Source: Bdellovibrio sp. (GTDB lineage: Bacteria; Bdellovibrionota; Bdellovibrionia; Bdellovibrionales; Bdellovibrionaceae). Taken from it: a stretch of DNA of 64,000 bases. The stretch is from positions 1 through 64,000 of the forward strand of contig JACMNA010000033.1 in the NCBI GenBank assembly GCA_014378765.1. The letters are read 5' to 3'. Shown piece by piece: positions 1 to 64,000 of this stretch (position 1 is the first letter of the stretch; every line of letters begins with the position of its first letter). Both the position numbers and the translations under genes were made by a program. The notes below the pieces were generated by a model. The model did no database searches, was not told the DNA's origin, and saw nothing but the letters and a program-made list of their open reading frames with translations.

Positions 1-906
1 CTTTACGCGCACAAGTCTTATGAAGCGCATCCGATTTTAGAAGCTTTTTTATTATTTATTGGCGCAGGTGCTTTTCAAGGGTCATGTTTAAAGTGGTCAA
101 GCGATCACCGTGTTCACCATCGATTCGAAGATACTGATAAAGATCCGTATTCGATCAATAAAGGTTTTTGGTATGCTCACATGGGTTGGATGATGAAAAA
201 CGATTCGGTTAACTTGCCAATTCAAGCGCCTGACTTAGAAAAAAATAAATTAGTTAAGCATCAGCATGACTATTATATCTTTTGGGCGATTGGTGTCGGT
301 TATATTTTACCGCTAGCGGTGGGTTATATGTTAGGTAATGCCTTACTTGGTTTAGTCATCGCGGGTGGCCTACGCATTTTCGTAACTCAGCAATCTACAT
401 TTTTTGTTAATTCACTAAGTCACACGGTTGGTAAAACACCGTACTCTACTGAAAAAACGGCGCGCGATAGTTTGTTTGTATCTATTTTAACTCACGGTGA
501 GGGTTACCATAATTTTCATCACAAGTTTCAATTTGATTACCGTAACGGCATTCGTTGGTATCACTGGGATCCAACCAAGTGGTCAATTCAGTTAGCGGCG
601 TTAGCCGGTCTAGCAAGAAAATTGAAGACGGTTCAGTTTTCTGAGATCTTGAAAGCCCGCTTACAAGTTGAAATTGAAAAGTTCAGTCATTCAAAATTTT
701 ACGAAGAAAAATTAGCACCTTTGTATGACCGCGTGATTCAGTCTCACGCCCGTTTCGAAAAGCTGAAACAAGAATACCAAACGGCTGGTTATGAAAAGGT
801 TGAAGTCATTAAATTTGAACTTAAAATTGCAAAAATTGAATTCAATTCGAATTTACGTCAGTGGAAGAAAATGATTAAAGCGGGGCAAACGGGTATAGCC
901 GCGTAA
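1..906 (+). CDS. Acyl-lipid/acyl-CoA desaturase, 5'-truncated by the window edge
   Basis: Membrane di-iron fatty acid desaturase that puts a double bond into acyl chains and so tunes membrane fluidity. The reading frame is open from base 1, so the true start lies outside the window; the in-frame ATG at 181 is internal. Two of the three family histidine boxes are visible: HRVHHR near base 105 and GEGYHNFHH near base 495. The first box (HRxxSH type) should lie upstream. A hydrophobic pair of segments sits between the boxes, as expected for a polytopic enzyme. The C-terminus carries a charged, probably helical tail of about 100 residues that goes beyond the core desaturase fold. It converges with panD, 6 bp away. 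The fold is certain; the exact regiospecificity (delta-9 is most common for this type) is inferred. Confidence 0.9.
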   Translation, partial: LYAHKSYEAHPILEAFLLFIGAGAFQGSCLKWSSDHRVHHRFEDTDKDPYSINKGFWYAHMGWMMKNDSVNLPIQAPDLEKNKLVKHQHDYYIFWAIGVGYILPLAVGYMLGNALLGLVIAGGLRIFVTQQSTFFVNSLSHTVGKTPYSTEKTARDSLFVSILTHGEGYHNFHHKFQFDYRNGIRWYHWDPTKWSIQLAALAGLARKLKTVQFSEILKARLQVEIEKFSHSKFYEEKLAPLYDRVIQSHARFEKLKQEYQTAGYEKVEVIKFELKIAKIEFNSNLRQWKKMIKAGQTGIAA

Positions 907-912
907 ATTGGC

Positions 913-1311
913 TTAGGCTATCGTGGCCCGTTTTTCTTTTCGAATCTCTTTACATATATTTTTATCGTCGACAAAAACCACCGTTGGTTCGTGCGTAGGC
1001 GCATCTTTTAAATCGACCGAGGCATAAGCCACAATAATTACTTTATCGCCCCGCTGGACGTGTCTTGCGGCGGCACCGTTTAAGCAAATCTCGCCTTTGT
1101 TGCCGGCGATGATGTACGTTGAAAAGCGGGCCCCATTGTTACAGTTATAAATGTCGACCTTTTGATTTAAAAAGAATTTTGCTTTTGCAATCAGAGCTTT
1201 ATCGATTGAAATTGAACCCTCGTAATCAAGGTCTGCTTTTGTAACGGTCGCACGATGAATTTTTGAATAAAGCATATTAATTTTTATGTTAGAAGTTGAT
1301 TTTGATTTCAT
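913..1311 (-). CDS. panD: Aspartate 1-decarboxylase (pyruvoyl enzyme)
   Basis: Converts L-aspartate to beta-alanine, one of the two halves of pantothenate. At 132 aa it is close to the usual 115-140 aa. The self-cleavage site is seen as Tyr-Glu-Gly-Ser (residues 30-33); Ser33 would become the pyruvoyl group. The flanking KIHRATVT and [20 protein letters not shown] blocks are family signatures. The start at 1311 overlaps the coaX stop as ATGA and has an AGGAG site 7 nt upstream, which supports it over the internal ATG at 1275 even though it gives a 12-residue leader. It is the last gene of the six-gene pantothenate/CoA operon on the minus strand. Confidence 0.96.
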
Positions 1312-2126
1312 TTTTCTGCTCCTGCATATTGATTCTTATTCGGCGATTGATTCATCTGAAGTGCGATTAAGTTACCTTTTAAAACTAAATCCGGAATGAT
1401 CACGTCAAATATTTTTTCTTTTTCAAACAAATGCGAAAACCCGCCCGTACCGATTACAAATGACTTTTCTCGATTAAAGCAATCGGCCGTAATGCGCCCG
1501 ACGATTTCGCGCATGGCGCCTAGGTGGCCAAAGTACAGACCCGATTGCAAACTTTCAACCGTTGAAAGGCCTAACACATCACTGCGCGGAACAATTTCAA
1601 CTGACGGAAGTTTAGCGGTTTTGGCTTCAAGTGATTCCATATTTAATTTTAGGCCCGAAATAATTGAACCGCCTAAATAATCGCGATCTTTTGTAATCGC
1701 GCAAAAAGTGGTGGCAGTACCCAAATCAACTAAAATTAAATTTTTCTGCGGATAAAGGCTGGTGGCCGCGATTGAATTGGCAATTCGGTCGGCACCCACT
1801 TCAAGCGGATTTCGATAGCGAATGCGCAAACCAGTTTTGACTCCGGCCTGTAAAATAAAAGGAGAAATATTAAAATATTTTTGGCAAGCGCCTCGAAGCG
1901 AATAAATCACATCCGGAACTACCGAGCAAAGTACGATCTGCTTAATTTTCGTGGGGTCAATTCCATTTTCGCGAATGACCATTCTTAAGAACACACCAAT
2001 CTCGTCTGAAGAAGAGCCTTGTTTCGAGTTTCGGCGAAATGAGATTAACATTTTTTCGTTACCGGCTGAGTTATCGAAAACGCCACCGTAAATTTGGGTG
2101 TTACCCACGTCTAATGATAATATCAT
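1308..2126 (-). CDS. coaX: Type III pantothenate kinase
   Basis: Phosphorylates pantothenate to 4'-phosphopantothenate, the first committed step of CoA synthesis. The 272-aa protein has the ASKHA-type phosphate loop [10 protein letters not shown] at the N-terminus, GADRIAN in the middle, and the [10 protein letters not shown] block that binds substrate and phosphate, all typical of CoaX and unlike CoaA or CoaW. It starts with ATG inside an ATGA overlap with coaBC, preceded by AAGGAG at 5-nt spacing. It sits between coaBC and panD, so translation of the whole operon is probably coupled. Type III kinases are generally insensitive to CoA feedback; whether that holds here is inference. Confidence 0.96.
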
Positions 2127-3346
2127 AAAGACTCCTTTAAAATAATTCGTTGAAATAAGGCAGAAGAAAGTTCATCGGTACTGGTTAACGCAAGCGGCGC
2201 CTCATTTTGGGCATAAAAAACATACTGATGGCGATGGTTTTTAATATCATTCCAATCATTTTGAACGACGAAATCACAATGCGACGTTTTGAAAAGTGAT
2301 TTTACTTTTTCATCAATTGTTTTTTGATCGATGGTCGAAGTTAATTTAAATCCAACCAAATGACTTTTCGGGCTTAAGGTTTTAATTTGATCGATTAACT
2401 TCGGATTTCTTTTTAATTTTAAGGTGATCTCTTCTTTCGTGCTGCTGATTTTTCCGTCAGTGGGTATAACCGAATAATCGCTAACTGCCGCCATATGAAT
2501 AATCCAGTCGTAATGGTCGGCACGCAATTCTTCGTTAAGTGTTGCCTGCAAATCTAAAAATGACTTAAATGATTTTCGTTTACCAATATGGCTTGGCCGC
2601 TTGGCGTTTTCGGCGTGCAGGTAAGTGACTTCAATTCCTGATTCCATCAACGTGTCGGCAATTTTTGCGGCCGACTGGCCAGTGCTTGAATTAGTAATAA
2701 CACGTACGTCATCGATTGGCTCTGTAGTTCCGCCCGAAGTGATTAAGACTTTAATGTTTTTAGCGGTAGGCATCTTTTCAGAATTAAAGGTTCTAGTAGT
2801 TTCGTGATCAAGCAGGCGTGTTTCAATTTCTTGCACAATCAACTCCGGCTCAAGTAAGCGCCCGTAACCCACTTCGCCGCAGGCTAAAACGCCCGAAGCC
2901 GTTTCTAAAATTTCAATCTTCATTTCTTTTAGCTTTTGAAGCGATGCTTGCGTGGTTGGGTGCAAATACATCATCGTATTCATCGCCGGAGCAATTAAGA
3001 AGGGCTTTTTAAAATCGTGAGAAAGAAAAAGAGTTGTTAATAAATCATCTCCCAGGCCGTAAGCAATTTTATTAATGTAGTTGGCGGTGGCCGGGGCCAC
3101 AATTACTAAATCGGCCCAGCGATTTAAATGAATGTGATCCATATTCTGGCCCGAAGCGTACATGTCGGTTACCGGGGCTTCGCCAATAAGCCCTTCAATT
3201 GTCGCGCGGCCGATAAATTGTAAACTGCTGGGCGACATGACCACCTTAATTTGGTGCCCATTTTGTTTAAGCTTCGATAAAATACCGCACGCCTTGTAGC
3301 AAGCAATTGATCCCGTCATTATAAAAAGAATATTAGATTTTAACAT
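2123..3346 (-). CDS. coaBC: Bifunctional phosphopantothenoylcysteine decarboxylase / phosphopantothenate-cysteine ligase
   Basis: Ligates cysteine to 4'-phosphopantothenate (CoaB, C-terminal) and decarboxylates the product to 4'-phosphopantetheine (CoaC, N-terminal, FMN-dependent). CoaC signatures: [10 protein letters not shown] near residue 10, the PAMNTMMY substrate-binding motif (PxMNxxM), and the [14 protein letters not shown] loop with the catalytic-type Cys. CoaB begins at about residue 200 with [14 protein letters not shown] and contains IHMAAVSDY. An upstream TTG (3352) has a GAGG 4 nt away, while the ATG at 3346 is 10 nt from it; I prefer the ATG. It overlaps the end of panC by 14 bp and coaX by 4 bp (ATGA). 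Confidence 0.95.
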
Positions 3347-4094
3347 TGTCAATCAACCTCACATCGTCAATGAAGGCCGCAACAAAACGGCGATCAAAGT
3401 GATCTTCTAAATATTCTACTTTTATTTTTTCTTTTTCTAAAACCGCGCGGGCTTGTTCGGGGGTTCCCGCCGCTGACAACGTCTTGAAAATAAGTGGAGC
3501 TTTTTTGCGTCCCGCCGATGAAAGCCGAACATTTCTAGAACTCATGGCTAAACCGTCGGCCTCGCGGTAAGTGGGGCAGGATACAATTTCAGTCGATACA
3601 AAAAAGGCTTTAGCCATGCTGATGATTAGTTGCAGTTGCTGATAATCTTTTTCACCAAAATAAGCTTTATCGGCTTTAGAAATTTGTAACAGTTTCATAA
3701 CGACGGTCAGTACGCCATCAAAGTGGCCCGGGCGGTGCGCTCCACACAGCATTTTTGAAAAATCATTCTCGGTTAATTTAAATTTGTAATCGTCTGGATA
3801 GATTTCAGCATACATCGGGGCTAGCACTGCATTGGCTCCGCTTTGTTCGGCTAACTGCAAATCGGCTTCCCACGTTTTTGGGTATTTTTTTAAGTCGTCC
3901 GCATTATTAAATTGAGTTGGGTTCACGTAAATAGTTACAACGGTAAAATTATTTTCAGCACTACTACGCGAAATTAAACTAGCGTGGCCGGCATGTAATG
4001 CGCCCATCGTTGGAATCAAGCCAACTGAGCCGCCGAGTGAATTGCGATACTGCATAAACTTAGAAATCGATGTAAAAGTTAAAAGTTTATTCAT
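3333..4094 (-). CDS. panC: Pantothenate synthetase (pantoate-beta-alanine ligase)
   Basis: ATP-dependent condensation of pantoate with beta-alanine to give pantothenate. The 253-aa reading has the HIGH-like PTMGALHAGHASLI, the VNPTQFN pantoate site, the GAHRPGHFDGV block, YFGEKDYQQ, and the KMSKS-like block AMSSRN, in the family order. The frame is open further upstream to an ATG at 4142, but that would add 16 residues inside panB with no ribosome site. The ATG at 4094, which overlaps the panB stop by 8 bp, matches where PanC proteins normally begin. It lies in the minus-strand pantothenate/CoA operon between panB and coaBC. Confidence 0.95.
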   Translation of the reverse strand: MNKLLTFTSISKFMQYRNSLGGSVGLIPTMGALHAGHASLISRSSAENNFTVVTIYVNPTQFNNADDLKKYPKTWEADLQLAEQSGANAVLAPMYAEIYPDDYKFKLTENDFSKMLCGAHRPGHFDGVLTVVMKLLQISKADKAYFGEKDYQQLQLIISMAKAFFVSTEIVSCPTYREADGLAMSSRNVRLSSAGRKKAPLIFKTLSAAGTPEQARAVLEKEKIKVEYLEDHFDRRFVAAFIDDVRLIDNVKI

Positions 4095-4878
4095 AACTTT
4101 GTTCTTTGGTTGGAAATTTTTTAGTTTGCACTTCGGTAACATAAGAATTAAGCGCTTCGGTAATTAAATCGGCACCTTCCATAAACTTTTTCAAAAATTT
4201 AGGATTAAAATTTTTATTCATTCCAAGCATATCTTGTAGCACTAAAATTTGTCCGTCGGTTTCGGCACCCGCGCCAATGCCAATGGTTGGAATAGATAAT
4301 TGCGAGGTAATATGACTGGCAAGAGAAGTGGGCACACATTCTAAGACAAGGCTAAAGCAACCGGCCTTCTGCAGTGCTAAAGCATCGTTTGAAATTTTTA
4401 AGGCGGCCGCTTCGTTTTTTCCCTGAATTTTGGGCCCACCTAATTGATGTATGGATTGGGGAGTTAAGCCGAGGTGGCCCATCACGGGCACTCCCGATTC
4501 AACGATATGTTGAATCAATTGAATGTGCCCATCCGCCCCTTCAATTTTTATCGCGTTGGCGCCAGCCTTCATTAATTTTTCAACTTGATCCATAGAATTT
4601 TTTAGCCCTTTACGCGTTGACATAAAGGGCATGTCCGCCACGACAAATTGCCCGCTAGCCGCACGCACAACAGCGGCCGTGTGCAAAGCCATCAAATTTG
4701 TTGAAGCTTGCAGAGTAGTTTTATGTCCGTGCATCACTTGAGCTAAAGAGTCTCCAACTAAAATGGCATCGACCTGACTTTGTGATATCAGTTGCGCAAA
4801 ACTTGAATCATAACAAGTAATCATCGTAATTTTTTGGCCATTAGCTTTCTTCTTTTGAAAATCTAAAATAGTTTTCAC
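4087..4878 (-). CDS. panB: 3-methyl-2-oxobutanoate hydroxymethyltransferase
   Basis: Makes ketopantoate from alpha-ketoisovalerate and 5,10-methylene-THF, the first step of pantoate synthesis. At 263 aa it has the usual length. Seen signatures: MITCYDSSFAQL, the metal-site Asp in DAILVGDSLAQVMHGH, the VVADMPFMS strand, IKIEGADG, MGHLGLTPQS, and the PTIGIGAGAETDGQILVLQDMLG block near the C-terminus. The start codon is GTG, overlapping the stop of the preceding DUF2520 gene as GTGA, with AGGAG 8 nt upstream. This coupling puts the DUF2520 protein directly into the pantoate pathway. Confidence 0.96.
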   Translation of the reverse strand: MKTILDFQKKKANGQKITMITCYDSSFAQLISQSQVDAILVGDSLAQVMHGHKTTLQASTNLMALHTAAVVRAASGQFVVADMPFMSTRKGLKNSMDQVEKLMKAGANAIKIEGADGHIQLIQHIVESGVPVMGHLGLTPQSIHQLGGPKIQGKNEAAALKISNDALALQKAGCFSLVLECVPTSLASHITSQLSIPTIGIGAGAETDGQILVLQDMLGMNKNFNPKFLKKFMEGADLITEALNSYVTEVQTKKFPTKEQSYE

Positions 4879-5579
4879 TGGCTAAACTCCTCCGCAAAAG
4901 ACTGATATACTTTTTTGAGTTTCGAATTAGTGAGAGCCGCAGAATTTTCTTCGATCGTTTTTAAATCTTTTCTAACGAACGGACCAGTTAATGCGTTGTT
5001 CTTAAACTGAATAAAATTTTCGGTGATTTGACGAATGTAGAGATGTACGGCGGCTTCGGGAATATTAAGCTGCAGTAATTTCGGAAAAGTCTCAGACCAC
5101 AAAAGTTGAGGAAAGTTACCACTAACTACGCACAGCGCATGGTAAAGCGCTTTGTCTTGCGCCGCCATGAGCGAAAAACCATTTGTAAAACCCGGCATGA
5201 CTTCGTAAAGTTTTGTGACACCGGTCAAGGCAAAATGGATTTGTGAGTACACTTCGGATTTAAGAAGCGACTTTGGAAAGCTCATTAGTGGATGGGCACT
5301 GACCATGCGGTCTTCGTAAACCGCGCCACTAAAGTGCAGGACCGTTAAGTTTTTCTGACTTAAGTGCTTATCGTAAAAAGAAACTAAGGCTGAGTCTGAA
5401 ATTGCCAGCCATACAATTTGAACTTGAGCTAGCTTGTCATTAAGCAGTTTGAGATCTTGAGAACGATCCCAATCAAGTAGAACATTGGGTGATTGTAATT
5501 GGGAATTCCAGAAGTGAAGATGCTGGGCTAAACGGCCCGAGCCAATTAATAGTATAGTTGCGCGATCAAAAGCAGTCAT
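4875..5579 (-). CDS. Rossmann/DUF2520 protein, candidate ketopantoate reductase (PanG-like)
   Basis: First gene of the pantothenate/CoA operon. The 234-aa protein starts with a nucleotide-binding strand-loop-helix (TILLIGSGRLAQHL), a dinucleotide-binding fold with SG in place of a full GxGxxG. Family marks of DUF2520 follow: LHFSGAVYEDRM, SAHPLMSFP, and near the C-terminus LTGPFVRKD followed by an alpha-helical region. There is no panE-like gene in the operon, although ketopantoate reduction is the only missing pantoate step. As I recall, a DUF2520-type protein named PanG performs this reaction in Francisella and some Firmicutes, so this role is likely but inferred. Start: ATG 5579 with AGAGG 5 nt upstream; a TTG at 5621 lies in frame but is less convincing. 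Confidence 0.8.
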   Translation of the reverse strand: MTAFDRATILLIGSGRLAQHLHFWNSQLQSPNVLLDWDRSQDLKLLNDKLAQVQIVWLAISDSALVSFYDKHLSQKNLTVLHFSGAVYEDRMVSAHPLMSFPKSLLKSEVYSQIHFALTGVTKLYEVMPGFTNGFSLMAAQDKALYHALCVVSGNFPQLLWSETFPKLLQLNIPEAAVHLYIRQITENFIQFKNNALTGPFVRKDLKTIEENSAALTNSKLKKVYQSFAEEFSQ

Positions 5580-5705
5580 GTTAACCTCTGGTACCTGTCG
5601 CAAATCAAACTTGCAGATCAAGTCCTTTTAAAACATTTCCGAGCTTTCGCTCTATTCGTGAAATTAGCACTTTTTAAATGAAAAGCAAGCTGTTAAAAGA
5701 AAGCT

Positions 5706-6434
5706 ATGAAAGCAATCTATTGGGTTATAGCCGTCGCGGTCGTTAGTGTAACAGTTTTTATTTACCTCGTGCTGGGAGATTCGCAAAAAACGGTTCCCAA
5801 AATCAAAGTCAGCTACTTTACGAATGAGACTGAAATTGCAAGTTCAATCACGAAAATACTGAGCCAAGAGCTAGTTAAAACTTCGCACTTCTGGGTTGGG
5901 ATTGAGCCTGAAAAATTAGAGCAGCTTAATGTTGTAGTTAGCCTTAAACAAGAATTAGCGAAGCTGAAGCCGCTTCAAAGAGTTATCGTTGATGAAGAAC
6001 TTAAGTTACCAAAAAATTGGCTTGAGCAATTGCAAGCCACTGATTCCATTAATTTCAAAGAAAATATCCAATCAACCGGAGAACTTCTCAAAAGCCTTGA
6101 AGAAAAGAATAGTGGTTATTTTTTTGTAACTGCGAACATATATTCAAATCCATTCATTAAAGAGAATCCGCTCAATAAAATAAAAAAAGAATACCAAATT
6201 CATCCGACTACTTTTTCAATGGCTTATTTTCCGATTGCGGCGGATGACGAAAAAAATATGTTATTTCCTTGCAACGCCGAAGACCACTCGGGAACTTCGG
6301 CTTGGGCCTGCATGGTTTCCAACAAGGCGCGTTTTTCGCGACGAAAAATAGATCTGAAAAATGAAAAACCCTGGATTAGTTTAATGGATTTAATTGGCGA
6401 AAAAGATTACATGATTTTATTAAAGAAGAGATAA
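5706..6434 (+). CDS. Membrane-anchored protein of unknown function
   Basis: I do not recognise the family. The 242-aa protein has one N-terminal hydrophobic segment (about residues 4-24) after a single Lys, so it is probably anchored in the inner membrane with most of the chain in the periplasm. The soluble part is mixed alpha/beta with a long charged helical stretch (residues about 60-125) and two Cys near residues 195 and 207 that could pair. It is divergent from the CoA operon (about 125 bp between starts) and its stop overlaps the start of the next gene as TAATG, so the two are translated together and probably act together at the membrane. Confidence 0.75.
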   Translation: MKAIYWVIAVAVVSVTVFIYLVLGDSQKTVPKIKVSYFTNETEIASSITKILSQELVKTSHFWVGIEPEKLEQLNVVVSLKQELAKLKPLQRVIVDEELKLPKNWLEQLQATDSINFKENIQSTGELLKSLEEKNSGYFFVTANIYSNPFIKENPLNKIKKEYQIHPTTFSMAYFPIAADDEKNMLFPCNAEDHSGTSAWACMVSNKARFSRRKIDLKNEKPWISLMDLIGEKDYMILLKKR

Positions 6435-7372
6435 TGCGAGTTCGAAACGCTGATCTAGAAATTAAGCGTGCCGCTCAGCTATCGGTAATTGAAATTTCAT
6501 TAGGATCAATTGGGCATGGCTTTCACTTTCCTTTGACGGGGCATGTTCTTTCTTTAAACCAACTAGCCTTTTTATTAAATGCGATCAATCACGACCAACT
6601 TATGATTTCATCGACCTTTGAAATATCAAGTATTGCTGCGGTCTTAAAATCATTTTCGCCGGCGGGCGCAAAACTTGGGCCCATGCTATCTATATCGGTG
6701 CAAGGATTTTTGTTTTGGCTGTGCTGTTCGCTATCGAGGGGGCATGTTGCTGGTCAGGTCGTTGGAGCGGTAGTTATGTCGCTATGGGCTTTTATTCAGC
6801 CGCTGTTATCGTACATCATCGTTTTTGGTTTGAGTTTAGTAAGCGTGATTTCGTTTTACGAAACTCGCATAAAAAAAGATTACGCCTTTATTGCTCAGTC
6901 TATCTTGGTGGCAATAGCCTTCGTTGTGTTGCTCAAAATATTAATTGCGATAAGCTTAGTGATTTATAGTGTAATCACAAAAAAAGCAGTTCGCATAATT
7001 GAAGTGGGCCCCTATTTAAAGAAATATTCTTCTGTTACCCAACCAAGACCCGCACACAGCGCGTGGAAGGCCGCCTTGCAAGATATACTTAGACCATTAT
7101 TCGCAATTAGTTTCATCTTATTGCTATTTTTCATTTCTCAGCTTGAAAGCAGCTTCAGCGAAAAAATTTGGATTGCTTTACGACCCTTAGCGATTGCATT
7201 TATACTTTTTTATTTGATTCGTAGTCATTGGGTCGCAGAGAAATTAAGAATTCTTTCAACAAAATCGCGCTTTGTTGAAAGAATTTATGCTAAATCAAAA
7301 ACCGCTTTCAACCTCATGGCTGAGGGGGCGACGGGGAGCTCGAAAGTAAGTTCGGGGCGACAAAGCAAATAA
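6434..7372 (+). CDS. Polytopic membrane protein, ECF S-component-like
   Basis: A 312-aa protein with about six predicted membrane segments (for example residues 88-110, 118-142, 148-172, 226-246, 252-270). The N-terminal part SLGSIGHGFHFPLTGHVLSLNQ resembles the start of vitamin or precursor-binding S components of energy-coupling-factor transporters and related prenyl-synthase subunit I proteins, but I cannot name a substrate. No ECF ATPases or T component lie next to it. It is coupled to the upstream membrane-anchored protein by a 1-nt TAATG overlap. Its last 26 codons overlap antisense the 3' end of the 5'-nucleotidase gene on the other strand by 78 bp. Confidence 0.75.
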   Translation: MRVRNADLEIKRAAQLSVIEISLGSIGHGFHFPLTGHVLSLNQLAFLLNAINHDQLMISSTFEISSIAAVLKSFSPAGAKLGPMLSISVQGFLFWLCCSLSRGHVAGQVVGAVVMSLWAFIQPLLSYIIVFGLSLVSVISFYETRIKKDYAFIAQSILVAIAFVVLLKILIAISLVIYSVITKKAVRIIEVGPYLKKYSSVTQPRPAHSAWKAALQDILRPLFAISFILLLFFISQLESSFSEKIWIALRPLAIAFILFYLIRSHWVAEKLRILSTKSRFVERIYAKSKTAFNLMAEGATGSSKVSSGRQSK

Positions 7373-8683
7373 GTCATCAATCTTTGACATGTAGACGCAG
7401 GCGTAGCGTTCCATCTGGTACGCGAAGTAGCTTTCTTCATTACCCGCCCGCATTAGTTGGCCCCAGTTTGGATTATAAACTGCTTGCTGCTTACGAATCA
7501 ATTGGCTGATCATGGTGTCGATGGCCGTAATTTGCTCTTGCAGTTCATCAATGCGATCTTCATTAACCGGAGATTCTTTCTCAATTTTTTTCGTCATCAC
7601 ATCAGTGAGTTCATCTTCAAGCGGTTCTTTTTTTCTCATCAACAAATCGATTTCGGCAATAATTGGTAAATTTAAGTTATTATTCTTTAGTTCATTTTCA
7701 AGTTCTTCGATAATCATCGCCGTGCGCCAGTTACAATCTTTTTTCAGTCGCAAGATGTCGCCGTAAATATGATCGCCGATATATAGAATATCATCGCCGT
7801 TCAAACCCAAATCTTCGGTGAATTTACGCGCATTGCCGCTTTGGTAAACGCCTGGGCCTAATTTTGCATCCATGTTGCTCATGGTTCCGGTGTTAGGATC
7901 AACTTTTAAGAATTTAAGATCATCGTAGAAGAATTTTGGTTTCTGCGCAAAGGTAATAACCATTTCAAAAAGATCCACCCAAGACTTGTGGTCTTTTAAA
8001 AATGGATTAATCGCGTAATCAAGTAGAAGTTTCGAGTAGTAAAAATCTGAATTAGTTAAAATAAAAATCTTTTTGCCGTGTTTTTTAAATTTTTCAATTC
8101 CGCGGACGATACTTTCATCTTTAATAATGTACTCACCTAAATTTTTCGCCACTTCGTCTTTAATTGAACCGTCGCGGTGCGCCTCGTCTAAGGCGTCTAA
8201 AACGTCATCTGACATCTGCGCATAGTCTGGCAGTTTTAATAACGGGTCGGCGTCTTTCATCTCAACTAATTGCGAGTAAGCATGGGCTAATGAATAAGAA
8301 AAGCTTGTATCGATCGCTAGATAATCCGTTTTACTTAAGTCGATGTAAGTTGATTTATAAACTTTTTGGTGTGATTTAAAATCTAGAGGCTTCAGCCCGT
8401 GAAAGCTATTACGTATGGCAGTGTAGCGATTTAATTTTAAAAGATTTCCTTTTTTGCGGTCAACCACTAGGCCACGTAAGGCGAAGTTGAAGTCAAACTG
8501 CAATTTTTTAATAACCTCAGGATAATTTTTTCGGCTGACTAATTTTTCTATAATCTTCGTGTGCGAAAGTCGCTCGAAATTTTCGGTGTTGTAGCGAATC
8601 AAGGTATGATCCATATCTAGTCCGATATACTTTATCTTTTTTAAATTCAGGGTGCGGTTAACAAAAACTTTTGACTGGCGCAT
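7295..8683 (-). CDS. HAD-family 5'-nucleotidase (cytosolic purine 5'-nucleotidase type)
   Basis: Predicted to dephosphorylate nucleoside 5'-monophosphates. The 462-aa protein carries the HAD motif I DMDHTLIRY with the nucleophilic Asp and the general acid Asp two residues later, motif II ILTNSDFYY, and motif IV YIGDHIYGDIL, all in the arrangement of the HAD-IG / cN-II group best known from animals but also found in Bdellovibrio-type and other bacteria. A charged coiled-coil region at about residues 335-395 and the C-terminal APRRPLSHE block also match that family. It follows the rhodanese gene with only 12 bp between them, so they are probably one operon. Confidence 0.88.
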   Translation of the reverse strand: MRQSKVFVNRTLNLKKIKYIGLDMDHTLIRYNTENFERLSHTKIIEKLVSRKNYPEVIKKLQFDFNFALRGLVVDRKKGNLLKLNRYTAIRNSFHGLKPLDFKSHQKVYKSTYIDLSKTDYLAIDTSFSYSLAHAYSQLVEMKDADPLLKLPDYAQMSDDVLDALDEAHRDGSIKDEVAKNLGEYIIKDESIVRGIEKFKKHGKKIFILTNSDFYYSKLLLDYAINPFLKDHKSWVDLFEMVITFAQKPKFFYDDLKFLKVDPNTGTMSNMDAKLGPGVYQSGNARKFTEDLGLNGDDILYIGDHIYGDILRLKKDCNWRTAMIIEELENELKNNNLNLPIIAEIDLLMRKKEPLEDELTDVMTKKIEKESPVNEDRIDELQEQITAIDTMISQLIRKQQAVYNPNWGQLMRAGNEESYFAYQMERYACVYMSKIDDLFALSPRTYFRAPRRPLSHEVESGF

Positions 8684-8695
8684 CGGGTACTCTCT

Positions 8696-9052
8696 TTATT
8701 TTTCTGTAGGTAATTGCAATTGATTCCATAACAACATTCCGCCGGCCATGTTATAGACGGTGTCGAAACCCTGCTGCTTGGCAAAGCTAGCCGCTTGGGC
8801 CGAGCGTCCGCCCGAGCGGCAAATAAACACAATGGGTTTTTCTTTCGGTATGGAATTTAAATTTTGTGGAATAGATGATAGCACGACTAACTGAGTGCCC
8901 TTAATATGGCCGAGTTCGCCCGTATATTCGACGTTTTCACGTACGTCAATTAACGTAAGCTCTGTCTGATGCTCGTTCACCTCTTGCGGAGGCACATCAG
9001 TCACATTTGGAAAATTTGGGTTAGGGGTCTGGGTTGTAAATTTGTATGACAT
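8696..9052 (-). CDS. Rhodanese-domain sulfurtransferase
   Basis: A single-domain rhodanese of 118 aa, cytoplasmic (no signal peptide). The active-site loop CRSGGRS carries the catalytic Cys (residue 78); LIDVRENVEYTGELGHI and the C-terminal NMAGGMLLW are the usual flanking blocks. Such proteins carry a persulfide on the Cys and hand sulfur to acceptors or detoxify sulfide or cyanide; the partner cannot be told from the sequence. It leads a probable two-gene operon with the 5'-nucleotidase and is divergent from the PIF1-like helicase gene, 125 bp away. Confidence 0.9.
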   Translation of the reverse strand: MSYKFTTQTPNPNFPNVTDVPPQEVNEHQTELTLIDVRENVEYTGELGHIKGTQLVVLSSIPQNLNSIPKEKPIVFICRSGGRSAQAASFAKQQGFDTVYNMAGGMLLWNQLQLPTEK

Positions 9053-9177
9053 AGGTTTAATAGTTTACACGAAGGCTTTATACCCCCGCAACTAAATCTG
9101 ATGTCTAAGACCCTAAAAAGATTGGCGCACCCTATTCTTTTGACTGGAATGCGATTCGGCGTGAGCATAAAACCCTC

Positions 9178-10437
9178 ATGAACCTAGAAAAACAAGAATC
9201 ACTTATTCAGCTTTCCGCAGAGCAAAAACACGCTTTCGAAATGTGCCAATCGGGTGAGAACATTTTTTTAACGGGCGGGGCGGGTTCAGGCAAAAGCTTC
9301 GTGGTGCGCGAGTTTATGAAAGACAAAAACGATAAAGAAATGCCAATATTAGCCAGCACGGGCGCGGCCGCCGTGCTGTTAGGCGGTCGTACCTTTCATA
9401 GCTTTTTTGGGCTGGGCATAATGGAAGGCGGAGCGCAGGCAACCTTTGCCCGCGTCATAAATGACAAAAAAACCATGAAAAGAATTCGGCAAGTTGAGGG
9501 CGTTATCATTGATGAAATATCGATGATTCCGGGTGATGCCTTAATGGTCGCCGAAATGATTTCACAAGCCGCGCGCGAATCAAGTTTACCGTGGGGCGGA
9601 ATGCGAATGATTGCGGTGGGTGATTTTGGTCAGTTGCCACCGGTGACGCGCTTTGGGCAAAAACGTGACTGGTGTTTTTTAAACGATGTCTGGCGAAAAA
9701 CTGATTTTCAAATTTGCCATCTCAATTTAAATCAAAGAATACAAGATAATGAATTTCTAAATGTGCTATCCGATATTCGCGAAGGTCAAATTACCGAACG
9801 GGTGAAAGACTTTTTGCAAGACCACACTCAGGCCCACGATGAAGATCATCCGGGCACAAGATTATTTCCACGCCGAGATCAATCGGAAGAATACAATCAG
9901 AAAAAACTAGCCGAAATAAATGAAGACGAAGTTATAATTGATTCAATTTATTTCGGTGAGCAAAGATATATCGAAATTTTAACTAAATCGGCCCCGGTGC
10001 CGCAACAATTGAAATTAAAAGTGGGTTGCCGCGTTTTATTTTTAAAAAATGACTCACAAAAGCGCTGGGTGAATGGTACGCGCGGAACGCTCGTTCATTA
10101 TCAGCCTGACCACCTAGTTGTTCGAAAAGAAGGCGGTCGAGAAGTCACCGTCGAAAAATTTTCTTTTTCGCTGTTGGATGCAGACGGCAATATGAAAGCC
10201 AGTGTTATACAATTTCCTGTTAATTTAGCTTACGCCACCACCATTCATAAATCGCAAGGGGCAACCCTTGATGAATTGTGGTGTGATTTAGGCTCATTGT
10301 GGGAGCCGGGGCACGCCTACGTGGCCCTTTCGCGGTTACGTGATGCCAGCGGACTTCATATTGTGCGCTGGCATCCACGTTCAATCATTACCGATCCGGC
10401 CGTCACGGCTTTTTATAAAAACAGCTTGCCTAGCTAG
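9178..10437 (+). CDS. PIF1-like superfamily 1B DNA helicase
   Basis: ATP-driven 5'-3' helicase of the PIF1/RecD2 group. At 419 aa it is a minimal helicase without accessory domains. Seen motifs: Walker A GGAGSGKS (about residue 34), motif Ia ASTGAAA, Walker B IIDEISMI, motif III GDFGQLPPV, and near the C-terminus TIHKSQGATLD and YVALSRLRD (motifs V/VI). A likely SH3-like insertion lies around residues 280-335. PIF1 proteins unwind G-quadruplexes, R-loops and stalled forks; the role here is inferred. There is no clear Shine-Dalgarno before the ATG, and a CATAAA box ends 6 nt upstream, so a short-leader or leaderless mRNA is possible. Confidence 0.88.
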   Translation: MNLEKQESLIQLSAEQKHAFEMCQSGENIFLTGGAGSGKSFVVREFMKDKNDKEMPILASTGAAAVLLGGRTFHSFFGLGIMEGGAQATFARVINDKKTMKRIRQVEGVIIDEISMIPGDALMVAEMISQAARESSLPWGGMRMIAVGDFGQLPPVTRFGQKRDWCFLNDVWRKTDFQICHLNLNQRIQDNEFLNVLSDIREGQITERVKDFLQDHTQAHDEDHPGTRLFPRRDQSEEYNQKKLAEINEDEVIIDSIYFGEQRYIEILTKSAPVPQQLKLKVGCRVLFLKNDSQKRWVNGTRGTLVHYQPDHLVVRKEGGREVTVEKFSFSLLDADGNMKASVIQFPVNLAYATTIHKSQGATLDELWCDLGSLWEPGHAYVALSRLRDASGLHIVRWHPRSIITDPAVTAFYKNSLPS

Positions 10438-10475
10438 AAACTGATTTGGCCTTAAGCAACAAGAGTGATCCGTTT

Positions 10476-10505
10476 TTGACTCTGTCAGTACGACTTTGTT
10501 AGAGT
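10476..10505 (+). promoter_or_regulatory. Candidate sigma-70 promoter for hpd-hmgA-ribD
   Basis: TTGACT at 10476-10481, then an 18-bp spacer, then an extended -10 TGT-TAGAGT with the hexamer at 10500-10505. It ends 26 bp before the hpd ATG and just upstream of the AAGGAG ribosome site (10519-10524). Both hexamers deviate from consensus, so this is a reading by eye, but it is the best match in the gap. Confidence 0.45.
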
Positions 10506-10531
10506 CGAAAAACAATAGAAGGAGTCTGAAA

Positions 10532-11608
10532 ATGGCTTTAGCGATCGATTGGGCTTACGGAAAAATGACTGATAAAAATCCACTGGGATTAAACGGCGTC
10601 GACTTTTTAGAATTTGCCGGCACCGATGCCGCGCACTTTGATAATCTATTTAAAAAAATGGGTTTTACCGAAGTTGCCAAAATTGAAAATAAAAATATTA
10701 AATTATACCGCCAGGGCGATATTAATTTCATTCTTAATTTAGAACCCAATACTTTTGCCGCCGAATTTGTAAAAGCCCATGGCCCATCAGTTTCATCAAG
10801 CGGCTTTCGCGTTGGTGATGCCACAAAGGCTTTTGAAGAAGCGGTTAAGCGCGGCGCGCGCCCTTACGATGGCAACGAAAACAGTCGGGGCGCTACACCT
10901 TACTTAGGCATTTACGGCATTGGTGATTCGTTAGTTTATTTTATGGATGAAACAAACCATAAGGATCTTTATGCCAACCAATTTAAGATGAAGGACATTA
11001 CAATTAGTCCTAAAGGCTTAGGATTAGATATTATCGATCATTTTACAAATAACGTGCCTAAGGGTGAAATGACAAAGTGGAGTGACTTTTACGAAAAGAT
11101 TTTTAACTTCCGTGAAGTTCGATACTTCGATATTAAAGGCAAATCGACCGGCTTACTTTCAAAAGCGATGCGATCGCCGTGCTCGAAATTTTCAGTTCCA
11201 ATTAATGAACCCACCGATACTAAATCACAAATTCAAGAGTACCTCGATGAATATAAAGGTTCGGGCATTCAGCATATCGCCCTTACCACAAAAGTAATTA
11301 GCGATACGTTAGAAAAATTAAAGGCGAATGATATTCAATTTTTAAGTCCACCGCCGACTAGTTACTATCAACAATTGAAAAATCGTTTACCAATGGTGAC
11401 CGAAGACATTGCGCGCCTCCAGCGTAACGCCATTTTAGTTGATGGCGATCACGAGGGGTATTTATTGCAAATTTTTACTAAGAATGTCATCGGACCCGTA
11501 TTTTTTGAAGTAATTGAACGCAAAGGCCACGAGGGTTTTGGCGAAGGAAATTTTCAAGCGCTGTTTGATGCAATTGAAGCCGATCAGCGCGAGCGAGGAT
11601 ATTTATAA
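10532..11608 (+). CDS. hpd: 4-hydroxyphenylpyruvate dioxygenase
   Basis: Non-haem iron enzyme that turns 4-hydroxyphenylpyruvate into homogentisate, in tyrosine breakdown. The 358-aa protein has the two vicinal-oxygen-chelate domains of the family. The iron ligands are seen as His in IIDHFTNNV, His in GIQHIALTT and Glu in FFEVIER; the C-terminal helix GFGEGNFQALFDAIE, which gates the active site, is well conserved. The start is the ATG at 10532, preceded by AAGGAG at 7-nt spacing; the in-frame TTG at 10496 lies in the promoter region and is not used. Its stop overlaps the hmgA ATG as TAATG. Confidence 0.97.
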   Translation: MALAIDWAYGKMTDKNPLGLNGVDFLEFAGTDAAHFDNLFKKMGFTEVAKIENKNIKLYRQGDINFILNLEPNTFAAEFVKAHGPSVSSSGFRVGDATKAFEEAVKRGARPYDGNENSRGATPYLGIYGIGDSLVYFMDETNHKDLYANQFKMKDITISPKGLGLDIIDHFTNNVPKGEMTKWSDFYEKIFNFREVRYFDIKGKSTGLLSKAMRSPCSKFSVPINEPTDTKSQIQEYLDEYKGSGIQHIALTTKVISDTLEKLKANDIQFLSPPPTSYYQQLKNRLPMVTEDIARLQRNAILVDGDHEGYLLQIFTKNVIGPVFFEVIERKGHEGFGEGNFQALFDAIEADQRERGYL

Positions 11609-12729
11609 TGTACCAATATTCGCAAGGTAAACATAATACTCAAGGCCATAAGGGAATTCCTGAGGGCTGTTACGAAGAAGAACAAGGTCGTAAAGGTTTT
11701 TATGGGCAAGTATCTCATTTAATAAAAGCAGATGCTTCAACTAAGTGGACGAATATTCAAGGGCCCCTGAAGCCGCATCTTTATGATTTAGTAGAAATGA
11801 AATATCAGAATGGCCATTGGCACCGCTTATTTTATAATTCTGACGTAGCTATTTATTCTAGTTGGAATGAAAAGACAGAATTAAAGTCTGAACTTAACTT
11901 GATGAACGCTTTTCGAAATGCCGATGGCGACACACTTTATTTTTGCCATGCCGGTTCGGGCTCGGTTTTAACGGAGTACGGGCTTTTAAAATTTAATAAA
12001 GGCACATACATCAATTTGCCAAAATCATTACATCACACTTTTGTTTTTGATGAGAAGACTCAGTTTCTAGTCGTTGAATCATTAAATAGTTCTTACCGCG
12101 AGCCTGAGCGCGGCATGATCGGCCGCAACGGATTTTATGACCCGGCCAGTTTTGGTAAGCCAGACCTCGACGCCATGCACGCTTTTTTAAAATCGAAAAA
12201 TATTGAAGCGCGCGAAGTTTTAGTAAAACGTTTAGAGGCTATTACGCATTTCTCTTACCCAAGCACCGTTTACGATACGGTTGGTTGGAAAGGTGATTAC
12301 TTTCCATTTACCTTACACATCAACGATATGATGCCGATTGTTTCGCACCGGGTGCATTTGCCGCCGTCGGCGCACACGACTTTCGTTGCGAATGGCTTTG
12401 TGGTTTGTACTTTTTTACCGCGCCCGCTTGAGACTGACGAAGATGCCTTAAAAGTTCCATTTTATCACCAGAACATCGATTACGATGAAGTTTTATTTTA
12501 TCACGATGGAAATTTCTTTAGCCGTGATAATTTACATTCAAATATGATTTCGATGCATCCGGCTGGGTTTCCGCACGGACCGCATCCAAAAGCGTTCGCG
12601 AATCAGGGCAAGAAAACTCATACCGATGAAGTAGCGGTTATGATTGATTCGTGGAAACCATTGCATGTTGATTCACATATCGAAAAAGTTGAACTTACGA
12701 ATTACTGGCAATCGTGGATGAAAAAGTAA
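11608..12729 (+). CDS. hmgA: Homogentisate 1,2-dioxygenase
   Basis: Opens the ring of homogentisate to maleylacetoacetate. The 373-aa protein is the shorter bacterial type. The iron-site region is seen as PFYHQNIDYDEVLFYHDG (His and Asp/Glu) and MHPAGFPHGPHP (His) in the C-terminal cupin half. The start overlaps the hpd stop by one base (TAATG), so the two enzymes are made together and channel tyrosine carbon. The next enzyme genes, maleylacetoacetate isomerase and fumarylacetoacetase, are not in this window. If they are absent from the genome, the pathway would stall at maleylacetoacetate. Confidence 0.93.
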   Translation: MYQYSQGKHNTQGHKGIPEGCYEEEQGRKGFYGQVSHLIKADASTKWTNIQGPLKPHLYDLVEMKYQNGHWHRLFYNSDVAIYSSWNEKTELKSELNLMNAFRNADGDTLYFCHAGSGSVLTEYGLLKFNKGTYINLPKSLHHTFVFDEKTQFLVVESLNSSYREPERGMIGRNGFYDPASFGKPDLDAMHAFLKSKNIEAREVLVKRLEAITHFSYPSTVYDTVGWKGDYFPFTLHINDMMPIVSHRVHLPPSAHTTFVANGFVVCTFLPRPLETDEDALKVPFYHQNIDYDEVLFYHDGNFFSRDNLHSNMISMHPAGFPHGPHPKAFANQGKKTHTDEVAVMIDSWKPLHVDSHIEKVELTNYWQSWMKK

Positions 12730-13829
12730 GTTCTTTCAAAAAGGGCGACCTCATTACGCCAGAACAAGCCATGCAGTTGGCAATCGAGCTGGCTTATCTT
12801 GGCGCTGCTTACGTATCACCTAATCCGCTAGTGGGCTGCGTGATCGTTGATAGAAATCATCAAATTCTTGCAACTGGTTATCACGCGCGCTTTGGTGCGG
12901 CTCACGCCGAGGCCGACGCCTTAGCAAAGGTGAACGTCGATGAGTTAAAGAACGCGACTCTTTACGTCACGCTAGAGCCTTGCGCCCACGAGGGTAAAAC
13001 TCCGTCGTGCGCCAAGGCTATTGCGCAGCTACCAATTAAAAAAGTTATTTACGGTTTAACGGACCCAAATCCCCTCGTCAGCGGGCAAGGCGCTGCCATT
13101 ATTCAAGCCGCCGGTAAGAACGCCGTTGAATACGAAGGCCCGCTAAAAAAAGATTTAGAAGATGTGTGTGAAATTTTCTTAAAAAACTTTCGTCAGAAAA
13201 AAATATTTATTGCGGCCAAAGTAGCGGCCAGCCTTGACGGGCAAATGGGGCTAAAGAGCGGTGAAAGTAAATGGATCACGGGTGAAAGCTCGCGCGAACA
13301 TGTGCATTTGCTACGCGCCAGATATGACGCGCTTTTAGTGGGGCGAAATACGATTGAAAATGACAATCCTTCGCTTAATATTCGTCATCCAGATATAAAA
13401 AAACACATTAAGTTAATTATTATGGATCCATCAGGATCGCTATTAACAAAAGCTGCTCAGGCTAATAAATTTAATTTTTTAAAGACTCACAAAAAAGAAA
13501 ATATTTTTTTCGCGACAAAAAAATTACAACTCAATTCTGATTACCAACAAATTGAATTCTTAGATTTGTTAGATTTAACAAAAAAATTCTGGCACTTGCA
13601 AATTCGCTCCGTTCTTATTGAGGGCGGAGCTTATACGTATTCTTCTTTTTTAAACGCGAAACTTATCGATCGACTTCATCTATTTTTAGCACCAGCCGTT
13701 ATAGGTGCGGCCAACGGACTCTCGTGGACAAGCGCTTTCGAAACTGAGAGCCTGCAAAATAAATTAATTCTTAATAACTTAAAAACTCAAACCTTTAAAC
13801 CAGATATCTATATTACAGGAACTCTATGA
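12714..13829 (+). CDS. ribD: Bifunctional riboflavin deaminase/reductase
   Basis: Catalyses the deamination and side-chain reduction steps of riboflavin synthesis. The N-terminal deaminase has SPNPLVGCVIV, the zinc-site HAE (residues 64-66) and EPCAHEGKTPSC with Cys90 and Cys99. The reductase domain starts near residue 160 with KVAASLDGQMGLKSGESKWITG and contains ALLVGRNTI and the LIEGG block. The start is GTG at 12714, overlapping hmgA by 16 bp; the ATG at 12771 would remove residues normally present before the PNP motif. No other rib gene is nearby, so its place behind two tyrosine-catabolism genes is unusual. At 371 aa it has normal length. Confidence 0.95.
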   Translation: MDEKVSSFKKGDLITPEQAMQLAIELAYLGAAYVSPNPLVGCVIVDRNHQILATGYHARFGAAHAEADALAKVNVDELKNATLYVTLEPCAHEGKTPSCAKAIAQLPIKKVIYGLTDPNPLVSGQGAAIIQAAGKNAVEYEGPLKKDLEDVCEIFLKNFRQKKIFIAAKVAASLDGQMGLKSGESKWITGESSREHVHLLRARYDALLVGRNTIENDNPSLNIRHPDIKKHIKLIIMDPSGSLLTKAAQANKFNFLKTHKKENIFFATKKLQLNSDYQQIEFLDLLDLTKKFWHLQIRSVLIEGGAYTYSSFLNAKLIDRLHLFLAPAVIGAANGLSWTSAFETESLQNKLILNNLKTQTFKPDIYITGTL

Positions 13830-14539
13830 AAAAAAATATCATCGCACTTATTCTGTTAGCCTCGAACTTCGCTTTTTCTTACACCGCCGAAATTCGCGAG
13901 CTTAACTCGAAAAATAAAAACATTTTATTTACCTTAAGCTCGGAAGAAAAAATGGTTGGTTCGGAAAAGACGATTTTAGCATTAATTAAATCTAAAGACG
14001 AAGTGATGGTTGACCAAACGGCAGTCATCGACGCCAGCACCGCTGAATTAATCAGTGGTTCGATTGACCAACGCCAAACAAAAGAAAAAGGCACGGTTGA
14101 CGTCGAGGGCGATAAAGTTAAATTAACTTACCGCGCCGATGGTAAAGCCTTAAAAAAGAAAGAATTAAAAAAACCAGAACGTTTTCTAGCTCCCGGAAAT
14201 TTTGATGAGTGGTTAACCGTTCATTTCGAAGAATTTAAAAAAGAAAAAACGATTTCGATAAACTTTTTAGTTTGGGAGCGAATGGAAATCTATAAATTCA
14301 AACTAGAGTATTTAGGCTTAACGGAACTCGGTGCACAAAAAGCTCAGCAGTTTAAATTAAGTATTGATAACGCCCTGATCGCTACCTTCATTAAGCCCAT
14401 TTACATTTGGAAAACCGAAGATATGAAAAAAATACTAAAGTTTGAAGGCCGAGTGGCTGTCAAGCAGGTCAAAGGTCGTGGTCTAGAAAATTTAGACGGA
14501 GAAGTTCTGTATTTTCATGAAGTTAAAGCACCGCAGTAA
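13826..14539 (+). CDS. Secreted protein of unknown function
   Basis: A 237-aa protein with a Sec-type signal peptide (MKKN, hydrophobic core to about residue 17, likely cut near FAFS-YTA). The mature part is rich in Lys and Glu and predicted to be mostly beta-strand (alternating patterns such as KVKLTYRAD and ISINFLVWERMEIYKFKLEYLG), without Cys. I do not recognise the family, though the strand pattern recalls DUF3108-type periplasmic proteins. It starts in an ATGA overlap with ribD and so belongs to the hpd operon by position, although no biochemical link is evident. Confidence 0.75.
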   Translation: MKKNIIALILLASNFAFSYTAEIRELNSKNKNILFTLSSEEKMVGSEKTILALIKSKDEVMVDQTAVIDASTAELISGSIDQRQTKEKGTVDVEGDKVKLTYRADGKALKKKELKKPERFLAPGNFDEWLTVHFEEFKKEKTISINFLVWERMEIYKFKLEYLGLTELGAQKAQQFKLSIDNALIATFIKPIYIWKTEDMKKILKFEGRVAVKQVKGRGLENLDGEVLYFHEVKAPQ

Positions 14540-14577
14540 TTTGACATGGTCTAGGTCAGAAGGTTTTTCAAAACCCA

Positions 14578-14586
14578 TGATATACT
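14578..14586 (+). promoter_or_regulatory. Extended -10 element before the coiled-coil protein gene
   Basis: TGA-TATACT (TGn plus a near-consensus hexamer at 14581-14586) ends 9 nt before the ATG at 14596, with no Shine-Dalgarno between. This would give a very short leader or a leaderless mRNA. A TTGACA at 14541 is 34 bp upstream of the hexamer and too far to be its -35 partner. Confidence 0.35.
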
Positions 14587-14595
14587 GATTCAAAT

Positions 14596-14973
14596 ATGAA
14601 CGAAGAATTAAATTCCACTGGCTTACGAGATGAATGGTCCCTGTTACTGCATAGTTTTTTAGAGAGCGAATCGCCCAAACCCGAGTTGGCCGAACAGCTA
14701 AAGAACATGGATGTATCAAGTATTAAACGTGAGCTAAGTCACAAGCGTAAAAAGCTTAATCAATCGATCGAAAAAATAAAAATTAAGTTAGAGCAGGTTT
14801 CTAGCGTCATTGATAATCTAGAACTTGTTGGTTCAGACACTGCCGGACTTTTAAAGGAAATCGACTTCTTAAGTAAAGAGGGGCAAATGATTTCGGAAGC
14901 CATCTTTGTACTAGACCAGAAAATTAAAAAGATTCACCAATTGCAAGACCAGGCGGCTTCGGAAGCTAGTTAG
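14596..14973 (+). CDS. Small coiled-coil protein of unknown function
   Basis: A 125-aa soluble protein without signal peptide or Cys. From about residue 45 to the end it is almost wholly heptad-like (KRELSHKRKKLNQSIEKIKIKLEQ and onward), so it should form a long helical hairpin or dimeric coiled coil. I do not recognise it. It stands alone in its transcription unit, with a TGATATACT extended -10 just before the start, and its stop overlaps the convergent TrmJ-like gene by 4 bp. Confidence 0.65.
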   Translation: MNEELNSTGLRDEWSLLLHSFLESESPKPELAEQLKNMDVSSIKRELSHKRKKLNQSIEKIKIKLEQVSSVIDNLELVGSDTAGLLKEIDFLSKEGQMISEAIFVLDQKIKKIHQLQDQAASEAS

Positions 14974-15737
14974 TCTTTACTTTGCGGCGAACGCATTCGA
15001 CGGATGCTTTGCTGCAAAACAATTTCAAGCATTCGAAATTCTTTCTCAGACGGTGCATTTTGTAATAGCATGCGCCTTAACACGGTAAAAATATTTGTTT
15101 TACGTTTGCTTAAATCGATATTCATTTCTTCAAGCCATCTTTTTAATGTCTCGTCCGGAAAAATCATGGGCTTACGCTGTTGCGCGCGCGCCTGCTGCTG
15201 ACCCTCTAGCTTCGAACGAGTGCCACCAAATACCGACCGAAAGATAAATAACGCCAGCAAGGTAGCTTGCGAAAGGTTTAAACTGGTATTGTCGCCATAC
15301 GTAGGAATTGAACAACAGTGATTCGCGTACTGAATATCTTCACCGCTTAGTCCCCAGTCTTCTGGACCAAATAAAATGTGAATAGGAAATTGGGTTTCTA
15401 AATTTTTTTGTAATCCTGGATGCGTCTGTTGAATATGTCGCAAGGTAGTTTCTAAATCTTCTACCTGACGGCCTTTGCCATCGCGAGCAGTAGTGGCGAT
15501 TTGAATACCACGAGGTTCTTTTTCGTAAAACTCGGCCCAGTTAGTATAAATCTTTTTATTTTCGAAAGCGGCCTGGCCGTTGGCGGCGGCTTTATTAGCT
15601 TCAATGGTAAATTCGCATTGGGGTCCGACAAGAATGAGTTTTGAAAAACCCATATTAGCCATGGCTCGCGAAGTCGCCCCCACGTTGCGTTCGTAAATGG
15701 AACGCACTAAAACAATTCGTAAATCAATGTTTCGCAT
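14970..15737 (-). CDS. SpoU-class RNA 2'-O-methyltransferase, TrmJ-like
   Basis: SAM-dependent SPOUT enzyme that methylates a ribose in tRNA or rRNA. The 255-aa protein begins with the SpoU domain: IVLVRSIYERNVGATSRAMANMGF (motif 1), ILFGPEDWGLS (motif 2) and IPTYGDNTSLNLSQA (motif 3, part of the trefoil knot). The C-terminal 90 residues are helical, as in TrmJ, which modifies position 32 of tRNAs; an exact target cannot be assigned. The gene overlaps the end of the aromatic amino acid hydroxylase gene by 14 bp, so the two are cotranscribed. Confidence 0.9.
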   Translation of the reverse strand: MRNIDLRIVLVRSIYERNVGATSRAMANMGFSKLILVGPQCEFTIEANKAAANGQAAFENKKIYTNWAEFYEKEPRGIQIATTARDGKGRQVEDLETTLRHIQQTHPGLQKNLETQFPIHILFGPEDWGLSGEDIQYANHCCSIPTYGDNTSLNLSQATLLALFIFRSVFGGTRSKLEGQQQARAQQRKPMIFPDETLKRWLEEMNIDLSKRKTNIFTVLRRMLLQNAPSEKEFRMLEIVLQQSIRRMRSPQSKD

Positions 15738-17415
15738 GGGCCAGTCTTAAACCTTCAACGATTAGCGATTGCGTCTCTTTGTTTTTTTTCATCAAAGTCG
15801 TCAGGTGAAATTCAATTAATTTCAAAAAACCCGCATCATAATTTTTATGGTAACCAATTTCTAATAGCTCAACGAACAAAAGCCACTCGGGCGAAGACGC
15901 TTGGCTGAGTTTTAGAAAAAGCTCTTTGAAATCGCCTAAAGTTGAGTTTTTGTTTTCGCGCAAACTGCGAACTTTTTGGTAATCAGAAAATAATTTCTTT
16001 TGTTGTTCGGTATACTGGGGCGCCTGCACACGGGCGGCGATAAAATCGTCGACCTCGCCGTAGGCAGCGCGATCGGCCGGGCCACCAAAAACAGAAGTCA
16101 CTTCGTTAACTAAAATGACATCGTAAAGCCCCCACTCGGGTAAAAACAATTTTTCTTGGTTAAATTCACAAGAGGCTTGGCTGAACGTTAATATCATCGC
16201 GGTTTCAGAAATCTTTTTGATTTTATCTAAACGCCCGGTCACTTTAACGCCAGACTCATAATGAAGCTCGTTCACATCTTTAATTTTGAGTTCAGTCACA
16301 TTAAACTTTTTAATAGAGCCAACCGGGGTGCCGTAACCATGTTGATGGTATTTAGCATCGTGACCGGTGATTTCTATATCTGAAAAACAAATTTGAGTTG
16401 GGCCTTCAAACTGAACGTACGCAATCGATTGGTTAGACGCCGTTAAATATTTTTTAAGTACGCCGCTAACCTGAAACCCATTTTCAAATTGCACGGTATT
16501 CACGGTTTCAGCCTGAATGGCTTTGTTAAGTCCGATGACGCCGCCTTTTCGGTAGGCCATAGTTTGCGCAAGCTCATCAAGTACTTGCCCGAGGTCATTA
16601 AAATCTCGCGCAACAAACAGTTGTGGTTGCGGTTCAGTTATGTCGTAAGCCTGTTTCACGCACTCAAGCGTAAGCGGAATCTTTTTTACTTTATCAGATA
16701 GGCACCATTTTGATTCGCCAACTGATGAAAGTAATCCGGCTCCAAATATTTTTGCGTTGTTGATATCACCCACTAAACCATATTCGGCTGTCCACCAATT
16801 CATGCGCGACAATTCAGCCGCCTCAGAAATAAATTGAGTTTCCGCCATAACGGCTTTTAATTTCTCTTCGGCAAGTAAAATTTGTTCGGGCGTTGAGCTT
16901 GGATTTTCTTTTATGTCTGAAAGTTCACGAATGGCTTGGTATTGTTGTAAATCTTGTTTGCTAAGAATCGCTTTTTTAGCGACTTGCGCGTATTGCTTTA
17001 AGTAATTTGAATACTCAACGTTCGCAATTATGGGAGCATGCCCAGCAGCTTCATGAACGATGTCGGGCGCCGGGGTATAAAGTAAGTGATCGATCGAACG
17101 CATATCCGAAGCAATTGGTAATACACTTAATGACTGCAGCTCCATAAACGCGGCGGGCGGAATAAATCCGCTAACGGGGACGGCGCGCCAGCCAAATTTT
17201 TCTAAGTGGGCACTTACATTTTCAATGCGAGGAATTTGTTCGATATCAATTCCGGTTTTTTCTAAACCTTCAAGATAACTCGCGTGCGCATTCTTTGATA
17301 AAAAATCTTTAAGTTGCCGAAGTACATAGCGCCATACCGCTTGGTCTAAAGGCGTGTACTTTTCGTAATTTTGTTCAACCACGTATTTTTGTAAATGCTT
17401 TGGTAACGATTGCAT
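15724..17415 (-). CDS. Aromatic amino acid hydroxylase (Phe 4-monooxygenase type), long form
   Basis: Pterin-dependent iron enzyme, most likely converting phenylalanine to tyrosine. The catalytic domain fills residues 1-290; the iron ligands are His121 and His126 in PDIVHEAAGHAP and Glu211 in WWTAEYGL. Typical bacterial PhhA is under 300 aa; this protein is 563 aa. The extra C-terminal half holds two related segments, around residues 307-346 and 383-420, each opening with a (Q/H)(F/Y)E-G-V(S/T)G pattern, followed by a helical tail. Similar long forms occur in Bacteroidetes and Bdellovibrio relatives (from memory). No pterin dehydratase gene is nearby. It lies near hpd-hmgA and supplies their pathway. 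Confidence 0.9.
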   Translation of the reverse strand: MQSLPKHLQKYVVEQNYEKYTPLDQAVWRYVLRQLKDFLSKNAHASYLEGLEKTGIDIEQIPRIENVSAHLEKFGWRAVPVSGFIPPAAFMELQSLSVLPIASDMRSIDHLLYTPAPDIVHEAAGHAPIIANVEYSNYLKQYAQVAKKAILSKQDLQQYQAIRELSDIKENPSSTPEQILLAEEKLKAVMAETQFISEAAELSRMNWWTAEYGLVGDINNAKIFGAGLLSSVGESKWCLSDKVKKIPLTLECVKQAYDITEPQPQLFVARDFNDLGQVLDELAQTMAYRKGGVIGLNKAIQAETVNTVQFENGFQVSGVLKKYLTASNQSIAYVQFEGPTQICFSDIEITGHDAKYHQHGYGTPVGSIKKFNVTELKIKDVNELHYESGVKVTGRLDKIKKISETAMILTFSQASCEFNQEKLFLPEWGLYDVILVNEVTSVFGGPADRAAYGEVDDFIAARVQAPQYTEQQKKLFSDYQKVRSLRENKNSTLGDFKELFLKLSQASSPEWLLFVELLEIGYHKNYDAGFLKLIEFHLTTLMKKNKETQSLIVEGLRLAHAKH

Positions 17416-17418
17416 AGG

Positions 17419-18387
17419 TTATAACCAAGGATCCTTTTGATCTAAATAATTTTTAACATAATCACCAATGGCTTTTTCTAAGGGCCATTTCGGTTCTGAT
17501 AAGCCAGCGGCAACCCACTTTTGCATATTAGCTTGCGTAAAATATTGATATTGGTTTTTAATATTTTCAGGCATATCAAGCCAATTGATTTTAACTTCTT
17601 TATTCATAGCTGCAAAAAGGGATTCGGCCAGGTCCATCCAACTTCGAGCTTTGCCGAAGCCCATGTTATAAATTCCGCTTTCGGGTTTTTTATCCATCAG
17701 CTCTTTCATCCACGCGGTTACATCTTTCACGTAAACAAAGTCGCGCAATTGGCGGCCGTCGGCGAATTGCGGGTTGTAAGATTTAAATAAACCCAACTCT
17801 GAATTCTTTTGAATCTGATGATAAGCTTTAAAAGCGACACTGGCCATCGAACCTTTTTCATACTCGTTCGGACCAAACACATTAAAAAATTTCAAGCTGT
17901 ACCAATTAGCCGGAGTTGATTTTTGTTTAACCGCCCAACGGTCCATAATGACTTTAGACTCTCCGTAAAGATTTAAGGGCTTCAATTTTTCTGAGTCATA
18001 AGTATCTTCAAAGCCATTTTCACCGGCGCCGTAGGTGGCCGCACTACTTGCATAAATTAAGTTTTTTTGATTTTGCGAACACCATTCAAAAAGCCGCTGT
18101 GAATATTGAAAGTTGTTATTGTAAAGAAAATCCCAGTCGGTTTCGGTGGTGGATGAGCAAGCGCCCATATGAATCATCCATGTAACATTTTTGCGGGCTT
18201 CTTCGGTGGCTAAAAAACTCCATAACTCATGGCCTTCAAAAAATTGGGTGTATTTACGCTTTTGTAAAAGATTCCTACTAGCAAGGTTCACGGTATCGAT
18301 CGCGACAATATTGTCGAGACCCGCTTGGTTAAGTTCCCAAATCATCGCACTACCAATAAAACCATTCGCTCCGGTAACAATAATCAT
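17419..18387 (-). CDS. hldD: ADP-L-glycero-D-manno-heptose 6-epimerase
   Basis: Last step of ADP-heptose synthesis for the inner core of lipopolysaccharide; NAD(P)-dependent extended SDR. The 322-aa protein has the cofactor loop GANGFIG at residues 6-12, the HMGACSSTTETDWDFLYNNN block diagnostic of HldD, the catalytic YGESK (YxxxK), and NVFGPNEY. Its presence says the cell makes heptose-containing LPS, so it has an outer membrane. It lies 3 bp upstream of the hydroxylase gene on the same strand and is divergent from the processing protease. Confidence 0.95.
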   Translation of the reverse strand: MIIVTGANGFIGSAMIWELNQAGLDNIVAIDTVNLASRNLLQKRKYTQFFEGHELWSFLATEEARKNVTWMIHMGACSSTTETDWDFLYNNNFQYSQRLFEWCSQNQKNLIYASSAATYGAGENGFEDTYDSEKLKPLNLYGESKVIMDRWAVKQKSTPANWYSLKFFNVFGPNEYEKGSMASVAFKAYHQIQKNSELGLFKSYNPQFADGRQLRDFVYVKDVTAWMKELMDKKPESGIYNMGFGKARSWMDLAESLFAAMNKEVKINWLDMPENIKNQYQYFTQANMQKWVAAGLSEPKWPLEKAIGDYVKNYLDQKDPWL

Positions 18388-18645
18388 GCTTGTTAGTATC
18401 TGGTATGACTCACAATGTTCGCAACAAATAATCAGTGCCTAGATCCCCGCGTCCGCTTAAAAAGTTGTGATTAAATTAGACAGTATTGAAATATATTCTT
18501 GTGCTGCCGTTTATGGGCCCACTAGCGAGGTTTTCAGGGTCAAAATACCAGGCACAGGCGTTGCTTTGTTCTAACGATAGGAAACCATCTGTTTGGGGAA
18601 ATAGATTCTTGGTTTACTTGGTTTGATTAACTCGGGGGAGTTATT
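18388..18645. other. Divergent intergenic region, hldD / protease
   Basis: 258 bp between two divergent genes, expected to hold both promoters. I see a GGGGGAG ribosome site (18634-18640) that fixes the unusual TTG start of the protease. No convincing -35/-10 pair, hairpin or repeat stood out, and a 37-codon frame from 18513 has no ribosome site. Confidence 0.6.
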
Positions 18646-20244
18646 TTGAAGTCATGGGGAGCGGTTTTAGTTACAGCCATGGGATTTCTTGTGGGGATGA
18701 TCTTAGCGGGAGTCGGGGGACTTTCAGCTAAGACGTCTTTTTCAACCGCAAATGAAATTATCCAACAAAAAAAAATTGAATCCTACTGGAGCGAGTCTGA
18801 CCTTGGTAAGGATGAGCTTTTTGAGGTTATTTCTAATTCTAATTGTCAAAGCTCTGAAAAATACTTTTTAGCGTGCATTAACTCGGTTATTCAAACGGCG
18901 GATGATTTCGATCTTGAATTAGTGCCAGCTACGGGCCGGCTTGAAAAAACAAACTTTCAAGCCTTGGACCAAACTGAACAAAATCGACTATTACCCTTTG
19001 CTACGATTTATGCCAAACAACTTCACCAACTCATTAACTTTGAAAATTTATGGGGTCAGCTGTTAGATTTAATGCCTAATGAAAAGAAGGCCACACTCAT
19101 CGCTAATGGAATCAATGGCTTTTTGTCTATTTATAAAGACCCACATACTTACATCTTACCAAATAACTATTATGAAGAAATTGGCTCTAAACTAGAGCGT
19201 TCAAACCTTTTCGTTGGTATTGCCCTTGAGCGTAACCAACGACAGATTCGCATTCGTAAAATATTTCTGCATTCTGATGCAGACGTGGCTGGATTAAAGC
19301 CCCAGGACGTAATTTTAAATCTTGAAGATCATGATGTGACCACCATGACATTACAAGAAGTTATGCAAGTTTTGAAAGACGCCAATAAGAAGTCTTTTGA
19401 ATTTAAGATTCAGCGTAATGGCGAGACGATGGCCGTCAAGGTGGCGCGTCGGTTCCAAAGCCTTAATCACGTGCAGTTTGATGTTTTAAACGGAATCAGA
19501 AATTATGCCTTAGTCACAATTACTAAGTTTAATCGCGGCGTGTGCGAAGAAGTTTCGAATAAAATTCGCGCGGCGGCTGATAAAAATATTGTAGGCCTTG
19601 TTCTTGATTTACGCGATAATCCGGGTGGCCAGCTTGATGAAGCCGCCTGCCTTGCAGGATTGTTCGTTGGTATTAATAAGAAAATCTATTCGGTCGAGTA
19701 CTTTGACCCGGTTAAATCTAATGAGGTGGTATTAACCACGGGATCATTACTTTACACTGGGCCTTTGTTAGTTTTAGTTAACAGTTCATCGGCTAGCGCT
19801 TCAGAGTTGTTAGCTGGAGCTCTACAAGAATATAAGCGCGCCATTGTCATCGGAGAAAAAACTTTTGGTAAAGGCACTTTTCAAGAATCAGAAATTTGGT
19901 CTAAGAACAACCGAATTACAATGTTTAAAACCCAAGGCTATTATTTGTTACCAAGTCAGTTATCAACGCAAATTGTGGGCGTAACTCCCGACATAGAGTT
20001 AACGGAACCGCATTTGCAAATCCGCGAAGAAAATAATTACTTCAACCCGGTCCATAATCCAAAGGCCCGCGCAGGCGTAGCAAGGCACTCCGTCTATTTT
20101 GAAGAGAACTTGAAAAAGTGCTCGGCCAATAAAAATTCATTTCAGTCAGATGATATTATTCTTAAAAAGGCGTTAGAAGTTCTGGCATGCCGACAACTAA
20201 CATCGACTTTAGCTACGCAGTTTAATATTGAGGACTTCAATTAA
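18646..20244 (+). CDS. S41-family C-terminal processing protease
   Basis: Periplasmic serine protease of the CtpA/Prc type that trims or degrades envelope proteins from their C-termini. The 532-aa protein has an N-terminal membrane segment or signal anchor (about residues 8-28), a PDZ domain at about 185-265 (GLKPQDVILNLEDHDV), and the S41 core with VLDLRDNPGGQLDEA, the Ser nucleophile in NSSSASASELLAGAL and the Lys base in EKTFGKGTFQ, so it is a Ser-Lys dyad enzyme. It starts with TTG, chosen because GGGGGAG lies 5 nt upstream. The C-terminal 80 residues after the protease core hold several Cys. It overlaps the convergent ATP-grasp gene by 8 bp. Confidence 0.92.
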   Translation: MKSWGAVLVTAMGFLVGMILAGVGGLSAKTSFSTANEIIQQKKIESYWSESDLGKDELFEVISNSNCQSSEKYFLACINSVIQTADDFDLELVPATGRLEKTNFQALDQTEQNRLLPFATIYAKQLHQLINFENLWGQLLDLMPNEKKATLIANGINGFLSIYKDPHTYILPNNYYEEIGSKLERSNLFVGIALERNQRQIRIRKIFLHSDADVAGLKPQDVILNLEDHDVTTMTLQEVMQVLKDANKKSFEFKIQRNGETMAVKVARRFQSLNHVQFDVLNGIRNYALVTITKFNRGVCEEVSNKIRAAADKNIVGLVLDLRDNPGGQLDEAACLAGLFVGINKKIYSVEYFDPVKSNEVVLTTGSLLYTGPLLVLVNSSSASASELLAGALQEYKRAIVIGEKTFGKGTFQESEIWSKNNRITMFKTQGYYLLPSQLSTQIVGVTPDIELTEPHLQIREENNYFNPVHNPKARAGVARHSVYFEENLKKCSANKNSFQSDDIILKKALEVLACRQLTSTLATQFNIEDFN

Positions 20245-21361
20245 TTTTAACGGCCGCAAATCCGCCACCAGCCGTGCGTAGATTTGTGGTTTGTCCTTGA
20301 TAAAGCCGGGCCACAATAAGCTGCAACTGATTCTTATAAGCGTAGCAACGCAAATCATACTTCATCATTAGTTTCTTGCCTTCATGCTCAACTTCAACCT
20401 CTGAAGGCATCGAAAGTTTCTGCGCGATAAAGTTTTCTTGAAACACTTCATTAAACGTTTTAGCGCTGATCGAGGCTCCGCGGTAAGCTTGCTTGCTGCC
20501 AAATGAATTTCGCGGTTTAAAAAACAAATTTTTTCGGTCAGACCAAATTTTTTCACGATCTGCATTTGCTAAATCATGAAGTGGTAATAAGCTTTGGGGC
20601 TTTGGTAAATCGATTTGCTGATTCCAATCTAAAAATCTTTTTTTATCGGCCAGCATAAAGTACTCGTAAGGATTCGGCGAAAGTTCGATTTTTTTTTGGT
20701 TATATAGATCTTTTATTAAAGCTGACCGCGGCTCTTGCAGCATAAAATCAGTATAACGGTTGTAAACTAAGCCCGCCGCCTGCATTGCATCGGTGCCATC
20801 TACAGACACAATTTTGCTTTTCACCCCGTGCTTATTAAATAACGCCTGGTAAATTAAAAACTCTATATAAAGTCTTTGCTGTTCGGGCTGATCGTCGAAG
20901 ATGGCAATGGTTTCATTTTTTCCGGATGAAAGCTTGATTTCGTTTTTAAACATCGAAATCAAATCATTTTCGTTCCAAGCGCCAACGGGGTTCGGCAACT
21001 TTAAAAAAGAATACAGTTCTAAACCCAAAGCTAAAAATGAGGCGTTCGTGTTGATCTCGATCAGCTCAAGTTGGCCTTCGGCATTGATGTGAAAATCGTA
21101 ACTCATGCAGGCCGAGTAATTATCTGGCTTGCGCACGCCATAAGTTTCGAACTCGGCCGCTAAATGCGTTGTGCCCCATTCGCGTAGTTGCCAGTAATGA
21201 TTGATTTCAGTTTGAATTGATTGCACTTGCTTTGAACTTAAAGTCACTTGATAAGGCGAGATCAATTGCTCATAGATTAAATTATTAAGCACTTCGACAC
21301 TGAGTTGCGGGTATTTTTCATTTAAGAATGTGACGAAACTTGCTTTCAAATTCATGCTCAT
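20237..21361 (-). CDS. ATP-grasp-like protein of unknown function
   Basis: A 374-aa cytoplasmic protein. The order of the C-terminal half suggests an ATP-grasp ligase: a Lys strand FFKPRNSFGSKQAYRG, then a metal-site-like MKYDLRCYAY, and a closing TTNLRTAGGGFAAV loop. The N-terminal half has YDFHINAEGQLELIEINTNAS, which resembles the metal-binding Glu/Asn strand of such enzymes, so the domain order may be permuted. I cannot name a substrate. It is alone on its strand: 31 bp divergent from xthA and overlapping the processing protease by 8 bp at its 3' end. Confidence 0.7.
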   Translation of the reverse strand: MSMNLKASFVTFLNEKYPQLSVEVLNNLIYEQLISPYQVTLSSKQVQSIQTEINHYWQLREWGTTHLAAEFETYGVRKPDNYSACMSYDFHINAEGQLELIEINTNASFLALGLELYSFLKLPNPVGAWNENDLISMFKNEIKLSSGKNETIAIFDDQPEQQRLYIEFLIYQALFNKHGVKSKIVSVDGTDAMQAAGLVYNRYTDFMLQEPRSALIKDLYNQKKIELSPNPYEYFMLADKKRFLDWNQQIDLPKPQSLLPLHDLANADREKIWSDRKNLFFKPRNSFGSKQAYRGASISAKTFNEVFQENFIAQKLSMPSEVEVEHEGKKLMMKYDLRCYAYKNQLQLIVARLYQGQTTNLRTAGGGFAAVKIN

Positions 21362-21392
21362 TTATTGTTGCCACACCCACGGGTAGGAAACA

Positions 21393-22172
21393 ATGAAAAC
21401 TATCAAACTTGTCACATGGAACGTAAATGGAATTCGCGCCAGCTTTGATAAAGGCTTGGGCCAACTTGTGCGCGACGTGAAGCCCGATATTATTTGTTTA
21501 CAAGAAACCAAAGCGCATAAAGAACAAGTAAACCCTGAATTACAATCTTTAGGTTACGCGCACCATTTTTGGTCGTCGGCCGAAAGAAAAGGCTATTCGG
21601 GAGTAGCGACTTTTCTGCATGAGGCTCCGAAGCGCACGCAGACATCTATCGATCACCCCCAGTACGAAAAAGAAGGTCGCATTGTTTGGACTCAGCACGC
21701 TGACTTTGATTTATATAATATTTATTTTCCAAATGGCGGCTCGGGTGAGCTAAGACATCAATTCAAACAAACCTTCTTAAAAGATTTAACTAGTCACCTT
21801 AAATTCGAAATGAAAAAGGGAAAGCAAATCATCGTCGTCGGTGATTATAATGTGGCCCACCAAGCGATTGATATTTATGATCCAGTCATGATGTCGCGCG
21901 TGTCGGGATTTTTACCCGAAGAGCGTCAGTGGTTCACTGAATTTTTAAATTCAGGATTTGTGGATTGTTACCGCTATTTAAATCCTACTAAGAAAAATAT
22001 TTATTCTTGGTGGTCTTACAAAGAAATGGCGCGAATCAAAAACCGTGGTTGGCGCATCGATTATATTTGTGCAACTTCGGGGCTAATAAAGCATTTAAAA
22101 AAATGTGAAGTTCTTATGGAGCAATTGGGTTCAGATCATTGCCCCGTGATGGCCGAATTTCAGTTTGAGTAA
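21393..22172 (+). CDS. xthA: Exodeoxyribonuclease III
   Basis: AP endonuclease and 3'-5' exonuclease for base-excision repair. The 259-aa protein shows the full EEP-fold set: TWNVNGIRA (Asn), ICLQETKA (metal-binding Glu), NIYFPNGG (Tyr/Asn), VVGDYNVAHQAIDIY (Asp/Asn), WRIDYI and the terminal GSDHCPV (catalytic His). It is a single-gene unit, divergent from the ATP-grasp gene and convergent with the transpeptidase gene. Confidence 0.96.
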   Translation: MKTIKLVTWNVNGIRASFDKGLGQLVRDVKPDIICLQETKAHKEQVNPELQSLGYAHHFWSSAERKGYSGVATFLHEAPKRTQTSIDHPQYEKEGRIVWTQHADFDLYNIYFPNGGSGELRHQFKQTFLKDLTSHLKFEMKKGKQIIVVGDYNVAHQAIDIYDPVMMSRVSGFLPEERQWFTEFLNSGFVDCYRYLNPTKKNIYSWWSYKEMARIKNRGWRIDYICATSGLIKHLKKCEVLMEQLGSDHCPVMAEFQFE

Positions 22173-22197
22173 TTAGCCTTAAAGCAGCCATGAATCA

Positions 22198-23526
22198 TTA
22201 ACTTCGCTTACGGCGAGGTACGCTGGCAAAACGACGCAGGCGCGAAGGCTTCGCGGGTGTCTCTTGAATGGCGGCCGCTTTTTCATCTAACTTTTCTTTA
22301 TAATATTTACGAAACATCATTTCGCCTAAGGCCGACGATTTAACTGTCCACTTTTTTACGTTCACCGTGATTGCGGCAACGGCGATTTTATCTTGATCAT
22401 CTGAAGCATAGCCCACGAACCAGTCATTGCGACCCTTTGGATTCATGCCCGAAAAGTGGCCGGTTTTTCCGCCCATTTCAATCTCGCGAAATTTTTTATC
22501 ACGCACGATTTTACGAAAAGTTTTGCGAGACGTACCGGTTAGAATTGTTTGCTCCATCATTTCACGCACCTTAGCCGCTGATTCAGGTCTTAAAATCTGG
22601 CCGCGTTCTAAAATTTGCGCTTTGTAAATCTTCTCATTTTTACTATTCTCAAGTGAGTCGACGATGTAAGGCACAAGCATTTTGCCATCGTTAATAATTG
22701 TCGAAGCAATCATGGCTCCGTGCACGGGGCTCATCGTATTAAACCGGTTAAAGCCTGATGCCACTTCCGTTAATTGAAAACCTTTTTCAGTCGGAACTGA
22801 TGCTTGACTAGTCTCAACGAAAAAGTCGGTCGGCATTGATTCATTGAACATAAATCGGTTCGCGTACTCAGTTAAATCTTTAGGTTCTAGACTTTCTAAG
22901 CTTAAGCGGCCAAATGCGGTATTAATGGAACGGGCAAACGCTTCTTTGAGCGTAATGAAGCGTGTCCATTTATTAACTTTGTCGGAAAGAACATTCTTTT
23001 TATAAAGCGTGTAGTTACCGCCATTGTAACCGATGCGATGTTGCGGGCTAACGCCGGCTTTATCGACCGCCGCTGAAGCCGTGATCACTTTAAAAATACT
23101 GGCTGCGGGAAAGCTAGCCCGTAAGGCTAAGTTTGAACCTTGCGGATTGGCTTTTTCATAACTGGACATCGCTAAAATGCGGCCGGTCTTAGCATCCATC
23201 ATCACGATTGCGCCGTAATCGGGACGGTAACGTTTAAGTAAAGCTTCGGCTTCTTTTTGTAAATCATCTTGAAGCGTGTAATTGATTTTTAAAGTCAGCT
23301 TGTCGGATTCGCCTTCAGGTGAAAAAACGGCTTCAGCTGGTCTTCTATTAGCTTTAATCGAAGCCGACAAAGATTCTGAGATCACTTTTCGTGATTCGAG
23401 CGTTTTTTTAAGCCATTCATCTTCTGATGCGGGCACTTCTCGTTCATTAAAGAACAAAAAGGCAGATAGAAACAAAGCTGTTGGCATCAACATCCATGAT
23501 GCAATTCGGCGTCTTCCTTGAAACAT
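22198..23526 (-). CDS. Penicillin-binding transpeptidase, short form
   Basis: D,D-transpeptidase that cross-links peptidoglycan in the periplasm. The 442-aa protein has one N-terminal membrane anchor (about residues 9-26) and a transpeptidase domain with Ser143-x-x-Lys146 (SIFK), Ser200-x-Asn202 (SIN) and Lys354-Thr-Gly (KTG). There is no large N-terminal dimerisation domain as in PBP2/PBP3; only about 70 residues precede the catalytic domain. The C-terminus is very basic. The start is uncertain: ATG 23526 lacks a clear ribosome site, and a TTG at 23562 has AGAGG only 2 nt upstream. It is divergent from the TetR gene, 63 bp away. Confidence 0.88.
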   Translation of the reverse strand: MFQGRRRIASWMLMPTALFLSAFLFFNEREVPASEDEWLKKTLESRKVISESLSASIKANRRPAEAVFSPEGESDKLTLKINYTLQDDLQKEAEALLKRYRPDYGAIVMMDAKTGRILAMSSYEKANPQGSNLALRASFPAASIFKVITASAAVDKAGVSPQHRIGYNGGNYTLYKKNVLSDKVNKWTRFITLKEAFARSINTAFGRLSLESLEPKDLTEYANRFMFNESMPTDFFVETSQASVPTEKGFQLTEVASGFNRFNTMSPVHGAMIASTIINDGKMLVPYIVDSLENSKNEKIYKAQILERGQILRPESAAKVREMMEQTILTGTSRKTFRKIVRDKKFREIEMGGKTGHFSGMNPKGRNDWFVGYASDDQDKIAVAAITVNVKKWTVKSSALGEMMFRKYYKEKLDEKAAAIQETPAKPSRLRRFASVPRRKRS

Positions 23527-23589
23527 AATATAAGCATAACACAAAAAAAAAGATGTGCTCAAGCCCTCTAGTTCGAATAATATGACCGC

Positions 23590-24210
23590 ATGAAAACAAA
23601 AGAACGGATTCTACTTGGCGCGCTCGACCTTTTTAATAAGGATGCCGCGACTGAAGTAACAACAAATGATATCGCCCGCGAGTTAAAAATGAGCCCGGGG
23701 AACCTTTATTTTCACTATAAAAATAAAGAACAAATCATTCGAGAACTATTCAAACGTCTAGCTCTAGAGACCAACCTCATCTGGAAACCGCAAACAAAAT
23801 TAGCAAAAAAAAATGAAAAGATTCAATTGGTTGATTTTATCGAACGCAATTTAGAACTTTATTGGAAATTTCGTTTTTTTCACCGCGAACTGTACACGTT
23901 AAGAAAAAAAGACGCCGAACTTTCTAAAATGTGGCGCCTGCACTTAAAAAAGTTAACCAGGTTAATGATCATTCTGTATAAACACTGGGTGCGCGCCGAA
24001 GTGATGGTACCAAGCAAAACCGTTAACGAAATGGAATTTGTGGCTGAGCTACTTTTCGTTTCTTCAAATAGCTTCATGCTCTTTTTCGAAACTGTCGACC
24101 GCGTTCCGCATCAGCGCACAATCAACAAAGCGCAGAAACATATTATGCGAATGCTTGTGCCGTACATGACTGGCGAAACAAAAGACAGCTTTGAAAAATT
24201 TATTCAATAA
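23590..24210 (+). CDS. TetR-family transcriptional regulator
   Basis: A 206-aa protein with a classical N-terminal TetR helix-turn-helix (residues about 8-50: VTTNDIARELKMSPGNLYFHYKNKEQII) and an all-helical ligand or dimer domain. The ligand is unknown. The HTH and the RELYTLRKKDAEL segment recall TetR proteins with a large aromatic-rich pocket. Its closest neighbours are the divergent penicillin-binding transpeptidase and a downstream small secreted protein gene; by the usual rule for TetR proteins it may control one of these, but no operator is evident in the 63-bp gap. Confidence 0.92.
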   Translation: MKTKERILLGALDLFNKDAATEVTTNDIARELKMSPGNLYFHYKNKEQIIRELFKRLALETNLIWKPQTKLAKKNEKIQLVDFIERNLELYWKFRFFHRELYTLRKKDAELSKMWRLHLKKLTRLMIILYKHWVRAEVMVPSKTVNEMEFVAELLFVSSNSFMLFFETVDRVPHQRTINKAQKHIMRMLVPYMTGETKDSFEKFIQ

Positions 24211-24303
24211 GGGCTTATAACCGTCACTATTAGCGTCTGTAATCGCCTGCATTCACGCCCAAATTGGCAACCTTGTTGCTTTAGTTCTGGTGGGGGAATT
24301 CAA

Positions 24304-24645
24304 ATGAGACATCTGGTTATAATAGTACTGTCGGTAGCACTTTATTCACTGAACTCGTTAGCTGATTGTGGCGCCTTAGTTGGGGAACTAAAAGCCATGA
24401 AACAAGCCCAAACGACCATTCAAATATCGCTTATCTCAAACCACGGATTATTCGCGACCACGCTAGAAAGCTACTCTGAAGCGCTTTCTGAGTCGGGTGG
24501 TAAGGCCTATAAGACGATCTCGTCGAATATGAATAACAGCGTTTCATCAATTCGTGATCGAGGCCTCAAGGCGCAAAAAACTGCGCTTAAGTTAGAAGAA
24601 GCAACGGACGATTTGATTCAGCGTATTTCTAAGTGTTTAAAGTAA
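24304..24645 (+). CDS. Small secreted protein of unknown function
   Basis: A 113-aa protein with a Sec signal peptide (hydrophobic core residues 4-18, likely cleavage near SLA-DCG). The mature part is Ser-rich and helical with two Cys, one just after the predicted cut (residue 22) and one three residues before the end (residue 111), so they may pair. A GGGGG ribosome site stands 7 nt before the ATG. The 3' end overlaps the convergent secreted-protein gene by 28 bp. No family recognised. Confidence 0.7.
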   Translation: MRHLVIIVLSVALYSLNSLADCGALVGELKAMKQAQTTIQISLISNHGLFATTLESYSEALSESGGKAYKTISSNMNNSVSSIRDRGLKAQKTALKLEEATDDLIQRISKCLK

Positions 24646-25181
24646 TCGATATTAAATCCTACGGGTCGACGCTCTGATGTTGACCCATCATTTTCTTTGG
24701 TCATTTGACCATAATACAAACGATCCACTTCGATTTTAAAAATTCCATACTTCAAATCTCCCGCATGGGGAATTTGAGTTTCCTTTTTCACATTAAATAA
24801 AGCGCATCGTAATCCGGTGATATCTTTTGAATCGCTAATGGTCCAATCAGTAAATCCACAAACTTTCCGACTATTAAGATCTTGAATCGCTTGAGAGTTA
24901 GAAACACTTAGTGAAACATTTAAATAAGTGAAGTCGATCCATTCAACGTGCTCGGCCGTAAAAACTACGTAGCCGGTTGTTTCAAAGATAAATGAAATTT
25001 GTTGGCAGTTTCGATCAGCATAAAACTTTTCAGTTGAGGTAACAAAATTGCCTTTTACAGCCTGCTCTTTTATTAAGCCATCCTTACATTCGATTTGCCA
25101 GAGTCCGCTTGGTAAAGTGGTTCCAAAAACAGACTTCGCCCAAAAAAACCCAGCAAAAAGATAGAATAAACTCGATTTCAT
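24618..25181 (-). CDS. Secreted cysteine-containing protein of unknown function
   Basis: A 187-aa protein with a Sec signal peptide ending near VFG-TTLPSG. The mature chain is mainly beta-strand and begins GLWQIECKDGLI; it holds four Cys that could make two disulfides. A start GTG two codons earlier (25187) is equally possible; neither has a strong ribosome site. No known family seen. It converges with and overlaps by 28 bp another small secreted protein gene. Confidence 0.68.
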   Translation of the reverse strand: MKSSLFYLFAGFFWAKSVFGTTLPSGLWQIECKDGLIKEQAVKGNFVTSTEKFYADRNCQQISFIFETTGYVVFTAEHVEWIDFTYLNVSLSVSNSQAIQDLNSRKVCGFTDWTISDSKDITGLRCALFNVKKETQIPHAGDLKYGIFKIEVDRLYYGQMTKENDGSTSERRPVGFNIDYFKHLEIR

Positions 25182-25360
25182 TCGCACAACTTACTTGAGC
25201 TCTAAAACTCTTTCTAGATATAACTTTAGTAAAAACAGGTAGATAAAAAGCTCAATTATTTACAAGGAAAGCGAATTTTTACCCCAAAAATAGCGAAATT
25301 ATATGGTGCATTAAGACTTGAGTCTTAAAAAATATATAGAAGTTTCAAGCACTTACGAGG

Positions 25361-25375
25361 TTACATTTTATGTAA
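25361..25375. promoter_or_regulatory. Perfect 15-bp palindrome upstream of the DksA-like gene
   Basis: TTACAT-TTT-ATGTAA, a perfect inverted repeat with 6-bp arms, about 110 bp before the DksA-like start. It lies in an AT-rich region and could be a repressor site or a cruciform; chance is not excluded. Confidence 0.4.
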
Positions 25376-25419
25376 GATTTTTTATTGCAATAAATACAAA
25401 TATACCATTAGATAAGGCG

Positions 25420-25434
25420 GTTCCAAATTGGAAC
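25420..25434. promoter_or_regulatory. Perfect 15-bp palindrome, candidate operator
   Basis: GTTCCAA-A-TTGGAAC, a perfect dyad with 7-bp arms and a single central base, 50 bp before the DksA-like ATG. The size and symmetry fit a homodimeric helix-turn-helix protein. It lies where a promoter core or 5' leader is expected, so binding would block transcription. No regulator is identified. Confidence 0.5.
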
Positions 25435-25483
25435 TTAAGTTTTAGGCAGGTAGGCCGAAACGACTAATCTCAACGGAGGATAA

Positions 25484-25867
25484 ATGGCTAAGAGCACGGG
25501 ATCTAAAGTTACTGAAAAGGTAGTTAAAGAGTGTCGCGATAAGTTGATGAAGACGAAAATGGACTTATTAAACCGTGTGAGAGAAGCCCGCGAGAAATTA
25601 GATCTAGGTGAAAAAGGTGGAGACGAAGCCGACCAAACCATGCGCCTTTTAGCCGAACAAGAAATGTTAAATTTAAATGATCGACTAAGATCACAATTAT
25701 TTGAAATTGAAAGCGCCTTAGGCCGCATCGAAAACGGATCATTCGGAAACTGCGAAGAGACCGACGAAGCGATCGAAGTTGAACGTCTACGCGCAATTCC
25801 TTGGACTCGCTTAAGCATCGAAGGTGCTGAGATTCGCGAGTCGGTAAACCGTCGTTACGCTCGGTAG
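25484..25867 (+). CDS. DksA/TraR-like protein with degenerate zinc finger
   Basis: RNA-polymerase secondary-channel protein of the DksA type, expected to act with ppGpp on stable-RNA and stress promoters. The 127-aa protein has the coiled-coil hairpin (residues about 10-80) with tip acidic residues Asp47 and Asp50, matching the DxxD of DksA, followed by the C-terminal globular part GRIENGSFGNCEETDEAIEVERL. The four zinc-binding Cys of DksA map to Cys90, Thr93, Ser111 and Gly114, so three of four are lost and zinc cannot be bound in the usual way. An AACGGAGG ribosome site precedes the ATG. A strong terminator follows. Confidence 0.88.
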   Translation: MAKSTGSKVTEKVVKECRDKLMKTKMDLLNRVREAREKLDLGEKGGDEADQTMRLLAEQEMLNLNDRLRSQLFEIESALGRIENGSFGNCEETDEAIEVERLRAIPWTRLSIEGAEIRESVNRRYAR

Positions 25868-25875
25868 TTTTTAAG

Positions 25876-25911
25876 ATTTATTCTCTTGCTAAATTAAAGC
25901 CCTCAAGTGAA
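25876..25911. repeat. 36-bp direct repeat, left copy
   Basis: Identical over all 36 bases to 26417-26452. Read on the minus strand it contains the last ten codons plus stop of the small secreted protein gene at 26419-26640, so it looks like a copied 3' end of that gene. Beyond the exact match the two copies stay related: both continue to a GGG(C/T)TTTTTC(A/G)TTTA stretch. It lies right behind the DksA-like gene. Confidence 0.85.
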
Positions 25912-25926
25912 CCTTGCGGGCTTTTT
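25896..25926 (+). terminator. Intrinsic terminator of the DksA-like gene
   Basis: AAAGCCC-T-CAAG, loop TGAAC, CTTG-C-GGGCTTT followed by further T residues: an 11-bp stem with one mismatch, 29 bp after the stop codon. The 5' arm is part of the 36-bp repeat, while the 3' arm is unique to this copy. Confidence 0.8.
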
Positions 25927-25981
25927 CATTTAGTACAATCCAATTTCTTGATTTATAAATTAAGTTAGGCAAACAACTTCT

Positions 25982-26407
25982 ATGAGCAGCAGGTATCCAA
26001 TAAAAAAAATAGTGACTGCACTTGCAATCGTATTCGCTATCATTTTTTCTGTGGCACTTTACGGGCAATCGTTTTGGGGTGGCAAAACAATGTCTGCAAA
26101 ACAAATTAAGACAAAATGGGGAGCCGAAAAGCTAGATGCTGACAAATTTCGAACAGGAAATTATGAAATTAAATCTAAAATGGCCTATGCTATTTTGACA
26201 GATAAAACTTTAGTCGGGAAATCTTATGATGAAATTCGTAAATTGTTTGGTGAAAATGATGGATTCTATTTTGTAGATACTTTTCCAACTTATATTATCC
26301 AAAGGGGAAAAGACCATTCCGAAGATACGTGGCAAATAGTATTTAGAATGGATCGAAATTTCAAAGTACGAGATGTAATTATGCATAAGAACTGCTGCGA
26401 GAGATAG
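25982..26407 (+). CDS. Membrane-anchored protein, possibly SmpA/BamE-like
   Basis: A 141-aa protein with an N-terminal membrane anchor or uncleaved signal (about residues 9-28). The exported part ends with a segment LVGKSYDEIRKLFGEND, followed by strands WQIVFRMDRNFKVRDVIM, which is the pattern of the small two-helix three-strand SmpA/BamE-like fold; this is a pattern match by eye. There is no lipobox Cys, so it is not a BamE lipoprotein. Two adjacent Cys sit at the C-terminus. It is framed by the 36-bp direct repeats and has an intrinsic terminator at 26441-26486. Confidence 0.68.
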   Translation: MSSRYPIKKIVTALAIVFAIIFSVALYGQSFWGGKTMSAKQIKTKWGAEKLDADKFRTGNYEIKSKMAYAILTDKTLVGKSYDEIRKLFGENDGFYFVDTFPTYIIQRGKDHSEDTWQIVFRMDRNFKVRDVIMHKNCCER

Positions 26408-26416
26408 CAAGTCGCA

Positions 26417-26452
26417 ATTTATTCTCTTGCTAAATTAAAGCCCTCAAGTGAA
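26417..26452. repeat. 36-bp direct repeat, right copy
   Basis: Exact copy of 25876-25911, overlapping the 3' end of the minus-strand small secreted protein gene (26419-26640). Here the repeat belongs to an intact gene, so this is probably the original and the left copy a duplicate. The pair encloses about 0.5 kb with a single complete gene. Confidence 0.85.
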
Positions 26453-26640
26453 ACAGCAGAAGCTGTGCGATCTTTGAGGGTTTTTTCGTTTACGATGCCT
26501 AAGTGGCGTTGAATTTCGGCCGCTAAGCGCATTTGATCTTGATGGCTTTCTTCGATGAGCTCATCGAACTGAATATCTGCCGCAAACATATTAAAACTGT
26601 ACATAAAAACCAAAATTGCAAAAATCCATTTAATGCTCAT
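26419..26640 (-). CDS. Small secreted protein, 73 aa
   Basis: Signal peptide with core WIFAILVFMYSF and likely cut after FAA, leaving a mature chain of about 52 mostly helical, acidic residues. The ATG at 26640 is preceded by AGGAGG at 5-nt spacing, which is among the best ribosome sites in the window and rules against the longer frame from 26673. No family recognised. Its last codons are copied at 25876-25911, and the DNA of its 3' end doubles as a terminator for the plus-strand gene before it. Confidence 0.72.
   Translation of the reverse strand: MSIKWIFAILVFMYSFNMFAADIQFDELIEESHQDQMRLAAEIQRHLGIVNEKTLKDRTASAVSLEGFNLARE
26441..26486 (+). terminator. Intrinsic terminator inside an opposing coding sequence
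   Basis: Outer stem CCCTCAA (26441-26447) with TTGAGGG (26474-26480), inner hairpin ACAGC-AGAA-GCTGT (26453-26466), then six T (26481-26486). It lies 34 bp after the stop of the 141-aa protein gene and within the 3' coding part of the minus-strand secreted-protein gene. Confidence 0.7.
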
Positions 26641-26731
26641 AGGGCCTCCTGCTGTTAAGTAAGACAAAACCACAGTTAGACGCGGTTAATCTGTTTGACG
26701 AAATTGCTAGAATTCACGATATGGTGGGCCC

Positions 26732-27583
26732 ATGTTTTTAAAACGATATGGTGTCTATTCCGCTCTACTTCACTTAGCTCTGTTGCTTGGGTTCGTCTTT
26801 TTGAATCTAAAAAGGGTATCGGTCACCGCAGAAGTACCGGTAGAAGTGAAGCTAATAAGCGCTGGAAAGCCCAAGGGGCCTCGATCTGCGGCTAGTAGCG
26901 GCTTACGGGGCGGGGTTAGCGCGAGGAAGCTGAATTCGATGTTATTTCCCAGTTTTAAGGACGGCTTACTAAATAAGGTGGTTGCGAATTCACAGGTGGG
27001 GAATCCCCCTGATGTGCCCGAGTTTGCCCGTGGTTACCAGGGTATGGATATGTCGAAAATACGCTTCATTAAATCGTTATGGCACGAGATTGATCAATCG
27101 ATCGTCGAGTCTAAGTATTTATCTGAGTACGGTCACGTCGGCCAAGTGCGGCTTACCTTTGAAGTGGGCCCGGATGGTCACTTAGTTGAAAATTATTTCC
27201 GTGCCCAAGCCTCTGATCCGATTCTTAAAGTAGTTGCGGCTCGTGCGGTTCGCAAAGCCTTAAAAAATGAAAACGAAAATTTAGTGTTACCAAAAGAAAC
27301 AACGAAAGTGGTGGCGCAATTTAATTGGGCCGGTTACGCGACTTGCGAACGACGGAAAGGCACCGAACAGAATTTTTTAAGTTTTTGTAAATATGGTGAA
27401 AATAAAATTAAAAACTTCACTTCGGGTGAACGTTCTGAAACTTATTTAAAAGCGATTGCAACGCACGGACCGTGGGCCATCGAAGAAATTCAGAACTACC
27501 GCCGAGAAGAGGATCACCGCAAGACTCAATTCGACCCTTTTGAAGAAATGCGGCGAGATCCCGATTACGATTTAGGAAGTTAA
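26732..27583 (+). CDS. TonB-like C-terminal-domain protein
   Basis: A 283-aa protein with one N-terminal membrane anchor (about residues 8-26), a short linker rich in Gly, Ser and basic residues, and a TonB/TolA-type C-terminal domain around residues 135-180 (GHVGQVRLTFEVGPDGHLVEN followed by a helix VVAARAVRKAL). Roughly 80 further residues with three Cys and many charges follow the domain, which is not usual for TonB. It probably spans the periplasm and touches an outer-membrane partner. No ExbB/ExbD genes are near. A GGTGG lies about 5 nt before the ATG. Confidence 0.82.
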   Translation: MFLKRYGVYSALLHLALLLGFVFLNLKRVSVTAEVPVEVKLISAGKPKGPRSAASSGLRGGVSARKLNSMLFPSFKDGLLNKVVANSQVGNPPDVPEFARGYQGMDMSKIRFIKSLWHEIDQSIVESKYLSEYGHVGQVRLTFEVGPDGHLVENYFRAQASDPILKVVAARAVRKALKNENENLVLPKETTKVVAQFNWAGYATCERRKGTEQNFLSFCKYGENKIKNFTSGERSETYLKAIATHGPWAIEEIQNYRREEDHRKTQFDPFEEMRRDPDYDLGS

Positions 27584-27593
27584 TCCTAAACAA

Positions 27594-27896
27594 CTATCTT
27601 GGTCGGATACCTTTATACTGTATTAAAGAATAAAAGCCCCAACGGCATGAACGTGTACCGGTCTTGATCGACTCGCGGAATTCTGTCACTTTACAGTGCT
27701 CAAGCCCTTCAGCTTCACACGTGTCTATTGCTTCGTTAGTTGCAATCGTAAGGCAAGAGTCGTCATTATACGGATAGCACTTTAATTCGCAACGTACGTT
27801 GGTCTTAAGTTCGCCCGTTACGACTTCGCCCACAACGGCAAAAGAAGATGCGCAGGCAATTGAAACAATGAGTGACGCTAACAGATTCCTTTTCAT
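27594..27896 (-). CDS. Small cysteine-rich secreted protein
   Basis: A 100-aa protein with a Sec signal peptide (cut near SSFA-VVG). The mature part of about 80 residues has six Cys in a spaced pattern (RCELKCYPYNDDSCL, IDTCEAEGLEHCKV, RSCRW), which suggests three disulfides in a compact extracytoplasmic domain. No family recognised. The ribosome site GGGGGG lies within a short inverted repeat AAATCC/GGATTT (27900-27915), which could partly mask it. Confidence 0.72.
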   Translation of the reverse strand: MKRNLLASLIVSIACASSFAVVGEVVTGELKTNVRCELKCYPYNDDSCLTIATNEAIDTCEAEGLEHCKVTEFRESIKTGTRSCRWGFYSLIQYKGIRPR

Positions 27897-27974
27897 AAAA
27901 AATCCCCCCGGATTTATGTATAGAGTTGGGGTTTTATAACACAGTGATTTTTTATTTTGCGAACATTAAATTTA

Positions 27975-29072
27975 TTATGAATTCTTTCTAGAACTGTCAT
28001 TTGTTACGACACTCCAGCTGCAAAGTTTGTAAAGAATTCGCGCCCCCACGTTACCATCCCACTCAGAAGCCTCTTCATTTCCAGATGAAACTTCATTCAA
28101 ATCGAAGCCGACAATTTGCCGTCCCGATTGCGCAACCAGATTAAACAAAAAGAAAACCTCATCGGTAGATAAGCCGCCAATGACGGGGGTTCCGGTTGAA
28201 GGGCAAAAGCGCGGATCTAAAGCATCGATATCAAATGAGATATAAACTTTTTTTGGTAGCTCGTTGATAATATCCATCGCGACCGAACCCCACGATTCGC
28301 CTTTTAATAAACGCTGCTTAATACCAATATCAAAAAATGTTTTAATATTCGGATGCGACTCGACGTAGTTATATTCTTCTTCGCTAAAATCGCGAATTCC
28401 AACTTGAACTAATTTCTTCGGCGGCGTCGGTAAATTCATCACGTTATACATAATGGAAGCGTGCGATTGTTCAAAACCTTGGTAAGCCTTGCGGGTGTCA
28501 GAGTGAGCATCTAAATGTAGAATACCTACTTCGCTTTGGCCTCCCGCTAAATGTTGTTCACAGACGGCCTTGATTGCTCCCAGCGGAGTTGAATGGTCGC
28601 CGCCAACCAGGCCAAAAAGTTTTCCGGCTTGTAAAATCTTTTTTGTTTCTTCGTAGACCCAATTGGTTAATTGTTTTGAAGCGTTATTTACTTCTGAAAC
28701 TAGTTTTTCGATTTTTGTCGTATCAGTTGATTGTTCGGTGCGCATTTGAATCACTTTTTGCGCATGTTCTTTATATTTTTTATTTTCTGAAAGCCACTTT
28801 TCTGAAATCGGCTTCATAAAATACCCAGCCTCGTAAGCGTTCTTAGTTTCAAAATCAAACAGATCAATTTGTTCAGAGGCTTCTCTAATAATGCGTGGAC
28901 CGTTTGAAGCGCCTTTACCATAAGAAGTGGTCACTTCCCACGGAACTGGCAACAAAACCACGCGACACTCTTCTTCGGCTAAGGGGATTCCGAAAATACC
29001 AAACTCAGAGGAGATGGTCTTTGCCGGATCAAACTTCTTTGGCGCCGTTTGCGTAGTTGTCTTAATTTCCAT
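27975..29072 (-). CDS. speB: Agmatinase / arginase-family ureohydrolase
   Basis: Dinuclear manganese hydrolase. Agmatine to putrescine plus urea is the likely reaction, because arginine decarboxylase is encoded 5 kb away. The 365-aa protein has all metal motifs: GGDHS, LHLDAHSDTR and SFDIDALDP. It is longer than typical SpeB (about 300 aa) through an insertion of some 50 charged residues near 95-145. The substrate-guiding segment around GFEQSHASIM does not decide firmly between agmatinase and related enzymes, so the substrate is inferred from context. It is convergent with no close gene; about 190 bp separate its start from the divergent transporter gene. Confidence 0.87.
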   Translation of the reverse strand: MEIKTTTQTAPKKFDPAKTISSEFGIFGIPLAEEECRVVLLPVPWEVTTSYGKGASNGPRIIREASEQIDLFDFETKNAYEAGYFMKPISEKWLSENKKYKEHAQKVIQMRTEQSTDTTKIEKLVSEVNNASKQLTNWVYEETKKILQAGKLFGLVGGDHSTPLGAIKAVCEQHLAGGQSEVGILHLDAHSDTRKAYQGFEQSHASIMYNVMNLPTPPKKLVQVGIRDFSEEEYNYVESHPNIKTFFDIGIKQRLLKGESWGSVAMDIINELPKKVYISFDIDALDPRFCPSTGTPVIGGLSTDEVFFLFNLVAQSGRQIVGFDLNEVSSGNEEASEWDGNVGARILYKLCSWSVVTNDSSRKNS

Positions 29073-29262
29073 GTACTTACCTCTTCACACGATTGTATTT
29101 ACTTTTTTAGAGTGCTTCATGAATTAGGGTAAAATTTAAAAAAAGGGAATAAAATCCTTAACTTTGCTGGTTGCGCCATGAATTAAAAGTTGAATAAAAA
29201 TGCGAGTTCGATCATCGTTTTTAGTAACTCAAATATAACGCGTCCAATGGAGGGTGTTTGTT

Positions 29263-30885
29263 ATGATTTCAAAGCTTTTATTAGTGTTAGTAGCGGCAAC
29301 AGTTTCAACTTCTGCATTGGCGTTAGAACGTAATATGAATGCGCCCAAGGGTGGCGTGTTTAATTACAGCATGGATGCAGAGCCTGAAAATATCCATCCG
29401 GTTATGTCGGGTGACGTGTATTCACGTTACGTGAAAGAATATCTCTATGATGGGCTATGCGATAACGACGCTGAAACTTGGGAGCTGATGCCCCATATCG
29501 CCGAGAAGTGGGATATTTCAAAAGACGGTTTAACTTTTACCTTTTTCTTGCGTAAAGATGCTTACTTTCATAATGGCGAAAATATCACGGCCGAAGACGT
29601 TAAGTTTTCATACGAAGCCGTTTTAAATCCAAAGCATGAAGCGTTAAATATGCTTCCGTATTTTGATAAAGTTAAAAGTGTTGATGTAGTCGACAAATAC
29701 ACCGTACGTTTTAATATGAGTGAAAAGTACTTCGGAACATTGACTACACTTTGCACGAATATGTACATCATTCCGAAATCAGTTTACGGCGATATTACAA
29801 AATCAGTTAAACTACAAAAAGACGCTGTGGGCTCTGGCCCTTATAAATTAGAAAAATATGATAAAGCCCAACTAATTGTCGCTAAAAAATTCGACAAATG
29901 GTACGGCGACAAAGTTCCGCATTTGAAGGGCCTTTATAACTTTGACCAGGTTAATTTTCGATTTACTAAAGATGATAATATTTTAATTGAACGCTTAAAA
30001 AAGGGCGACGTTGATTTTGCACGTTTTACGACTGATTCGTATAAAAAAGCGACGGGTGGAAATTTCGGCAAAACAGTTTTTGCCGTAAAGGTTGAGAATA
30101 GTGAACCGAAAACCTTATCATTTATCGGCTTCAATTTACAGAAAGAGATTTTTAAAGATAAGAACACCCGCTTAGCGTTTGCCCATCTGGTAAACCGTGA
30201 ATTGATGATTAAGAAATTTTTTAACGGCTGGAATTATTTGGCAACGGGCCCCGAATTTGTAAAGTCTCCTGCGGCTCAAAACAGTAAGCCAATTCCTTTT
30301 GATCCTAAAAAAGCACAAACTTTGTTAGCGCAAGCGGGTTGGACTGATTCTGATAAAGACGGTGTCTTAGATAAAACTGTTAATGGCCAAAAGGTCGATT
30401 TAAGAGTTTCATTTATCTACGCGAACAAAGATTCTGAAAAATATTGGACGATCGTTAAAGAAGATGCCAAAAAAGCCGGAGTTGATATTGAACTTAAATT
30501 TTTAGAGTGGAATAGCTTCATTAAATCAATCGATAGCCGTAGCTTCGACCTGATGGCAATGGCTTGGGGTGGCGGAGATGTTGAGTCTGATCCAAAACAA
30601 ATCTGGCACTCAACTTCAAACGGCAAGGGCGGCTCAAACTATATCAATTATAATAATCCAGAAGTTGATAAGTTAATTGATCAAGGTCGAGGCGAATTAG
30701 ATCCAATTAAGCGTCGTGATATTTTCAAGAAAGCAAATACTCTGATTGCGGATGACGTGCCTTACATTTTCTTGTGGAGCCGAAAGTTTGAATACTACGG
30801 ACAATCAAATAAAATAAAACGACCAGGCGATACGTTTAAGTATAATTTTGGATACCGTTCTTGGTGGTCTGCTTCAGCTAAATAA
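29263..30885 (+). CDS. Peptide ABC transporter substrate-binding protein (family 5)
   Basis: Periplasmic solute-binding protein of the OppA/DppA/YejA superfamily, 540 aa. It has a signal peptide (core LLLVLVAATVSTSAL, cut near ALA-LER) and no lipobox, so it is soluble in the periplasm. Family-5 features include the LFDGL-like YLYDGLCDNDAETWELMPHIAEKW and FTFFLRKDAYFHNGENITAEDVKFSYE blocks. The ATG at 29263 has GGAGGG 8 nt upstream; an in-frame GTG at 29254 overlaps that site and is unlikely. It heads the operon with two Yej-type permeases and would deliver peptides or peptide-like compounds to them. Confidence 0.92.
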   Translation: MISKLLLVLVAATVSTSALALERNMNAPKGGVFNYSMDAEPENIHPVMSGDVYSRYVKEYLYDGLCDNDAETWELMPHIAEKWDISKDGLTFTFFLRKDAYFHNGENITAEDVKFSYEAVLNPKHEALNMLPYFDKVKSVDVVDKYTVRFNMSEKYFGTLTTLCTNMYIIPKSVYGDITKSVKLQKDAVGSGPYKLEKYDKAQLIVAKKFDKWYGDKVPHLKGLYNFDQVNFRFTKDDNILIERLKKGDVDFARFTTDSYKKATGGNFGKTVFAVKVENSEPKTLSFIGFNLQKEIFKDKNTRLAFAHLVNRELMIKKFFNGWNYLATGPEFVKSPAAQNSKPIPFDPKKAQTLLAQAGWTDSDKDGVLDKTVNGQKVDLRVSFIYANKDSEKYWTIVKEDAKKAGVDIELKFLEWNSFIKSIDSRSFDLMAMAWGGGDVESDPKQIWHSTSNGKGGSNYINYNNPEVDKLIDQGRGELDPIKRRDIFKKANTLIADDVPYIFLWSRKFEYYGQSNKIKRPGDTFKYNFGYRSWWSASAK

Positions 30886-30907
30886 TAAAAGTTAGGTAAT
30901 ACATCGA

Positions 30908-31915
30908 ATGCTGATTTACCTTCTACGTAGAATATTAATATCGATCCCGACTTTTTTCGGGATCACTTTAATCACATTTTTTATTATCAATATGGCTCCG
31001 GGCGGGCCAATTGAACAAAAATTGCAGAAAATTCGTATGAGTGGCGGCGGAGGCGGCAGCAGCGTCGGTATTTCGCAAGAGCTGATTGACAACTTATCAA
31101 AGCAATATGGTTTTGATAAACCTGTACACGTTCGTTATTTTATTTGGCTAAAAAATATCGCCCGTTTAGATTTTGGCGATAGCTTTGCTTTTCAAGAACC
31201 AGCGATAGATGTGATTACCTCAAAATTTCCGGTCTCTTTACAATTTGGAATTGCGTCTTTAATTTTAACTTACTTAATTTGTATTCCGTTGGGCGTAAAA
31301 AAAGCGATTGGGGCGGGCGGTTGGTTCGACCAAATCTCGGGAATTGTTCTTTACATTATGGTTTCAGTGCCCGTTTTGGTTTTAGCGATCTTACTGATTG
31401 TTTGGTTTGCCGGCGGTTCGCATTTCGATTGGTTTCCGATTGGTGGCATCAAATCAGATGATTACGATACGATGACGACCGGTGGAAAAATAATGGATCG
31501 AATCTTTCACTTTGTCTTGCCCCTAGTCTGTTACATCTTCGGTAACTTTGCCGAATTAACCATGTTAGTTCGTAATACTATGTTAGATGTAATTAAATCT
31601 GATTACATTCGAACCGCGCGGGCTAAGGGATTAGAAGAAAATACGATCAATTATAAACACGCGTTAAGAAATGCTATGATTCCGGTGGCAACGGGCCTAG
31701 GCGGATTTTTAAGAGTGTTTCTTGCGGGTTCACTTATCGTTGAAACTATTTTTAATTTGGATGGAATCGGACTGCTTGGTTACCAGTCAATCTTAGCTAG
31801 AGATTATAATGTGATCATGGGCCTTACATTTATTTCGGCGCTGTTACTGCTGGTTGGAAATATCATGAGTGACTTAATCTATGTATTGGTTGATCCAAGA
31901 ATCGATTTCAAATGA
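30908..31915 (+). CDS. ABC transporter permease, YejB-like
   Basis: Inner-membrane permease of the peptide importer, 335 aa with about six membrane segments and the EAA loop NYKHALRNAMIPV. Closest in memory to YejB of the YejABEF (microcin C/peptide) importer: it shares the start LLRRILISIPTFFGITLITFFIINMAPGGP, a Gly-rich loop, GFDKPVHVRYF, and the C-terminal VDPRIDFK. A run of Gly (about residues 42-46, then Ser) sits in the first periplasmic loop. The next gene starts in its stop codon (ATGA). Confidence 0.93.
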   Translation: MLIYLLRRILISIPTFFGITLITFFIINMAPGGPIEQKLQKIRMSGGGGGSSVGISQELIDNLSKQYGFDKPVHVRYFIWLKNIARLDFGDSFAFQEPAIDVITSKFPVSLQFGIASLILTYLICIPLGVKKAIGAGGWFDQISGIVLYIMVSVPVLVLAILLIVWFAGGSHFDWFPIGGIKSDDYDTMTTGGKIMDRIFHFVLPLVCYIFGNFAELTMLVRNTMLDVIKSDYIRTARAKGLEENTINYKHALRNAMIPVATGLGGFLRVFLAGSLIVETIFNLDGIGLLGYQSILARDYNVIMGLTFISALLLLVGNIMSDLIYVLVDPRIDFK

Positions 31916-32943
31916 TCGAAAAATACATAAAAAATGATTTAACATTAAAGCGTTATCGGCGATTTAAAAGAAATAAGATCGCCGTAGCTTCAATTTGGAT
32001 TTTGGCGGTTTTATTTTTCTTCAGTTTTACCGCCGAATTATGGGCCAACAGTAAGCCTCACGTGATGAAATACCAGGGCAAGCTTTATTTTCCTTTAGTG
32101 GTTGATTATCATCCGACTGAATTTGGTCGTGAAGATATTTTTGTTATGGATTACCGCTCTTTAGAATTTGATAAAGAAAAAGGCGATTGGGCCGCATGGC
32201 CACTTGTGCAGTGGGACCCGTTTGAAAGTAATGCGTTTATTGATGAATTTCCTTCGGCGCCATCGAAATTCAATTTAATGGGTACCGACGATCGTGGTCG
32301 TGATGTTCTAACCCGATTGCTTTATGGTTTACGATACACGCTTATTTTTTCAATCGGAGCATGGTTTGCCAGTTATTTTATCGGAATTATTTTAGGCTCT
32401 GTGATGGGTTATTTTGGTGGCACAGTTGATTTAGTTGGTATGCGAACCGTAGAAATCATTCAAACGATGCCGATTACATTGATTTTAATTACGATTATCT
32501 CGATATTTACGCCCAACATTTTTGTTTTGATTTTATTTCTTTGCATATTCGATTGGACCAAAATCGCCACTTACATGCGTGCTCAGTTTCTGCAACTTCG
32601 TCAGCGCGAGTTCGTTGAAGCCGCCCGCGCTTTAGGATCGTCAAACTCGCGAATTATTTTTAAGCACATTTTGCCTAATGCAATCACTCCGATCGTGACA
32701 TTTTCGCCGTTTGATATCGCGTTTAATATTTCGTACTTAGCATTCTTAGATTATTTAGGTTTGGGTTTGCGTGCGCCAACGCCAAGTTGGGGTGAGCTGC
32801 TGCAGCAAGCGCAAAAATATTTTACGACCGCCGAATGGTTAGTTTGGTATCCGTCACTGGCGTTGGTGTTAACGCTGACCTTGCTGATTAATATTGGTCT
32901 AGCCGTCCGCGATGCCTTTGACTCGAAATCATCTGTCGGCTAA
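31912..32943 (+). CDS. ABC transporter permease, YejE-like
   Basis: Second permease subunit, 343 aa. It has the N-terminal cytoplasmic part RYRRFKRNKIA, one membrane helix, a periplasmic insert of about 80 residues typical of OppC/YejE, then GTDDRGRDVLTRLLYGLRYTL and five more helices with the EAA loop EAARALGSSNSRIIFKHILPN that docks the ATPase. It overlaps the upstream permease by 4 bp. No ATPase follows; the nearest OppD/OppF-type ATPases are at 48990-50974 on the other strand. Confidence 0.93.
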   Translation: MIEKYIKNDLTLKRYRRFKRNKIAVASIWILAVLFFFSFTAELWANSKPHVMKYQGKLYFPLVVDYHPTEFGREDIFVMDYRSLEFDKEKGDWAAWPLVQWDPFESNAFIDEFPSAPSKFNLMGTDDRGRDVLTRLLYGLRYTLIFSIGAWFASYFIGIILGSVMGYFGGTVDLVGMRTVEIIQTMPITLILITIISIFTPNIFVLILFLCIFDWTKIATYMRAQFLQLRQREFVEAARALGSSNSRIIFKHILPNAITPIVTFSPFDIAFNISYLAFLDYLGLGLRAPTPSWGELLQQAQKYFTTAEWLVWYPSLALVLTLTLLINIGLAVRDAFDSKSSVG

Positions 32944-32953
32944 TTAATTCTGT

Positions 32954-33838
32954 ATGCAAGTCATCATTACCATGGCCGGAAAAGGCTCGCGGTTTTCTGA
33001 ATCGGGTTACACCGAACCTAAACCCGTGGTTAATATGGCTGGAAAACCAGCAATCGAATATTTAGTCGATGCTTTTCCAAAAGAATGGAATTTAATCTTT
33101 GCGGTTGGCGCGCACTATAAAGGTTCGATCGTTGAAAAAGTTTTGCGTAACATTAGACCTGAAGCGCAAATCATCTTTTCAGAACATACCGAGCGGGGGC
33201 CGATCGACACGGTAAAAGCCGCACTACCAATATTAAATTCAAATGATCCGGTGATGGTTTCATACTGTGATTACAGTTTAGTGTGGGACCCAAATGATTT
33301 TTTAAGGGTGATCGCAGACTATGATGCGGCGGTTGTGTCGTATTTAGGTTTTCATCCAACTTATTTCGGGCCTAATTCTTACTGCCATTTGCAGGTCGAC
33401 GGAAATCGGGTCACAAAATTACAAGAAAAAGTGTTATTTACCGATGACATCGAAAAAGAAGTGACGTCGGTAGGACTTTATTATTTTAAAAACTTAGCCA
33501 CGTTAGTTTCTGCCCTCAACGAGCAAGAAGTGCAGGATTTAAAATATAAAACCGAATTTTACACTTCACTGGCCATTCAAGCGTTAATGAATTCGCAACC
33601 CGAGGTAAAAGTTTTAAATTATATTGTTGAACACATGGTGCAGACGGGTACCCCTAGCGATACCGAACGATTTGAATTTTGGCATTCGGTTTTAATTCAG
33701 AACCAAGAGCCAGGCGAATTTAAATTTCAACATATTATAAAAGAAAAACAGCCCACATCATTTACGCCCGCGCTTTTTGAACTTGAAAAAGTCTATTGGC
33801 AAAAAACATTTAGCGAACTTCTAGATCAGAAAAAATAA
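32954..33838 (+). CDS. Sugar-phosphate nucleotidyltransferase-like protein
   Basis: A 294-aa protein with the NTP-transferase fold: MAGKGSRFSESGYTEPKPVV is the nucleotide loop with the conserved GxGxR and KP, and VMVSYCDYSLVWDP holds the metal-binding Asp pattern. This would make an NDP-sugar for surface polysaccharide. The C-terminal 100 residues differ from GlmU or GalU, so the sugar is unknown. It is 10 bp behind the permease gene and probably cotranscribed, though functionally unrelated by appearance. Confidence 0.86.
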   Translation: MQVIITMAGKGSRFSESGYTEPKPVVNMAGKPAIEYLVDAFPKEWNLIFAVGAHYKGSIVEKVLRNIRPEAQIIFSEHTERGPIDTVKAALPILNSNDPVMVSYCDYSLVWDPNDFLRVIADYDAAVVSYLGFHPTYFGPNSYCHLQVDGNRVTKLQEKVLFTDDIEKEVTSVGLYYFKNLATLVSALNEQEVQDLKYKTEFYTSLAIQALMNSQPEVKVLNYIVEHMVQTGTPSDTERFEFWHSVLIQNQEPGEFKFQHIIKEKQPTSFTPALFELEKVYWQKTFSELLDQKK

Positions 33839-33853
33839 CTAGCCCTAAAAATG

Positions 33854-33890
33854 CATAAAGCGAAACGGGTATCCCCAGTTTCGCTTTATG
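33854..33890 (+). repeat. Long perfect hairpin between nucleotidyltransferase and small peptide gene
   Basis: CATAAAGCGAAAC (33854-33866) and GTTTCGCTTTATG (33878-33890) are perfect complements, 13 bp, around an 11-base loop that itself has GGG/CCC. No U-tract follows, so it is not a standard intrinsic terminator. It lies 16 bp after the preceding stop codon and 36 bp before the ATG of the 40-aa frame. It could stop transcription by another means, protect mRNA ends, or regulate the peptide. Confidence 0.75.
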
Positions 33891-33926
33891 GATCACTCGT
33901 AGCTTCCTATAAAAAGGAGGTTCCGA

Positions 33927-34049
33927 ATGACGAATCTTCAAACTAACTATAGAAGATATCGACGTTTTGCGAACTTGATTAAAGTGTTCTTAAGTCTAGT
34001 TTTACTAGCGCTTAAAATACTGAGATCGATTTTAGACCTTATTTCGTAG
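33927..34049 (+). CDS. Candidate 40-aa small membrane peptide
   Basis: A short frame with AAGGAGG exactly 6 nt before the ATG, the strongest ribosome site seen in the window. The product has a strongly basic N-terminus (five Arg among residues 9-13 and nearby: YRRYRRF) and a hydrophobic helix LIKVFLSLVLLALKIL, ending in DLIS. This is the design of an inner-membrane single-pass peptide or an amphipathic toxin-like peptide, but no family is recognised. A TATAAA at 33909 and the 13-bp hairpin upstream suggest it has its own control. No partner gene or antisense RNA can be proven by eye. Confidence 0.55.
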   Translation: MTNLQTNYRRYRRFANLIKVFLSLVLLALKILRSILDLIS

Positions 34050-34150
34050 ATTTCCATTTGCTACCAACGTGTACGCGTCCTAGTGAAATGGATGGGACTA
34101 AAAATCCTGAAGAAACGAGTGATTAAGGAAAAGCAGGCTGGGGGCCCACT

Positions 34151-36211
34151 TTATTCCATCTCTTCTAAATAAGTGTAACCTGACAAGCCTTCTTCGTAGT
34201 GCTTGATCAGCGACTTCGCTTCTTGCTTGGTGATATTACCTTTGTTGATGCTTTCTTCGGTGTACTGACGAACGTTATCAACCATTTCTGCTCGGCCGTA
34301 CTGCACGTACGTTAATACTTCAGTGACCGTGTCTCCCGGTATGTAGTGATCAACCGTGTAACCAGAATCATGAATTGAAATATGCACGGCATCGGTGTCG
34401 CCGAATAAATTATGGAGATCGCCCAAGATCTCTTGGTACGCGCCCGTTAAGAATACGCCTAAATAGTATGGCGCATCACCCTCGGCAAACGGGTGAACTC
34501 GCAAAGTACTTTTCACTTCGCCGGTTTCGGTGTCGATAAATTTTTCGATCTTTCCGTCAGAGTCACACGTTAAGTCGGCTAAAGTGGCTTCGTGACAAGG
34601 CTCTTGTTTTAAATTGTGAATTGGCATAACCGGAAAAAGTTGTCCGACGGCCCAAGAATCGGGAACGGATTGAAACACGGAAAAGTTACAGAAGTAAGTG
34701 TCACACAATGTTTGGCGTAATTCAGATACGATATCTTCACAGTCTGGTAATGACTGCGCCATCGTAAGAATCTTTGTGGCAATCGTGAAGAACATGCTTT
34801 CACACCAAGCGCGTTGGGTTAAATTTAAAACCCCGTAAGTAAATAAATTGAGAGTTTCATTCTTCGATTGCAGCAAGTCATTGAAACATTCGTTAATATT
34901 ATCGGCCGTTAATTTTTCGAACGTGTACTGCATCTCTTGCATGATTGACGGATCTTTTTTAGTTGCCGGCACCGGAGGTTCAGAGCGGTAAAGATTATTT
35001 ACTCCCATCACGTTAAAAATTAAAACGGAGTGATGGGCCACTAAAGCACGCCCTGATTCAGTTACAATATTTGGGTGCGGTACATTTTTTTCATCACACA
35101 TGGTTTGAATAGTTGAAACCACGTCATTAGCGTACTCTTGTTCAGAGTAATTGATGGAAGAGTCTGAAGAGCCCGATCCGTCGTAATCAACGCCTAGGCC
35201 GCCGCCCACGTCGATGTATTTTAAATTAGCGCCTAAAGAATACAGCTCAGTGTAGAACCGCGCCGCTTCTTTCAGTGAAGACTTGATACTTTGAATGGAA
35301 GGAACTTGCGAACCGATGTGGTAGTGCATCAGCTCAAGACAGTCGAGCATGTTTTGTTTTTTTAAAAACTCAACGCCTTCGACAATTTCAATCGCCGTTA
35401 AGCCAAATTTGGAACGAGCGCCCGCAGAATCGACCCACTTGCCAGCGCCTTGCGTATTTAATTTTGCGCGGAAACCAATTTTAGGGCGCATATTTAATTT
35501 TTTTGCAGTTTCGGTAATAATTTTTAATTCATCTTTACGATCAACGACGATAATAATCTCGCGACCAATTTTTTGCGCGAGCAGCGCTGTTTCGATATAC
35601 TCAGTATCTTTAAAGCCGTTACATATAATTACGGCGTTCGGCGTATTCATTAATGAAAGAACAACCAGAAGCTCGGGTTTTGAACCAGCCTCTAAACCCA
35701 ATTTCACGTCCTTGCCGAATTTCACCAACTCTTGCACTAAGTGGCGCTGTTGATTCACCTTTATTGGGTAAACGCCGCAGTACTGGCCTTTGTAATTGTG
35801 ATCGGCGAAAGCTTTCTGAAAGCAACCGTGAAGTAATTCAACTCGACTTTTAATAATATCAGGAAAACGAATCATGATCGGAATGCGAATACCACGATCT
35901 TGCAGTTCTTGAGTTAATTCATAAAGATCAACTGAGGGGCCTTTATCTCCTTGCGGAGTGACCGAAACATTTCCGTTTGGATTAATTCGAAAGTAGCCGC
36001 TACCCCAATTGTTGATTCCGTAAACCTGAGCGCTTTTTTCGGCGCTCCATTCTTCTGATTTAACCTGCGCAAAAGCATGGGTGGTGTTCTGAACTTGCGT
36101 CGCAATAGCTCCGTTCGTGGCGGTGTTTGGCGCTCCGTTAGAATTTGCTGGCGCTGAGTTTGTAGGTTTTTGAACCACGGCATCAGTAGAAACATTTAGG
36201 GAATTTGCCAT
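34151..36211 (-). CDS. speA: Biosynthetic arginine decarboxylase
   Basis: PLP enzyme (fold III) that turns arginine to agmatine. The 686-aa protein is slightly longer than E. coli SpeA (658 aa) because of an N-terminal leader of about 50 residues rich in Asn, Ala and Thr, with low complexity. The PLP lysine is seen in YPIKVNQQR; HYHIGSQ, the DVGGGLGVDYDGS phosphate loop and the ESGRALVAHH block follow in family order. With the agmatinase at 27975-29072 it gives putrescine. The ATG has GGAGG about 7 nt upstream. It is on the same strand as leuS, which lies 96 bp away on its promoter side. Confidence 0.95.
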   Translation of the reverse strand: MANSLNVSTDAVVQKPTNSAPANSNGAPNTATNGAIATQVQNTTHAFAQVKSEEWSAEKSAQVYGINNWGSGYFRINPNGNVSVTPQGDKGPSVDLYELTQELQDRGIRIPIMIRFPDIIKSRVELLHGCFQKAFADHNYKGQYCGVYPIKVNQQRHLVQELVKFGKDVKLGLEAGSKPELLVVLSLMNTPNAVIICNGFKDTEYIETALLAQKIGREIIIVVDRKDELKIITETAKKLNMRPKIGFRAKLNTQGAGKWVDSAGARSKFGLTAIEIVEGVEFLKKQNMLDCLELMHYHIGSQVPSIQSIKSSLKEAARFYTELYSLGANLKYIDVGGGLGVDYDGSGSSDSSINYSEQEYANDVVSTIQTMCDEKNVPHPNIVTESGRALVAHHSVLIFNVMGVNNLYRSEPPVPATKKDPSIMQEMQYTFEKLTADNINECFNDLLQSKNETLNLFTYGVLNLTQRAWCESMFFTIATKILTMAQSLPDCEDIVSELRQTLCDTYFCNFSVFQSVPDSWAVGQLFPVMPIHNLKQEPCHEATLADLTCDSDGKIEKFIDTETGEVKSTLRVHPFAEGDAPYYLGVFLTGAYQEILGDLHNLFGDTDAVHISIHDSGYTVDHYIPGDTVTEVLTYVQYGRAEMVDNVRQYTEESINKGNITKQEAKSLIKHYEEGLSGYTYLEEME

Positions 36212-36307
36212 CAGGAACCCTCCGTAAAAAATCAGTAAAAACGTTATGAAAACTTATTACAGTATTTTACGGTCGATGCAAGAAAAAGCGCCAAACCTGG
36301 CGACATT

Positions 36308-38701
36308 TTAACTTACGATAAAATTCAAAATTTTGCCGGCGCGGTAGATGATCTTATTTGGCGCTTTGCCGGCTAGGGCTGACGTGACAGTGGCTAACTT
36401 CATGGCTTCTGACACGGCCGTTTTTTCATCGGCATTAAGTTCAAGCTCAATCGTTCCGCGCATCTTGCCATTCACTTGAACCCCCATCGTCGCCGTGTTG
36501 TCTACACACAACTCAGGTATAAATGTAGGCCAGTTTGCGTTGACGACTAAACCATCGCCACCCATTTTTTGCCAAAGTTCTTCGGCCGTGTGCGGAGCAA
36601 ATGGTTGTAAAAGTTGCGCTAGTGGCAGCAAAGCTTTTTTAGAACGGCAATCGAATTTATAAAGCTCATTTATGAAAATCATCATCTGACTGATGCACGT
36701 ATTAAAGTTTAAATTTTCGATGTCATCAGATAATTTTTTAATCGTCTTGTGTAATAACTTTTCGACCTCGACGGGTAGATCGTTGTCGTTCGCAACACAA
36801 GCGCCGGTTTCTTCGTTCATGACTAAACGGGTGAAGCGATCTAAAAATCTTTTTACGCCGTCAATTCCGGTTGAAGACCAAGGCTTATCCTTATCAAGTG
36901 GACCTAAAAAGCAAACGTAACAGCGTAAGGCATCAACGCCATACTCGTTAGCGACTGAGTCGGCCGCAATCACATTACCGCGTGATTTAGACATCTTTTC
37001 GCCGTCTGGGCCTAAGATCATTCCTTGGTGCGCTAACTTTTTAAAAGGTTCATCGACCGGTGAAAGGCCCGCATCAAAAAGAACTTTGGTCCAAAACCGC
37101 GAATAAAGTAAATGCCCCACCGTGTGTTCGGGCCCACCGACGTAAAGATCAACGGGCATCCAATATTTCGCCGCTGATTGGCTGTAAGCTTCTTTTTCAT
37201 TATGAGGATCAGCGTATCGAAAAAAATACCACGAAGAACCCGCCGCACCCGGCATCGTGTCGGTAATTCGCTTTCCAATTAAACCATTTTTATTGTAGTT
37301 CACCCAATCTTGATTTTTTGCAAGGGGCGCCTCGCCCGTTTCAGACGGTTCGTAGTTCGCTATTTCGGGAAGTAAAACGGGTAATTCATTTTCGGGTATA
37401 GCTTTCAGGGTGCCGTCGGCGGTTTGCACAATCGGAAATGGTTCACCCCAATAACGTTGACGCGAGAAAAGCCAATCGCGAAGTTTGTAATTAATTTGCT
37501 TTTGACCTAATTTTTCTTTTTCAAGGTGAGCGATCATTTTTTTGATCGCATCATTTTTTGAAAGTCCATTTAAGAAGTCAGAGTTCACTAACTGACCTTC
37601 GCCGGTAAAAGGTAAATCAGATTCGGAAGCTAAAACTCGAAGAATCGGCAATTCAAATTTTTGCGCGAATTCAAAATCACGCTCATCGTGCCCTGGTACC
37701 GCCATGATGGCGCCCGTGCCATAATCCATCATCACGTAATCGGCGATCCAAATTGGAATTTCTTTTTGGTTAAGGGGATTAATGGCAAAACCGCCGGTGA
37801 AGACGCCGGTTTTTTCAGTAGTGGCTTTGCGATCGACTTCAGATTTTTTGGCCGTCGTATCAACGTAATTTGTTATTTTGCTTGCTTGCAATGAGGTCGT
37901 AATTTTTTTAACCAGCGGATGTTCGGGCGCAATCACCATAAAGCTGGCGCCAAATATTGTGTCGGGGCGAGTAGTGAATATTTCCAAAGTATCGGTTTGG
38001 CCTTTCACCTTGAAAGTGACTAACGCGCCCTCTGATTTTCCGATCCAATTTCTTTGGCCTTCTTTCGTGCGCTCGGGCCAATCGACTTTATCTAAATCAT
38101 TTAATAATCTTTCGGCGTAATCAGTGATCTTAAGCATCCACTGCTTCATTGGAACTCGTACAACTGGGTGACCGCCACGCTCTGACTTTCCGTCAACAAT
38201 CTCGTCATTGGCTAAAACGGTTTTTAAAGCCGCACACCAATTGACAGGAACTTCCTTTTGATAAGCTAAACCCTTTTCAAAAAGTTTTAAGAAAATACTT
38301 TGAGTCCATTTGTAATAGTTGGGCTCGCACGTAGAGATTTCGCGCGACCAATCGTAACTAAAACCATATTTTTGTAAAGTAGCTCTAAAACCTTCAATTG
38401 CTTGTTCGGTTGTAATGGCGGGGTGAACTCCGGTTTGAATTGCGTACTGTTCGGCCGGCAAACCAAATGCATCAAATCCCATCGGGTGTAAAACGTTAAA
38501 ACCTTTGGCACGTTTGTATCTAGAAACAATATCGCCCGGTGTATAAGAAGCAATGTGCCCCATGTGCAAACCCGAACCTGAAGGGTAAGGAAACATATCA
38601 AGCGCGTAATATTTTGGTTTTGTTGATTTTGCGTCAGCCTGATAGGCTTTTTGTTCAGACCAGGCTTTTTGCCATTTTGGTTCGATTTCTTGGTATTTCA
38701 T
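36308..38701 (-). CDS. leuS: Leucyl-tRNA synthetase
   Basis: Class I aminoacyl-tRNA synthetase charging tRNA-Leu, 797 aa, at the short end of the family. Seen: PYPSGSGLHMGHIASY (HIGH site), the editing domain with TTRPDTIFGASFM and the VPGHDERDFEFA block, KMSKSRGN, and the C-terminal GxMRG-type VQVNGKMRGTIEL. All expected catalytic and editing motifs are present. It is upstream of speA on the same strand, and divergent from the GGDEF gene with 144 bp between them. Confidence 0.97.
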   Translation of the reverse strand: MKYQEIEPKWQKAWSEQKAYQADAKSTKPKYYALDMFPYPSGSGLHMGHIASYTPGDIVSRYKRAKGFNVLHPMGFDAFGLPAEQYAIQTGVHPAITTEQAIEGFRATLQKYGFSYDWSREISTCEPNYYKWTQSIFLKLFEKGLAYQKEVPVNWCAALKTVLANDEIVDGKSERGGHPVVRVPMKQWMLKITDYAERLLNDLDKVDWPERTKEGQRNWIGKSEGALVTFKVKGQTDTLEIFTTRPDTIFGASFMVIAPEHPLVKKITTSLQASKITNYVDTTAKKSEVDRKATTEKTGVFTGGFAINPLNQKEIPIWIADYVMMDYGTGAIMAVPGHDERDFEFAQKFELPILRVLASESDLPFTGEGQLVNSDFLNGLSKNDAIKKMIAHLEKEKLGQKQINYKLRDWLFSRQRYWGEPFPIVQTADGTLKAIPENELPVLLPEIANYEPSETGEAPLAKNQDWVNYNKNGLIGKRITDTMPGAAGSSWYFFRYADPHNEKEAYSQSAAKYWMPVDLYVGGPEHTVGHLLYSRFWTKVLFDAGLSPVDEPFKKLAHQGMILGPDGEKMSKSRGNVIAADSVANEYGVDALRCYVCFLGPLDKDKPWSSTGIDGVKRFLDRFTRLVMNEETGACVANDNDLPVEVEKLLHKTIKKLSDDIENLNFNTCISQMMIFINELYKFDCRSKKALLPLAQLLQPFAPHTAEELWQKMGGDGLVVNANWPTFIPELCVDNTATMGVQVNGKMRGTIELELNADEKTAVSEAMKLATVTSALAGKAPNKIIYRAGKILNFIVS

Positions 38702-38845
38702 AAGTGAAGATCTTAGGCGGAGGTCTAGCTTAAATCAAATAGAGATTCGGCCCCCCACTTATGCCTAGCTGAAAAGTAAAGTTTTGCAGCAAACTTCACG
38801 CCTCCTAGCCTTAATGAAATGGACATAATTCCGATAAAGTACTGA

Positions 38846-39841
38846 ATGAAAAAAGACCCAAAAAACAGACCCATTTTGGTTTTGGATGAGGATCCAGATA
38901 CGCTTGAGCTGATGTTAGAGCCGCTCCGTTGGGAAGGCTATGATGTTCGTGGTTTAACCTCATTCAAAGAAGCCAGTGAGTTTCTGAATTACTGGAAGCC
39001 CCAAATGATAATCGTTGATCCGGAATTTACGGATAACGATGGTCTACAATATTTAAATAGTTTAACTGGTTACCTAGATACAACTTCATTAATCGTGGTG
39101 TCTTCTAATGCGTCTACAGATCAAATTACCCAGTGCTTAGATTTAGGAGCCAGTGATTACATTGTATCTCCGTTTATTCCGCTAGAATTTTTAGCGCGGG
39201 TGCGATCGCAATTAAGATTTCGCGATGCTAAAGAAGAACTACAAGAAGTAAATCAAAAATTACAAGAGCTAGTTGAAATTGATGACCTAACCGGTTTATT
39301 TAACATGCGATCTATTTTTCAAAAGCTTGATTTTGAAATCGAGCGCGGTCGAAGATTTAATCGTCCCGTCACCGTCGTAATGATTGATATGGATCACTTT
39401 AAATCTGTGAATGATGGTCATGATCATCTATTTGGTAGTTACGTTTTATCTGAAGTTGGAAAAATTATTAAATCTTCAACTCGTAATATTGATATTCCGG
39501 CCCGCTACGGTGGTGATGAATTTTTAATCGTGTTGTCGGAAACACCGCTTGCGGGCGTTGAGCATTTTTGCGAACGACTTCGTAAACGGGTTGAACAAAT
39601 TACTTTTACGCAAGGTAAAGACACTATTAAACTAACTCTTTCGGTAGGCTTCGCTTCGACCATTAGCACGGAAGTTATTCAACCTAAAGAGTTGGTTCGA
39701 CGTGCGGATATGGCGCTATACGCCGCCAAAGGGCAGGGGCGAAATCGCGTTGTTGGCTACGACGCCTCAACGGAAAAAGATCGTCGCCTTGAGCAGTCAG
39801 CAGCCATCAATATTTTCGAGAAAAAAAGAAAGACAGCTTAA
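38846..39841 (+). CDS. Receiver-GGDEF diguanylate cyclase
   Basis: Makes the second messenger c-di-GMP. Residues 8-125 form a CheY-like receiver with acidic pocket Glu15/Asp16 and acceptor Asp58, but the conserved Lys of the KPF motif is Ser108 (VSPF), so phosphorylation signalling may be altered. A coiled-coil linker (about 126-145) leads to the GGDEF domain with an intact GGDEF signature at 222-226 and an inhibitory-site RxxD (RNID, 213-216) exactly five residues before it. Hence it should be active and product-inhibited. A PilZ protein is encoded 8 kb away. Its layout resembles receiver-GGDEF proteins known in Bdellovibrio. Confidence 0.94.
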   Translation: MKKDPKNRPILVLDEDPDTLELMLEPLRWEGYDVRGLTSFKEASEFLNYWKPQMIIVDPEFTDNDGLQYLNSLTGYLDTTSLIVVSSNASTDQITQCLDLGASDYIVSPFIPLEFLARVRSQLRFRDAKEELQEVNQKLQELVEIDDLTGLFNMRSIFQKLDFEIERGRRFNRPVTVVMIDMDHFKSVNDGHDHLFGSYVLSEVGKIIKSSTRNIDIPARYGGDEFLIVLSETPLAGVEHFCERLRKRVEQITFTQGKDTIKLTLSVGFASTISTEVIQPKELVRRADMALYAAKGQGRNRVVGYDASTEKDRRLEQSAAINIFEKKRKTA

Positions 39842-39864
39842 ATAATTTATGACATAGAATAGCT

Positions 39865-40848
39865 ATGTCATCCGCAAAAAAAAGCCTTATGGCGGCACTT
39901 CTTTCTTTAATCGTCAGCGTGGTAGTTTTAACCCTTAAAACTAAAGCTTATTATGCCACCCACTCAGTTGCGGTATTATCAGACGCACTTGAAACCGTCG
40001 TTAATGTAATTACGTCTTTAATTGCCCTCTACGCCGTCAAGTTAGCGGCGGAACCTGCTGATGAAAATCATCCCTACGGTCACGGAAAGATGGAATATTT
40101 TTCGGCCGCCTTTGAAGGAGGCATGATTTTCTTTGCGGCCCTGTCGATTCTATTTCAGGCCATTAGATCTTTCTTTGAAACTAATGCGATTCATGATTTC
40201 GAGCGAGGTTTTATTTTTCTTGGAGCGGCAACCTTACTAAACTTAGTGACGGGATTATTTTTAATATCCTCTGGCAAGGCCAACCGTTCGGAAGCTTTGA
40301 AAGCCAGTGGTAAACATATTATGTCTGACGTTATGACAACGCTTGGAGTGGGCGTAGGTTTATTGTTAGTAAAGCTAACGGGCATAATGTGGATCGACTC
40401 GATCGTAGGGTTACTATTGGGTTTATGGTTGGGTTACGAGGCCTATAAAATTTTACGCGCTAATTCTGGGGCATTACTAGACGAAACTGATGACGTGGCT
40501 TTATTTCAATTAGCGAAGATTATGTCAAGTTTTAGAAAGCCCGGCGTTGTTGATATTCATAACGTACGCATGATCCGCTCAGGAAATTTTCATCATATCG
40601 ATGCACATATGGTTGTTCCGTATTTTTGGGATGTAGAAAAAGGGCATTCGTTAGCTCACGAGTTTGAAAAAAATGTGGTTCGTGATTATGATTGCGACGG
40701 CGAATTCGCTTTTCATATGGATCCTTGTCAAAGATTATACTGTAAAGTCTGCGCATTGCCAGAGTGCCCGGTTCGTAAATATCCGTTTGAGGGCGAACGT
40801 CCGTTTACCAGAGAACATCTCGTTAAAGGACCCGAATACACGCCCTAG
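39865..40848 (+). CDS. Cation diffusion facilitator metal exporter
   Basis: Six-helix inner-membrane antiporter for divalent metals (zinc, iron, manganese or cobalt). The 327-aa protein has helix 2 with SDALETVVN, helix 5 with HIMSDVMTTLG (H-x3-D) and a GHGKMEYFSA loop, then the cytoplasmic domain with VVDIHNVRMIRSGNFHHIDAHM. The C-terminus adds a cluster of four Cys within 14 residues (CQRLYCKVCALPEC), not part of the standard CDF domain, which could bind metal and sense it. It is 23 bp behind the GGDEF gene. Metal specificity is not decided. Confidence 0.9.
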   Translation: MSSAKKSLMAALLSLIVSVVVLTLKTKAYYATHSVAVLSDALETVVNVITSLIALYAVKLAAEPADENHPYGHGKMEYFSAAFEGGMIFFAALSILFQAIRSFFETNAIHDFERGFIFLGAATLLNLVTGLFLISSGKANRSEALKASGKHIMSDVMTTLGVGVGLLLVKLTGIMWIDSIVGLLLGLWLGYEAYKILRANSGALLDETDDVALFQLAKIMSSFRKPGVVDIHNVRMIRSGNFHHIDAHMVVPYFWDVEKGHSLAHEFEKNVVRDYDCDGEFAFHMDPCQRLYCKVCALPECPVRKYPFEGERPFTREHLVKGPEYTP

Positions 40849-40863
40849 GTGTATTAGAAAAAT

Positions 40864-41571
40864 ATGGCAGAACAAAACCACCGCGTGCAGCGTATTAATT
40901 TAACTAGAAATTTAACTAAGCCCAACGCCTACGCCGTTGCGCTTGATTCTGAATTTAAGGATGTCGCCTTTAATGAAGAACGAGCTTCATTGAATAAAGG
41001 CCATTGGCGTCAATTAGTATTTAAATGCGCTGAAGATAAAGCCGTTGATGTCGAAATCGGTACCGGTGCCGGAATGCATTTTGCGTATCAAGCGCAGAAA
41101 GAAAAAGATCGTTTCATCGTGGGGCTTGAATTAAAATATAAACCACTAATTCAATCGATACGACGGGTGCATGCATCCGGACAAAGAAACGCCGCCATCT
41201 GTCGCTTTCACGCCTTTGATTTGGATTTACTGTTTGAGAAAAATGAAATCAATAATGTATTTATACATTGCCCTGATCCGTGGACTTCGCCCCGTAAACC
41301 GCAAAATCGGGTTGTAAATAGATCAATGCTAAATCAAATTTACGACATGCAAAGACCGGGCAGCTTTTTAGAATTTAAAACAGATTCGCGCGAGTATTTT
41401 CTGTGGGCGGCTGAAGAAATAAAGGCCACAAAGTACCACGTCGAATTTAAGACGAATAATTTATATAAAGACGGTGGCAGGTATTTCGAAAATAATTTTC
41501 AAACTAGTTTCGAAAAAATATTCGTCGATAAGGGCACCGAAATAAATTTTATCAAGTTAATCAGAACTTAG
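40864..41571 (+). CDS. trmB: tRNA (guanine-N7-)-methyltransferase
   Basis: SAM-dependent enzyme that makes m7G46 in tRNA variable loops. The 235-aa protein has the SAM-binding EIGTGAGMHF, GLELKYKPL, the family motif HCPDPWTSPRKPQNRVV (PDPW), and the C-terminal FKTDSREYF and YFENNFQTSFEKIF. About 30 extra residues at the N-terminus precede the fold. It lies 15 bp behind the CDF gene and overlaps the convergent DUF1624 gene by 4 bp. Confidence 0.93.
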   Translation: MAEQNHRVQRINLTRNLTKPNAYAVALDSEFKDVAFNEERASLNKGHWRQLVFKCAEDKAVDVEIGTGAGMHFAYQAQKEKDRFIVGLELKYKPLIQSIRRVHASGQRNAAICRFHAFDLDLLFEKNEINNVFIHCPDPWTSPRKPQNRVVNRSMLNQIYDMQRPGSFLEFKTDSREYFLWAAEEIKATKYHVEFKTNNLYKDGGRYFENNFQTSFEKIFVDKGTEINFIKLIRT

Positions 41572-42278
41572 CGAGTTTTAATATAAATGATAAAGCCCGC
41601 AATTAGGAGTGGCTGATGAATCATATAAATAAGTAAACTTTTTTGACCTATCCATTTTAAAATAAAATTATCAAAATTAAGCACCCGCGCCGGCAAACAA
41701 GGCAGGACCTGATAGCTAATAAAAAGGCCAATAAGCACTAACCCAAACCAGGGTACGAACGGAACATAATCTTCGGCCTGGGGCCTAGTAGCCGCAAAGC
41801 CAATCCAATTCAAACCGGGATTATTAAAATTTTCACTTTTGAAACACGCGCCCGCAGTTATTAGCAGAGCTCCAAGGGCTAAGTTAAACCAGGCCAAGGC
41901 CGGTCTATTAAAAAAGCTACCGATCACGCTGGCTACAAAAATGAAGTGAAGCACGCCGAAATAAATAAACGAAGCGGGTAGCATCAGGTAGGTTCCGGCG
42001 CTAACAAGCAAAGCGCAAATTAGTATTTTTAGATTGCGACGCCAGAAATGTTGGTCGGTTAGTCTCACTTTTGCCAAGGCTAAGCTGACGCCTACTAATG
42101 TTACGATAATCACCATGATAATCATTCGAAAGGCTAACCAAAACTCATCCTTATAAAAGTCGGGTGAAGTGATTCGAAAGCTACTTAAATTGAAATAAAA
42201 GTGAAAAATAATCATCATCACAATTGCAAGCCCGCGTAACGTATCGATCAAGGGAATTCGGGTAAGTGTATTTTTCAC
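41568..42278 (-). CDS. DUF1624/HGSNAT-like membrane acyltransferase protein
   Basis: A 236-aa protein with about seven membrane helices. The N-terminus RIPLIDTLRGLAIVMMIIFHFYF and the later LIYMIHQPLLI match the bacterial DUF1624 (heparan-alpha-glucosaminide N-acetyltransferase catalytic-like) family, whose function in bacteria is not settled; transfer of an acyl group to a sugar is possible. The start is GTG at 42278, overlapping the ferredoxin stop as GTGA; a longer frame from GTG 42326 would overlap the ferredoxin by 52 bp. No ribosome site is clear, so it probably depends on coupling. Confidence 0.85.
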   Translation of the reverse strand: MKNTLTRIPLIDTLRGLAIVMMIIFHFYFNLSSFRITSPDFYKDEFWLAFRMIIMVIIVTLVGVSLALAKVRLTDQHFWRRNLKILICALLVSAGTYLMLPASFIYFGVLHFIFVASVIGSFFNRPALAWFNLALGALLITAGACFKSENFNNPGLNWIGFAATRPQAEDYVPFVPWFGLVLIGLFISYQVLPCLPARVLNFDNFILKWIGQKSLLIYMIHQPLLIAGFIIYIKTR

Positions 42279-42553
42279 CAGTAAGTCGTTTCTACGATTA
42301 AGTCGGTCATTATTTGCACCTGACACGCCAGGCGGTTTTCAGGCGAGCACTTATTTCTAAGTAGCGTTTCTGTTTCTAAGTCGCTTGGCGCGGCTAAGTC
42401 GCCCACAATTTTCACGCGGCACTTACCGCAAATTCCGTCTCCGAGGCACGATGAAGCGACCGGTATTCCGTGCGCCTGCAGTGAAAGCATTAACGATTCG
42501 CCCGTCGGCGCATCAAAGGTCATTTTTTTTTGGGGAACCGTTATTTTTGGCAT
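42275..42553 (-). CDS. 2Fe-2S ferredoxin, plant type
   Basis: A 92-aa soluble electron carrier. The cluster ligands are seen as SSCLGDGICGKC (C-x5-C-x2-C) and a last Cys in RLACQV, as in the plant/Isc-type fold. Its partner is unknown; it heads a two-gene unit with a DUF1624 membrane protein, an unusual pairing. Divergent from an SDR gene, 36 bp away. Confidence 0.92.
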   Translation of the reverse strand: MPKITVPQKKMTFDAPTGESLMLSLQAHGIPVASSCLGDGICGKCRVKIVGDLAAPSDLETETLLRNKCSPENRLACQVQIMTDLIVETTYW

Positions 42554-42589
42554 ACAAGCTCTTTAAAATATTGTAGTTGATAAAATGAA

Positions 42590-43258
42590 ATGAAAGCATC
42601 AAAAAAAACAGCAACAATAGATCGAATGGCCTTGTTAGGGTCTAGCCGAGGTTTAGGCTGGGCCACTTATCAAATTCTTACGAAAAATTGTCCGGATGCT
42701 TTTTATTTTTTAAGCTCGCGAAAAATTAATAACCGTTCGAAAGAAGTGACAAAGCTTTCGACTTTAATTGCGCAAGATTTTTCAAAAACTCCAGTCGCAA
42801 GTTCTTTTCTTGATGACCTTAAAAAATTTAATCCCACGACCATCATTTATTTAGCGGGGGGTGGCCCCCACGGTCCATTTGAAGAAAAGAAATGGAGCGA
42901 TCATCAGTGGGCGCTTAACACCTGTTTTTTATATCCAGCTGAATTACTGCATTTAGTTTTAAGTGCTTCCGAAAGCTTTCTTGATCTGCAGCAAATTATT
43001 TTCGTGGGCTCGGCCATTGCCGAAGATAGGGCTGACCCTTTAGCCGCCAGTTACGCAGCCGCTAAACATGCATTAAAAGGATTGATCACTTCGGTGCAGC
43101 AAGAAAGTTCGAAAAAACCCAAAGTTAGGCTTTTTAGCCCAGGATATATGCAAACCGAATTGCTTCCGGTCTGTAGCAAGCCCCGTCAAGCGGGGATCGC
43201 TGAAGATGCGTTTGACGTCGCTAAAAAGTTGATCGCCTTCATAGAAAAAAACGATTAG
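42590..43258 (+). CDS. Short-chain dehydrogenase/reductase
   Basis: A 222-aa SDR protein with the cofactor loop LLGSSRGLGWA (Gly-rich, GxxxGxG), an LAGG (NAG-like) block, and the catalytic pair SYAAAKHALKG (YxxxK) with a Ser in FVGSAIAE. The substrate is unknown. It is the first gene of a short plus-strand run with trxB (57 bp further on). Confidence 0.85.
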   Translation: MKASKKTATIDRMALLGSSRGLGWATYQILTKNCPDAFYFLSSRKINNRSKEVTKLSTLIAQDFSKTPVASSFLDDLKKFNPTTIIYLAGGGPHGPFEEKKWSDHQWALNTCFLYPAELLHLVLSASESFLDLQQIIFVGSAIAEDRADPLAASYAAAKHALKGLITSVQQESSKKPKVRLFSPGYMQTELLPVCSKPRQAGIAEDAFDVAKKLIAFIEKND

Positions 43259-43315
43259 TTTAGACCTTTGAATCAACTAGCTCTATTTTAGACGTTGCAC
43301 AACTAAGAGGTTAAT

Positions 43316-44260
43316 ATGGCAGAAACAAAAGTTGAAAGTTTAATTATTGTTGGATCCGGCCCCGCGGGATTAACGGCCGCGCTATATTCAGCGCGCGCGC
43401 GAATGAATCCTTTAATGATCGAAGGCGAAGAAGCTGGCGGTCAGCTGATGATTACTTCAGATGTTGAAAATTATCCGGGGTTTGAACACGGTGTTACCGG
43501 GCCCGATCTTATTGCAACTATGCGTAAGCAGGCCGAACGTTTTGGCACGCGATTTATCACTCGTAACGTCACTAAGGTTGAACTTCAATCTCGCCCTTTT
43601 AAAGTTTATGTCGGCCAACAAATGTATGAAGCGCAAACGATTATCGTTAGCACTGGGGCCAGTGCTAAATGGATCGGTTTACCTAGTGAAAAACAATACA
43701 TGAATCGGGGCGTATCAGCCTGCGCTACGTGTGACGGAGCATTTTTTAAAGACGTTGAAGTGGGCGTAGTTGGTGGCGGCGATACGGCCATGGAAGAAGC
43801 TAATTTTCTAACTCGCTATGCAAGTAAAGTATTTATTATTCACCGAAGTAAAAGTTTTAAGGCCTCAAAAATTATGTTAGAACGATCGCAGAAAAATCCG
43901 AAAATAGAATTCATCATGAATACGGTCGTCGAAGAAATAATGGGTGACGGTAAATCAATGAACGCTTTGAAATTAAAAAACACCAACAGCGGCGAAGTCA
44001 TCGAAAAGAAATTGGGCGGACTTTTTGTGGCGATTGGCCACCAACCGAATACGAAAATATTTAATGGCGTGCTTGATATGAATGAAGCGGGTTACTTAAA
44101 AACAAAACCGGGCACCACGATCACCAATATACCGGGCGTGTTTGCGGCGGGGGACGTGCAAGATCCGTATTACCGTCAGGCCATTACCGCGGCGGGATCA
44201 GGTTGTATGGCTTCGCTTGATGCCGAACGATGGTTAGAAGCGCAGGAGCAACACGGATGA
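43316..44260 (+). CDS. trxB: Thioredoxin reductase
   Basis: FAD flavoprotein passing electrons from NADPH to thioredoxin, 314 aa. Seen: FAD loop GSGPAGLTAALYSARA, the redox CATC (Cys136, Cys139), NADPH loop VVGGGDTAMEEA, and the C-terminal FAAGDVQD. All cofactor sites are intact. The stop codon overlaps the start of a receiver-domain gene as ATGA, so the two proteins are made together. Confidence 0.96.
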   Translation: MAETKVESLIIVGSGPAGLTAALYSARARMNPLMIEGEEAGGQLMITSDVENYPGFEHGVTGPDLIATMRKQAERFGTRFITRNVTKVELQSRPFKVYVGQQMYEAQTIIVSTGASAKWIGLPSEKQYMNRGVSACATCDGAFFKDVEVGVVGGGDTAMEEANFLTRYASKVFIIHRSKSFKASKIMLERSQKNPKIEFIMNTVVEEIMGDGKSMNALKLKNTNSGEVIEKKLGGLFVAIGHQPNTKIFNGVLDMNEAGYLKTKPGTTITNIPGVFAAGDVQDPYYRQAITAAGSGCMASLDAERWLEAQEQHG

Positions 44261-44754
44261 GTAAACGATTTGTCACAAGTGACTTAATTAATAAAATTGA
44301 AAAACTAACTAAGCAAAGAATGGCCGAGCAGCCAGTTGTCAGCCTTGATCAATTTCGTGATGCTCATAAAAAAATGAACCCGATTAATGTTTTGGTGATT
44401 GAAGATGATGAAACTCAACGGCAATCATTGAAGCGCATTTTAGAACAAGATGGTTACCGCGCAATGCTTGCGGCTGACGCGGCCGAGTTAACGGCAATAC
44501 TTGATAAAGATGAGCATTTTCACTTAATCATCATGGACATCGGCTTACCTTGGATTAACGGGTTCGAATTAGCCAAGATGATGAAAGAGCACCCCGATCT
44601 TAAACAAATTCCGTTGGTGTTTTTATCGGGACAAGCCGAGCAAGAAGACTATGATCGGGCGCGTGAAGTGGGAGCCGCCGATTATATTAAAAAGCCATTT
44701 GATGTTGAAAAATTGAAAAAAATTGTTAGTGGATTATTAAATCCACCTAAATAG
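44257..44754 (+). CDS. Single-domain response regulator with N-terminal extension
   Basis: A 165-aa protein with a canonical receiver at residues 43-162: Asp50/Asp51, acceptor Asp94, Ser124 and Lys146 are all present, so it should be phosphorylated. There is no output domain; a basic, helical N-terminal extension of about 42 residues replaces one. The start at 44257 sits inside the trxB stop. No histidine kinase is adjacent. Coupling with thioredoxin reductase hints at a redox link but this is inference. Confidence 0.9.
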   Translation: MSKRFVTSDLINKIEKLTKQRMAEQPVVSLDQFRDAHKKMNPINVLVIEDDETQRQSLKRILEQDGYRAMLAADAAELTAILDKDEHFHLIIMDIGLPWINGFELAKMMKEHPDLKQIPLVFLSGQAEQEDYDRAREVGAADYIKKPFDVEKLKKIVSGLLNPPK

Positions 44755-44773
44755 ATAAAAACTTTTTTAGTTA

Positions 44774-46033
44774 TTAATCTGCGATTATCATATGTGAAAT
44801 ACATTTAGTATAAGCATTACCAATAATAAATGGTTGGTTATTCGGCGCCACTCGAGTTAGTAATGGCGTAGTTAAATCTAACGTGAATTTTTCGATATTA
44901 TACCCATTTGATAGCGTTGTTAAATTTATGTAACCGGGGGAGCCACCAACCGCAACGTATAAGGAATTTGTCGTTGCATCGTAGGCCATTGCTGATGGTG
45001 CCCAAACAATACTTTCATCACGATACAGAATGATCGGACTTGTCAGCGTTGCGACCGTGTCTGACGTTTCATTGACCGTCCACATAACAATACCATAATT
45101 AAAATTAGTCGCATTGTCGGTAGCCGCCGTAGTGGATCCCGAATAAGAAACAATTAATTTACCAACGGCAGGGGCTGAACTTGGCGTTGGAATGTAAACC
45201 ATGCTTGTGGGCGAAGCGCCCGTCGCGGCCAAACCGACAGGTCCGATAAGCCCCGGCGCATTGGTGTGGGCAACGGCGGTTGTTCCGCCGGCTGGGTTTG
45301 TACCCGCACAGTCAGCGGCAGTTCCCGAAGTTAAGCCGGTCCGTTGAATAATTCCTATTCGATTTACTGCGGCCGTTACGCCAGTATGAATATAAATCAT
45401 CTTGCCTTGCGTAGTACTAGTGAACGGAGTCATCATTGCAATTTGTTGAATCTGCGTAGCCGCGGCGGTAAAGCAATTGCCGGTAGCCAGCGCCGGATTT
45501 ATCCAAGGATTAGTTCCGCCTTTGACCACTCGAACTCCAATTGTATTAAGTCGCTCAGCGGCGATGCTTTTACTAAATAGCATTCCACCATCCGCATCCA
45601 GCGCCATCGACCGCGTGATGTGAGCAGCGATGGGTGTAAAAGCTGTAGCGTCGCTGGCATAAAATTGATAATTGGTTGGATTACTTTTATCAATTTTAAA
45701 AATTTTTCGGTCTGACATTGTCGCGGCATTTTCAGTTAATAATAAAATACTACTACCAAGATCAATCATGGCCTGTGGCGTAGTTGCAGCTGAAACCGTG
45801 TTACTAAAATTCATATCGGTTAGTACATCAGAAAATCGTCCGCTATTGCCATTCCACTTAGTAACGGCACGCGATGATGCGGTACCCGCAAAGGTTGTAA
45901 TTCCGTTTCCAGAAAAACAAGTTCCAGACGCAACGTAAAGAGTTTTAGCAGGGACTAACGATGCCTCTTCAGTTGACTTTTTACAGCCTGAAATAAATAA
46001 AGCTGAAATTAAAATTAGTTTAAGTTGTTTCAT
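44774..46033 (-). CDS. Lipoprotein of a tandem paralogous pair (downstream copy)
   Basis: A 419-aa lipoprotein with signal peptide and lipobox LFISGC; the Cys becomes acylated. The mature chain is Thr/Ser/Ala-rich and beta, with repeated strand-turn units such as SLYVAVGGSPGY and KIFKIDKSNPTNYQF that suggest a propeller. Four Cys outside the lipobox are shared with the neighbour and could pair. It is clearly homologous along its length to 46048-47319, roughly half of the residues agreeing by eye. The start could also be ATG 46045. Function unknown; surface or periplasmic binding is plausible. Confidence 0.82.
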   Translation of the reverse strand: MKQLKLILISALFISGCKKSTEEASLVPAKTLYVASGTCFSGNGITTFAGTASSRAVTKWNGNSGRFSDVLTDMNFSNTVSAATTPQAMIDLGSSILLLTENAATMSDRKIFKIDKSNPTNYQFYASDATAFTPIAAHITRSMALDADGGMLFSKSIAAERLNTIGVRVVKGGTNPWINPALATGNCFTAAATQIQQIAMMTPFTSTTQGKMIYIHTGVTAAVNRIGIIQRTGLTSGTAADCAGTNPAGGTTAVAHTNAPGLIGPVGLAATGASPTSMVYIPTPSSAPAVGKLIVSYSGSTTAATDNATNFNYGIVMWTVNETSDTVATLTSPIILYRDESIVWAPSAMAYDATTNSLYVAVGGSPGYINLTTLSNGYNIEKFTLDLTTPLLTRVAPNNQPFIIGNAYTKCISHMIIAD

Positions 46034-46047
46034 TTGAGTTTCCATAT

Positions 46048-47319
46048 TTAGTCCGCCACCAGTAGGCCCGAGATACATCGCGTGTTGGCATTTCCTTGAA
46101 TGAAGGGCTGTTGATTAATCATAACTCGCGTTAATAGGCGGTTTGTAATATCTAAAGTAAATTTTTCGACGTTATAACCAAGCCCTTGAGTCGTTTGATT
46201 CATCAATCCGACAGAGCCCCCGACGGCGACGTAGAGTGAACTTGTACTTGCATCGTAGGCCATGGCAGTGGGTGCAAAAACAACAGATTCATCTCGCCAA
46301 ATGATATAGGGATTAGTCAGTGTTGCGACGGTATCACTGGTCTCATTGACGTCCCACATAACTAAACCATGATTAAAGCTAGCACTGTTGTCGAAGGCCG
46401 TGGCTACCGATGGCGCATTGGCTACGATTAATTTTCCGGCCGTTGCAAATGGGGCCGAAGTTGGAATGTAAACCATGCTAGTTAATGAGGTGCCTGTACC
46501 GACGAATGTGGCCGGGCCGGTTAATGGCGTTGCATTAGTATGAGCTACCGTCGACGCGCCTCCGACTGGACTTGAGCCCGCGCAATCACCGACGGTCGTT
46601 GAAGTTAAACCCGTGCGTTGTACGATACCAATTCGATTTAAAACAGCCGTGTTGCCCGAGTGTAAATAAATTAATTTTCCGCGAGTGGTCGACGTGTAAG
46701 GGTTCATGACGTCCATTTGGGTAACTAGTGAAGCTGCAGCGGTAAAGCAGTTACCGGTAACTCCGGCCGGGTTGACCCAAGGATTTACGCCACCTTTTAC
46801 AATGCGCACACCCGAAGAATTCAATCGCTCAATGCCTAGCGATTTATTAAATAATATAGAGCCATCTGGTTCTTGCACCAACGTTCGGGTAATATGCAAT
46901 GTATTGGCACCGAAAGCGAGAGGGTCATTTGCGAAAATTGAGAAGTTATTTGGTGAAGATTTTTTAATTTTAAAAATCTTTCGGTCGCCCATCGTGGTTG
47001 CATTTTCAGTTAATAAAAGAATACTATCACCCTTATCAACCATTGCTTGCGGAACCGTATTAATTGAAACGTTATATGCGTTGTTTAAATCGGCGAAAAT
47101 GCCCTTGCTAACCCCGGTATCGGTATTCCATGTAGTTATAACTCGTGATGCGGTTAAGGCCGTGTAAGTGGTAACGCCAGCGCCCGAGTAACATAAACCC
47201 GAAGCCACGTATAATGATTTAGCCGAACTCGAAGCTGATGTCGTCTCCGTAAATTTTCGGCCGCACCCACCACTCAAAATTAAAAATGCCAGCGGTAGGC
47301 CCATACTTAATTTTTTCAA
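46048..47319 (-). CDS. Lipoprotein of a tandem paralogous pair (upstream copy)
   Basis: A 423-aa lipoprotein with lipobox LSGGC near residue 19 and a Ser/Thr linker, then the same beta-rich domain as the gene after it. Shared blocks include ILLLTENA, RKIFKI, RIVKGG-NPW-NPA, TGNCFTAAA, NRIGI-QRTGL, VMW-VNETSDTVATLT and the C-terminal CIS. The pair lies head to tail with almost no gap, so an old tandem duplication is likely. It is divergent from a barrel protein gene, with about 190 bp between, and may work with it at the outer membrane. Confidence 0.83.
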   Translation of the reverse strand: MKKLSMGLPLAFLILSGGCGRKFTETTSASSSAKSLYVASGLCYSGAGVTTYTALTASRVITTWNTDTGVSKGIFADLNNAYNVSINTVPQAMVDKGDSILLLTENATTMGDRKIFKIKKSSPNNFSIFANDPLAFGANTLHITRTLVQEPDGSILFNKSLGIERLNSSGVRIVKGGVNPWVNPAGVTGNCFTAAASLVTQMDVMNPYTSTTRGKLIYLHSGNTAVLNRIGIVQRTGLTSTTVGDCAGSSPVGGASTVAHTNATPLTGPATFVGTGTSLTSMVYIPTSAPFATAGKLIVANAPSVATAFDNSASFNHGLVMWDVNETSDTVATLTNPYIIWRDESVVFAPTAMAYDASTSSLYVAVGGSVGLMNQTTQGLGYNVEKFTLDITNRLLTRVMINQQPFIQGNANTRCISGLLVAD

Positions 47320-47512
47320 AATAACTCCATGACTTCAATTCAATTTAAACTCTCATTTGCTTATCGTCCCTCTTTCTATTTTTCTTAATGAGAAAGAGCT
47401 CTAGCCAATTTATTCAATACATTTCCTAGACCATTGTCGTTGCTGGCACAGTATGAAAGTCTGATTCTTTTTTTATATAGACGAAATAAATAAAATAGAA
47501 TGTGCTATATGA

Positions 47513-48148
47513 ATGAAGTTAATTGCCGTCATTCTTTTTTCGTACTTACTTTTGTTATTCACAAATTCGAAATCCTACGCAGAGGATATGACTGTTTCGG
47601 TGTCTTCAAAGCGTTTGAGCCTATTACAACAAATCTATACGGGTGCTGAATACAAATCTTTTTCGAAGTCAGCTCCAGCTTTTGGCATTCAGTTTAGTAT
47701 CGACCGGGGTCATGACATTATTAGATATTATTTGAAAGGGCGCTTTACATACAGTGAAAGCCAACAGTCTTTTTTAAATTCAGTAAGCCCATTTACATCA
47801 AGATTTAATTTTGCCTCGGCAGGGGCTGAGTTAGGGTTCAATTTATATCCTTTCTTGCAACGACCTAAAGGTTTTAGTACTTACGTCAACTTTGCTGGCG
47901 TGGGAAGTTACAATCAACTTGAAATGGAAACGGTGCCGTCGGGCTCAAAATTTTCGAAAAATGAACAAGCGTTTAGCTACGGGTACGGCGGAGGTTTGGG
48001 ACTTGAGTGGCTTATTGATCCAGCTCAGACAAAAACGCGCTGGCTTTTGTTTGGAGAAATTGGTTACCGGTATGAAGTGACGGCCTTGGCGCAGCAAAAT
48101 GCATTTGAAATTTCTGGATTAATGGCGTCGTTTGGCTTTGGATTCTAA
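47513..48148 (+). CDS. Outer-membrane beta-barrel protein
   Basis: A 211-aa protein with a Sec signal peptide (cut near SYA-EDM) and amphipathic strands throughout, for example YYLKGRFTYSES, GFSTYVNFAGVG and ASFGFGF. It ends in Phe after alternating aromatic residues, the typical outer-membrane insertion signal. The size fits an 8-stranded barrel. It has no named family that I recognise. The start ATG at 47513 is chosen over the out-of-frame ATG 4 bases before. Confidence 0.78.
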   Translation: MKLIAVILFSYLLLLFTNSKSYAEDMTVSVSSKRLSLLQQIYTGAEYKSFSKSAPAFGIQFSIDRGHDIIRYYLKGRFTYSESQQSFLNSVSPFTSRFNFASAGAELGFNLYPFLQRPKGFSTYVNFAGVGSYNQLEMETVPSGSKFSKNEQAFSYGYGGGLGLEWLIDPAQTKTRWLLFGEIGYRYEVTALAQQNAFEISGLMASFGFGF

Positions 48149-48163
48149 ATTGAGACCGGCGAA

Positions 48164-48937
48164 TTAAGCTGATTTCTTTTTGTATTTTTTTTGTTGATCA
48201 ACGTATTCGGATAGAAGTCGCTGCAATACCGCTTTTTTTTCTTCGGTTATATTATAAAACTGTAGTCTTTGCGTTAAACCATCGCCAACCGTTTGCCCCT
48301 GCAGCGAAAGACGGCTTCGGGCCGGGTCAGATGAGTCTTTGTTCACCACCACGATATCAAAGGTAATTCCATAATAATCAAATGGAATGTTGTCTTCTAG
48401 TAAGCTGCCAGACAAAGAAATATTTTTCGATTTACTACGAAAACTTTTTCCTTTAGGTGAAATAAGAATTATTTCAATTTTTAATTCGTGACGCGTATCT
48501 CTGGCGTCAGCTTTTTTCTTTTTTAATTTTGAAAAATCAATCGCCGGCTTCTGAATATTTTCCCACGATATTTCATCGCCATCATACTGCCGGTAGATAT
48601 CGTTGGGGTTGGCGGCCGTATCTTCGTCTAAACGAATCGATGAAAATGAAAGTGATGGTTCTCCTGAATTAGGTTTTACTTCAAGCACGTCACGAATTTT
48701 TGCTTTGACGGTCTCTTCATTTTGCACCGTGAAAGTCGTTACAAAGAAATTTTGATCTGTCGTTAAATAAAGACTTAACGGTTGCCATTCTTTCCAACCT
48801 GCCGTCCAAATATAAAAACGATCGAAATCACGGGGACGCATTTTAAATAATGCCATCTGAGCTTCTTCAGTACTCATGGGATTCGATTGAGTTTTTGCTA
48901 ATGAGTCGTAAAAGACCCATTTTTGATTATCTGGCAT
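48164..48937 (-). CDS. GYF_2-like plus PilZ domain protein
   Basis: A 257-aa soluble protein. The N-terminal 60 residues (KWVFYDSLAKTQSNPMSTEEA, then a GWKEWQPL end) look like the GYF_2 peptide-binding domain. From about residue 145 there is a PilZ-like domain: an Arg in DTRHELKIEI, then NISLSGSLLEDNIP, which matches the (D/N)xSxxG c-di-GMP pattern. The usual RxxxR is reduced to a single clear Arg, so nucleotide binding is uncertain. A Lys-rich tail ends the protein. Together with the GGDEF enzyme this points to c-di-GMP control of motility or the envelope. Confidence 0.75.
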   Translation of the reverse strand: MPDNQKWVFYDSLAKTQSNPMSTEEAQMALFKMRPRDFDRFYIWTAGWKEWQPLSLYLTTDQNFFVTTFTVQNEETVKAKIRDVLEVKPNSGEPSLSFSSIRLDEDTAANPNDIYRQYDGDEISWENIQKPAIDFSKLKKKKADARDTRHELKIEIILISPKGKSFRSKSKNISLSGSLLEDNIPFDYYGITFDIVVVNKDSSDPARSRLSLQGQTVGDGLTQRLQFYNITEEKKAVLQRLLSEYVDQQKKYKKKSA

Positions 48938-48989
48938 ATTAAATTGATCGGCATAACAGACCGTTGATTATAGCCCCAACGAACGATAA

Positions 48990-49958
48990 CTAGACTTTTA
49001 GACAGCGAGCAAAATGGGCGGGAACTTTTTCTTCTAACTGCGGTGGTTGCTCGCGGCAAATCTCACTGGCGATTGGGCATCGCGGATTGAAATGGCAGCC
49101 CGGCGGCGGATTCATTGGTGAAGGCACATCACCTTTCAAAATGATACGCTCGGGGCGAGGTTTCGGGTCTGGAACCGGAATTGCCGAAAGAAGGGCTTTT
49201 GTATACGGATGTAATGGATTTCGGTAAAGTTCATTGGCATCGGCTAGTTCAACAATTTTACCTAAATACATGACGGCTACTTTATTTGAAACGTGTTCAA
49301 CAACTTTTAAATCGTGCGCAATAAAAATATAAGTTAGACCCAGTTTTTGTTGAAGTTCCATTAACAGGTTAATGACTTGCGCTTGAATTGAAACGTCAAG
49401 CGCCGATACGGGTTCATCGCAGATAATTAAATCCGGATTCACCGCCAGCGCGCGGGCGATGCCTACACGTTGGCGTTGGCCGCCTGAAAACTCGTGCGGG
49501 TAACGCGTTAAATGTTCACGGCGTAATCCCACTAAATCAATTAATTCTCGTACGCGATCGGCGCGTTCGGCATTTGAATTATAAAGATTATGAATAACCA
49601 AAGGCTCTTCTAAAATTGCTCCGATAGTCATACGGGGATTCAATGAAGCGTATGGATCTTGAAAAATAATTTGCATTTGCTTACGAAGATCACGCAGCTC
49701 AGTGCCGCTTACATTTGTGATTTCTTTATTTTTAAAAAATATTTTTCCGCTAGTTGGTTCGATCAAACGAATGAGCGTACGACCCAAAGTTGATTTGCCA
49801 CAACCTGACTCACCGACAAGGCCTAAGGTTTCACCTTTTTTAATGTCAAACGAAACGCCGGATACGGCTTTAACTGAACCCACTTGACGCGAAAAAAGTC
49901 CACCGTGAATTGGAAATTCTTTTACTAAATTTTCGGCGCGTAATAGCGATTCGCTCAT
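48990..49958 (-). CDS. Oligopeptide ABC transporter ATPase, OppF/DppF type
   Basis: Cytoplasmic ATPase of a peptide importer, 322 aa. Walker [11 protein letters not shown] loop [12 protein letters not shown], signature [10 protein letters not shown], Walker [13 protein letters not shown] and the switch His in IAHDLKV are all present. The C-terminal oligo_HPY part carries Cys residues ([22 protein letters not shown]) that in related proteins bind an iron-sulfur cluster. It overlaps the upstream ATPase gene by 4 bp. The likely permease partners are at 30908-32943. Confidence 0.93.
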
Positions 49959-50974
49959 ACGGTCTCCGAGGCTAACTCTGCCGGTTGTTTGGTTAAATGC
50001 GAATTATGGCAAGCCGCGCGGTGAATGCCGCGTAAGTTTTCAAGTTGAGGCTCTTGTTGCGCACAGATTTCAGAAGCGTACATGCAACGATCACGAAACC
50101 GGCAACCCATTGGTAATTTATAAAGGTTCGGAACCAACCCCGGAATAGTTTGAAGAGTTTTTAATCTTTCGCCCGTTTCAAAATGCGGAATCGATTTCAG
50201 TAAACCAATTGTATACGGGTGGCGCGGCCGATAAAAAATATCTTCAACGGTGCCGTACTCAACCACTTTTCCCGCATACATAACTAAAACTTCTTGGCAC
50301 ATTTCGGCCACGACGCCTAAGTCATGTGTAATTAAAATCATGCCGGCTTCAAACTCTTTTTGAACTTTGCGCATCAGATCTAAGATCTGCGCTTGAATTG
50401 TAACGTCAAGAGCCGTCGTTGGTTCATCGGCAATTAATAACTGCGGGTTACAACTCATGGCCATGGCGATCATAATACGTTGGCGCATCCCGCCTGATAA
50501 TTGGTGCGGATATTCTGAATATCTTTTTTCGGGCGCGGGAATGCCCACAAGTTTCAACATATCAATGGCGCGAATTTTTACGTCGGCCGAAGACAAATCT
50601 TTTTTATGTAATCGAATTGTTTCTTCGATTTGATCACCGATTGTAAAAACAGGGTTTAAAGAGGTCATTGGCTCTTGAAAAATCATCGCCATTTGATTTC
50701 CTAAAATATCTCTCATTTGTGAATCAGATTTTTTCAGTAAGTTTTCATTTTTGAAAATGACTTCTCCCGATTCGATTATGCCCGGTTTTTGAATGAGTCG
50801 CATAATTGAAAGGGCGGTTTGAGATTTGCCGCAGCCGGATTCTCCCACAATTCCTAAAGTTTGACCTTTTTTCACACGAAAGCTGACATCGTCAACTGGA
50901 TAAATGACGCCATCATCGGTGCGGTATTTTGTGCGAAGATTTTTAACTTCAAGAAGTATGTCTGACATAGGCAT
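49955..50974 (-). CDS. Oligopeptide ABC transporter ATPase, OppD/DppD type
   Basis: The partner ATPase, 339 aa. Walker [10 protein letters not shown] (SQ in place of ST is normal for OppD), Q loop [12 protein letters not shown], signature LSGGMRQRI, Walker [13 protein letters not shown], switch His in ITHDLGV. The C-terminal extension has the [19 protein letters not shown] Cys cluster. Two in-frame ATGs (50974 and 50968) are both usable. The two ATPase genes form a separate operon with no permease gene nearby. Confidence 0.93.
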
Positions 50975-51026
50975 GTAGTTTACTGATATTAGATGGGTTC
51001 AGCAATCAAAAATCAGATCTACAGCG

Positions 51027-51701
51027 TCAAAAGCCTGACTGGTTACTGATTAACTTCGGCAAATCGCTGAAGCTTTTTAAAACATGATCAGGTTGAAAGA
51101 TCGCAAGTTCTTCTGGTTTAGAGTAGCCGTAATGGACTGCGATTTTTTTACAACTAGCGGCAACGGCCGACTTCATATCGGGGCGCCCATCGCCAATCAT
51201 CCAGGTGTCTTCGGGGGTGTACTGCGCCTTCTCCATTGCGTGCCGTAGTTGCAGAGCCGAAGGTTTACGTTCGGCTAATGAGTCTCCGCCGGTGATGGCG
51301 ACCCATTCAAATTGGTCCAAACCAAAGTGTTTAAAAATCATAAGCGTGGGTTCAATATTTTTATTTGTCGCTAGTGCCTTGGGCCCCTTGTAGCTGGCTA
51401 AGAAATCGTAGACGCCGGGGTAAAGTACCGTGTGCTCAATTAATAAATCTTCATAAATTTCTAAAAACTCATTTACGCGCGCCGTATTTTCGGGCGACGA
51501 AAGAGCAAATTCTGGAAAAAAATCATTAACTAGCTTCGTAAGTCCATCGCCAATGTGACTGACTAATCTCTCGCGATCAACTGTTGCGCGGCCGTGACGT
51601 TTAAGCATTATATTCATTGATGAATGAATGTCAGTCGCCGAATCAATAAGCGTTCCATCAAGGTCAAAAATCAAAAGTGGTAAATTCTTTAACTTCGTCA
51701 T
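51027..51701 (-). CDS. HAD hydrolase, phosphoglycolate phosphatase-like
   Basis: A 224-aa class-I HAD phosphatase. Motif I LLIFDLDGTLIDS, cap domain of the Gph type, motif II LATNKN, and motif IV MIGDGRPDM (GDxxxD shortened) are seen. The likely role is removing 2-phosphoglycolate from DNA repair, or another small phosphoester; the substrate is not proven. Divergent from an O-methyltransferase gene, 15 bp away. Confidence 0.87.
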   Translation of the reverse strand: MTKLKNLPLLIFDLDGTLIDSATDIHSSMNIMLKRHGRATVDRERLVSHIGDGLTKLVNDFFPEFALSSPENTARVNEFLEIYEDLLIEHTVLYPGVYDFLASYKGPKALATNKNIEPTLMIFKHFGLDQFEWVAITGGDSLAERKPSALQLRHAMEKAQYTPEDTWMIGDGRPDMKSAVAASCKKIAVHYGYSKPEELAIFQPDHVLKSFSDLPKLISNQSGF

Positions 51702-51716
51702 AAACTCTCAAGCATT

Positions 51717-52373
51717 ATGAGAAATGCAGTGCCAAAAAGCTATGAATATATTGAAAAATTGATGGCGTCAGAAACCGAAATGATGCAGCAGGCTCGGGCT
51801 TATTCGCAGCAGTTAGGTTTAGAGGCTATTTCCATTTCGGCCACTGAGGCCAGTCTAATCGGATTTCAACTTCAAATGATAAATGCCAAAAAAGTTGTCG
51901 AAGTGGGCACTTTGACGGGGCTATCTGCGCTTTATATTTTGCGATCATTACCAAGTGATGGATTTTTGTGGACGCTTGAAAAATCTCCTGAACATGTGGC
52001 CCTAGCTGAAAAAGTTTTAGGTAATGATATAAAAGCTAAACGCTGCAAAATTATTTTGGGTGATGCACAAGAAAAGTTAAAAGAGCTTTCATCATTAGGA
52101 CCCTTTGATGCCATTTTCATTGACGGTAATAAGGCGGCCTACTTAGATTATTTTAATTGGGCCGATGCTAACATTCGAGTTGGCGGAATTATTTTCGTCG
52201 ACAATATATTTTTAGCGGGCGCCGTCTGGGGCGACGAGACTCAACAAAAGTTTAATTTTAAACAAATCAATGCGGTGCAAACGATGAATCAACAAGCTTT
52301 TTCAAGCCCGCAGTTAAATTCAGTCGTTATTCCGACCGAGGAAGGATTACTTCTATGCCGAAAAATATCTTAG
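51717..52373 (+). CDS. SAM-dependent O-methyltransferase (family 3)
   Basis: A 218-aa class I methyltransferase of the catechol/caffeoyl-CoA-type group (Methyltransf_24). Motif I VVEVGTLTGLSALYI, IFIDGNKAAYLDYFN (metal-binding Asp) and IIFVDNIFLAGAVW fit the cation-dependent type. The substrate is unknown; small catechol-like phenols are typical. It overlaps the next SDR gene by 19 bp, so they share an mRNA. Confidence 0.88.
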   Translation: MRNAVPKSYEYIEKLMASETEMMQQARAYSQQLGLEAISISATEASLIGFQLQMINAKKVVEVGTLTGLSALYILRSLPSDGFLWTLEKSPEHVALAEKVLGNDIKAKRCKIILGDAQEKLKELSSLGPFDAIFIDGNKAAYLDYFNWADANIRVGGIIFVDNIFLAGAVWGDETQQKFNFKQINAVQTMNQQAFSSPQLNSVVIPTEEGLLLCRKIS

Positions 52374-53212
52374 TGACCGGAGCTAGCACGGGTATTGGTT
52401 ACGATACCGTTCGCGCCTTAGCCGCCGAAGGATTCAATGTCATTGCCACTGTTCGTAAAGAAAGTGATCGTGAAATATTAATTAAAGATTTCTCGAACAA
52501 CGTAAAAGTTTTAATTTTAGACGTAACCAATTTGGCATCGGTTGAGCTATTACCCGCGCAATTAAAACAATTAGGGGTAACCGAGTTGGCCGGATTGGTG
52601 AATAATGCGGGGGTTGCCATGGCCGCACCTTTTCAGCATCAACCTTTTGAAGAAATTCAAAACATGATTCAAGTTAATGTTTTATCATTAATGAAAGTCA
52701 CTCAAGTTTTACTTCCTTTATTAGGAGCCTACGCGGGCGCAAAAACCCCAGGTCGAATTGTGAATATTTCTTCGATCGCGGGTAAGTCTGCCGCGCCGTT
52801 CTTATCGGTCTACGCGGCTAGTAAATTTGCGGTTGAAGGTTTTGCCGAAGGTCTTCGTAAAGAGTTAATGCTGTATGGAATTAAAGTCATCAATATCGGT
52901 CCCGGTTCAATTAGAACTCCCATATGGCAAAAAGGTTTTGCCGTCGTTAAAGAAAAATATAATCAAACGGCGTATGCGGGCCCATTTCAGAAATTTATTT
53001 CGATGGCGTTAGCCTTTGAAAAGACTGGCTTAGAAGTGGCCGCAGTTTCAAAACTTGTGGTGCGGGCCCTGCATTCTAGCGGGCCCGCTTTCAGATATGC
53101 TCCAATTCCTAATCCATTGATGAGTTGGTATATTCCTCAGATTCTTCCGGCCAGAACATATAATTGGGTCAGCGCGAAAGTTTTAGGTTTAATGCCGAAG
53201 CCTAAATCATAG
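52355..53212 (+). CDS. Short-chain dehydrogenase/reductase
   Basis: A 285-aa classical SDR: TGASTGIGYD (TGxxxGIG), NNAGVA (NNAG), catalytic Ser in NISSIAG and YAASK (YxxxK), then GPGSIRTP. The C-terminal extension of about 60 residues resembles SDRs that act on hydrophobic or retinol-like substrates. Substrate unknown. It begins 19 bp inside the O-methyltransferase gene. Confidence 0.88.
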   Translation: MPKNILVTGASTGIGYDTVRALAAEGFNVIATVRKESDREILIKDFSNNVKVLILDVTNLASVELLPAQLKQLGVTELAGLVNNAGVAMAAPFQHQPFEEIQNMIQVNVLSLMKVTQVLLPLLGAYAGAKTPGRIVNISSIAGKSAAPFLSVYAASKFAVEGFAEGLRKELMLYGIKVINIGPGSIRTPIWQKGFAVVKEKYNQTAYAGPFQKFISMALAFEKTGLEVAAVSKLVVRALHSSGPAFRYAPIPNPLMSWYIPQILPARTYNWVSAKVLGLMPKPKS

Positions 53213-53269
53213 GGTCAAGTGCTGGAATCTAGTTTGCACTTGTGGTAAGTTTTAACGAAAGAAGTGCCC

Positions 53270-54790
53270 ATGCTAGAAACTCAACTAGAAAAATCATTTA
53301 ATTTATCCAGCTTTCGGATTGGCCAGCGTGAAATCATCAACGCGGTTTTAGCAAAACAAGACGCGCTGGCCGTGCTGCCCACGGGTGGCGGTAAATCTTT
53401 ATGTTATCAATTTCCAGCCATTTACACGCAAAAACTAGTCGTGGTGATTTCGCCATTGATCGCATTAATGAAAGATCAAGTCAGTGCCCTGCAAAAACGC
53501 GGCATTCCGTCTGGTTGTTTGTACTCGGGCCAAACTGAAGATGAAAAACGAAAAATATTTGCGCAAATCAATTTAGGTGGAACGTATTTACTTTATTTAT
53601 CGCCTGAGCGCGTACAAAAAGAAGGTTTTCAAAAATGGATTCTAACTAAAGACATCGCATTATTTGCCATTGATGAAGCGCACTGTGTTTCGCAGTGGGG
53701 CCATGACTTTCGCGCGGAATACGCCGAGCTAAAAATTTTAAAAGTGTTAAGACCCGACGTACCGATTTTAGCGTTGACAGCATCGGCGACTCCCACCGTA
53801 CTTGATGACATCGCAAAAAATTTACATCTAGTGAATCCGCAACGAATGGTTCACGGATTTTACCGCCCCAATCTCTATTACCAAGTTGAACCCTGTCTAG
53901 ACGATGACTACAAATCTTCGTTATTGTTGCAAAGCCTTAAACAGTTTCCGGACGGCCGTGTGCTTATTTACTGCGGCACACGAAAAATCACCGAAGAATT
54001 AGCCGCCTTTTTAGAAAAGCGAGTAGATCAAGTTGGTTTCTATCACGCGGGCCTTTCGACGACCGAGCGCACGCGCGTGCAAGAAGCCTACGCCGAAGGT
54101 GATTTGCGAATTTTAGTCGCGACCAATGCATTTGGTATGGGAATCGATCAACCGAATGTTCGCTTAGTTGTGCATTTTCAAATGCCTGCCAACATCGATT
54201 CGCTATATCAAGAAATGGGACGCGCGGGTCGTGATGGATTCAATTCAACCTGTTTAATGCTTTACTCAAAAAAAGATAAAGGCTTGCAATCTTATTTTAT
54301 TCAGACTTCGACGGCCTTAAAAGCCATTAAAAATTTACGCTGGCGTAACCTTGAAGCTTTAGTTAGTTACTCCGAAGCAGGCGAATGCCGCCATTCAGAA
54401 ATTTTAACTTATTACAAAGACTCACAGCGCCTAAAAAAATGTGGTCACTGCGATGTTTGTGATCCCGAATCACCAAGACGCGTGCAAAAAGTTTTTGAAA
54501 CTTCACCCTATAAAAACCCATTAGCCAAAAAGAAAAAAATACCAAACCTTGAAACTCAATTAAGCCCCCAAGATGAGCTTCGTTTTCAAATTTTACGCAA
54601 ATGGCGTAAAGCCAAAGCGGCTGAACTTGATATTCCGGCCTTTGTGATTTTTGGCGATCGCACCTTAAGAGATTTAGCGCAAAAAAATCCACAAAACTTA
54701 GAAGAGCTTCGTGAAATTTACGGCGTTGGCGAATCAAAGCTTGAAAAATTTGGTTGGGATTTATTGGCTGAATTGGGTAATGAAACCTGA
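53270..54790 (+). CDS. recQ: RecQ-family DNA helicase, compact
   Basis: 3'-5' superfamily 2 helicase for recombination and fork repair. The 506-aa protein has the Q-motif region FRIGQREII, motif I LPTGGGKSLCYQFPA (about residues 34-48), DEAHC, SQWGHDFR (the aromatic loop), ATNAFGMGIDQPNVR and QEMGRAGRDG. Zinc Cys follow around residues 371-396 (GECRHSE, CGHCDVC). Instead of the usual winged-helix (RQC) domain of about 110 residues there is only a basic linker before an HRDC domain (about 431-506). The start is ATG 53270; a GTG two codons earlier is possible. Confidence 0.92.
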   Translation: MLETQLEKSFNLSSFRIGQREIINAVLAKQDALAVLPTGGGKSLCYQFPAIYTQKLVVVISPLIALMKDQVSALQKRGIPSGCLYSGQTEDEKRKIFAQINLGGTYLLYLSPERVQKEGFQKWILTKDIALFAIDEAHCVSQWGHDFRAEYAELKILKVLRPDVPILALTASATPTVLDDIAKNLHLVNPQRMVHGFYRPNLYYQVEPCLDDDYKSSLLLQSLKQFPDGRVLIYCGTRKITEELAAFLEKRVDQVGFYHAGLSTTERTRVQEAYAEGDLRILVATNAFGMGIDQPNVRLVVHFQMPANIDSLYQEMGRAGRDGFNSTCLMLYSKKDKGLQSYFIQTSTALKAIKNLRWRNLEALVSYSEAGECRHSEILTYYKDSQRLKKCGHCDVCDPESPRRVQKVFETSPYKNPLAKKKKIPNLETQLSPQDELRFQILRKWRKAKAAELDIPAFVIFGDRTLRDLAQKNPQNLEELREIYGVGESKLEKFGWDLLAELGNET

Positions 54791-54858
54791 TTCTACCCTA
54801 GGGACGTGCTAATTAGACCCCTTCACACAATATATGGGTTCAACTCTCGAATAAATTA

Positions 54859-54893
54859 TCTGTGGGCAAGTGTTGCCTACAGATTGTGGGCAA
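54859..54893. promoter_or_regulatory. Dyad with a third half-site, candidate operator
   Basis: TCTGTGGGCAA-GTG-TTGCCTACAGA (54859-54883) is an inverted repeat with 11-bp arms and one G/T mismatch. The nine bases TGTGGGCAA of its left arm recur at 54885-54893, 24 bp further on. Arms and a spaced half-site are what a dimeric regulator would use; the tight 3-base loop makes an RNA hairpin less likely. It lies between recQ and the small secreted protein gene. Confidence 0.5.
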
Positions 54894-55006
54894 ATGCCTT
54901 GCTAATCAAGTTGCTTTTGGCTATTAATGTTTTCAAGAAAACCTATGATTTAATTGCTATTTTAAAATGTGAATTAAATCGCTGAAAAAACTTTAAAGGA
55001 GAATTT

Positions 55007-55372
55007 ATGAAAGCAATATTTATCGTGTCAGCTCTATTCGTACTGGCAAGTCTTAATGCAACGGCCTCAGTTCGTGAGACGGGCGGCAGGATGGTGACTT
55101 ATAAAAAAGAATTTAACTGTTTCAATAAAATTCAGCTGGCGGATGGCCCCTCTTTATCAATCCTAATTGCAGATGATGGAGCTCGCGCTTTAGAATTTTC
55201 AGGCCGAGGCGGTAATGAAAATTATGCATTATTTTCGGTTGGGGCGAACGGAGCTGGAAAATACTATCGCTATCAACTAGGTACAGCGTCTATTTCAACT
55301 GACGGTCGCACGGCAAGCGTGAAATTGAGTGAAACTGGTCTCGTTTATACATGTAAACGAGTTAGTAAGTAA
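55007..55372 (+). CDS. Small secreted protein of unknown function
   Basis: A 121-aa protein with a Sec signal peptide (core IFIVSALFVLASL, cut near ATA-SVR). The mature part is beta-rich, with one Cys near the start (EFNCFNK) and one near the end (VYTCKRV), placed like a disulfide closing a small barrel; the last segment recalls periplasmic lysozyme-inhibitor-like domains but is not enough for a call. AAAGGAG lies 6 nt before the ATG. Upstream 150 bp hold a dyad (54859-54893). Confidence 0.7.
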   Translation: MKAIFIVSALFVLASLNATASVRETGGRMVTYKKEFNCFNKIQLADGPSLSILIADDGARALEFSGRGGNENYALFSVGANGAGKYYRYQLGTASISTDGRTASVKLSETGLVYTCKRVSK

Positions 55373-55380
55373 TCTTATAC

Positions 55381-56121
55381 TTATTGAACTGATTTCAAAA
55401 ATTCTTCAACGGCGGGCTTATATTCATCTGGAAAATCACGTAAGCCCGTTAGATGGCCGGCCTCAGGCAGGCTCAGCTTCTGCCAAACTAGGTTATCGCA
55501 AGGTTCAAAAACTTTATCTATGTCGGCGGGCACCATTAAAGGGTCTTTCCAGCCACGAATACTAAGTACTGGAAAGCCATCAGGAAATTTTTTTAAATGC
55601 TTGGGGATATCTTTGTGTAATTCTGGGCTCCACCCATAAGCTAGCAGCGGAGTTGCTAGTAAGCGCAAAGGTAAAAATTTTATGGGGCGGGCAAATTTAT
55701 AAAGCTTGTAGGCTGAATCAACAAAGTTCATGGTAGGACCGCTATCACATATTAGGGCCTGCATACCTAAGTCATCTCTGCGGGCCATTACTTCAATCGC
55801 GCACGCAGCGACGTTTGAAAATGCGAACATAACTTTTTCTTTGTACTCGCTTAATAAATCAAGGTGCTCTTCAATTTGGTCGGCCATGGCATGCTTCAAT
55901 CCAAATTTTTTTGAAATGGGCGAGTAAGGTACGCCGAAATGTTCAGAAGGTTCATCTTTTAAATTAAAACCGTAAGCATCGTAACCAAGATCATTGACGA
56001 ACTGAATGTGGCGTTTCAAGGCTTTTTTATGGCCATGATAAAAGTGCACGAAAAAAATTAAGGCATCGCTCTTTTTTTTCGAAGCCTTAAATAATTCACC
56101 CTGGTCAGGATACTTTTTCAT
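55381..56121 (-). CDS. Alpha/beta-hydrolase-fold protein
   Basis: A 246-aa soluble protein with the alpha/beta-hydrolase layout: FFVHFYHGHKKALKRHI near the start (oxyanion-type His-Gly), a nucleophile-elbow position FAFSNVAACA in which Ser-Asn-Val-Ala replaces the classical GxSxG, a possible acid Asp in GWKDPLMVP, and a His in PEAGHLTGL. So it probably has a Ser-Asp-His triad with an atypical elbow. Substrate unknown. It follows the AceE-like gene by 2 bp and is likely cotranscribed with it. Confidence 0.78.
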   Translation of the reverse strand: MKKYPDQGELFKASKKKSDALIFFVHFYHGHKKALKRHIQFVNDLGYDAYGFNLKDEPSEHFGVPYSPISKKFGLKHAMADQIEEHLDLLSEYKEKVMFAFSNVAACAIEVMARRDDLGMQALICDSGPTMNFVDSAYKLYKFARPIKFLPLRLLATPLLAYGWSPELHKDIPKHLKKFPDGFPVLSIRGWKDPLMVPADIDKVFEPCDNLVWQKLSLPEAGHLTGLRDFPDEYKPAVEEFLKSVQ

Positions 56122-56123
56122 AG

Positions 56124-58922
56124 CTAGTGCTTATGCGATTGGTTTTTAGTTGGCCAAAGCTCAGACCAATGTGGACTTTGCGCGTTAGCTTCGGTATCGG
56201 CTTGAGCTACTTCATCTAATGATTTTTTTGTAACAATGACCTTCTCTAAAGCTGTTTCTGATAATACTTTACCACAGGCTTCAACGATCGCTTCGCCATC
56301 AATGCCGTGATAGTGGTAAATTTCGGGTGGACGGCCGCACTTAGAGTGCATACGAACGGCGCATGATTCTTGGCGCACGCCAACGATCGAACCCAAGTTG
56401 TCTAGTATTCCGGCCTCGCCGTCGTGCACGCTGACGATCGGAATACGGCGACCCGACACCGTTAGTAAATCGGCCGACCCGACGTCGCCTGATTTATTCA
56501 AATAAAGATCTGGTGTGATTGCTAATACATTTCGTAAATAATCGTAGTCATTTTCATGGCCTAAAATTCCGCAAATTAAATCGGGTGAAGTAATCATAAT
56601 GACGTTCGCATAAATTCCGCGAGCCAATAAACTTTCGGAAGCTTTTATGGCTTCGGTGCCCATGGCGCCCAATGCAAAAATATTGACGACGTTATCGCCT
56701 GGTTCATACCCCGCGTACCCACTGTAATCAATTAATCGGTAAGCGCCTTTTAGAACTTCTTGTTTCATCACGGTTAAAATTTCATTTTCTGACAATGCTG
56801 AAACTTCTTCTTCGTTAACTGCGCCTTGAATTAAAAATTCACCACGAGCTAACTTGGCCGCCGAATCTTGTTTGAAGCGTGATTGACGAGTTAAGCATCT
56901 CATTAAATCTTTTTGCTCAACCCCACGAGTGACCAAACGTAGTAAAGTGCCCTGGCGGCCGGTGTTGTCATTCATAATGTGTCGTTTAAAAGTGTCGGAT
57001 AAAATCCAATCGACTTCGATACAAAATAAGGGTTCCCAGCTAATTTGATTTGGAATTTGAAAGTCAGACTTCCAACCGTGTTGAGCGCCTTCCGGTGAAA
57101 GCGTTACGCCCGAAGGAGTTCCCACGCAAATAAAACTCGACTTCCAGTAAAGATTGTAAAAGTATTGATCGAGGGCGCGCTTGATAAAAAAATCATAAAC
57201 CGTCATCAGCGGCATGATCGGGACACCAATAATATCGCGCATTTTTCCAAATGAACCTACGCACGACATTACGTTTCCTTCGGCAATTTCAAATCTTAAA
57301 AAGCGATCTGAAACTTCTTCGCCAGGAACTAAATCAGGTAGCTTAGTGTCTTTCACGCCTAGGTCAGTTTCTAAATCTTGAACCACGGGCGCGCCAAAAA
57401 TTTTTCCGTCCATCGCCGGATTTAAATTGGTTGAAGTACCAACATCGGGCGCCATCGTCATAAATAATTCGCCCGCGGTGCGCCACTTCTGTTCGAATTC
57501 ATTTAATTTCGGTTTATCAGCGTTGGCAATTCGCGTTAGTTTAGCGGTTAACTGGCCCAACATCCACTGGGTGTGAGGGTAGCTTGCCATTTTAGTATTA
57601 ATATCTAATTTTTCTGGAATGGCGCCAATTTTTTCAATTTCGTTCATGAAAAAATTTTGGTTTTTTTCTTTTAATTCTTTTTGTGCTTTGATTTCACTGA
57701 AAAGTTTTTCGCCGCGCTCTTTTAGAAATTTACCTTCTGCCGATTTTAAATCAAAGCCGGCAAAAAGCGTTTCGCCATTCAGGCCTTGGTTCGCCCGTAA
57801 TTCGGTCATTTCTTCTTCGGTGGGTAGCGCCGAGTGATTGCCCGGGGCCGCAGCCATTTTCAACCCCCATCCTTTTAGCGTGTGCGCGACGATGATGGTT
57901 GGTCGACGAGTTGATAACTTTGATTTTTGCATCGCTTCGGCTAGGGCCACGATATCGTGACCGCCAAAATCGCGGAAAGCATCGTAAAGTTCTTGATCAG
58001 AAACATTTTCGATGAACTTCTTCATGTTCGGGTGCTCTTTAATGATTCCCTTTTTAAGGGCTTTCATGTCTTGAACTAATAACAATGCCTGCAGTTCGTA
58101 ATCTTTTAATTCTTTTTCTAAGAAATCTTTAAAGACTTCGCCGCCGGGTTTTTTAAATAAGTTTTGACGCTTAGAACCGTGTCGAACTTGAATCACTTCC
58201 CAACCGTTTGCGGCCATCGTTTTTTCAATTCGGTCGCTATCAGTGCTGTGCATTTGCGTTTCGTTCACGATACGATGGCCATCAAGTGATTGACGGTTGT
58301 AATCTACAATCCAAGTTAAATTTCCGATTTCGCGATCGGCAAAATCAGGTACAGCTTCGTACATTGATCCTTCACGAAATTCTGAATCGCCGGTTAACGC
58401 CCAAAAGTGCGCTTCGGGTACTTCGTAACCATGGTCGCGCGCAAAACGATACGCCAAAGCTAAGTAGCCCGCTTGAACAGGTGGAATGCCCACGGTGCCC
58501 GACGGAAAAAAGTTGTGATGATCTGAATCGTAGGCCGAGTGATAAGATTGAAAAACGGGTTCACCATTTTTAGAGTACTTTCGTAGCCCCATCATCGCCG
58601 TATCTTTTTGATCTTGCGTGAGTTTGGTAAAATCAGAATTTAAAAATAAATCTAGTAAATAATTGTAGGCGTGATCAGTCGGTGAAGCGTGCGGCTTATT
58701 GGCAATGTGATCAAAGCCCGTTTTAACTACCAAGTGCATGGCGCCCATAATGTGAAGGGCACTAGCGGAACCACCCGGATGGCCACCAATTTTAGGGTCG
58801 CCTTTTTCTTTGTCGGCACGGTGATTCGCTTGATAAATCATTTGCGTTGCTAAGTAATGAGCTCGACGTGCAATCGATTCTAAAGTTTCGCGCGTCATGG
58901 CAGGGGTCGTTTTAGCAGACAC
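56124..58922 (-). CDS. AceE/transketolase-family thiamine-diphosphate enzyme (E1-like)
   Basis: A 932-aa homodimeric-type E1 resembling pyruvate dehydrogenase AceE. The N-terminal GGHPGGSASALHIM block (residues 47-59) is of the AceE/transketolase kind. The ThDP motif runs from GDSE (178-181) to DYNRQSLDG (207-215), where AceE has NxN. HTLKGWGL and GNHSA, then GTPSGVTLSPEGAQHGWKS, follow. It could oxidatively decarboxylate pyruvate, but no E2 (aceF) or E3 (lpd) gene is within view, and the E1 may use another 2-oxo acid. The two genes on this strand are it and a hydrolase; a poorly matched SD precedes the ATG. Confidence 0.85.
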   Translation of the reverse strand: MSAKTTPAMTRETLESIARRAHYLATQMIYQANHRADKEKGDPKIGGHPGGSASALHIMGAMHLVVKTGFDHIANKPHASPTDHAYNYLLDLFLNSDFTKLTQDQKDTAMMGLRKYSKNGEPVFQSYHSAYDSDHHNFFPSGTVGIPPVQAGYLALAYRFARDHGYEVPEAHFWALTGDSEFREGSMYEAVPDFADREIGNLTWIVDYNRQSLDGHRIVNETQMHSTDSDRIEKTMAANGWEVIQVRHGSKRQNLFKKPGGEVFKDFLEKELKDYELQALLLVQDMKALKKGIIKEHPNMKKFIENVSDQELYDAFRDFGGHDIVALAEAMQKSKLSTRRPTIIVAHTLKGWGLKMAAAPGNHSALPTEEEMTELRANQGLNGETLFAGFDLKSAEGKFLKERGEKLFSEIKAQKELKEKNQNFFMNEIEKIGAIPEKLDINTKMASYPHTQWMLGQLTAKLTRIANADKPKLNEFEQKWRTAGELFMTMAPDVGTSTNLNPAMDGKIFGAPVVQDLETDLGVKDTKLPDLVPGEEVSDRFLRFEIAEGNVMSCVGSFGKMRDIIGVPIMPLMTVYDFFIKRALDQYFYNLYWKSSFICVGTPSGVTLSPEGAQHGWKSDFQIPNQISWEPLFCIEVDWILSDTFKRHIMNDNTGRQGTLLRLVTRGVEQKDLMRCLTRQSRFKQDSAAKLARGEFLIQGAVNEEEVSALSENEILTVMKQEVLKGAYRLIDYSGYAGYEPGDNVVNIFALGAMGTEAIKASESLLARGIYANVIMITSPDLICGILGHENDYDYLRNVLAITPDLYLNKSGDVGSADLLTVSGRRIPIVSVHDGEAGILDNLGSIVGVRQESCAVRMHSKCGRPPEIYHYHGIDGEAIVEACGKVLSETALEKVIVTKKSLDEVAQADTEANAQSPHWSELWPTKNQSHKH

Positions 58923-59034
58923 GGAAGTCTCCTTTGAAGTCTCAATTTAATTAAAGAAATAAGATAAAAAACTCTATTCCCAAGAGCGGTTCTTTTCAAT
59001 ATTTAAAACGTAATTTTGGGGAAATGATACAGGA

Positions 59035-59910
59035 CTAGCTCTCGACGACAAAGTCCCAGCGAATATGAACGGTTCCGTCCGATTCAATAATGCCTTTAGG
59101 CGGGTTCGGAAATGGTGCCGCTGAGCGAAAAGCTTCAATTGCGGCATCATCTAGATCGCGAACGCCAGATTCAGCTAAGACCTGCACTTTTACTAAAGTA
59201 CCAACGTCATTAAGAATAATAATCAAACGAGTAACCTTGTTTTCGGCGGTGGCAACTTTTCGTCCTTGGCTGACCATTTTCGTGACTTTTTCACGAACTT
59301 TCGGCCCCCACCATTGATTTAATTGAACTTTAATTCGGTGGTAGTAACCGTAATATTTATATTCTCTGGTATTTAACTTAGTGATTAAATCTTCAGTTGC
59401 ATCAAGGCTATCGTTAGTAGTTGATGTTTCGCCCGCGTTGGCGCCGGTTTGACCTTTAGCAAAGTCTTTATTTTCTTGCGCTTCGGTTTTTTTGACGAGC
59501 GCAGCGTACGGGTCAAAGTTTTGGGCTAACATTTGCGCCGCAGTTTTCTTTTGCCCTTTTTCAGCTTGTTTTGTTTTTGCGCCTTGTTTCATCGTATTTT
59601 TAAAAGTTTCGCCCACTTTGGCGCGAGTTTCTTTATCAATGGTATTACTTTTTTCGCTTTGGTATTTAGCTTTTTCGTCAACTTGGTTATTCGCATGTTG
59701 AGAATCAGTTTCAACGATTTGCTTTGCCAGCATTTCAGGTTTTTTTTCATCCACCAGAATCTCGGCAAGACTAGTAATCGTTACTTCAATTTGATCGTGC
59801 TTTTTAGTTTCATGGTAGTAAGACAAACCCATCGCACTCATTACTAAAATAATATGAAATGCAAGTGAGGCTAAGATAAAATTTTTGAAACTAAAAAAAT
59901 CTTTATTCAT
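59035..59910 (-). CDS. TonB/TolA-like energy transducer
   Basis: A 291-aa protein with one N-terminal anchor (about residues 10-32), a long Lys/Glu/Ala/Gln-rich periplasmic linker (40-185) and a TonB-type C-terminal domain with KVTRLIIILNDVGTLVKVQVLAESGVRDLDDAAIEAFR and a PFPNPP loop. It should contact an outer-membrane partner and be driven by ExbBD/TolQR-type motors, none of which is encoded here. The ATG at 59910 has AAGGA about 5 nt upstream; a TTG at 59928 is in frame but less likely. Its own anchor and linker differ from those of the TonB-like protein at 26732. Confidence 0.88.
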   Translation of the reverse strand: MNKDFFSFKNFILASLAFHIILVMSAMGLSYYHETKKHDQIEVTITSLAEILVDEKKPEMLAKQIVETDSQHANNQVDEKAKYQSEKSNTIDKETRAKVGETFKNTMKQGAKTKQAEKGQKKTAAQMLAQNFDPYAALVKKTEAQENKDFAKGQTGANAGETSTTNDSLDATEDLITKLNTREYKYYGYYHRIKVQLNQWWGPKVREKVTKMVSQGRKVATAENKVTRLIIILNDVGTLVKVQVLAESGVRDLDDAAIEAFRSAAPFPNPPKGIIESDGTVHIRWDFVVES

Positions 59911-60085
59911 AAATTCCTTGGGGTTCAAAAGGAACCGACACCTAGACTATCGGAGATAAGACACAGACAATGAAGGATGCGGTAAATGGAATTCATGAAG
60001 AAAATAAGAATTAGACCGAAGTCGAGTGCGACATGTTGGCCGTCTTGTTTGACTCTCTGGCATTGGAAAGCCACAATGTATCTGA

Positions 60086-60811
60086 ATGAGATTTCAATCG
60101 TGGTGCATAACAGATAAAGGTTTAAAACGAGAAGGCAATCAAGATGCTTTCTTAATCGACGACCGTTTAGGTTTATTTATTGTGGCCGATGGAGTCGGTG
60201 GCCATCATGGCGGGGAAGTTGCTTCTGCTTTGGCTGTCGAGACGGTGCGCGAAGTTGTGGGCCACCCCAAAGCTTTACAGTTTAAGCCCAAAGAAGTTAT
60301 TTACCAGGCCTATGAAGAAGCCAGTCACCGCATATTTGATCGCGCCACGGAAGAGGTGCGATTGAATGGAATGGGTACAACCATGGTTATGGGTTACGTG
60401 CGTGAAAGTAAATTATTTATTGCGAATGTTGGCGACAGTCGCTGCTATCTTTACCGCAAGCCGCACCTCTGGCAAGTGACCGAAGATCACTCGTTGATTA
60501 ATGAACAAATTCGCTTAGGCCTTATGAACGAAGAACAAGCCAAAAAAGTAGTTGGCAAAAATGTTATTACCCGCAGCGTGGGTTTCGAGCGTGACGTTTA
60601 CCCCGATGTTTTAGAACGTGAAATTTCTATGGGCGATGTGTTTTTATTTTGTTCTGACGGATTGACCGGTATGGTGACCGATAGTGACTTGTGCAGTATG
60701 CTTAATCAATACAGCGCCGATAAAATCGCACCCTTGATGATTGATAAAGCATTAGCTCATGGCGGTGACGATAACGTGACAGTTCTTGTTCTTCAATTCC
60801 AAGACGTGTAG
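60086..60811 (+). CDS. PP2C-family protein phosphatase (PPM)
   Basis: A 241-aa soluble Ser/Thr phosphatase of the bacterial Stp type. Motifs: GNQDAF, VADGVGGHHGGEVAS (metal Asp and Gly), GMGTTMV, NVGDSRCYLYR, DHSLINEQ, CSDGLTGMV and the last metal Asp in GGDDNVTV. All residues for a two-metal centre are present. A matching Ser/Thr kinase is not seen. It lies 11 bp upstream of a peptidoglycan peptidase gene on the same strand, so phosphorylation control of the cell wall is one possibility. Confidence 0.94.
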   Translation: MRFQSWCITDKGLKREGNQDAFLIDDRLGLFIVADGVGGHHGGEVASALAVETVREVVGHPKALQFKPKEVIYQAYEEASHRIFDRATEEVRLNGMGTTMVMGYVRESKLFIANVGDSRCYLYRKPHLWQVTEDHSLINEQIRLGLMNEEQAKKVVGKNVITRSVGFERDVYPDVLEREISMGDVFLFCSDGLTGMVTDSDLCSMLNQYSADKIAPLMIDKALAHGGDDNVTVLVLQFQDV

Positions 60812-60822
60812 GGTAATTGAAC

Positions 60823-61830
60823 ATGATTCAGCCGCGTAAAACGATTACACTTTACTTTGTAACTAACGATGAGGGTCAAACCCGTAAACTCGTGATGCCT
60901 ATTAGTTATTTTAAAATTTCGGCGTTTGTTATTGCGGTGTTTATTGTGTCGTTGTTAGCCGGGTTGATTGATTATTTCGGTTTACTGGCGCAATCGATTG
61001 AAAATAAAAAATTAAAAATTGAAAACATTAATTTGCAGAAACAATTTCAAGTAGTTGAAAGCAAATTAGATACACTGCAATCTGCGCTCGAGCGGGTTGG
61101 CATGATGACAAATAAATTAAAACTAATTACCGACACGCAAATGAAAGATCGGTCGGAGCGCCTCAGTTTTCCGGCGCAAATTTTACCTGAACCCACGCCC
61201 TCACAGCAAGCTAGCGAAAGAATGTCTTCGGAAGACTTTATTCAACAAGAACCGTTGGTGATTGGAGATAGTCCTGTCAATACTCTTAAAGGTGAATTGG
61301 CTTCGGAAAAATCGGTTTCGAACTATTCAACCCTAGTCATACGAATTGACGAAGCGGTGAAAGATTCAGCCTTGAAAGAACAATCGGTTATTGAACTTTG
61401 GGAAATGTTATCTGATCGACAAAGTTTACTGGCCTCAACCCCTAATATGAAGCCATCACGTGGGCCCATCGGTTCACGCTTTGGCTATCGAATGGATCCC
61501 ATCAACGGTCGACAAAAAATGCATGCGGGCGTTGATATTACCGCCGCTCCGGGAACGCCTGTTCGCGCGCCGGCTGATGGCGTGGTCAGTTTTGCGGGTT
61601 GGGATGATTTTTATGGAAAGCTTGTTTCGATTGATCACGGCTACGGGGTTTTAACTCGATATGCCCATAACTCGCAAATTTATGTTCAAGTGGGGCAAAA
61701 GGTTTCAAAATTTGATGTTATTTCTGCGACGGGAAATACTGGGCGGTCGACCGGTCCCCACCTTCACTACGAAGTTCGGGTAAATAATATTCCGGTGAAT
61801 CCTATGAATTATATTTTAGATGATGATTAG
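60823..61830 (+). CDS. M23 peptidase (LytM type), membrane-anchored
   Basis: Zinc-fold peptidase acting on peptidoglycan peptides. The 335-aa protein has an N-terminal anchor (about 24-50), a coiled coil (50-100), a linker rich in Ser/Glu, and a C-terminal LytM domain (about 210-330). Ligands HAGVD (His and Asp) and HLHYEV (HxH) are present, so it should be active and not a degenerate EnvC-like activator. The ATG at 60823 follows the phosphatase closely; an in-frame TTG two codons earlier is possible. Confidence 0.91.
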   Translation: MIQPRKTITLYFVTNDEGQTRKLVMPISYFKISAFVIAVFIVSLLAGLIDYFGLLAQSIENKKLKIENINLQKQFQVVESKLDTLQSALERVGMMTNKLKLITDTQMKDRSERLSFPAQILPEPTPSQQASERMSSEDFIQQEPLVIGDSPVNTLKGELASEKSVSNYSTLVIRIDEAVKDSALKEQSVIELWEMLSDRQSLLASTPNMKPSRGPIGSRFGYRMDPINGRQKMHAGVDITAAPGTPVRAPADGVVSFAGWDDFYGKLVSIDHGYGVLTRYAHNSQIYVQVGQKVSKFDVISATGNTGRSTGPHLHYEVRVNNIPVNPMNYILDDD

Positions 61831-61847
61831 TTTTTTACGCTGACGAT

Positions 61848-63143
61848 TTATTTTTTAGCGAATTTACTTAATTTTTTCATTAAAGAATTTAAAAATTCTT
61901 CGGCCCTTAAAGCACGAAATTCTTTTTCAAATTCAATGGGCGTGTATAGCTTTTCAATGGATTTTTCGGAAAGACGCTGCAATTTTGTTACATCAACTTT
62001 TTCATTCTGCAATGCGAACAGTAAAAATTTTTGATTTAACGGTAAATATACAAACGCATTAAGGGGCAAAGCAAGCGCGGTTGGAATCATTTGCACCGGA
62101 ATGCCAATATGTTGAAGTTCTAAAAGATCGATTGATAAATTTTGCGGGTCAACCGAAAAGAAGCTAACCGTCACTTCCTTATCGTAAATAGACAGAACCT
62201 CAATATATTCCGCTTCGGCCTTCGCGAAAGTTTGATAATCGGGATTCGTTATTGAAATTTGAAACTGATCTGTTTCCGTAAATTCTTGAAGCTCTACTAA
62301 GTGTGACGCTAACCAAGTTTGAAATACATTTTTCGCCAACGAAAAATCAATTTCGAAGTCAGCGTGAATGATTAGATACCCGCACCAGGTTAAGCTTTGA
62401 ATTGTAAGGCAGTAAGTTGAACTACGAGCTTCATAATTATCAACGGAAGAAGAAGCCTCTTGAAAATTCTTTGTGCTTGGGCCCGCGGGCGCGGATGGAC
62501 CATTATCATAGTAGGTTTCAATCAAATCGGCGATGGGCATTTTTACGTTATCACCGAAACCAGTTTTGAGTTCTTGTCTAAGTTGCTCTGAAAGTTCTTT
62601 TCGCTGATAGGTGCCTAATTGTTGATTCTTTGTTTTTAATAATTCGCCGCGCCGCCCTTTTTGCACGAATGCAATATTTGACTGATTTTCGATAACATTC
62701 ACGTTCGAGAAATTTGATTCGAAAACTTCTAGGTTGGCTTCTTTAGACTTAATTTCTGTCGTAGTTGTAGTCGTAGCATTAGCCTTTATCGTTTTTAAAA
62801 CCAATCGCTCGACGGCCGGACCAGACATCGGGGGATACAATTTAAAGGGGCATTTACTGTACTCTAACTTTCGTATGGACTCTTTCGTGTTGTTTTGAAC
62901 AAATAAAACCGTAACCCCTTTAGTTAAAGAATTAATGGCGTTAATCATTGCTACAATTCTACCATTTGCATGATCTAAAGGTAGAAAAATAAAGTCAGGT
63001 TGTAAGGATATAATTCTGCTTAAACTTGAGTCTAAATCAGAATCTAACAAAACTTCAAAGTTACGTTTTAATAGAAAATTTTCGACGTATTTGATATTTT
63101 TAGAATTTGATGCGACAAAAAACAATTTCTTTTTAGCTTCCAT
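61848..63143 (-). CDS. Pseudo-receiver protein of unknown function
   Basis: A 431-aa soluble protein. The first 115 residues have a receiver-like pattern (KLFFVASNSKNIKYVENFL, then QPDFIFLPLDHANG), but the acidic pocket Asp is missing and the acceptor position is weak; so it is a pseudo-receiver. A poly-Thr segment (about 123-129) and a long linker lead to a C-terminal domain of about 190 residues that starts with SLTWCGYLIIHADFEIDFSLAKN and ends in a Lys-rich helix. No known domain recognised there. It converges with the M23 gene (17 bp). Confidence 0.7.
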   Translation of the reverse strand: MEAKKKLFFVASNSKNIKYVENFLLKRNFEVLLDSDLDSSLSRIISLQPDFIFLPLDHANGRIVAMINAINSLTKGVTVLFVQNNTKESIRKLEYSKCPFKLYPPMSGPAVERLVLKTIKANATTTTTTEIKSKEANLEVFESNFSNVNVIENQSNIAFVQKGRRGELLKTKNQQLGTYQRKELSEQLRQELKTGFGDNVKMPIADLIETYYDNGPSAPAGPSTKNFQEASSSVDNYEARSSTYCLTIQSLTWCGYLIIHADFEIDFSLAKNVFQTWLASHLVELQEFTETDQFQISITNPDYQTFAKAEAEYIEVLSIYDKEVTVSFFSVDPQNLSIDLLELQHIGIPVQMIPTALALPLNAFVYLPLNQKFLLFALQNEKVDVTKLQRLSEKSIEKLYTPIEFEKEFRALRAEEFLNSLMKKLSKFAKK

Positions 63144-63356
63144 TTAACTTAGCCTACTATAGCTATCGTCGCAGAGGTATTAATCAAATATAATTCGACA
63201 AAGGTCTAACGATAGAAACAGAATTTATTTAATAATGAGACGGCGCTTAATAAAAGTTCATCACCTGTAAATACAATCCTCACAAAGTAAGTCTGGCTTC
63301 TTTATATGATACGTTGTTTCCGCACAGGTTGGACGTACATTGGCATCTTCTTTGTA
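63144..63356. other. Intergenic region, mostly empty
   Basis: About 213 bp upstream of the broken secreted-protein frame and on the start side of the pseudo-receiver gene. AT-rich; I found no credible gene, tRNA, hairpin terminator or repeat. It presumably contains the promoter of the minus-strand pseudo-receiver gene. Confidence 0.6.
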
Positions 63357-63562
63357 ATGAAAATAAGTAAAATAAGTAAGATTATTAAACTACTTATCAG
63401 CTTATTTATTCTACCTGGGCAGGCATCAATTACGATCTACGGGCTGCAACCACGGCCGCGGAGCTAACTGAAAGCTTAACGGAAAATAAGGATTTAGTGA
63501 TATCGCATTACATTTCAACGTCGGATAATAAATTTCAAGTTTCATTTCGCTGGAACTGGTAA
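63357..63562 (+). pseudogene. Small secreted-protein gene, apparently frameshifted
   Basis: From the ATG at 63357 a frame encodes a very good signal peptide (KIIKLLISLFILPGQA, then SITIYGLQPRPRS) but stops at 63465-63467. A second frame, open from 63389, carries ELTESLTENKDLVISHYIS and ends FQVSFRWNW at 63560-63562. Joining them with one frame change around 63440-63465 gives a plausible exported protein of about 68 aa. So this is probably a decayed gene or a sequence error. No convincing ribosome site is seen. The 3' end overlaps purD by 28 bp. Confidence 0.38.
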
Positions 63563-64000
63563 GAGCCTAAATCAGTTCTAAATTGGCGCCCTTCAAATTG
63601 AATTTGCGCGTTCAAGGCGTAGGCTTTTTGTTTGGCCTTCTCGAAACTTTCATCGATCGCCACAATATTAAGAACACGACCGCCAGCGCTGATGAGTTGA
63701 CCGTCTGGGCTTTTCGCGGTTCCTGCATGCAATATGTACGCTTCGTCGGTGTTAGCCGGAATTTGTATCGGCACATTTTTTTGTACTTGTTCCGGGTACC
63801 CTGGCGCAGCGTTAACGATGCAAAAAGCGGATTTATTGTTAAACTGAAGGTCTTCCACAAATCCATTCGATAACAAATAAAAAACTTTTCCTAAATCATT
63901 TTTAATTAGAGGCAATAAGACTTGCGTTTCGGGGTCACCAAAGCGCGTGTTGTATTCTAAAGCGTAAGGTTCACCATCAACGACCATAACACCCACGAAC
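63535..64000 (-). CDS. purD: Phosphoribosylamine-glycine ligase, C-terminal part
   Basis: GAR synthetase of de novo purine synthesis; the 5' part is cut by the window edge, and the frame is open to base 64000. What is visible is the end of the ATP-grasp domain, with FVGVMVVDGEPYALEYNTRFGDPETQVLLPL (the EYN-RFGDPE metal/ATP site), followed by the C-terminal GARS domain. An apparent GTG at 63994-63996 is internal. The end FEGRQFRTDLGSYQ fits the normal C-terminus, so nothing suggests truncation. Confidence 0.93.
   Translation of the reverse strand, partial: FVGVMVVDGEPYALEYNTRFGDPETQVLLPLIKNDLGKVFYLLSNGFVEDLQFNNKSAFCIVNAAPGYPEQVQKNVPIQIPANTDEAYILHAGTAKSPDGQLISAGGRVLNIVAIDESFEKAKQKAYALNAQIQFEGRQFRTDLGSYQFQRNET

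Follow-up and report, generated by a model that had tools for sequence, protein, structure and literature searches.

Two identical 36-nt sequences lie 541 nt apart, from start to start, in a genome of Bdellovibrio sp. (G000) and enclose a single gene, which raises the question of how the end of one host gene came to stand on both sides of another, and what the enclosed gene might do. The present study, which covers a window of 64,000 nt (the whole stretch of DNA that was analysed) and compares it with related genomes, suggests, with a probability of about 0.6, that the locus is a small islet in which an acquired orphan immunity gene adjoins the 3′ end of X1, our name for a small secreted-protein gene whose tail was duplicated; the duplication would be att-like, made by a recombinase, and the gene product would be protective. 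There is good support for a transferred insert at this locus.

The two copies occupy positions 25876-25911 (copy B) and 26417-26452 (copy A) and are exact, as the original prediction described, with the 141-aa reading frame (25982-26407, plus strand) between them. The right copy consists of the last 10 codons and the stop codon of the 73-aa gene X1 (26419-26640, minus strand; stop codon at 26419-26421), together with 2 nt, and translates as SLEGFNLARE-stop; its earlier assignment to an intact small secreted-protein gene is correct. The left copy is a duplicate of this X1 3′ end and starts 8 nt past the stop codon of the native left neighbour, a DksA/TraR-type zinc-finger gene (dksA; 25484-25867, plus strand). 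Both ends of the insert thus carry a direct repeat derived from the 3′ terminus of an intact gene, as in an element of the attL/attR type. The 505-bp insert itself (25912-26416) contains the 141-aa gene as its sole credible gene and has a GC content of 35% (34.9%) versus 41.5% for the window, and a GC content as low as that of the 141-aa gene is found in just 2.7% of gene-sized windows. Within the whole window, the 36-nt pair is the sole high-identity direct repeat of at least 24 nt with a spacing of up to 3 kb, the four remaining direct-repeat families being 73-80% identical. When the 2.87-Mb genome was searched at up to 3 mismatches, the sequence was recovered as two copies, both at this locus, with zero matches for the reversed-pattern control, and no exact copy was found in genome_contigs or in viral_contigs. 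A dispersed terminator or repeat family, which the original prediction had named as the explanation to be preferred if many genome copies existed, is ruled out by this count of two.

Both copies take part in terminator-like hairpins on the plus strand. One, at 25885-25938 (-20.6 kcal/mol, z -4.9), has one arm in copy B and the other in the insert, and the second, at 26417-26492 (z -2.8), overlaps the X1 3′ coding end. The first of these is long and includes a T-run, and its insert arm, GGGCTTTTTCATTTAGTA, nearly matches a segment of the repeat in inverted form. The T-rich end beyond the left copy had been read as the decayed remainder of a longer ancestral match; this reading is not supported, copies A and B forming different hairpins.

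The junction can be seen without the insert in relatives. X1 homologues were searched for in 13 other genomes of the genus, with 39 genomes in all, and were found in three of the 13 (G004, G010, and G008). In G004, the dksA and X1-homologue reading frames overlap by 4 nt with nothing between them, which is the empty site that the proposed comparison with relatives lacking the 141-aa gene was meant to find; in G010 and G008 the X1 homologue also lies close behind dksA without the 141-aa gene, and X1 is missing from this position in G003, the closest relative by DksA. Because the dksA-X1 junction exists in relatives without the 141-aa gene, the 541 bp comprising one repeat and the insert represent an addition, and copy B lies at the native junction. 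At the G004 junction, the stop codon of dksA overlaps that of the X1 homologue (L024 1881-1884), and it appears that the end of the X1 coding sequence also serves as one arm of a terminator.

A second insertion is present in the same genome. Specifically, the only other member of the 141-aa family in G000, with 47% identity, lies on contig C87 and converges on lptG (LptF/LptG family), and on its far side the lptG 3′ end recurs as a copy of 92 nt (85% identity) that stops precisely with the stop codon. The end of C87 shares 141 nt with contig C120, which leads on into a gene that we take, from its sequence, to be def. The family gene therefore lies between lptG and def, with the 92-nt copy preceding def, whereas in relatives def follows lptG within ~20 nt at all eight junctions examined. 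The downstream copy (copy B) keeps the native spacing to def and is altered at conserved residues (Pro to Arg, Gly to Glu), which fits a tail that is out of use; identity to the relatives is 0.52-0.74 for copy A and 0.51-0.70 for copy B. The cassette has the same orientation as that in the window.

What the inserted gene encodes is suggested by two independent comparisons. The AlphaFold2 model of the 141-aa protein (pLDDT 87), which has a predicted N-terminal membrane or signal helix at residues 7-31, finds as its best fold match the Bacteroides fragilis type VI secretion system (T6SS) immunity protein BtiO (9uu1; Z 9.9, rmsd 2.6, 91 aligned residues), with the next row at Z 4.7, a shared fold that alone shows no function. 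From the other side, the family gene lies directly behind a DUF6973 gene in 22 of 36 loci by Pfam matches, and the DUF6973 profile matches the B. fragilis T6SS effector in PDB entry 9uu0 (E 2.2e-6). Entries 9uu0 and 9uu1 appear, from their titles and numbers, to be a cognate pair, and the two comparisons together make an orphan immunity gene the most likely identity of the 141-aa gene, as judged from its modelled fold. The correspondence has its differences: sequence identity to BtiO is 11%, no effector gene adjoins the gene in the window, which does not stand directly behind a DUF6973 gene, and the DUF6973 partner in relatives, compared with the B. fragilis effector, is small, with a hydrophobic stretch at its N terminus. 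Several other loci, for example those in G073 and L172, have the family gene behind a broken or shortened DUF6973 gene, as would be expected where an immunity gene outlasts its toxin. Among 140 genomes of the order, the family is found in 36 and DUF6973 in 37, with both in 27, which leaves nine genomes with the family and without a DUF6973 match. The protein may shield the cell from a DUF6973 toxin delivered by competitors or other predators. G000 does contain one divergent DUF6973 gene (G000:C141:12535-12825), which is near neither orphan immunity gene. A fold search with a DUF6973 model gave no meaningful match, and the 141-aa protein belongs to no significant family in Pfam, NCBIfam, PADLOC, or PHROG. 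A phage or plasmid origin was considered and rejected, the 141-aa protein having no match in phages, plasmids, or IMG/VR and X1 none in phages.

The distribution of the family across the order is patchy (profile A1 matched 36 of the 140 genomes), and self-comparison of 36 loci and five from named records showed that 7 of the 41 are framed by copies of the adjacent gene's end. Besides X1 and lptG, the targets are a phospholipase-D-type (PLD) gene (30 nt, 97% identical, reaching to the stop codon) and mutS2 (21 nt, 95%), both in a Bacteriovorax stolpii MAG, two tRNA-Leu genes (73 nt, 90%, in G074; 25 nt, 96%, in G073, where the DUF6973 gene is a remnant), and a tRNA-Pro gene in G038, where there are four tRNA-end copies and the DUF6973 and family genes are the sole content of a 1.1-kb unit. 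Repeat lengths run from 21 to 92 nt, cassettes occur in both orientations relative to the target gene, the repeat ends within 2 nt of the stop codon in all four protein genes, and the insert has a lower GC content than the surrounding locus in 7/7. Gene-end framing is absent in the other 34 loci, which may reflect age or another history. Further matches outside the 41 loci, in G026, G024, G132 (two), G021 (C178), G035 (C3), and G046 (C1), revealed no framing within 900 nt on each side; a match in G106 was also outside the 41. Framing flagged by script in G022 and G051 was rejected (repeat pairs at least 1.0 kb from the gene, with equal spacing, that are not gene-end copies), as were the tRNA-Thr end copies in G123, which lie beside and not around the family gene: there, copies of the tRNA-Thr 3′ end and terminator stand between the tRNA and an orphan family gene (L124 6488-6805). 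In G046, an orphan family gene converges on a tRNA-Val gene 74 bp away, with no repeat detected (L117 5880-6445). The four tRNA-Pro 3′-end copies of G038 (L110, G038:C33:4300-16600, at 2487-10367) partition ~8 kb into three units: one carries fragments of a resolvase and a transposase as well as a toxin-antitoxin pair (Gp49/HTH), another has the DUF6973 pair alone, and the remaining one encodes large extracellular-type proteins.

In 257 kb of G000 (the window and 20 further stretches, with 405 gene ends), the sole gene-end duplication was the window repeat, detected from both sides. A tRNA lies within 1.5 kb in 8/40 family loci, compared with 6/1896 positions in the G000 sample and 18/463 distal positions in the family loci. 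Twenty tyrosine-integrase regions of the order (815 ends) yielded three islands bounded by tRNA-end repeats, two additional matches being repeats inside one of these three, and they indicate that classical integrase islands at tRNAs exist in this order. None of the 20 regions had an island bounded by protein-gene-end repeats; compared with them, protein-gene-end framing is seen with this cassette only. In distant relatives, the arrangement sits at target genes other than X1, so its recurrence there, which the original prediction had held against an insertion, carries no such weight and instead strengthens the mobile-cassette reading.

These data separate the two histories between which the original prediction had left the choice. 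A gene insertion that duplicated the 3′ end of its target is backed by the empty site in G004, the lptG insertion in G000, and the five further framed loci. Partial tandem duplication with loss, or in its other form a dispersed terminator repeat, would account for the overlap between the repeat and terminator-like hairpins, and is hardly credible given that the sequence has two genome copies only, that G004 has an empty site, and that the insert is foreign-looking and homologous to a gene family found elsewhere; a simple tandem duplication is ruled out by the last point, the insert being a separate gene family. In the model that we favor, the laterally acquired orphan immunity gene would be the retained half of a DUF6973 effector/immunity cassette that entered at the X1 3′ end and duplicated the X1 tail. 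The incoming element would bring the tail that keeps the target gene whole; since the insertion duplicated the tail, X1 keeps its full length through copy A, and the former junction with dksA is marked by copy B. The duplication itself would represent an attL/attR-like pair, the product of a site-specific recombinase (probably of the tyrosine type) supplied in trans, on the pattern of islands at tRNA 3′ ends. The integrase islands found here are bounded by tRNA ends only, and extension of the tRNA-island model to protein-gene ends is accordingly an analogy. No recombinase gene was found inside the framed inserts, and the two Phage_integrase matches of G000 lie on C48 and C65, neither being the window's contig. 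Moreover, insertion in both orientations is unusual for one integrase specificity, and no motif common to the targets is visible by eye. A tyrosine integrase gene is located beside tRNA-Arg in L165 (9796-11112), 3.6 kb from the PLD cassette and outside its repeats.

A recombinase in trans is our first choice of mover, by analogy with the tRNA islands, and one-sided homologous recombination and the trimming of a larger island are serious rivals. Homology-facilitated illegitimate recombination, or a single crossover of a circle carrying a gene end and the cassette, would need no integrase: the incoming tail would recombine with the chromosomal tail and the far side would join illegitimately upstream of the stop codon. 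Such a process accounts for the variable repeat length and the absence of recombinases, fits both the stop-codon boundary in 4/4 protein genes and the direct abutment of the cassette on copy B in L165 and L172, and has been proposed, in the available text of PMC5361080, for Vibrio immunity-gene arrays. It requires, however, a donor with the cassette already behind the same gene, of which none was present for X1, lptG, PLD, or mutS2 among the loci fetched, and it leaves the tRNA excess unaccounted for, so that we consider it unlikely. Slightly less so is the possibility that the islet is what is left of a far larger island at the X1 end, from which the integrase and most of the cargo were deleted, leaving one gene and the att sites. 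The tRNA-Pro array of G038, whose tRNA-end copies enclose pieces of a resolvase and a transposase as well as a toxin-antitoxin pair, resembles such an island, and DUF6973 has been cut down to a remnant in several loci (G073, L172). Yet several independent loci would need to have been trimmed to the same one or two genes, and the 3′ edge of the family gene lies within 10 nt of the repeat in the window, C87, G038, L165, and L172. An ordinary target-site duplication of the transposon type, or the capture of a passing gene during double-strand-break repair, the survivors being those in which the host gene was kept intact, would suit repeats of 21 to 92 nt and the two cassette orientations; it appears very improbable, as neither the stop-codon boundary in 4/4 protein genes nor the reuse of one gene family is expected from it, and no exact inverted repeat of at least 11 nt flanks the family gene in the window or at C87.

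Parts of this picture have precedents. Genomic islands and satellites at the 3′ ends of tRNA or protein genes are bounded by direct repeats that consist of the target's 3′ end, and the target is restored. The gene-tail-framed cassettes are like them in both respects, and tRNA cases were seen in the integrase regions of the order, but at 0.5-1.2 kb, with no integrase, and with unrelated protein genes targeted by the same cargo, they are also unlike them. That orphan immunity genes occur on mobile or islet DNA is already known. In the rAID systems, as far as the available text of PMC12247911 goes, orphan immunity genes are linked to a recombinase and spread via mobile DNA, a likeness to the present case; those systems are co-oriented gene arrays with a tyrosine recombinase and conserved intergenic motifs, whereas here there is a single gene, no recombinase or integrase on the contig, and repeats derived from a host gene tail. 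The SAIDI-1 islet of Salmonella Typhi (PMC7400221) and the immunity arrays of Vibrio cholerae (PMC5361080) retain orphan immunity genes without the effector; these are multi-gene and confined to one place, and single-gene units framed by duplicated gene ends are not described in the available text of either report. Toxin/immunity cassettes of myxobacteria reside in prophage-like units, according to the available text of PMC5562445. Literature searches found nothing on DUF6973, nothing relevant on the BtiO/BteO pair, nothing combining orphan immunity, genomic island, and direct repeat, and no gene-tail-framed immunity cassette of this kind, in a coverage that lacked most subscription journals.

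Predatory bacteria constantly meet foreign DNA because they attack other cells, and what began as an odd repeat becomes a testable case of immunity genes spreading without their toxins in such bacteria. It is a doubtful proposition, offered tentatively, that the framed loci belong to an undescribed class of 0.5-1.2-kb non-autonomous effector/immunity cassettes of Bdellovibrionales and relatives, for which a recombinase in trans would use the 3′ ends of numerous unrelated protein genes and tRNAs as exact insertion points, whatever the orientation of the cassette, with the tail duplicated so that the target is undamaged and the toxin often lost later. If the cassettes do move as units, the 3′ ends of genes would be a general safe harbour for tiny mobile units. 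If this is true, such units would escape island finders built on integrases and tRNAs. The duplication of a gene tail can in itself serve as a signature in searches.
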